A stretch of DNA of 21,969 nucleotides from a virus. Within the stretch, counting starts at the first letter, position 1; every line of letters begins with the position of its first letter. The notes beneath the pieces are model-generated. The model did no database searches. It was given only the letters and a program-made list of their open reading frames with translations, and was not told where the DNA came from. The DNA is taken from the IMG/VR virus record IMGVR_UViG_3300027608_000178, positions 1-21,969 of that record. One strand, given 5' to 3'. A program made the translations under genes and the position numbers. Shown here piece after piece: positions 1-21,969 of the stretch.

Positions 1-240
1 ATAAGCGGATGCTATTTTGTAATGTTCTTTGGCCACCTCAAAGGTATCCGCGGTCATAACTACCTTCCACTTATACGTTTGCTGACCAATTGGTGCCCGC
101 AGTGCCTCTAGATCAATAAAGAGCAAAGCACTCATCTTGCCATCAAAGGGCCAGCATTCATTGATATGATCGAACTCATCGGTTGAACCATCCGCAAGGG
201 TTACGTTACTGACGTGTGATATGTGACTTAATTTGTTCAT
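1..240 (-). CDS. Hypothetical protein, C-terminus cut by the window edge
   Basis: This is an open frame of 80 codons from an ATG at 240 that runs off the left edge without a stop. The visible part starts MNKLSHISHVSNVTLADGST and continues with mixed polar and hydrophobic sequence, with no motif I recognise and no signal peptide. The start is chosen because a GTTTAC/TAGGAT promoter ends six bases before this ATG and no other Met lies nearby. Its promoter carries the same upstream repeat as the gene at 20866-21069, so the two are probably co-regulated early genes. Confidence 0.7.
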   Translation of the reverse strand, partial: MNKLSHISHVSNVTLADGSTDEFDHINECWPFDGKMSALLFIDLEALRAPIGQQTYKWKVVMTADTFEVAKEHYKIASAY

Positions 241-246
241 ATCACT

Positions 247-275
247 ATCCTACATAAACTCCCAGAGAAGTAAAC
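247..275 (-). promoter_or_regulatory. Early-type promoter GTTTAC-N17-TAGGAT
   Basis: Minus-strand -35 GTTTAC (270-275), a 17-base spacer and -10 TAGGAT (247-252). It resembles T4 early promoters. Only six bases separate the -10 box from the ATG at 240, so the transcript would begin at or next to the start codon. TAGGAT could instead act as a weak ribosome binding site. Confidence 0.6.
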
Positions 276-325
276 ACCTAAGAATGTCCTAAGTGATTGA
301 CTACCAACAGCCGCCGAAAATAGTT
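268..325. repeat. 58-base promoter-upstream repeat, left copy
   Basis: Bases 268-300 are identical to 21097-21129, and the next 25 bases match with four differences (54 of 58 in all). Both copies lie in the same orientation. On the minus strand the repeat includes the -35 hexamer and everything upstream of it, while the spacer and -10 are not conserved. It contains two CTTAGG boxes 11 bases apart (plus-strand CCTAAG at 277-282 and 288-293). A regulatory site is more likely than a mobile repeat. Confidence 0.8.
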
Positions 326-423
326 CAATCCTGATCGTGCCAGTCAATCCAGATGAGTAAAGAGGCCATGCTTATGCAAACAAGGAGACCAACTCCTACA
401 ACTAAAAGATCAAGCTTGTTCAT
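325..423 (-). CDS. Possible 32-residue membrane peptide
   Basis: This short frame starts at an ATG inside the end of the ClpP-like gene (14-base overlap) and ends with TGA at 325. It reads MNKLDLLVVGVGLLVCISMA, then a hydrophobic stretch and the polar tail WIDWHDQD. Residues 5-26 would form one transmembrane helix. Overlap with the upstream gene fits translational coupling, common in this genome. Function is unknown; single-span phage peptides can act in lysis or in membrane modulation, but nothing here decides that. It may be a chance frame, although the hydrophobic and then acidic pattern is typical of real membrane peptides. Confidence 0.45.
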   Translation of the reverse strand: MNKLDLLVVGVGLLVCISMASLLIWIDWHDQD

Positions 424-1039
424 TTTTTGAACCCTTGCGCTTCTTGTTATTCACGATTTTATTGCGCTTATTCAAACGCTGAACCACCTCTTCTCCCGTC
501 ATCCAAATGTCCTTGTTGTCAAGAATGGATTTAATTTCGTTGGGATTAAGGAAATCTGAATAGATTTCTTTGAGCAGGTCTTCGGACCACTTGCGCTCAT
601 GCTTGATCTGATCGATCATCTCTCCGCCCTTACCCATTGTTCCACCCGAGTAATTGTGAAACATAAACATCGAGTGTGGAGTGATTTCGTAGTCATCGCT
701 CATTAAGAAGATGATCGTGGCTGCGGACATACAGGCTCCCTCAACCGAGGCGATCACTGTTGCCTTGCATTCACGAATGACTCGCATGAATTGAATTGCA
801 GACCATAGATCACCACCACTCGAATTAATATAGATCTTAATTAAGTCGGTCGGAGGGCAATGACGGATTTGATTAAACCACTCGGTATATTTGCTCGCTT
901 CTTCAATCTGACCCACAAGGTAGTACTCGTGTATATGACCAATAGGTTTGTCTGTAAAATATGCGCTGGGCTTTTTCTCTTGGCTCATGAGCATATCGAT
1001 TAGCGGATTACCCAATGTTTTTTCAAGTGATGTTTTCAT
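410..1039 (-). CDS. clpP: ClpP-like serine protease
   Basis: A 209-residue ClpP-fold peptidase. The family is ATP-independent on its own and degrades peptides, or proteins when partnered with a Clp ATPase. With the start at 1039 the visible active-site elements are the oxyanion segment NSSGGD (72-77), the nucleophile Ser105 in GACMSAA, His128 in MFMFHNYSGG and Asp177 in NKDIWMT, all in the family order. Length is normal for ClpP. A TTG at 1066 would add nine residues but overlaps the upstream gene and has no support. It follows the nuclease gene by 16 bases and no Clp ATPase is visible in the window. Some phages use ClpP-fold enzymes as prohead proteases, but the early-type neighbours argue for host proteolysis or control of host proteins. 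Confidence 0.88.
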   Translation of the reverse strand: MKTSLEKTLGNPLIDMLMSQEKKPSAYFTDKPIGHIHEYYLVGQIEEASKYTEWFNQIRHCPPTDLIKIYINSSGGDLWSAIQFMRVIRECKATVIASVEGACMSAATIIFLMSDDYEITPHSMFMFHNYSGGTMGKGGEMIDQIKHERKWSEDLLKEIYSDFLNPNEIKSILDNKDIWMTGEEVVQRLNKRNKIVNNKKRKGSKNEQA

Positions 1040-1055
1040 ATATGGATTATGTATA

Positions 1056-1733
1056 TCAGTTACCAAACAGCTTTCTTCGTTTGTATTCGTGGATTGTTTT
1101 TATGAGTTCTTCCGTCCAATTGTCACGGTGTTCTTTAAAGACGCGCGGTTCATTTTCATCAACCACCATGATTGTGACAAGATTTGTAATAGGAATGCCA
1201 GTGCGCTCCTCAAACATAATGGCATATGCGGCTTCCTGCAGGAAATAGTTATCGATGTCGGCCTTCTCTTTCACCCTTCGAGATGTCTTAATATCCACAA
1301 TTGATAGTACTCCATCAAACTCCGCAACAAGATCAACGCGACCCGCCAACTGAAGGTGATCCGAGAAGAGAGGGCTTTCAGACAGTGCAATATTGTTTAA
1401 ACGAGATTTAATAATAGGACGGATCGTAGTAAAAGCATGCCAAACATGAGGCAGAAAGTCCTTGGAGATTAACTCCTCATTCTGTACATATCGCTCGACT
1501 AATTTATGTACAGCCTCGCCGCGGATACACGCCCTACTGCTAATGCGGTTTGCTTCTTCCTCTCCCACACGGGCGCGCCAGGCCTGGATCTCGCCTTCGT
1601 GACGAATACTCAGAACAGTTGTAATCGAAGGATACTTCTTTCCTGTCGGAGTTGCATAGGTACGACCAGTCTGAAGAGTCTCGCAGAGAAGATCCTTATA
1701 TCCTAGGTCGATTGGCTTGTGAGTAAATATCAT
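1056..1733 (-). CDS. PD-(D/E)XK family nuclease
   Basis: A 225-residue RecB/Cas4-like nuclease, probably a DNA exonuclease used in recombination or host DNA breakdown. Motifs appear in family order: RGEAVH (71-76), Glu119 in LSES, GRVDLVAEFDG with Asp134, VDIKTS with Asp147 and Lys149 (the D-x-K of the active site), and the QEAAYA helix (166-171). There is no helicase domain, so it is a stand-alone nuclease. The start at 1733 overlaps the stop of the 55-residue gene as ATGA, implying coupled translation. It sits between PhoH and ClpP genes in the same transcription direction. No iron-sulphur Cys cluster like that of Cas4 is visible. Confidence 0.85.
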   Translation of the reverse strand: MIFTHKPIDLGYKDLLCETLQTGRTYATPTGKKYPSITTVLSIRHEGEIQAWRARVGEEEANRISSRACIRGEAVHKLVERYVQNEELISKDFLPHVWHAFTTIRPIIKSRLNNIALSESPLFSDHLQLAGRVDLVAEFDGVLSIVDIKTSRRVKEKADIDNYFLQEAAYAIMFEERTGIPITNLVTIMVVDENEPRVFKEHRDNWTEELIKTIHEYKRRKLFGN

Positions 1734-1897
1734 TCAAAGTCTTGAATTAAATCCTGTGCATTGACCGGACCTTGAATCTTATAATCATATTCGCTTTCGT
1801 CAACGACTCTGGATGGATGCGCATTCTTTTTCTTTTGATATTTCTGCGCCTCGCGATCAAATTCGCTTGGTTTCTCTGTGTTCTTGTTCTTATTCAT
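1730..1897 (-). CDS. Small charged hypothetical protein (55 aa)
   Basis: A short frame that bridges phoH and the nuclease gene exactly: its ATG overlaps the phoH stop (TAATG at 1895-1899) and its TGA overlaps the nuclease ATG. It starts MNKNKNTEKPSEFDREAQKY, is Lys-rich in the first half and acidic and hydrophobic at the end (DLIQDFE). I recognise no family. The double overlap is the main support that it is real. The basic N-terminus and acidic C-terminal peptide suggest a small binding or adaptor protein, but this is a guess. Confidence 0.75.
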   Translation of the reverse strand: MNKNKNTEKPSEFDREAQKYQKKKNAHPSRVVDESEYDYKIQGPVNAQDLIQDFE

Positions 1898-2616
1898 TAT
1901 TTACCCTTATCCAGAAATTCTTTTGTCATAATATAATCCCGCACAATACCCGAGCGAACAATGTCTTGCCAGGTGAACTCTACGGAATAGAAATACTTCA
2001 TCTGAGAAACAATCGCCATGAACCCTAGAATGCCACTCTTATCCTTGTTCTTTTCAAGGTCGGATTGATAGTAATCACCACACATAATAAATCGGCAATC
2101 TTCACCAAGACGAGTAATGATTGAATCGAGTTCGTGGAATGTAAGGTTTTGCATTTCATCCACAATGACAATGGACTTGCGAAGAGTAATACCACGAATG
2201 AAAGATGTTGTAAGGAATTCAACGGTTCCTTTTGCAACTAATTTATTCCATGCCATACGATCATTAAAGAGTTCCGCCATGATCGAAATGTAAGGAGCAA
2301 GGTATGTTGATTCCTTCTCCTCGCGATCACCCGGAAGGAAACCAATGTCACGTGTCGGTACAATCGAACGAACAACGACGATTTTTTCATAAGGAGAATC
2401 ACCCTTTAGAATCTCCTCTATGGCAAGATAGAGGGCAAGAAAGGTCTTGCCGGTACCAGCCGAACCGGATAAACAAAGATGATTCTTCTTCTTATATGCT
2501 GCAAATACTTTCTTTTGAGTATTTGTGAGAGGTTCTACATTGCGCAGATTCTCAAGCTTAATCGATGGAATTGCAGCAGCAGTTGACTGTTTCTGTTTTG
2601 ATTTGGATTTAGCCAT
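1897..2616 (-). CDS. phoH: PhoH-family P-loop ATPase
   Basis: A 239-residue PhoH-like ATPase. The Walker A is GSAGTGKT (51-58), the Walker B is IVIVDE (149-154, with Asp153 and Glu154) followed by MQNLT, and a sensor-like MCGDYYQSD lies near 178-186. PhoH proteins resemble superfamily 1 helicase cores and are very common in phages; their role there is not settled, with RNA metabolism and phosphate-stress links proposed. The N-terminus (1-12) is a Lys/Ser/Gln-rich tail. It starts 5 bases after the FmdB-like gene stop with no ribosome binding site and ends overlapping the 55-residue gene. Confidence 0.93.
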   Translation of the reverse strand: MAKSKSKQKQSTAAAIPSIKLENLRNVEPLTNTQKKVFAAYKKKNHLCLSGSAGTGKTFLALYLAIEEILKGDSPYEKIVVVRSIVPTRDIGFLPGDREEKESTYLAPYISIMAELFNDRMAWNKLVAKGTVEFLTTSFIRGITLRKSIVIVDEMQNLTFHELDSIITRLGEDCRFIMCGDYYQSDLEKNKDKSGILGFMAIVSQMKYFYSVEFTWQDIVRSGIVRDYIMTKEFLDKGK

Positions 2617-2621
2617 TGAAA

Positions 2622-2882
2622 TTATTTAGTACGAATTGTATTGCCTCTTCCGGATCCTTTCTTTATTTTCTGTTGGACTTCCTTCCAACCGTCACCCGCA
2701 CGCGAGTACATGGATTTAAAGCCAGAATAGCTCAGTTGCACAGCAGTCACACCCCTTGCAATTGCTCCGATCTTCTTGCAGGATGGGCATGCTTCTTTTA
2801 CTGGATTGTCGCGATTATCAATAAGTTCAAATTTATTGAATTCATGATGACACTTTTCACAGACATAATCATAATAGGGCAT
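2622..2882 (-). CDS. FmdB-like zinc-ribbon protein
   Basis: An 86-residue protein with the start typical of the FmdB/CxxC zinc-ribbon family, MPYYDYVCEKC. The metal site is Cys8-x-x-Cys11 and Cys32-x-x-Cys35. The ribbon is followed by a basic tail rich in Gly, Lys and Arg (residues 65-86) that could bind nucleic acid. Phage homologues are usually called putative regulatory proteins, but the function is not established. It lies between the CDKHV protein and PhoH in a gene run with 4-5 base gaps, so it is probably expressed with them. Confidence 0.85.
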   Translation of the reverse strand: MPYYDYVCEKCHHEFNKFELIDNRDNPVKEACPSCKKIGAIARGVTAVQLSYSGFKSMYSRAGDGWKEVQQKIKKGSGRGNTIRTK

Positions 2883-2886
2883 ATGT

Positions 2887-3462
2887 TTATTGAATTATAA
2901 ACCATTCGGGTCTGTTGCGATTGGTCCATACCATCTTGAAACGACTCTGTTTTGTTTGATAAAATTCACGATACGAACGTACCGGATCCTGAGGATGCAT
3001 ACATTCTGGATTTGATTTCATTGCCAATCGAACCGGTGTTGGTCCGATATCCGGAATGTTGTCGGGAATTTCATCGAGTAAAAAAGTCAGGAGAGCCGCG
3101 GTGGCATGAATCTTGTTGTACCGATACTTATACTCGTCACAGAGTGCCACAAAATGCTGATAGTGCCAGTTGTAATTGGCCAATGATTCCATTGTCCAGA
3201 GTGTGGATGGGTGATTTATGTGAACAGATTTATAGAGAGTCTGTTCTTTTACTGAATCTGGATGAATCCAGGATTTGTATTTGCGCCAGCGCACAGGAAT
3301 AGAGCCGGGAACCATCCGCTTGCCTTCGATAAGAGTGCCATCAAGGAGACGATGCGCAGTTGAAAGCATCTGTGCCGATTCGACAATCATTTTGACCACG
3401 TGCTTGTCACACTGCATCTGAGCAGCAATGACTGGGTCCGAATGTAGATAAAAAATGTTCAT
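2887..3462 (-). CDS. Conserved phage protein with CDKHVVKM motif
   Basis: A 191-residue protein with the N-terminal pattern MNIFYLHSDPVIAAQ, CDKHVVKM (18-25) and ESAQMLSTAHR. I recall this pattern from many phages without a firm function. Conserved Cys18, Asp19, Lys20 and His21, His37, and a Trp-rich middle (WRKYKSWIHPDS, NYNWHYQHF) suggest an enzyme or a nucleic-acid binding protein. A link to DNA repair is sometimes proposed for similar sequences, but I cannot support it from here. The gene has its own early-type promoter at 3488-3517 with a leader of about 20 bases, and starts a unit that runs into the FmdB-like gene. Confidence 0.8.
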   Translation of the reverse strand: MNIFYLHSDPVIAAQMQCDKHVVKMIVESAQMLSTAHRLLDGTLIEGKRMVPGSIPVRWRKYKSWIHPDSVKEQTLYKSVHINHPSTLWTMESLANYNWHYQHFVALCDEYKYRYNKIHATAALLTFLLDEIPDNIPDIGPTPVRLAMKSNPECMHPQDPVRSYREFYQTKQSRFKMVWTNRNRPEWFIIQ

Positions 3463-3487
3463 GATAAAATAATACGAATAAGTGTAT

Positions 3488-3517
3488 ATTCTACACCTAC
3501 TTCAATCAAATGTAAAT
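3488..3517 (-). promoter_or_regulatory. Early-type promoter ATTTAC-N18-TAGAAT
   Basis: Minus-strand -35 ATTTAC (3512-3517), an 18-base spacer and -10 TAGAAT (3488-3493). The -10 box ends 25 bases before the ATG at 3462, giving a leader of roughly 20 bases without a Shine-Dalgarno sequence. It matches the other GTTTAC-type promoters in the window in five of six -35 bases. Confidence 0.6.
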
Positions 3518-3524
3518 CTTTTTA

Positions 3525-3704
3525 TTACGCCACCTGAAGCGTGGGTTCTTCGGCCTGAAGAGAGTGAATTACCTCTTGGAGAAATTTCTGTTTTCTTTGC
3601 ATTCCTGTCACTGATGTAATATTGCCTTCTTTCTGGAGACGCTGAATGTAATAATCCAGCTCTTGATAATCTTGTTTAAGTCGGTCCAGTTGTGAGATGA
3701 TCAT
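3525..3704 (-). CDS. Small coiled-coil protein (59 aa)
   Basis: A frame of 59 codons starting MIISQLDRLKQDYQELDYYI and ending with TAA at 3525. Leu, Ile and Tyr recur at heptad-like spacing over residues 5-25, and again in KFLQEVIHSLQ near 40-50, so a short helical hairpin or coiled coil is likely. The ATG lies three bases after a 7-bp hairpin. The promoter of the next gene starts 8 bases beyond its stop, so it ends one unit cleanly. I recognise no family. Confidence 0.7.
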   Translation of the reverse strand: MIISQLDRLKQDYQELDYYIQRLQKEGNITSVTGMQRKQKFLQEVIHSLQAEEPTLQVA

Positions 3705-3707
3705 TTT

Positions 3708-3726
3708 TTCTATATTTAATATAGAA
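3708..3726 (-). other. AT-rich hairpin just before a start codon
   Basis: TTCTATA and TATAGAA (3708-3714 and 3720-3726) can pair around a five-base loop. On the minus strand the hairpin ends three A residues before the ATG at 3704. No T-run follows in the transcript, so it is not a normal terminator. It could control access to the start codon or be an mRNA processing site. Confidence 0.45.
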
Positions 3727-3755
3727 GATACCGTGTTGGTTCTTTCAGGAAATTG

Positions 3756-4190
3756 TTATTTGAGAATAAGACCCGGCCAGGTTTTTTGTACTAAATCTCG
3801 AGTAATGCCCGGATAAAGAGTCTCTAGTTTCTTGTCCTTCATTGCAAGAACCAATTCAGCATCTTGAGGATGAATTGATTCTAAAGTCTGAAGAAACATA
3901 TTCTCTCTCTTTGCTGGTTTCATTGCATCGCCAGCTCCACCTTTTACAAAATAGTGAAATATTTTAATCTTTAATTTAAGAGAGGAAGCAGATTCTCCCA
4001 CTTTGGAAAGTCTTCCGTCATACACGGGTTTTCCCAAGGGTAGATTCCATTGAATGCAATCGTCAAAGGATCCTCGAAGAATATCACGTAATTCGAGTGA
4101 ATTATGCTGTTTCAGAAAAGCCATCTTCGTCTCTGTGCTTTCCATTGCTGAAACCTTTTGTAGTATTTCATGTACGAGTAATGAGATCAT
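3756..4190 (-). CDS. Conserved T4-like phage protein (DUF6433-like)
   Basis: A 144-residue protein with segments I associate with a family common in marine T4-like phages: an N-terminal helix (LLVHEILQKVSAM), KQHNSLELRDILRGSFDD (28-45), HYFVKGGAGD, and ESIHPQDAELVLAMKDKKL followed by a C-terminal WPGLIL. I recall the name DUF6433 for it, which should be checked. Function is unknown; in such phages it is often next to the RNase H gene, as here. It overlaps the stop of that gene by four bases (ATGA), so the two are translationally coupled and probably act in replication. Confidence 0.8.
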   Translation of the reverse strand: MISLLVHEILQKVSAMESTETKMAFLKQHNSLELRDILRGSFDDCIQWNLPLGKPVYDGRLSKVGESASSLKLKIKIFHYFVKGGAGDAMKPAKRENMFLQTLESIHPQDAELVLAMKDKKLETLYPGITRDLVQKTWPGLILK

Positions 4191-5035
4191 AGTGTATTAA
4201 ATTCCTCAGCGCATTCAATAAGTAATCCGCAGCGTTTTGTAATAAGATAGTTCAAGATATTCGAATGAGTTTTCACCGAATCATATGTATTTATAATAGT
4301 ATCCTTCTTACTTTGAGGTACTCGGCTAAGATCAATCAGGGCCTGATTTCGCTGAAAGTTGCGATATGTTTCTTGTTCCATCTGTGTGGAAAGGTTGCTA
4401 TAATCGGCAATCCATGCATCAATCTTCTTTGAGGAGATTGGCTTTTGACGTAGTTTATCCACGAAACAATTGTCGGGAGATAGAATGTTAGGAATGCCAT
4501 CTCCGCTATCACCACGCATAATATGCTCCTGGAGATAACGAACCGGATCCTTCTCCTTGACCAAATTCTTTGTCATTGGGGAGAATTGCCTTACATTCGA
4601 ATACTGCTGAAGTTGAATAAAGTCCTTATCCGCAGAAACAATCATCACGGGTTCGTGCTGACCAAAGTTCTGAGTCTTTTCCGCAAGAGTTCCAATAATA
4701 TCGTCCGCCTCGATGTTCTGAATATGGACAACCTTGTATGGTAAATTCTCGGCAATCTCATCACGTACAAGGTTCAGAATACGAAAGAATTCCACCCAAT
4801 CAAGGCCGCTACTGTCACGGCTGGCTTTACGATGAGCCTTGTACTGAGGAAAAATCTCCTTGCGCCATGAACCACCATCGCATGCAAGTACCATATTACC
4901 GTATTCCTTGCGATAACGGAGATTGTACATTCTCAAAGAGTTGAGAATCATATGCCGAATAAGAGACTCGGAAACATTTAGCCTCTGAGTAAAGATGTTA
5001 GAAATTGCAATACCCGAGTAGTCGATGACGATCAT
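4187..5035 (-). CDS. rnh: T4 RNase H-like 5'-3' exonuclease (FEN family)
   Basis: A 282-residue flap/5' nuclease like T4 Rnh, which removes RNA primers and 5' flaps during lagging-strand synthesis. Metal-binding acidic residues are visible in order: Asp5 (IDYSG), Asp53 (ACDGG, followed by the basic WRKEIFPQYKAHRK), Glu109/Asp111/Asp112 (IEADDIIG), Asp136 and Asp138 (SADKDF), and Asp176/Asp179 in RGDSGDGIPN, which is also the helix-three-turn-helix DNA-binding segment. Length is close to T4 Rnh (about 305). The start at 5035 follows a GTTTAC promoter by nine bases with no Shine-Dalgarno site. It heads a unit with the DUF6433-like gene. Confidence 0.92.
   Translation of the reverse strand: MIVIDYSGIAISNIFTQRLNVSESLIRHMILNSLRMYNLRYRKEYGNMVLACDGGSWRKEIFPQYKAHRKASRDSSGLDWVEFFRILNLVRDEIAENLPYKVVHIQNIEADDIIGTLAEKTQNFGQHEPVMIVSADKDFIQLQQYSNVRQFSPMTKNLVKEKDPVRYLQEHIMRGDSGDGIPNILSPDNCFVDKLRQKPISSKKIDAWIADYSNLSTQMEQETYRNFQRNQALIDLSRVPQSKKDTIINTYDSVKTHSNILNYLITKRCGLLIECAEEFNTL
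4288..4295 (-). promoter_or_regulatory. Possible late promoter box inside the RNase H gene
   Basis: An exact TATAAATA on the minus strand, within the 3' part of the RNase H gene and about 98 bases before the next gene start (4190). It matches the T4 late box but is coding sequence in a 42% GC genome, so chance is a real alternative. Confidence 0.3.
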
Positions 5036-5044
5036 TATGGATCA

Positions 5045-5073
5045 ATCATACACCATATGAGTCAAATGTAAAC
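5045..5073 (-). promoter_or_regulatory. Early-type promoter GTTTAC-N17-TATGAT for the RNase H unit
   Basis: Minus-strand -35 GTTTAC (5068-5073), 17-base spacer and -10 TATGAT (5045-5050). The -10 ends nine bases before the ATG at 5035, so the leader would be only a few bases long. The -35 lies within two bases of the stop of the upstream nuclease gene. Confidence 0.65.
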
Positions 5074-5074
5074 C

Positions 5075-5497
5075 TTAAAGTAACTGTTTGCGATACTTTG
5101 TGAGCTGAACTCGAGTTACTCTTACTCTAATTTGATCGTTATAGTATTCATCCAGAATAATCGCCTGACGAGTAATCTGTTCGTACATTTCGAGATAGGA
5201 GCACTCGCTTTTGCTTCCACAGATATGAAGAATCTCTCTGCAAAAACTGTCCTTTCCAAGAGTATCGATATCTTTCTGCAGCGCATTACTCGAACCGTAA
5301 TACTCTCTCCAATCAGAATCTTTTAGAATTCGCTTTCTTTTCTTATTGACACTTTTAAACCCCTTGAAAAAGAACAGTTTCTTTCCAATGTATTTCTTAT
5401 GAGTTTCGAGGTTCGTGATGATATACACGAATCCGTAAACTTTCTTTGGATCCAGTTCAACAGGGTTATATTCCTTGCCATTATAATACCACATCAT
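5075..5497 (-). CDS. GIY-YIG family endonuclease (SegE-like)
   Basis: A 140-residue GIY-YIG nuclease. The GIY element is GFVYIITN (22-29) and the YIG element is KYIGKK (35-40); the catalytic Arg is probably Arg64 in DWREYYGSSN, with Asn71 and a Glu at 103 or 106 (YLEMYEQ). Similar free-standing proteins in T4-like phages are annotated as SegE-like homing endonucleases, though a role in DNA processing is equally possible. An exact TATAAATA lies six bases before the first of two adjacent ATG codons (5497 and 5494), so it may be made late and from a leaderless message. Basic Lys/Arg residues between 45 and 60 would contact DNA. Confidence 0.8.
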   Translation of the reverse strand: MMWYYNGKEYNPVELDPKKVYGFVYIITNLETHKKYIGKKLFFFKGFKSVNKKRKRILKDSDWREYYGSSNALQKDIDTLGKDSFCREILHICGSKSECSYLEMYEQITRQAIILDEYYNDQIRVRVTRVQLTKYRKQLL

Positions 5498-5503
5498 ATG
5501 CGG

Positions 5504-5511
5504 TATTTATA
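5504..5511 (-). promoter_or_regulatory. T4-type late promoter TATAAATA
   Basis: An exact TATAAATA on the minus strand in the short gap before the GIY-YIG gene. Six bases separate it from the ATG at 5497, the same spacing as at 19096-19103. In T4 such boxes are read by RNA polymerase with gp55/gp33 and need no -35. Confidence 0.65.
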
Positions 5512-5520
5512 TGGTGGAAA

Positions 5521-5733
5521 TTATTCTACTTCTTCGTCGAACTCCGTGGGCGCATCTTCAGACTCATGAACTCCACAGAATGGGCAGTAAAGAGGTTCAA
5601 CGTCCCGATCGATGGGCTCGATGATACCTTCATCCGCATCAAATGAATCTATGATTTTATCATCGTGTTCGACCTGAGTGAACAACACGGTATAAACAGC
5701 ACCACAACAGTTACAGTCTTTTTGAATTTTCAT
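5521..5733 (-). CDS. Small acidic zinc-ribbon-like protein
   Basis: A 70-residue protein with two Cys pairs, Cys7-x-x-Cys10 (with an extra Cys9) and Cys50-x-x-Cys53, spaced as in a zinc ribbon. The linker and tail are strongly acidic (Asp and Glu between 22-45 and at 57-70). It starts two bases after the nrdA stop and is probably co-transcribed with nrdAB. Its function is unknown; the position invites the idea of a redox partner for the reductase, but the CxxC pairs lack a thioredoxin or glutaredoxin fold signature, so metal binding is more likely. Confidence 0.75.
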   Translation of the reverse strand: MKIQKDCNCCGAVYTVLFTQVEHDDKIIDSFDADEGIIEPIDRDVEPLYCPFCGVHESEDAPTEFDEEVE

Positions 5734-5735
5734 AA

Positions 5736-7385
5736 TTAGGCTTCGCAGGATGCACAGTTGAGTAGGTTACGACCCAGCTCTTGTGCCGGATGCGTTCCGC
5801 GTTGATAGTAAAGTGTTTTAATGTTATTTTCCCAAGCAAAAATCATGAGCTGATTTACTTCCTTGGGTGAGGTCTTTGGATGAACCATGAGATTCAACGA
5901 TTGTCCCTGATCAATGTATTTTTGACGAGCAGATGCCTGAATAATGATCTCTTTCTGAGAGATTTCTCCGAACGTCTTGAATACCTCTTTCTCTTCAGGA
6001 GTCATAAACTTGAGATGCAGTACCGATCCACCATGCGTAAGAATTGACTTCCAGATGTCATCCGTATTCTTTTCGTGCTTCTTGAGCACTTCCTTGAGAT
6101 ACGGATTCTTATAGGCGAATGAACCCTTTGCCAACTTCTTTACAAAGTAATTTGAATTCAGTGGCTCAATCGAGGGTGATACCTGACCCAGAATAAAACT
6201 AGACGATGTAGTTGGAGCAACAGCAAGAGTGGTAACATTTCTGCGACCCGTGCCTTTGAGAAGTTCCGGCTCGCCAAACTTCTCTGCCAGCTCAGTAGTG
6301 GCCTTATCTGCGCGTTCGCGAATCACTTTCCATATTGCGGTATTCAGGAACTTAGCCTCTATTGATTCAAAGCCAATCATCTTGGATTGAAGTAATGAAT
6401 GCCATCCAAGAACACCGAGACCCAAGGCACGTTGATTCTTTGCAAAAAGATGTGGAGCCTCCATGAACTTCATATTCTCCGTCTTATTCACAAACTCCTG
6501 ATTTACGGAATCGAGGAAGTAAACCATTGTCTCAATTGCATCCGTCTCTTTAATCTCTTCCCAATGAAGAAGATTCAGAGACGAAAGCACGCATACAAAC
6601 GATTCTTCCTCATTGGATGAAAGGCAGATTTCGGAACAAAGGTTCGACGAATTAATCTTGCGCTTCTTTTCTTTGTAGATTGCAGGAGCACTCTTGTTCA
6701 CGGTGTCTGTAAAGAAGATATAGGGATAGCCCGTCTCAAAGCGTTTCTTGATGACCTTTGTCCAGGTCTCGCGCTTGTCTTTATCGCCTTCGATCATTGA
6801 CTTCATCCATTTATCCGTAATGGTAACACCAATCGACATGTTCTGAATTGCATGGCCATCGGAACGGATCTGAAGAAATTCTTCAATATCAGGATGTTCG
6901 ATTGGAAGATATGCAGCAAAGGAACCACGCCGCGCAGAACCTTGCGAGATGACTTCTGCAATGGTATCAAACAGTTCCATAAAATGTACTGGACCCGAAG
7001 ATTCACCTCCCACGGAGATGGGCGTGCCACGTGCACGGAGATCACCAAAGTAACCCGAGGTACCGCCACCGTGCTTCGACATAATACCCACCTCGGCAGC
7101 CTTATTCAGAATCACTTCCATTTGATCACCAATATGAGAATTAAAGCACGACACTGGAAGACCTCGGTCATTGCTATAATTTGTCCATACCGGAGTGGAA
7201 AGTGAATAGAATCCACGCGCCATATAGTCCTCGAACTTATCTGCAAATCCCTTCAGGCCTAAAAGCTTTTCCGCATGATCCGCAATCTGACGGATTCGTT
7301 TCTCCGGGGTCACTCCCTCTTTCAGATAGCCCCTTTCAAGGAACTGGCGTGAGTGAGTGTTTAACCAATAATATTTGTCGTTCAT
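5736..7385 (-). CDS. nrdA: Ribonucleotide reductase, class I, large subunit
   Basis: The 549-residue catalytic subunit that converts ribonucleoside diphosphates to deoxy forms for phage DNA synthesis. Catalytic residues are visible: Cys80 (PVSCFN) and Cys265 (FVCVLSS) as the redox pair, Asn248/Cys250/Glu252 in SSNLCSEI as the thiyl site, Tyr526-Tyr527 (LYYQRG) for radical transfer, and a C-terminal Cys544-x-x-Cys547 for reduction by thioredoxin or glutaredoxin. It is much shorter than E. coli NrdA (761) and starts right at the catalytic region, so the N-terminal ATP-cone that gives dATP feedback is absent. Its ATG overlaps the nrdB stop (TAATG). Confidence 0.96.
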   Translation of the reverse strand: MNDKYYWLNTHSRQFLERGYLKEGVTPEKRIRQIADHAEKLLGLKGFADKFEDYMARGFYSLSTPVWTNYSNDRGLPVSCFNSHIGDQMEVILNKAAEVGIMSKHGGGTSGYFGDLRARGTPISVGGESSGPVHFMELFDTIAEVISQGSARRGSFAAYLPIEHPDIEEFLQIRSDGHAIQNMSIGVTITDKWMKSMIEGDKDKRETWTKVIKKRFETGYPYIFFTDTVNKSAPAIYKEKKRKINSSNLCSEICLSSNEEESFVCVLSSLNLLHWEEIKETDAIETMVYFLDSVNQEFVNKTENMKFMEAPHLFAKNQRALGLGVLGWHSLLQSKMIGFESIEAKFLNTAIWKVIRERADKATTELAEKFGEPELLKGTGRRNVTTLAVAPTTSSSFILGQVSPSIEPLNSNYFVKKLAKGSFAYKNPYLKEVLKKHEKNTDDIWKSILTHGGSVLHLKFMTPEEKEVFKTFGEISQKEIIIQASARQKYIDQGQSLNLMVHPKTSPKEVNQLMIFAWENNIKTLYYQRGTHPAQELGRNLLNCASCEA

Positions 7386-8356
7386 TAAAATAAATCTGAC
7401 TGATTGAAGCTCTGACCTTTCTTTGAATACTCAATGGGGCGCGAGTGGAAGAAGTCGGTCATGTTATTGCCCAGAATCTGTTCATCAAACCAAAGAGTCT
7501 TTTTGACCATTTCCTGATCAACCTCAAATAGCTTTTCAAAGCCAATCTGAACAAGTGATTCATTCATACGATTCTTAATGAATTCGCGAAGGAGAGGACT
7601 ATTCAGGCTTTCAACACTATAACCATTCACGATCCAGTCAATAATCTTGCACTCATAGTCAATTGCCTGAAGAGACTCTGAAATAATCTTTTGCTTGAGT
7701 TCATCATCAAAGAGTTCTGGATGTTCATCCTTGATTACGTTGATGAGCTTAATACCAATCATGGCATGGAGATTCTCCTCACGAGAGGTGTATTCGACCT
7801 GCTTGTTTGTGTCCTTGAGAAGATTGCGAAAACGACCAAAGTAACTAATGGTATAGAATTGGCTAAAGAGTGCAATGTTCTCCACAAACAAGGTGAAGAG
7901 AATCAAAGAGTAGATGAATTGCTTTTTCTTATCCGGAGCAAAAGGCTGAAGGTATTTGCGGAGATAGGTGACGCGTCCACGAATGATATCTTCCTGAAGA
8001 ATACGGTCAAACGAGTCATCAATGCCCAGAACATCAAGAAGGCGTTCATATGCATCTCCATGGACCACCTCTGAGTTTGCCATTACATAGCCCAGATCGT
8101 TGATCGTAGGGTGAGGAAGATTCTCACCCACCTTGGCCCAGAACTTCTTCACGGAAATTTCAAGCTGACCGATTGTGGATAAAGCCCGAACAATCATCTC
8201 ACGTTCCTGAGGAGTTAAGGTAACTCGATAATCTTGAATGTCACTCTGGAAATTAAACTCCCGATGTGTCCAAAATCCGTTTTGCATCGCCTCAATGTAA
8301 TCCTGCGTCCAAGGATAATAATCCGGTTTGCGTGAAATTTGTTCTTCAAAAATCAT
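7385..8356 (-). CDS. nrdB: Ribonucleotide reductase, class I, small (radical) subunit
   Basis: The 323-residue di-iron subunit that generates the tyrosyl radical used by NrdA. Ligands in family order are Glu66 (QLEIS), Glu96 and His99 (EVVH), Glu159 (FVENIA), Glu194 and His197 (EENLH), and the radical Tyr103 lies four residues after His99 as in the classical enzyme. It is therefore a Tyr-radical type and not a Tyr-less variant. The gene is first in the nrdB-nrdA unit, behind a GTTTAC promoter with a leader of about 40 bases. The order nrdB then nrdA is the reverse of the usual bacterial operon. Confidence 0.96.
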   Translation of the reverse strand: MIFEEQISRKPDYYPWTQDYIEAMQNGFWTHREFNFQSDIQDYRVTLTPQEREMIVRALSTIGQLEISVKKFWAKVGENLPHPTINDLGYVMANSEVVHGDAYERLLDVLGIDDSFDRILQEDIIRGRVTYLRKYLQPFAPDKKKQFIYSLILFTLFVENIALFSQFYTISYFGRFRNLLKDTNKQVEYTSREENLHAMIGIKLINVIKDEHPELFDDELKQKIISESLQAIDYECKIIDWIVNGYSVESLNSPLLREFIKNRMNESLVQIGFEKLFEVDQEMVKKTLWFDEQILGNNMTDFFHSRPIEYSKKGQSFNQSDLF

Positions 8357-8402
8357 ATTATTCAGCTGGGTTGAGGGTGATCATGATTAAAATAGAATGA
8401 TC

Positions 8403-8432
8403 ATTCTACTCTAATGTTGGTAAAATGTAAAC
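8403..8432 (-). promoter_or_regulatory. Early-type promoter GTTTAC-N18-TAGAAT for nrdBA
   Basis: Minus-strand -35 GTTTAC (8427-8432), 18-base spacer and -10 TAGAAT (8403-8408). The leader to the ATG at 8356 is about 40 bases and has no clear Shine-Dalgarno site. It includes TGATCATTCTATTTTAATCA, which contains short dyads but no obvious riboswitch or NrdR-box pair. Confidence 0.65.
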
Positions 8433-8499
8433 ACAAATGTGAATGTGTTGACACATAAAAATTAGCTAATGGCTATATATACCAATACGCCTAGCTAAA

Positions 8500-8531
8500 G
8501 CGCCAATGGCGCAACTAAATTAAATTTAGTT
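8500..8531 (-). terminator. Two tandem hairpins, possible terminator of the 8532-15696 gene run
   Basis: Just after the stop of the 109-residue gene, the minus-strand transcript can fold AACTAAAT/ATTTAGTT (8513-8531, 3-base loop) and then GCGCC/GGCGC (8500-8512, 3-base loop), followed by a short CTTTAGC. The T-run is poor, so termination may be weak or the hairpins may protect the 3' end. The 70 bases beyond it up to the nrdB promoter hold no gene I can support. Confidence 0.45.
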
Positions 8532-8861
8532 TTAGAGACCGTTTGCCGACCTACGACGAATTGCTCTCAGAGCACCATTCTCGGAATTGCGAAGAATAAT
8601 GACATGCTTTCCATTCCTTCTTGCATATTCATGAATCTGTTTATGATTCTCATTATTCATATCCAAATACCGTGACCACCGTTCGAATTTCACGCGACCT
8701 GTTTCAAATTTCTTAAAGACTTCGGGTTCCACATCAAATGCGCGATAGCGTCTCGTCAGTTTTGCCGATGTGGGTGGCATGGCCATGGTTGCACTGTCAC
8801 CCGTTACATTCGCGGGAGTTGCTCCTGCATCTTCTGCGAGACTTTCTAGGAATGATTTCAT
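8532..8861 (-). CDS. Small basic protein with capsid-targeting-like N-terminus
   Basis: A 109-residue protein starting MKSFLESLAE/DAG. The first ten residues resemble the T4 capsid-targeting sequence of internal proteins (MKTYQEFIAE) and end in Leu-Ala-Glu, a match to the T4 prohead protease rule (L/I)-x-E. After residue 30 it is basic, with many Arg (LTRRYRAFD, AIRRRSANGL), as expected of a protein packed with DNA. The middle has no family I recognise. It overlaps the stop of the 196-residue gene (ATGA). It is the last gene of the long minus-strand run and precedes tandem hairpins. Confidence 0.75.
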   Translation of the reverse strand: MKSFLESLAEDAGATPANVTGDSATMAMPPTSAKLTRRYRAFDVEPEVFKKFETGRVKFERWSRYLDMNNENHKQIHEYARRNGKHVIILRNSENGALRAIRRRSANGL

Positions 8862-9448
8862 CGTGTGATATCCTCGGTGGAAATGTAAATATGTTGATTT
8901 GTGGATTCGTGTCGAACTTTAAAAATTGGAGTGCCTAGAAATTTACCTGATGGGATGACTGCCTCCGTCACTTTAATTTTGCTACCTTTATGAGCAAGAA
9001 ATTCAGCGGTATGAATTAGTGCGGTATCGCGACACAGAGTATAACGGCCCGGCTGAAGTTCTCCATTCTTCGTGAGAAACCATGTGTTTTCATTTAAAAC
9101 CATGTCAACCTCAACATCCTCGAGCCGCTCAAAGATTTTCTGAAGTCCTTTTTCCGACATTCCAGTTTCTTCCTTGATGAGATAGAGTGCCGCGGCATAA
9201 GAGGCAATTCGAGTACGTCCCAATGGAAGCTTATTCAATAGCTTCTTAATATTGAACACCAATCGGTGAAACATTGTGTAGGATGACTTTTCATCCGATG
9301 TTTTGAGTTCCGAAGCCTTCTTTAAAATATTACCGTTTTTGTCCACGATGCCATACTTAAAGGCATCCATCTTTTCCCATGGAGTCACTAAGATTTTTAA
9401 GAATCGAAAGGTATAATAGAGATCCGCCGTCCTTGAAATGATGCTCAT
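8858..9448 (-). CDS. Conserved phage protein, unknown function (196 aa)
   Basis: A 196-residue protein beginning MSIISRTADLYYTFRFLKIL, then TPWEKMDAFKYGIVDKNG, KTSDEKSSYTMFHRLVFNIK and LASYAAAL-type helices, which I recall as a conserved set in T4-like marine phages. The N-terminal half looks helical with a mixed basic surface; the C-terminal part (130-196) is likely beta-rich, with phrases such as GRYTLCRDTAL and GTPIFKVRHES. No catalytic motif or signal peptide is visible. It is coupled on both sides by ATGA overlaps (9445-9448 and 8858-8861), which ties it to the late block and suggests a virion or head role. Confidence 0.78.
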   Translation of the reverse strand: MSIISRTADLYYTFRFLKILVTPWEKMDAFKYGIVDKNGNILKKASELKTSDEKSSYTMFHRLVFNIKKLLNKLPLGRTRIASYAAALYLIKEETGMSEKGLQKIFERLEDVEVDMVLNENTWFLTKNGELQPGRYTLCRDTALIHTAEFLAHKGSKIKVTEAVIPSGKFLGTPIFKVRHESTNQHIYISTEDITR

Positions 9449-9813
9449 AGTGATCTGAGAGTTTTTATGATGTATTCGTCCAGGGGTATCTCTACTTTTT
9501 CTTTTTCGGGTAGGTAATTAAGAAAGACCAAAAAGGGTTTTAATGAAGGCCATAATTCCTTTTCGATCTTATAGAAGACCATGCGATTTGAAGCTTCGAT
9601 TCCGAATACGTTATAGAGAACAATGAGGTGGTTGAGAACAAGTCTTTCTTGAATGAGGCCCGACTGCTGATACTTTCTCAGAAGCCTTTTAATGTATTTG
9701 AATCGGGCCAGATCATCATAAAATTCGTCAATGTCCAAACACTGAGGGTTATTGTAATTTTTAGAGGCGAATAGTAAAAAGTTTTCTTCGGTTAAATCGT
9801 CAAATATTCTCAT
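9445..9813 (-). CDS. Conserved T4-like phage protein (DUF7207-like)
   Basis: A 122-residue, mostly helical protein. Recognisable phrases are FASKNYNNPQCLDIDEFYDD (15-34), RFKYIKRLLRKYQQSG, ERLVLNHLIVLYNVFG and a C-terminal LKPFLVFLNYLP. I recall this set as a family of marine T4-like phages catalogued as DUF7207, which should be verified. No function is established. The start is 15 bases after the previous stop, and the stop overlaps the next ATG. No transmembrane helix is needed to explain the hydrophobic stretch LVLNHLIVLYNVF, which has charges on both sides. Confidence 0.78.
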   Translation of the reverse strand: MRIFDDLTEENFLLFASKNYNNPQCLDIDEFYDDLARFKYIKRLLRKYQQSGLIQERLVLNHLIVLYNVFGIEASNRMVFYKIEKELWPSLKPFLVFLNYLPEKEKVEIPLDEYIIKTLRSL

Positions 9814-9828
9814 TATGTATATATCTCA

Positions 9829-10254
9829 TTAGCAGTTCCATTTCCTAAGAGCCAGAGCCTTTCGACTGGGTTTTCCATTGGGCTTCTTCATTGGCCCTTT
9901 CACGCCCGACATACGTGCGCAGAATGACTTGCGTCGATTTGCAGCCTTGCTGCCTTTCTTTAATTTAGAAGGCGCCGTTGTCACCGGAGCTTTGAGATTA
10001 CCGCCCGTCTTGCGATTATAATGATCCCGACCTTTCTGAGTTAAACCCCCCGTGGAGCTTTTGTGGCCCTTGGCATCAATTGCAGCCTCGAGAAGTTCAT
10101 AATCGTCTACGGATTCAAAATCTTCCCAGATCACATCAGAGTCTACGCCATTCTTTTCGGCAATAGTCTCGACCATTTCTTCGATAATATCAAACTGCGA
10201 TTCGAGCAGAGCGGTCTCTTCAAGAAATTGACGATATACCGAAAATGGATTCAT
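9829..10254 (-). CDS. Basic conserved phage protein (DUF6321-like C-terminus)
   Basis: A 141-residue protein with an acidic helical first half (to about residue 60) and a strongly basic second half. The latter has GGLTQKGRDHYNRKTGGN, LKAP, RRKSFCARMSGVKG and a terminal LRKWNC, which I recall as a short conserved module in many phages (catalogued, I believe, as DUF6321). The module looks nucleic-acid binding. The N-terminus MNPFSVYRQFLEE contains Phe-Leu-Glu-Glu, a weak match to a prohead-protease site. The start lies four bases after the stop of the 130-residue gene. Confidence 0.78.
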   Translation of the reverse strand: MNPFSVYRQFLEETALLESQFDIIEEMVETIAEKNGVDSDVIWEDFESVDDYELLEAAIDAKGHKSSTGGLTQKGRDHYNRKTGGNLKAPVTTAPSKLKKGSKAANRRKSFCARMSGVKGPMKKPNGKPSRKALALRKWNC

Positions 10255-10258
10255 TCAC

Positions 10259-10651
10259 TTAGAGGGCCAATTTAGCAAGCTTATTAATAATCTGCTGTTT
10301 GTTTTCTTTGCCGCTAAGTGTGACACCTTCGCTCTGAGCGATGACCTGAAGTTCTAATTTAGAAAGGCTCTTGAGTTGCGCTTTTGTACGAACAGATTCC
10401 GTTTCGTTTGCTGGTACACCTTTCAGATTGTCCGGAAGTTCTTCTTCAACGGCAGGCTCGAGCAGATCTTCTTCATAGGAAGACTGAGGAGCTGCTACTT
10501 CGGCACTACACGTGCACTCTTCTTCGTGGCACGGTGTCTTTTGGGCATCCTTGTTGGCGTCTAGTGTGTAATAATAAGCAGGCTTCTTTGCTGTGAAAAG
10601 ACTTTTAAAGTCCTCCCAATGTAGTTTAATGGATTCAATCAATGATTTCAT
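10259..10651 (-). CDS. Hypothetical protein with SAP/HeH-like C-terminal domain
   Basis: A 130-residue protein starting MKSLIESIKLHWEDF, whose first residues again resemble the capsid-targeting pattern (MKS, hydrophobic, acidic). Residues 40-85 are acidic and low in complexity (HEEECTCSAE, EEDLLEPAVEEEL). The C-terminal 40 residues (LKSLSKLELQVIAQSEGV and GKENKQQIINKLAKL) follow the helix-extension-helix pattern of SAP, Rho-N or HeH domains, which bind DNA or RNA. That would suit a protein lying on packaged DNA. There is no ribosome binding site; the gap to the upstream gene is 20 bases. Confidence 0.72.
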   Translation of the reverse strand: MKSLIESIKLHWEDFKSLFTAKKPAYYYTLDANKDAQKTPCHEEECTCSAEVAAPQSSYEEDLLEPAVEEELPDNLKGVPANETESVRTKAQLKSLSKLELQVIAQSEGVTLSGKENKQQIINKLAKLAL

Positions 10652-10671
10652 ATAGGTGTTGGTTAATTGTT

Positions 10672-11244
10672 TTATTCCGAGTGAATTACTTTATTCGGTG
10701 CTCCGTGGCCAATGCGATCGCCTTGAAATAATTCAACGCGATGAGGTCCTTTTGCATATTCTTTTGCTTTTTTTAGTATATTAGAATGCGATCCCCGTAT
10801 GACAGTTCTGTTATTCATTCCAACCTCAGCGTATGATCCATCGGAATTTTTACGACTTACAATTGCTGTCATGCCCTCATTTGTCATTACCGAATTCCTA
10901 AGTGTTGCGTCAAAAGGACGAGCATGGGCTTTTGGAAAGTGATGCGTGTGCATATCCATGTGAGCCTTTTCACCTTCGCGAGTGCCGACATGTCCCATTG
11001 CGAGATCGTGTAAAGCCGCGGCATGTTTATGCCATTCTGGAGTATTATGATGATTTGCTAATTTTGAAGCAGCATGTGCAGCCCCTGAAAGAGCCTGACT
11101 ATGAGCACGTACATCAGCCTGATGACTGTCGATTCCAGCCTGCCGAGGGTCAATCATAGCACCCGCTTCGGTCACTGTCTCATTCATCCCAATATAGGAT
11201 GAAGAGATTGATTTAGTAAGGTTTGTGCTCTTTGGGTTCTTCAT
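10672..11244 (-). CDS. His-rich hypothetical protein (190 aa)
   Basis: I count 18 His in 190 residues (about 9%), concentrated between 40 and 110 in Ala/His helices such as LHDLAMGHVG and HMDMHTHHFPKAHARP. The N-terminus has SSSYIGMNETVTEAG, close to the SYI/TYI-x-ML-N-E pattern in the 302- and 407-residue proteins. The C-terminal region (125-185) looks like a small beta-rich domain. It starts five bases after the stop of the 302-residue gene, with no ribosome binding site. Metal binding, or charge matching to packaged DNA, is possible. No enzyme motif is seen. Confidence 0.7.
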   Translation of the reverse strand: MKNPKSTNLTKSISSSYIGMNETVTEAGAMIDPRQAGIDSHQADVRAHSQALSGAAHAASKLANHHNTPEWHKHAAALHDLAMGHVGTREGEKAHMDMHTHHFPKAHARPFDATLRNSVMTNEGMTAIVSRKNSDGSYAEVGMNNRTVIRGSHSNILKKAKEYAKGPHRVELFQGDRIGHGAPNKVIHSE

Positions 11245-11249
11245 TTAAA

Positions 11250-12158
11250 TTATTTTAATTTAACGGGGGCATCAACAATAGCAACCTTTGGAAGAGCTTC
11301 AGATGAATTGTCAGGTGCTGGTTTTTTAGCAGAATCGAGTTTATCCGCGCCGTCTTGCGCAGCAGTTGGAAGCAGGTCAACAATTTCTGTTTCATCATCA
11401 GCGTCATCTTTCATCTTCTGTGTTGCAGGATCCATGACTTCTGGACCCGCTTCTGCATCGGCAGGAGCGCCTTCAGTCATCTTTACATATGCTGCGGCAA
11501 GAGAGGCCATAACCTGTTCACCCGTCATTTTTGGCTTCTCATCTTCGTCCTTCTCATCTTCATCTTCGTTGTCTGCATCATTATCACTTTCGCCACCCAT
11601 GTCATCTGCATCGGGTTCTGCATGATCCGCATCTTTCTCGTCGGAATCTTCTTCTTTTTCTTCGCCGCGGAGTTTCTTGAGGTCGTCTCCATCAACCTTA
11701 CCGTTTTTGTTTAAATCCAGTTTGTGCTGATTGCCAGAAAGTTCTTCTTCTACTTCGGCATCGTCGAGCTTGGGCATTTCGTCAGCCTTTACTTCCTTCT
11801 CGTCGTGATTGTCCGCCTTGATCTCTTCTGAATCTTCTTCTTTGACTTCGGCAGGAACTTCATCTGAAGCCTGTTTTGGTGCATCTTCTGTACCAACGTC
11901 CTGAATCTTCTTGGCCAGACCTTGATCTTCTTCTGAGGCATCTTCCTTGATGCTCTTGATGCCGTACTTCTTGCCATTGAATTCAACAACGGACGTACCT
12001 GCCGCACGGGCTTCAGTCACAGCCTGAACGAATGCAGTTACATTCTCTTCAGTAATTGCGGTGGGTACCCATTTTGGACGAGCAACTGATGCTGCGGCTT
12101 TGGGCTTGAGCATTGCGAGGTATGATTCTGCGACTGACTGAAGTGATTTTAGGTTCAT
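11250..12158 (-). CDS. Very acidic protein with one EF-hand loop
   Basis: A 302-residue protein with three parts. Residues 1-20 (MNLKSLQSVAESYLAMLKPK) closely match the N-terminus of the 407-residue ligase-like protein. A short ordered part lies at 30-70. Most of the rest is Asp/Glu-rich low-complexity sequence (105-210) interrupted by an EF-hand type calcium loop, D148-L-N-K-N-G-K-V-D-G-D-D159, with every key ligand present. A second copy of the N-terminal pattern may be QVMASLAAAYVKMTE (215-229). It is preceded by an exact TATAAATA. It could be an internal head protein or scaffold; no hydrophobic core for an enzyme is visible. Confidence 0.75.
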   Translation of the reverse strand: MNLKSLQSVAESYLAMLKPKAAASVARPKWVPTAITEENVTAFVQAVTEARAAGTSVVEFNGKKYGIKSIKEDASEEDQGLAKKIQDVGTEDAPKQASDEVPAEVKEEDSEEIKADNHDEKEVKADEMPKLDDAEVEEELSGNQHKLDLNKNGKVDGDDLKKLRGEEKEEDSDEKDADHAEPDADDMGGESDNDADNEDEDEKDEDEKPKMTGEQVMASLAAAYVKMTEGAPADAEAGPEVMDPATQKMKDDADDETEIVDLLPTAAQDGADKLDSAKKPAPDNSSEALPKVAIVDAPVKLK

Positions 12159-12186
12159 GATTGTATGTGAGAAGTGAAAGCTACTC

Positions 12187-12194
12187 TATTTATA
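12187..12194 (-). promoter_or_regulatory. T4-type late promoter TATAAATA
   Basis: An exact TATAAATA on the minus strand, overlapping the stop codon of the 115-residue gene and 28 bases before the ATG of the 302-residue gene. The predicted leader is about 20-25 bases and has no Shine-Dalgarno site. Confidence 0.6.
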
Positions 12195-12537
12195 AGGCTT
12201 TAATGTTATGGTTTGTACCGTAAAAGCCCTTTCCAGAAGCTGTACGATTTACTTGAAATTGATGCCCCGTGGCTTTATGAGTATAGATGGATGTACCGGA
12301 TCCGCCAAAACCCGATCGCGTATGATCCACGCTATAATCAGAATGAAATTTTTCTGCATCTTTCTGATGTTTTTCTGTGGGGCTAGTGGAGTGCTCATGT
12401 TTATGCCCGGAAACATAATGTTTTGCAAACTCTGCCGACCCTGCATCGTGTTCCACTCGATGATCTGGGCTTAGGTTATAGGCTTCGGCCATCTGATTAT
12501 ATTCAGAAACAAGAGCACGAATAAGTTGTGGTTTCAT
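12190..12537 (-). CDS. Small His-rich hypothetical protein (115 aa)
   Basis: A 115-residue protein, 12 of them His (about 10%). The N-terminus MKPQLIRALVSEYNQMAEAY follows the same helical pattern as its neighbours (S-x-x-Q-M-A-E). The middle has HKHEHSTSPTEKHQKD, a stretch that could bind metal ions. The C-terminal 40 residues contain GSGTSIYTHKATGHQFQVNR, probably beta strands. No family is recognised. It begins five bases after the stop of the membrane protein gene and ends inside the late box of the next gene. Confidence 0.7.
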   Translation of the reverse strand: MKPQLIRALVSEYNQMAEAYNLSPDHRVEHDAGSAEFAKHYVSGHKHEHSTSPTEKHQKDAEKFHSDYSVDHTRSGFGGSGTSIYTHKATGHQFQVNRTASGKGFYGTNHNIKAL

Positions 12538-12542
12538 ATGAA

Positions 12543-12842
12543 TTAGGGTTTGCGCATTAAATACGCTCCGATGAGAGTAGCAATTGTACCGGAAAGAGCA
12601 ATCCAGAAGATACGATTGATCGCGGAAATTGTCATTGAATTTTCATCCAATACACGTTCCGTCTTTTCCATCCGTTCTTCTAGCTTGACCATTTTGCCCA
12701 TGAGAAATTTCTTATCTTCTTCAAGCTGCATAAGCTTTTCTTCAGCTCGCGCCAGGGAGATGATCGCTTCCGCGAGTTTGTCGATTTTGGCTTCGATTCG
12801 TCCGAGACGGTTTTCGTTTTCAATTGATTTTGGAGAAGGCAT
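12543..12842 (-). CDS. Coiled-coil protein with C-terminal membrane anchor
   Basis: A 99-residue protein. Residues 8-70 form a clear heptad coiled coil (GRIEAKIDKLAEAI, EEKLMQLEEDKKFL, VKLEERMEKTERVL), followed by a single hydrophobic helix at about 76-95 (FWIALSGTIATLIGAYLM) and a short basic end. This is the architecture of XhlA-like and related phage membrane proteins, some linked to lysis. There is no signal peptide, so it would be tail-anchored with the coiled coil in the cytoplasm. The late-block location fits a lysis or membrane role, but that is inference. Confidence 0.75.
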   Translation of the reverse strand: MPSPKSIENENRLGRIEAKIDKLAEAIISLARAEEKLMQLEEDKKFLMGKMVKLEERMEKTERVLDENSMTISAINRIFWIALSGTIATLIGAYLMRKP

Positions 12843-12853
12843 AATTGTTGCGG

Positions 12854-14410
12854 TTATTTACGAATGACCGAGGAGCGAACCTTTGCAAATACGCTAGTGT
12901 CTCCAGTTACAATTGAGATCATGCTATGTAATAGCTCGAAGAGAGCCATTTTCTCAGCAATGTTGTTAATTGGCATTTGAGTATCGAGCTTCTTGATTGC
13001 ACGAGAAATAATGGGAAGACGTTGCCGATCAAGGAGGCCGAGACGAATCAGAGCCTGGAGACGAGCCAATGATTTCTTTTCCTCATCGGACATTCCTGCG
13101 GTTTCTTCACCATCTTCAGTTTCCTCTGCAATGACCGATTCATCCACCGGAGTATCCTTGTCAGCAGCATCGTACTTTTCATCCTGAAGATCCTCACCAT
13201 ATTCAACATAGGAATGAACGTCATCCAATTCGTTATATGCAGTTGTGATCTTGTTCTGAATCCAGGCCTCGAGTTCATCCTCGTCATCCATGGCCGCGGC
13301 GAGGTCTTTTGCCATGTCCACTACCTTGAGGAGCTGACTCTTTGCCATTGAGACTTCTTCTGAACCGTCTGTTTCTTTTGTGGCTTCTGTTACTTCGACC
13401 GATTCATTCTTTAACTTTGAAACAATTGCAAGATGGAATTGCTGAGCCTGTTTATCTCCACGTCTTTCCGCGGCAACTGCTTCCTGAGAATGCTTCGTGA
13501 TCTTTGCATTCTTCTCTAAATCAATCGCCTCGGCAATTTCAACAGCCTCGTTCATGTGCTTCTTGATAAGACGGTGAGCCATGAACTTATGCATGGTTGC
13601 CTGTTTATCGTGCTGCTTGACCATTGTCTCATGAGGAGTTAGATCTGCCGCGGGAGCCTTGTTACGAATGAGTTTGTCTATTTTTCGAGAATGTGAATTG
13701 GAAGCCTTCTCATGAGAATTTGCAGCCTTGATATGAGTGGAAATGGAAGGATTGCCCTTGGCTGCCTGAGAGTGCATTGCGGCGGTACCGCTATGCTGTT
13801 TATATCCACTCGCCTCATTTAAATCGGTGCCACTCGGGAGATCGACTGATTCTTTTGGTACACAGTTCGGAACTTGTTTGCCATTTTTGTTTTTCATTCC
13901 AATCGCCTCATAACCTTTCCAGCAAGCATCTTTCAGCTCCTCGCCAATTTTAACCACGGGCTTCTTTGCATTCTCTGCATCTTGTTTCTTGGCAACTTCG
14001 TACTTAGCATCCATATGTTTATGGAACGCGTCATTGTCGCCGGCTTTCTTTGCGGCCTGAGCTGCGGCATGATGCTTTGCCATATCTTCCTCTGTACCTT
14101 CTGTAAATGTTGCTGCTTTTTCTGCATGCTTGACCGCCATGTCAAGATGGTAGTTATGAGCGCGACCTTTAAAGAAACCCTGAGCATTTTTATGTGCTGC
14201 CATCGCCTTCAGATGATTTTCCTTCGAAGGATCGCGAGTTGCAGCTGCTGAAGCTTTTGCAGCTAGAACTGACTCGTGTCCAGGAGTCTCTGTCATCTCT
14301 TGTCCCGGAGTTGCATTCTTGTACTTGTTCGTTAACTCTGCGGTACCGAATTCTCCTGCGCCATGTTCTTCAGCAAGTGAAGCTGAACGAATTTGTTTCA
14401 GATTTTTCAT
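12854..14410 (-). CDS. Large internal-type protein with several prohead-protease-like sites
   Basis: A 518-residue Ala/Lys/His-rich helical protein. Candidate (L/I)-x-E cut sites follow residues 14 (SLAE), 199 (DLNE/A), 294 (EIAE/A), 429 (VIAE) and 486 (NIAE). A compact Cys module, from CWKGYEAIG at 163 to VPNCVP ending 185, is a short conserved phage motif that I recall without a function. Residues 203-285 hold repeated His-containing helices. The C-terminal segment 440-518 (ARLQALIRLGLLD, then IVTGDTSVFAKVRSS) is another module that recurs in T4-like marine phages. It overlaps the next ATG (14407-14410). The pattern is consistent with a polyprotein or internal head protein. Confidence 0.75.
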   Translation of the reverse strand: MKNLKQIRSASLAEEHGAGEFGTAELTNKYKNATPGQEMTETPGHESVLAAKASAAATRDPSKENHLKAMAAHKNAQGFFKGRAHNYHLDMAVKHAEKAATFTEGTEEDMAKHHAAAQAAKKAGDNDAFHKHMDAKYEVAKKQDAENAKKPVVKIGEELKDACWKGYEAIGMKNKNGKQVPNCVPKESVDLPSGTDLNEASGYKQHSGTAAMHSQAAKGNPSISTHIKAANSHEKASNSHSRKIDKLIRNKAPAADLTPHETMVKQHDKQATMHKFMAHRLIKKHMNEAVEIAEAIDLEKNAKITKHSQEAVAAERRGDKQAQQFHLAIVSKLKNESVEVTEATKETDGSEEVSMAKSQLLKVVDMAKDLAAAMDDEDELEAWIQNKITTAYNELDDVHSYVEYGEDLQDEKYDAADKDTPVDESVIAEETEDGEETAGMSDEEKKSLARLQALIRLGLLDRQRLPIISRAIKKLDTQMPINNIAEKMALFELLHSMISIVTGDTSVFAKVRSSVIRK

Positions 14411-15333
14411 GCGATTCTATTTTTACGGATTAAGCTAATTGGTGTTCCCTGAAGAGAAGGTGTGTGCACCTTAATCTCGGGAGATGATGTTAAAATGACT
14501 GGAAGTAATTGACTTTCAAGAGTGATCTCTTTCTTTTCAAGGAGTTCAACCGCGGATAGCCATTTACGAACTTTCTTTCCATCATTGAGTTCAACGATGA
14601 GGTAATTGGATCCACAGTGAGTAATCTTGCCGAGTTCCTCGGATTCTTTGATGACTACCTCATTGCCAACTTCAAATAAGTCTCCGGAGACGTATGCCTC
14701 TCTGCGATCGCTCACGGATTCAAGTTGAATATGTTTACGGAAGTTGCGAGACTCTTTGAGACCCATGCCATTTCGCACGGCATTAAAGAGTTCTTCGTGA
14801 TCCTGGAAAGAGGAAGGGAGATTTTTTGCAAACGCCTCAAGATCATTCGACTTTGCAGCAGTATGCATTGCCGATTCGGATAGTTGCAGCGAGGAATTCT
14901 CAGACCCAATGACTTTGACGCCTTCCTTAAAATTGTAAAAGCCGTCATTTGTTTGAACGCCGTTGTGGCCATTGAGCAGTGCCTCAAATTCAAGGACGCG
15001 GGAACTCTCCGTCATCATTGTCACGCGGGTAAATCCTTGTTCGTATAATTTCGAACATATTGAGAACACCGTGTTCACATCATCGCTCATTACATTTCGC
15101 GCATATTTCGGAAACACCTTGCGCATCCATTTTACCTTCTCTTCTAGCTTTAGCGGGTTCTTTTTGGCGTCTTCAAAGTGAGAACTGTAAATTCGATAGG
15201 CTGAACCTGCTGCAATTTCTGCGACTTGTTCAAGCAGCTTTTCGTGGGCTATTGTTGGAGGATTGAATCGCTCAAATACGAATACAACATCCTTGGGCGT
15301 TAGATCACTTACAAATTGTGTAAAAGATTTCAT
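14407..15333 (-). CDS. Degenerate cytidylyltransferase-like protein with C-terminal SH3/KOW-like domain
   Basis: A 308-residue protein. Residues 15-195 align in outline with the intact 205-residue enzyme at 17429-18046: the same MKSFTQF start, KKNPLK (58-63), and GMGLK near 189. But the key sites are changed: ERFNPPTIAH (21-30) replaces GRxNPxTxGH, and LSESAMH (151-157) replaces ISASKMR, so the nucleotide-binding Gly and the Arg are lost. It is probably inactive or altered in specificity. Residues 218-268 (EVGNEVVIKE, LGKITHCGSN, LIVELNDGKKV) look like a small beta-barrel of SH3 or KOW type. The N-terminus has no (L/I)-x-E site. Confidence 0.75.
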   Translation of the reverse strand: MKSFTQFVSDLTPKDVVFVFERFNPPTIAHEKLLEQVAEIAAGSAYRIYSSHFEDAKKNPLKLEEKVKWMRKVFPKYARNVMSDDVNTVFSICSKLYEQGFTRVTMMTESSRVLEFEALLNGHNGVQTNDGFYNFKEGVKVIGSENSSLQLSESAMHTAAKSNDLEAFAKNLPSSFQDHEELFNAVRNGMGLKESRNFRKHIQLESVSDRREAYVSGDLFEVGNEVVIKESEELGKITHCGSNYLIVELNDGKKVRKWLSAVELLEKKEITLESQLLPVILTSSPEIKVHTPSLQGTPISLIRKNRIA

Positions 15334-15336
15334 TAA

Positions 15337-15696
15337 TTAACCAGTCTGTACATTATGCTCAGCGCCACCGGGTCCGATATCCGCAATACGATAGCCAACT
15401 GGCTTCGTAACTGAAACTTTGACCATGGGTTTCTTTTTTAGACGAGCCTTGATTTTCGACAATGTCTGAGGATCCTTTGCTTCATCCATTGGCTCCGGCT
15501 TTGCCTTTGCGGCCTCAGCCTCTTTTACATCATCAGTCACTCTTAGCTGTGGGTGCCGTGACTGCTTAAAGTTTGCCCGAATCTTCTCGGTGCCTTCTTC
15601 TGCAAGTGACTTCTTGCGCTTATACGCATAGAAATCTTGCATTTCTGTTTCCCCACCAGCATACTGGACTGTACTGAAATCTTTAAAACTATACAT
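15337..15696 (-). CDS. Hypothetical late protein (119 aa)
   Basis: A 119-residue protein, the first gene of the minus-strand late block, after a TATAAATA box and a leader hairpin. It starts MYSFKDFSTVQYAGG. SLAE/EGTEK (35-38) and PMDE/AKD are possible prohead-protease sites. The middle is Lys/Glu/Ala-rich and probably unfolded. The C-terminal piece, PVGYRIADIGPGGAEHNVQTG, is a short conserved-looking module that I believe recurs at the ends of other phage proteins. No enzymatic motif is seen. The position suggests a virion or head-associated role. Confidence 0.7.
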   Translation of the reverse strand: MYSFKDFSTVQYAGGETEMQDFYAYKRKKSLAEEGTEKIRANFKQSRHPQLRVTDDVKEAEAAKAKPEPMDEAKDPQTLSKIKARLKKKPMVKVSVTKPVGYRIADIGPGGAEHNVQTG

Positions 15697-15716
15697 GATT
15701 GTTCGAGTTTCCCATT

Positions 15717-15739
15717 ACTCGGAAAGTAATATTCCGAGT
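15717..15739 (-). other. Hairpin in the leader of the late minus-strand unit
   Basis: ACTCGGAA and TTCCGAGT can form an 8-bp stem with a 7-base loop. It lies between the late promoter at 15756-15763 and the ATG at 15696 and is not followed by a T-run, so it is not a standard terminator. It may stabilise the 5' end or modulate initiation. Confidence 0.6.
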
Positions 15740-15755
15740 CGTTAATATAGACTAC

Positions 15756-15763
15756 TATTTATA
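15756..15763 (-). promoter_or_regulatory. T4-type late promoter TATAAATA, minus direction
   Basis: An exact TATAAATA on the minus strand in the 109-base divergent gap, giving a leader of about 55 bases with a hairpin. It would drive the gene run from 15337 leftwards. A second box faces the other way 27 bases further on. Confidence 0.7.
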
Positions 15764-15790
15764 CACCTGCGCCTTTGAGTTTTGATACAT

Positions 15791-15798
15791 TATAAATA
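15791..15798 (+). promoter_or_regulatory. T4-type late promoter TATAAATA, plus direction
   Basis: An exact TATAAATA on the plus strand, seven bases before the ATG of the lipoprotein gene. In T4, late transcripts begin a few bases after this box, so the lipoprotein message would be leaderless or nearly so. Confidence 0.7.
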
Positions 15799-15805
15799 AG
15801 CTACT

Positions 15806-16111
15806 ATGGTTAAAAACATTAAATTCATCTTAGCTAGTCTTGCGACAGCTTGTTTGTTCACGGGCTGCAGCACTGTTGACTCAGCCTATAATTCTACAAA
15901 GTCAATTGGCCAATCAGCCATTGGCGGAGTAGGTTCGATCGTTGGTAATAGTGCGTCTGATGCTGCCAAGACTCTTGGAGTTGCGTCGGGTGCGGCGGGT
16001 AAAGCTCTCTCGGGCGCGGGAAGCGTCATGGGTGGTGCTTTGGATCTCGCTGGTGGTTTAGTCAAAGGTGCATCAGATGTTGTTGCTCCTTCGCCAAAAG
16101 CTCAGCCTTAA
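15806..16111 (+). CDS. Phage lipoprotein, Gly/Ala-rich
   Basis: A 101-residue protein with a lipoprotein signal: a basic start (MVKNIKF), a hydrophobic core and a lipobox FTGC at 18-21, with Cys21 as the lipidation site and Ser22 after it, which in Gram-negative hosts favours the outer membrane. The mature part is Gly/Ala/Ser-rich with repeated small-residue helices (GAAGKALSGAGSVMGG) and ends in a Pro-rich tail. It is a monocistronic late gene with its own promoter and terminator. Candidate roles are an outer-membrane spanin, superinfection exclusion or receptor blocking; none is proven. No partner inner-membrane spanin is adjacent. Confidence 0.85.
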   Translation: MVKNIKFILASLATACLFTGCSTVDSAYNSTKSIGQSAIGGVGSIVGNSASDAAKTLGVASGAAGKALSGAGSVMGGALDLAGGLVKGASDVVAPSPKAQP

Positions 16112-16140
16112 TCGCATCTTAACAGTTTAGTTCTGATCAA

Positions 16141-16165
16141 CCCTGAGAGAAATCTCGGGGTTTTT
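16141..16165 (+). terminator. Rho-independent terminator after the lipoprotein gene
   Basis: CCCTGAGA and TCTCGGGG pair around GAAA (with a G-T pair), followed directly by TTTTT. It separates the lipoprotein gene from the late promoter of the ligase-like operon 25 bases further on. Confidence 0.85.
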
Positions 16166-16189
16166 CATGAAAAGAATAAGTTTGGATTA

Positions 16190-16197
16190 TATAAATA
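16190..16197 (+). promoter_or_regulatory. T4-type late promoter TATAAATA for the ligase-like operon
   Basis: An exact TATAAATA on the plus strand, 11 bases before the ATG at 16209. It fixes the start codon of the following gene: an upstream in-frame ATG at 16167 precedes the promoter and lies directly beyond the terminator, so it cannot be on this transcript. Confidence 0.7.
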
Positions 16198-16208
16198 GAA
16201 GCATCCTT

Positions 16209-17432
16209 ATGTTTGAATTATCCTCGCTTCAATCTGTTGCTGAAACTTATATTGAGATGCTCAATGAAGCTGCGGCACCTCAGAGGCTCTTGCATATTCT
16301 GCATCCTGAAGATCGGCCATTGATGCACGGTTCTTCTGGATTTGAACATGCTCACGGTGCACTCATGCGTGCTCATGAGCATATGAAGGCGAAGAAGCAT
16401 TCATCCGATCTTACAATGAAGTATGACGGTTCTCCCGCCATTGTATTTGGACATCATCCCGTCACAAAGAAGTTCTTTGTTGCAACGAAGTCTGCATTCA
16501 ATAAGACTCCTAAATTGGCACATAGCAATGCAGAGGTGGACAAACATTATGGTCATGCTCCGGGCCTTGCGAGTAAGCTCAAGACTGCATTAAAGCATCT
16601 TCCAAAGGTGACACCAAAGGCTGGAGTCTACCAGGGTGATCTCATGCACACTCGGAGCGATCATAAGTTACATGAGGCAGTTTCCTTTACTCCAAACACA
16701 ATTACCTATACGGCACGCGGAGATGAAGAAAAGAAAGTAAAACAGTCGCATATTGGAGTCGTAGTGCATCAGCAATATCATCCGCATCCTTCAAAGCCCG
16801 GCGTTGAACATATGTCTGTGAGCCCGCATCCCGACACTCATAATTTTAAACAGCATCCTGATGTTCATCTCAAGACGGCTGAGCATGATACGAGCAAGGT
16901 GGATTATTCCGCAAATGATCAAGGAGCCTTTCATAAACACATGACCGCGGCAAAGGCAATTCATGACAGGCATGGTTCCAAAATGTATGCTGCCACTGCA
17001 CGGCATGGCGGAGAGGCGGGACATCTTTCAAGTTACATCAATGCCACGGTACGGAGTGGTTCAAAACCAAGTGCATCAGGATTCTCAAAACATCTGAGTG
17101 CTCATTTTGCAAAGTCTGCCAGCAAGGTAAAGACTCCTGCTGCAGTGGCCAAACATCGTGCAACCGGAGCCGAACATGTTGCCCACGTAGCAAAGCATAC
17201 TGGACATTATGACAATCTATTGGCAATGCATGGCCACCTTGCCGCGGCAAAGAATACTCTTGTGAAGAACCTTGAAAAACACGAGGGTGGTCTTGAGCAT
17301 CACATTAATGGAGCAAAATCAAAGCCAGAAGGCTTTGTGATTAACCATAAATTTAAAGGACAGTCGCATCCGACCAAACTTGTGAATCGCGCAGAATTTG
17401 CAAAGGCCAACTTTGCCAAAGTAAGAACATGA
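16209..17432 (+). CDS. Ligase/nucleotidyltransferase-like protein, His-rich
   Basis: A 407-residue protein with motifs reminiscent of covalent nucleotidyltransferases (DNA/RNA ligases, capping enzymes). They are KYDG at 71-74, with Lys71 as the likely AMP-accepting residue, YQGDLM (141-146), IGVVVHQQY (182-190), EGFVI (374-378) as motif IV, and TKLVNR (389-394) as motif V. I recall similar proteins as DUF6267, which needs checking. The N-terminus (FELSSLQSVAETYIEMLNE/A) ends in Leu-Asn-Glu before Ala21, a prohead-protease type site. I count 47 His (about 11.5%). It is the first gene of a late plus-strand operon and overlaps the next by ATGA. The substrate is unknown. Confidence 0.75.
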   Translation: MFELSSLQSVAETYIEMLNEAAAPQRLLHILHPEDRPLMHGSSGFEHAHGALMRAHEHMKAKKHSSDLTMKYDGSPAIVFGHHPVTKKFFVATKSAFNKTPKLAHSNAEVDKHYGHAPGLASKLKTALKHLPKVTPKAGVYQGDLMHTRSDHKLHEAVSFTPNTITYTARGDEEKKVKQSHIGVVVHQQYHPHPSKPGVEHMSVSPHPDTHNFKQHPDVHLKTAEHDTSKVDYSANDQGAFHKHMTAAKAIHDRHGSKMYAATARHGGEAGHLSSYINATVRSGSKPSASGFSKHLSAHFAKSASKVKTPAAVAKHRATGAEHVAHVAKHTGHYDNLLAMHGHLAAAKNTLVKNLEKHEGGLEHHINGAKSKPEGFVINHKFKGQSHPTKLVNRAEFAKANFAKVRT

Positions 17433-18046
17433 AATCTTTTACACAATTCATTAAAGAAGCCGCAGTAAATTCGCATCACGTATTGGCATTTGGCCGCATG
17501 AATCCGATAACTTCGGGTCATCAGAATGTAATCAATGCTGTGCACAAAGTTGCGAGTGAGCATAAGGCGGGTCATACCGTGGTGGTATCGCATTCTCACG
17601 ATCCTAAGAAGAACCCCCTTAAAAGTGCTCAGAAAGTCACTCATGCAAAGAATGCATTTCCCGGCACCAATATCAAAGCATCAAGTAAAGCAAAGCCTTC
17701 AATTCTTCATCATGCCGCAGATCTCCATGCAAAGGGTGTGGAGCATCTCCACGTGATTGCGGGTTCCGATCGTGCTGGCGAGATGCACACATTGCTTCAT
17801 AAGTATAATGGCAAACCATCCTCCGCTGGACATGCTGGCTATAATTTTAAATCGATCACGGTACACTCTGCTGGAGAACGCGATCCTGATGCGGAAGGCA
17901 CAAAGGGTATTTCAGCAAGTAAGATGAGAGCACATGCTGCGTCTGGTAATAAGAAAGCCTTTCACAAAGGCGCACCTTCATCCATGTCTGTTGCTCATAA
18001 GGACGCCATGTATCATGATGTCCGTAAGGGTATGGGAATTCAATAA
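17429..18046 (+). CDS. Cytidylyltransferase-like nucleotidyltransferase, capsid-targeting-like N-terminus
   Basis: A 205-residue protein of the HxGH nucleotidyltransferase superfamily (NMN adenylyltransferase, cytidylyltransferase). The nucleotide-binding site is GRMNPITSGH (22-31, with Thr for the first His, as in many phage members) and the second motif is ISASKMR (161-167). The first residues, MKSFTQFIKE/AA, match the T4 capsid-targeting sequence in length and end in Ile-Lys-Glu, a prohead-protease-type site. I count 22 His (about 11%). It is coupled to the ligase-like gene by ATGA and overlaps the converging next gene by seven bases. A paralogue with damaged motifs lies at 14407-15333. 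The substrate is unknown. Confidence 0.82.
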   Translation: MKSFTQFIKEAAVNSHHVLAFGRMNPITSGHQNVINAVHKVASEHKAGHTVVVSHSHDPKKNPLKSAQKVTHAKNAFPGTNIKASSKAKPSILHHAADLHAKGVEHLHVIAGSDRAGEMHTLLHKYNGKPSSAGHAGYNFKSITVHSAGERDPDAEGTKGISASKMRAHAASGNKKAFHKGAPSSMSVAHKDAMYHDVRKGMGIQ

Positions 18047-19089
18047 AGCATATTGCCCGTCTCAACGTAAAATTTTCTTTCAGACTTTCCCGAAGAACTG
18101 GTTCTTATTTTTAAACGAAGACTAAACAGCACTAGTTTTTCATCGACGACGGATACAAATTTTAGGTAGTCTCCGCTCCTCGTTGCTTTTATCTTAATTC
18201 CGGATTTTTCGATTAAATCAAATTTTTCTTTTGGAATTTCTTTTAGTTTTGACGTTCCGATATCAATTAGGGATGCTTGATCAGATCCTTGAACATGATA
18301 TTTTATGTATTCAATCGACTCCTTTGTAATTCTATCGCCACGAGATATAATGAGCTCTTGTAATTCTTTAAACATTGATCGAGTTGCTTCAACCATGGCC
18401 TGCTTTTCTGTTGCGGTTATTGCAGAACGATCCATTACATTCTGATAATTTTCGGGGGAATTATATTTAACTGAAAAATGTTTAGCAATTGCTAACATCC
18501 CCCTATATGGTGACAAATTTGCTGCAGTTTTTGATCCAGATTTAATCGAATATGATACTGCATTTGGCGATGATAGTATTTTCTTATTCCCCGAATCTTC
18601 TACATAAAGACTGATCATCACATCCCCCTTAATTGTTCCCCCTGACTGTTCACCTTCAACCCCATCTGCAGCAACTGTAAATTTAAGCTTTTCGCTTTTC
18701 GAATTATTTGCATATTGCAATTTGAGTCTATTAAGCTGCTTTAAATATCCAGCGGATTCTGCAGTTTTTATTAATACAGTAATTTTTTCATTAATTTTTC
18801 CAATATCACTATGCCTGGAAACATGCATGGCAAAATCATCACCAAATGCTCCAGTAACTGATCCGGATTTAAGTCGCATTTGTAATTCAACGGTGAGTCG
18901 GTCCTCAAATAACGGAATATCATCTGCAATTGCAATAGTAATACGGCCAGCTTTAAATTTATTTGGCTCGATTTTGAGCCTTAGTTGATTTAGTTTAGAC
19001 TTATCAATTTTACCGTAGGCAATATAGAGGGAACATGCAATTGCAAATATTCCCTCCATCACGTCCCCTTCGTTGATCTTGTTTGCCAT
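18040..19089 (-). CDS. Conserved phage protein, AT-rich gene (349 aa)
   Basis: A 349-residue protein starting MANKINEGDVMEGIFAIACS, with LKSGSVTGAFGDDF, VAADGVEGEQSGGTIKGDVM and SPYRGMLAIAKHFSVKY, and ending FYVETGNMLY. I recall this set as a conserved unknown family of T4-like cyanophages. There is no signal peptide; the long beta-rich middle suggests an enzyme or a structural protein. The gene is AT-rich: hand counts of four 60-base blocks gave 27-43% GC (mean near 34%) against 45% in the one block counted in the next gene. An exact TATAAATA lies six bases before the ATG. It ends tail-to-tail with the plus-strand operon, sharing seven bases. Function unknown. Confidence 0.8.
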   Translation of the reverse strand: MANKINEGDVMEGIFAIACSLYIAYGKIDKSKLNQLRLKIEPNKFKAGRITIAIADDIPLFEDRLTVELQMRLKSGSVTGAFGDDFAMHVSRHSDIGKINEKITVLIKTAESAGYLKQLNRLKLQYANNSKSEKLKFTVAADGVEGEQSGGTIKGDVMISLYVEDSGNKKILSSPNAVSYSIKSGSKTAANLSPYRGMLAIAKHFSVKYNSPENYQNVMDRSAITATEKQAMVEATRSMFKELQELIISRGDRITKESIEYIKYHVQGSDQASLIDIGTSKLKEIPKEKFDLIEKSGIKIKATRSGDYLKFVSVVDEKLVLFSLRLKIRTSSSGKSERKFYVETGNMLY

Positions 19090-19095
19090 GAAACC

Positions 19096-19103
19096 TATTT
19101 ATA
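19096..19103 (-). promoter_or_regulatory. T4-type late promoter TATAAATA
   Basis: An exact TATAAATA on the minus strand, overlapping the stop codon of the metallopeptidase gene and six bases before the ATG at 19089. The spacing equals that before the GIY-YIG gene, implying a leaderless message. Confidence 0.65.
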
Positions 19104-19590
19104 AGTAATCAGGATCTTTGAGATACCAGGGTGCCATGCTATGTTTCTTTACGCGGACGAACTCTTCATAGAGTCCATTCTCTCGGCCATATGCATCAAG
19201 CTCCCAAGGTAGCGTCCAGTATTTCTCCTTGTCGGTATTATGCCGCTTTCCTTTCCAGAGAGTGATATTCATTCGAGCGCTATCCTGCATTTCTTTGAGG
19301 TAGTACTGTTTCACGTGGACACACTCATGTGCAAGGGCCTTGAGAAGTGCACTCATTCGCAGACTTGAATCAAGAGTGATCTCAAATTCACTTGGATCCT
19401 CGCGGTCATCCTCCCAGATGCAGTCGGCTTTTACTCCTTCATTCTTGTAAAGATCCTTTCGAAATCGAATAAGAATGCTAATGCAATTCAATTCTTTGGC
19501 GGAAAGAAACTGACCAAGGTAATAAACAGTGGCTTCGGATACCGTCTCTCTTTGTTCCTTTGAACCACCCGTCATAGTGATGTTGATCAT
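19099..19590 (-). CDS. HExxH zinc metallopeptidase-like protein
   Basis: A 163-residue protein with His88-Glu89-Cys90-Val91-His92 in LAHECVHVKQYY, the zinc-binding HExxH signature in a helix. The downstream PWELDAYGRE (128-137) probably supplies the third ligand, as in gluzincin-type peptidases. I recall the same two phrases in putative metallopeptidases of T4-like phages. There is no signal peptide, so it acts in the cytoplasm or the virion. Its ATG overlaps the TGA of the secreted protein gene. The target is unknown; processing of a phage protein or a host factor are both possible. Confidence 0.82.
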   Translation of the reverse strand: MINITMTGGSKEQRETVSEATVYYLGQFLSAKELNCISILIRFRKDLYKNEGVKADCIWEDDREDPSEFEITLDSSLRMSALLKALAHECVHVKQYYLKEMQDSARMNITLWKGKRHNTDKEKYWTLPWELDAYGRENGLYEEFVRVKKHSMAPWYLKDPDYL

Positions 19591-20129
19591 ATGGGCCTAG
19601 GAATTGGTAGAGGCTGCCATGGAATTATAGCTTTGGATATTACACGAAAGACCGCAAAGGTACGCTCAAAGAAGTTCGCTTCATTTAATCTTTCCACATA
19701 ATACTCGGTGGGAGTTATTGTGTGCAAGATGAAATACTCGTGCTTCGCGGTAATGATTGCAATTGCGGCATGAGCAGTCAATTCACCCGGTACGTCCGGC
19801 GGACCATCTACTGTAAGATTTGCCGGCGCAAATCCCACCCAGAAATAAGGTACGCCATATTCAATGGGAGTATCAATGTCGACACCCTTCATTGATATAA
19901 AGATGCACTCGAGTGGAGTCTTGGGCATCATTGTATTCCAGGCCTTAATAGAATCACGCAGTAGGGGTGGAGTCTTTCCATCCGCAACAAGATTTTTTTG
20001 CCACGTCTCATACGAAACGGGTGTATTAATAAGCTCCGTCAGAGTCTTATATGTTAAAGGAACACAGTCGAATGCTCGAAGAGAGCATGCGCAGAGTGCA
20101 CCGAGCAGAATATGGCGATAAAACTTCAT
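19587..20129 (-). CDS. Secreted or membrane-anchored hypothetical protein (180 aa)
   Basis: A 180-residue protein with an N-terminal signal: basic MKFYRH, then the hydrophobic ILLGALCACSLRAFDC. LCAC could be an unusual lipobox (Cys15), otherwise signal peptidase I would cut near Ala19. The remainder is globular, with PLECIFISMKGVDIDTPI, VPYFWVGF and HAAIAIITAKHEYFILHT, and a Pro-rich end (PWQPLPIPRP). No catalytic motif is recognised. It is coupled on both sides: its ATG overlaps the stop of the 54-residue membrane protein, and its TGA overlaps the metallopeptidase ATG. A periplasmic function is likely, possibly in lysis or receptor modulation. Confidence 0.75.
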   Translation of the reverse strand: MKFYRHILLGALCACSLRAFDCVPLTYKTLTELINTPVSYETWQKNLVADGKTPPLLRDSIKAWNTMMPKTPLECIFISMKGVDIDTPIEYGVPYFWVGFAPANLTVDGPPDVPGELTAHAAIAIITAKHEYFILHTITPTEYYVERLNEANFFERTFAVFRVISKAIIPWQPLPIPRPI

Positions 20130-20290
20130 GGATGTTGATAAAGAAAAACATAACCCAGAGTGCCCATGAGTATAAACAGAAGAACAATTTTAAGGAGTGT
20201 TCTGCTGAGTGACCAAAGCACCGCGGCGATACCAATGCAGAGCGTGATAATCACACTGAGCCAAAGTAGATTCAGAAGTATGGTTTTCAT
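20126..20290 (-). CDS. Small two-helix membrane protein (54 aa)
   Basis: A frame of 54 codons, MKTILLNLLWLSVIITLCIG and so on, ending GYVFLYQHP. Two hydrophobic helices (about 4-26 and 33-51) are separated by a short basic loop (SLSR). It is joined to both neighbours by ATGA overlaps (20287-20290 and 20126-20129), which strongly supports a real gene. The architecture fits a small holin or another inner-membrane peptide. The secreted protein lies immediately downstream. Function is inferred only from topology. Confidence 0.75.
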   Translation of the reverse strand: MKTILLNLLWLSVIITLCIGIAAVLWSLSRTLLKIVLLFILMGTLGYVFLYQHP

Positions 20291-20535
20291 AATTGGTTAG
20301 AAGCAAGAATTGAAAGATCAGAATCGTTGAGGGGACCCGCGCGGCGACGCGTGGGCATTCCGAGTTGCAGCCAGAGATGAGCCTGAAATGGAGTCATATA
20401 ATCATACGAGCTCCAGTCGCAGGTCACAGTTTCACCCTCGGGAGTTATAAAGTTGTGATAGATTGGGCTATGATTAAGATCTAGATCTTGCTCAGGCACA
20501 TATTGGTATCCATCGATTTCAAATTGAATGTACAT
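20287..20535 (-). CDS. Hypothetical protein (82 aa)
   Basis: I place the start at the ATG at 20535 (MYIQFEIDGYQYVP), which follows the stop of the previous gene by one base. A longer frame begins at 20607 but would overlap that gene by about 70 bases. The protein has aromatic, beta-like sequence (FEIDGYQYVPEQDLDLN, YHNFITPEGETVTCDWSSYD) and a helical C-terminal part (FQAHLWLQLGMP, then Arg-rich RRRAGPL). No family is recognised. It overlaps the next ATG. Confidence 0.7.
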   Translation of the reverse strand: MYIQFEIDGYQYVPEQDLDLNHSPIYHNFITPEGETVTCDWSSYDYMTPFQAHLWLQLGMPTRRRAGPLNDSDLSILASNQL

Positions 20536-20536
20536 A

Positions 20537-20860
20537 TTAGTATTGTCCTTCGTTTGTATAATTTGTTCCGAAGAGGCGAGTGCCAACCTCGGGTGGCATC
20601 CAGACACTTAATTCCTTGCGGTCAAGGCTACCCTTGTAGTCCCAGATGGAACACGGCATCTCACGAGCACCCGCCATTGGAATTGAGGAAGGAACAGTGG
20701 CTTCAAACTGCCACTGAAACATCACCTTGTCGTCGCCATCACCTTTGGCAAATGTGGCTGGAGGGAATCCAAGGATCTTGGTGACTTCAGCAGCAGAGAT
20801 ATTGGACAATGTGCCTGTGCGATGCGAACTGTAAAAGTCCCATGTTTGTTTGATTTTCAT
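20537..20860 (-). CDS. Hypothetical protein (107 aa)
   Basis: A 107-residue protein, MKIKQTWDFYSSHRTGTLSN and so on, with EVTKILGFPPATFAKGDGDD, then FQWQFEA and CSIWDYKGS, and a hydrophilic end. Aromatic residues and Gly/Asp turns suggest a small beta-rich fold. It is the only gene here with a good Shine-Dalgarno-like sequence (GGAGG, 10 bases before the ATG), but that sequence also encodes the end of the previous gene (SEE), so it may be accidental. Function is unknown. Confidence 0.7.
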   Translation of the reverse strand: MKIKQTWDFYSSHRTGTLSNISAAEVTKILGFPPATFAKGDGDDKVMFQWQFEATVPSSIPMAGAREMPCSIWDYKGSLDRKELSVWMPPEVGTRLFGTNYTNEGQY

Positions 20861-20865
20861 AGCGA

Positions 20866-21069
20866 TTATTCCTCCGAGGTGTTGAGCAGATTGTCTGCGT
20901 TGTAGCGAGTGAGTTCATTGGCAACCGAGGCGATCTCGCGTTCACCCACATGGATGACTCCAAGGGCAAGAGCTTCGTGCTTTGCCTTGAGCTTCTTACG
21001 AAGCTTCGCAATGACGGCAGCTTTATTGACTTGATATTTCCCGTTGGGGAGCTTCTTTGTTAATTTCAT
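20866..21069 (-). CDS. Small basic hypothetical protein (67 aa)
   Basis: A 67-residue protein, MKLTKKLPNGKYQVNKAAVI, with a Lys-rich helix (AKLRKKLKAKHE, 21-32) and an acidic C-terminus (NADNLLNTSEE). It may bind nucleic acid or a host protein. A GTTTAC promoter ends six bases before the ATG, so the message is nearly leaderless, and it shares the 58-base upstream repeat with the gene at 1-240. It is therefore a likely early gene. Confidence 0.7.
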   Translation of the reverse strand: MKLTKKLPNGKYQVNKAAVIAKLRKKLKAKHEALALGVIHVGEREIASVANELTRYNADNLLNTSEE

Positions 21070-21075
21070 AAGATA

Positions 21076-21104
21076 ACAATACTAAATTCTGGGAGAAAGT
21101 AAAC
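21076..21104 (-). promoter_or_regulatory. Early-type promoter GTTTAC-N17-TATTGT
   Basis: Minus-strand -35 GTTTAC (21099-21104), 17-base spacer and -10 TATTGT (21076-21081), with six bases to the ATG at 21069. The geometry is the same as at 247-275. Confidence 0.6.
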
Positions 21105-21154
21105 ACCTAAGAATGTCCTAAGTGATTGACCACCAACAGTCGCAAAAAATAGTT
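21097..21154. repeat. 58-base promoter-upstream repeat, right copy
   Basis: The partner of 268-325: 33 identical bases, then 25 with four differences. CTTAGG boxes (plus-strand CCTAAG) lie at 21106-21111 and 21117-21122. The upstream terminator follows immediately, so the repeat fills the gap between one unit's end and the next unit's promoter. Confidence 0.8.
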
Positions 21155-21199
21155 TAAAAAAAAGTGGTTGGCAACCAAATCATTGGCCACCAACCACTT
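21155..21199 (-). terminator. Rho-independent terminator after the 93-residue gene
   Basis: On the minus strand AAGTGGTTGG (21190-21199) pairs perfectly with CCAACCACTT (21162-21171), with an inner CCAA/TTGG pairing, and a run of T residues follows. It ends transcription of the 21217-21498 gene before the promoter at 21076-21104. Confidence 0.88.
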
Positions 21200-21216
21200 G
21201 TAAAGCAGTACTTTTA

Positions 21217-21498
21217 TTACTTGCTCAGCTGATAGAGCTTCGCGGCCGGACCACGGGAACCCTTGGCCTTAGGAGCATCGCCAACGATCTTGCCGTTGGT
21301 CTTGACGTACTCGTAGATGTACCAGTGATCAACGCCCACAGCATGAACAATCTCTTTCATAGTGAAAGGAGTGGCTGGGAACTTGAATGTGTTGACGAGT
21401 GAAACAGCCTCTGGTTTCTTGACGCCACGGCGAGGGGCCGTGATGGCAGATGTAGCGACTGTGGTTTGGGGAGCAGACGTATTTAACGTAGTTTTCAT
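21217..21498 (-). CDS. Small basic protein, possibly DNA-binding (93 aa)
   Basis: I use the ATG at 21498 (MKTTLNTSAPQTTVATSAIT). An upstream in-frame ATG at 21516 would add MRSNYI. The N-terminal 25 residues are Thr/Ser/Ala-rich and disordered. Residues 44-72 (PFTMKEIVHAVGVDHWYIYE, then YVKTNGKIVG) have the helix-turn-helix-like form of a winged-helix segment, and the end is basic (KAKGSRGPAAKL). It is monocistronic, with its own promoter (leader of about 65 bases) and a strong terminator, so it may be abundantly expressed early. A regulatory role is plausible but not shown. Confidence 0.7.
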   Translation of the reverse strand: MKTTLNTSAPQTTVATSAITAPRRGVKKPEAVSLVNTFKFPATPFTMKEIVHAVGVDHWYIYEYVKTNGKIVGDAPKAKGSRGPAAKLYQLSK

Positions 21499-21568
21499 GA
21501 TATAATTTGATCTCATAGAACAGTGTTACCGACGTGGTGACTTGCTGTTGTTCTTCAATCTTGGTATA

Positions 21569-21597
21569 ATACTAGCACATTTAGGATCAAAGTAAAC
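21569..21597 (-). promoter_or_regulatory. Early-type promoter GTTTAC-N17-TAGTAT
   Basis: Minus-strand -35 GTTTAC (21592-21597), 17-base spacer and -10 TAGTAT (21569-21574), with an overlapping TATTAT/TATACC. It drives the 93-residue gene through a leader of about 65 bases in which I see no gene. Confidence 0.65.
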
Positions 21598-21626
21598 ATA
21601 ATAATGACAAGAGAGTCGCTATTTTA

Positions 21627-21655
21627 CCTAAGGTGTTGCCTATGAACCACTTAGG
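21627..21655. promoter_or_regulatory. Inverted pair of CTTAGG boxes
   Basis: CCTAAG (21627-21632) and CTTAGG (21650-21655) face each other across 17 bases, upstream of the promoter at 21569-21597. The same hexamer makes up the boxes in the 58-base repeat. On the plus strand the pair is followed by ACTTTTT, so it could instead be a weak plus-strand terminator, though no plus-strand gene ends here. Confidence 0.45.
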
Positions 21656-21663
21656 ACTTTTTA

Positions 21664-21969
21664 TTACGGAGCAATTTTGTGAGTTAGGTAATACGCCAAC
21701 GTATTTACGTTCTTTTGTGTGTAGGAAAATGGAACGCTATAAAACCGCCCTTCGTCCTGAATAAAGTCGTCGTCAAAACCTTCCTGCTGCATATTGTGAA
21801 TAATTCCCTTATTGATGATATATGCTTTTGCACTTCGATTCTTAAAATCCGGAAAGACTGCAATTGTTCCAAGGGGCGATTTAATTGCCCCCTGACTTGC
21901 CCTGAGAGTTTCTCGCTCGTTTAAACATGCGTCAAATTGAGCATCAATATCACAATTGTAATCAAACTC
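21664..21969 (-). CDS. Hypothetical protein, N-terminus beyond the window
   Basis: An open frame of 101 codons that enters from the right edge and ends with TAA at 21664. The visible part contains FDYNCDIDAQFDACLNERET, then GAIKSPLGTIAVFPDFKNRS, AYIINKGIIHNM and a Tyr-rich end (YSYTQ-like, LAYYLTHKIAP). I see no recognisable domain. The frame has no in-frame stops and the codon pattern matches neighbours, so it is real coding sequence, but length and function cannot be judged. Confidence 0.7.
   Translation of the reverse strand, partial: EFDYNCDIDAQFDACLNERETLRASQGAIKSPLGTIAVFPDFKNRSAKAYIINKGIIHNMQQEGFDDDFIQDEGRFYSVPFSYTQKNVNTLAYYLTHKIAP

Follow-up and report, generated by a model that had tools for sequence, protein, structure and literature searches.

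The internal proteins of phage T4 consist of variable cargo carried behind a fixed tag. The T4 prohead protease gp21 cleaves after L/I-x-E, and the propeptide of IPIII is processed through residues 8 and 10, with an Asp at residue 10 (P1) blocking cutting but not targeting (PMC9026906). Modular proteins have been found in virions elsewhere: S-CREM2 particles contain the modular proteins gp160 and gp137 together with the cytidylyltransferase gp154 (PMC10665884), and Sullivan et al. listed a putative cytidylyltransferase (T4-GC190) among virion proteins (PMC3037559). In Synechococcus phage S-SZBM1, the 457-aa protein _139 has the same cysteine unit as the protein described below and adjoins the cytidylyltransferase _140 and _141, which we read as a DUF6267-like protein; _139 was recovered from CsCl-purified particles (4 peptides, 10.5% coverage, score 2382), and _140 was likewise detected in virions (PMC9146016).

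Here, we describe a gene from a stretch of 21,969 bases of an uncultivated phage (hereafter, the window). It encodes a cassette-built protein of a T4-like lineage that has virion-borne counterparts and exchanges cassettes at joins bearing hydrophobic-x-E motifs. The reading that we favour, to which we give an even chance, is that this is a CTS-targeted internal cassette protein, packaged in the head and cut by the S77 protease at E14 and probably at some internal joins.

Gene, relatives and cassette organization

The gene encodes 518 residues (56,994 Da, 57.0 kDa) on the minus strand, the plus strand of 12854-14410 being crowded with stops; an earlier sequence-only reading had given no strand, and the open frame that it reported is confirmed. 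The start of the frame lies in the final codons of a cytidylyltransferase gene (14407-15333, minus strand). No near DNA match to the window was present among 50,697 phage records, and the protein matched nothing in Pfam and only families of unknown function in PHROGs. At the protein level, 232 phage records matched, the best of them over the region of the two-cysteine unit. A 140-kb relative, G002, is syntenic with the window and carries the remaining T4-like genome, including a gp23-type capsid protein, a scaffold, an S77 prohead protease and a portal.

Several other genes of the window are also of note. The gene at 9829-10254 (minus) matches Pfam DUF6321, the unit with which the cyanophage T4-GC119 proteins encoded between gp16 and gp17 also end. 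In G003, the counterpart of 11250-12158 (minus) ends in a fusion to the C-terminal unit (SMTAIVSRKNSDGSYAEVGM...) of the 190-aa protein of 10672-11244 (minus), which makes a single 631-aa protein (L038) with a tandemly duplicated EF-hand-like DLNKNGKVDGDDL unit. The G002 version (86883-87458) of the 119-aa protein of 15337-15696 (minus) has an extra cassette of about 70 aa, flanked by V-D-E and L-A-E.

Comparison of six homologues shows that the N-terminal half of the 518-residue protein is a row of cassettes of 25-100 aa that are gained, lost and reordered between phages (Table 1). The cassette region was readable, whole or in part, in the viral-contig orthologues L001/L002 (near-identical), L003, L004/L005, L006, L205 and L207, L211 being a C-terminal fragment only. 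All complete orthologues retain the MKxhKQhR...LxE start and the C-terminal half; between these stand three to seven cassettes in differing sets, drawn from GAGE(F/L)GTAELTNKYKNATPGQ, SKKKSSDMARVNAG.., a KVGDKVKIVGG unit, NFKVTFAHEH.., EDMAKHH.. and the two-cysteine unit; L205 also has a CxxC unit that resembles DnaJ, with a Pfam E of only 0.036. The cysteine unit precedes EDMAKHH in L001 and follows it in the window, and I-G-E157, exactly where the order changes, is a true point of rearrangement. In a distant phage (L021), units of like kind are arranged differently. The segments named by the sequence-only reading, i.e. the His/Ala helices, the Cys unit (CWKGYEAIGMKNKNGKQVPNCVPKE), the acidic linker and the helical module at the C-terminus, are all present, and the module shuffling that it had sought between its proposed sites was found among the homologues.

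Table 1. Cassette map of the 518-residue protein, in window coordinates.
Feature	Coordinates	Strand	Remarks
Whole cassette-built gene	12854-14410	-	Start overlaps stop of upstream cytidylyltransferase by 4 bases
Residues 1-14, MKNLKQIRSASLAE, capsid-targeting-like propeptide, predicted cut after E14	14369-14410	-	MKxhKQhR..xLxE kept in all complete orthologues; insertion point directly after
Residues 15-37, cassette GAGEFGTAELTNKYKNATPGQ	14300-14368	-	Other distance from N-terminus in L001, L003, L207; missing in L004, L205
Residues 38-103, His/Ala helical cassette, M-T-E at 41	14102-14299	-	Different cassette instead in L001/L003
Residues 104-157, EDMAKHH..IGE helical cassette, ending I-G-E157	13940-14101	-	Rearrangement point; after Cys unit in L001, before it here
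Residues 158-190, two-cysteine unit CW..Y..G.K.K.G..VPNCVPKE	13841-13939	-	At least 557 confirmed stretches in viral contigs
Residues 191-199, linker ending D-L-N-E199	13814-13840	-	S-L-D-E in L003/L004/L205/L207; coil in model
Residues 200-294, helical cassette ending E-I-A-E294	13529-13813	-	pLDDT about 70-77 over 210-270, <50 at 292-294
Residues 295-342, helical cassette ending E-V-T-E342	13385-13528	-	Orthologue comparison, AlphaFold2 model
Residues 345-404, WVQSKIT helical hairpin	13199-13378	-	AlphaFold2 pLDDT 93.8; at least 359 confirmed stretches in viral contigs
Residues 405-439, acidic linker with V-D-E424, I-A-E429	13094-13198	-	pLDDT mostly <45, coil from 418
Residues 440-518, lineage-specific C-terminal helical domain, IAE486 and LFE492 inside helices	12857-13093	-	Only 9 loci in viral contigs

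Two of the cassettes are widespread in viral contigs, the counts in Table 1 being confirmed among 600 pattern matches listed for each (557 for the two-cysteine unit, 359 for the WVQSKIT hairpin), and neither matches a Pfam family. A portal-like protein (L020, L023, L024) of apparently different phages also carries an insertion of the two-cysteine unit, which is thus not restricted to internal head proteins. Full-length AlphaFold2 modelling (four orthologues) was weak (mean pLDDT 46.6), with moderate-confidence helical segments at about 108-143, 210-290 and 300-335. The hairpin modelled alone from 36 sequences reached a pLDDT of 93.8, and a fold search with it against the PDB returned no match.

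Mosaicism of this kind might also be expected of a recombination hot-spot gene with a non-virion product, the shared join residues resulting from recombination at conserved linkers, and several cassettes are indeed present in proteins other than CTS proteins (the Cys unit in portal-like L020, for example). However, the junction codons vary (CTT GCT GAA, ATT GGC GAG, TTA AAT GAG, GTA ACA GAA), which counts against plain DNA microhomology, and the syntenic counterpart and its adjacent cytidylyltransferase are detected in purified virions. We consider this explanation very unlikely.

Hydrophobic-x-E motifs at cassette joins

The sequence-only reading proposed a polyprotein with up to five prohead-protease sites of the (L/I)-x-E type. 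All five are present, ending exactly at residues 14, 199, 294, 429 and 486; two further [LI]xE sites, at 157 and 492, were omitted from that reading, and allowing V and M adds 41 (M-T-E), 342 and 424 (both V-x-E). The number of sites is not significant (7 [LI]xE vs 5.4 +/- 2.1 expected from 20,000 shuffles, P=0.29), and support from number alone was dropped. The placement of the sites at segment boundaries held in part: modules are separated at 199 and 294, a disordered linker holds 429, which distant orthologues do not keep (A-T-E or V-N-E there), and 486 falls within the predicted helical domain at the C-terminus, being lost in the diverged L003, L004 and L207 (TTTAEK) and retained as IAE in L205. 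A position inside a predicted ordered domain had been named beforehand as counting against a site, and 486 is given up for that reason; as junctions, both 486 and 492 are rejected, since they lie inside this domain and IAE486 is lost in 3/4 distant orthologues. In the low-confidence full-length model, sites 14, 199, 342, 424 and 429 fall outside the confidently ordered segments, as does 294, in a dip between two helical segments; a low-confidence helix begins at 157, and the C-terminal helices contain 486 and 492. The polyprotein proposal is borne out in part.

Sites at module boundaries exceed chance. Ungapped similarity break points between six full-length orthologues gave 67 distinct join contexts, and [LIVM]xE lay within 4 residues of 31 of these vs 12.9 expected (P~5e-7, the joins not being fully independent); for [LI]xE alone, the count was 14 vs 6.6 (P=0.005). 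[LIVM]xD, [LIVM]xK, polar-xE, charged-xE and AxE were all flat at the same joins. Because break points share ancestry, which makes P values optimistic, this contrast between motifs is the sounder evidence; the E-vs-D contrast is also the one seen in T4 IPIII processing. V/M-x-E joins are as frequent as L/I-x-E joins, a looser motif than that published for T4 gp21. Two neighbouring mosaic genes had 26 motifs within 6 residues of joins vs 12.5 expected, with charged-xE weakly raised too.

The signal extends to a wider set of 339 mosaic proteins from viral contigs (2,179 break points), in which the [LIVM]xE ratio at joins was 1.41 (bootstrap 1.35-1.48), 2.42 at the exact join and 1.72 for the motif followed by A, S or G, with flat controls ([LIVM]xD 0.99, polar-xE 1.07). 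The enrichment is moderate, with a motif within 8 residues in about 44% of joins vs 31% expected, and is equally strong in proteins lacking a CTS-like N-terminus. The linker patterns taken by the sequence-only reading for repeated junctions hold up here as well: [NDK]E[SAG][VI] is 1.71-fold enriched near joins (CI 1.36-2.06), the K version standing at 1.02. A first control set, the other proteins of the same contigs, was also enriched (1.43) and was stratified because it was full of further cassette-class proteins and one recurrent family. Low-charge non-CTS controls from the same contigs, mostly tail/fibre-like or portal proteins, then gave 0.94 (0.53-1.41), a small control (117 joins) defined after the first control result was seen, vs 1.45 (1.25-1.66) for mosaic proteins whose charge is as low. 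The recurrent family (MSIISRTADLYYTFRFLKILVTPWEK...), present at 8858-9448 (minus) and in many contigs, has a conserved N-terminal part and a variable remainder; its break points show the motif too, with D also enriched.

These controls bear on another explanation, in which a CTS-targeted internal head protein is cut once, after E14, and the other motifs belong to flexible acidic linkers between joined bead-like domains. T4 Alt and the IP proteins lose just their N-terminal propeptide (PMC9026906), the N-terminal site alone clearly resembles known processed sites, and join enrichment extends to proteins that have no CTS. However, the linkers are more than acidic, as [LIVM]xD, polar-xE and charged-xE are unenriched at the orthologue joins, and the low-charge control proteins lack the signal. 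We consider a single cut possible but less likely than cutting at E14 and some internal joins.

Proposed propeptide, processing and packaging

Residues 1-14 (MKNLKQIRSASLAE/E, the slash marking the predicted cut) resemble the T4 capsid-targeting propeptide; site 14 is well supported as a predicted propeptide site of the capsid-targeting type, and the 14 residues are likely removed. The N-termini of neighbouring genes are also targeting-peptide-like (MKSFLESLAE/D, MNLKSLQSVAE/S, MKSFTQFIKE/A), and in the G002 cluster that matches the window [LIVM]xE occurs at residues 8-24 of 11/18 genes vs 33/124 elsewhere (P=0.005, controls flat); for [LI]xE alone, this comparison is not significant (P=0.13). 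Two cytidylyltransferase/NMNAT-like genes, at 14407-15333 (minus) and 17429-18046 (plus), have T4-IP-like N-termini (MKSFTQF...), and their products may be enzymes packaged for ejection into the host, because the cultured counterparts are virion proteins.

The window of 22 kb contains no S77 protease gene, and a gp21-type S77 protease is present in the closest relatives G001 and G002. The major capsid protein of G002 carries SLHE/ATPVNS at the expected gp23 processing position, where it would be cut. Of 50 large records that carry modules, the same 12 contain both gp23 and S77. Within +/-6 residues, join enrichment is similar in large records without S77 and gp23; at the exact join, records with S77 had 19 motifs vs 5.8 expected and those without had 8 vs 5.5, small numbers that are suggestive only.

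We envisage that the propeptide draws the protein into the prohead core and that the S77 prohead protease likely removes it after E14. The same protease would probably cut some internal joins too, because these bear the same hydrophobic-x-E signature: predicted cuts at 157, 199, 294 and 342 are plausible, and those at 41, 424 and 429 are less sure. Freed cassettes would become separate head peptides, ejected with the DNA or lost, each with a presumptive task of its own. Because a cut-site of its own would close every cassette, gain, loss and reordering of cassettes could leave the rest unharmed. A broader version, in which such proteins are widespread aquatic-phage polyproteins whose cassettes are releasable virion peptides lying between prohead-protease sites, brought in on a single targeting tag, cut up within the head and then ejected into the host, seems to us rather unlikely.

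Between the portal and S77 protease genes, G002 encodes three small His/Ala-rich proteins (128702-129544, L035), two of them with targeting-like starts (MNFFDTARQLQE, MQNLINSVLSVIAE); these are candidate gp67/gp68-like core proteins. Homology of the 518-residue protein to them was rejected (BLAST E >2), the likeness being compositional only. A prohead core or scaffold-like protein, fully degraded by the protease as are T4 gp22, gp67 and gp68 and leaving little in the virion, would have such a His/Ala-rich composition and would account for the low virion coverage of the counterparts (10.5%, 4.1% and 13.1%), whose peptides fit an intact or a cut chain alike and come from cultured phages. However, a likeness in composition alone, the location of the gene far from the head genes and the high virion score of S-SZBM1_139 (2382) make this quite unlikely.

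Comparison with known systems

T4 IPI, IPII, IPIII and Alt are like the window protein in having a short N-terminal stretch that ends in hydrophobic-x-E, a phage lineage with a gp21-type protease and variable cargo behind a conserved tag; whereas their cargo is one domain released by one cut, the window protein has many exchangeable cassettes, each with a possible site. Beyond this pattern, Pfam and PHROGs gave no sequence homology to IPI-III or Alt, and the protein may be said to work like them rather than to be their homologue. T4 gp22, gp67 and gp68 share multiple L/I-x-E sites and a helical, highly charged character, but the window gene lies outside the head cluster, showed no sequence homology to them and has counterparts that persist in mature virions. 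The ejection proteins of phiKZ and SPN3US (e.g. gp53), with multiply cut propeptides, are alike in having several protease motifs per head protein; in SPN3US, however, the motif is A-x-E and the cuts fall within one long propeptide, cassette exchange not being described in the portions of that literature available to us.

The cyanophage T4-GC119/phrog_727 proteins and S-SZBM1_139 have the Cys unit in common with the window protein, and in some of them this extends to the WVQSKIT hairpin, DUF6321 or other cassettes; they are detected in virions, and S-SZBM1_139 has the same gene neighbourhood as the window protein. They differ in their cassette sets and are hypothetical by annotation, with processing not described in the accessible parts of the sources. 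Shuffling of protein fragments between phages was described by Smug et al. 2023 (PMC10684548) for replication proteins, tail fibres, spikes and endolysins; the available part of that paper includes no prohead or internal proteins and no protease motif at joins. The window protein varies at the level of cassettes of 25-100 aa within one chain, with a maturation-protease motif at the joins. If the cutting is true, it would explain how many large phages exchange whole sets of small peptides that act on the host or bind DNA, and how they deliver them. It would also provide a rule for spotting cargo cassettes, such as the WVQSKIT hairpin and the CW..PNCVP unit, among 'hypothetical' virion proteins.
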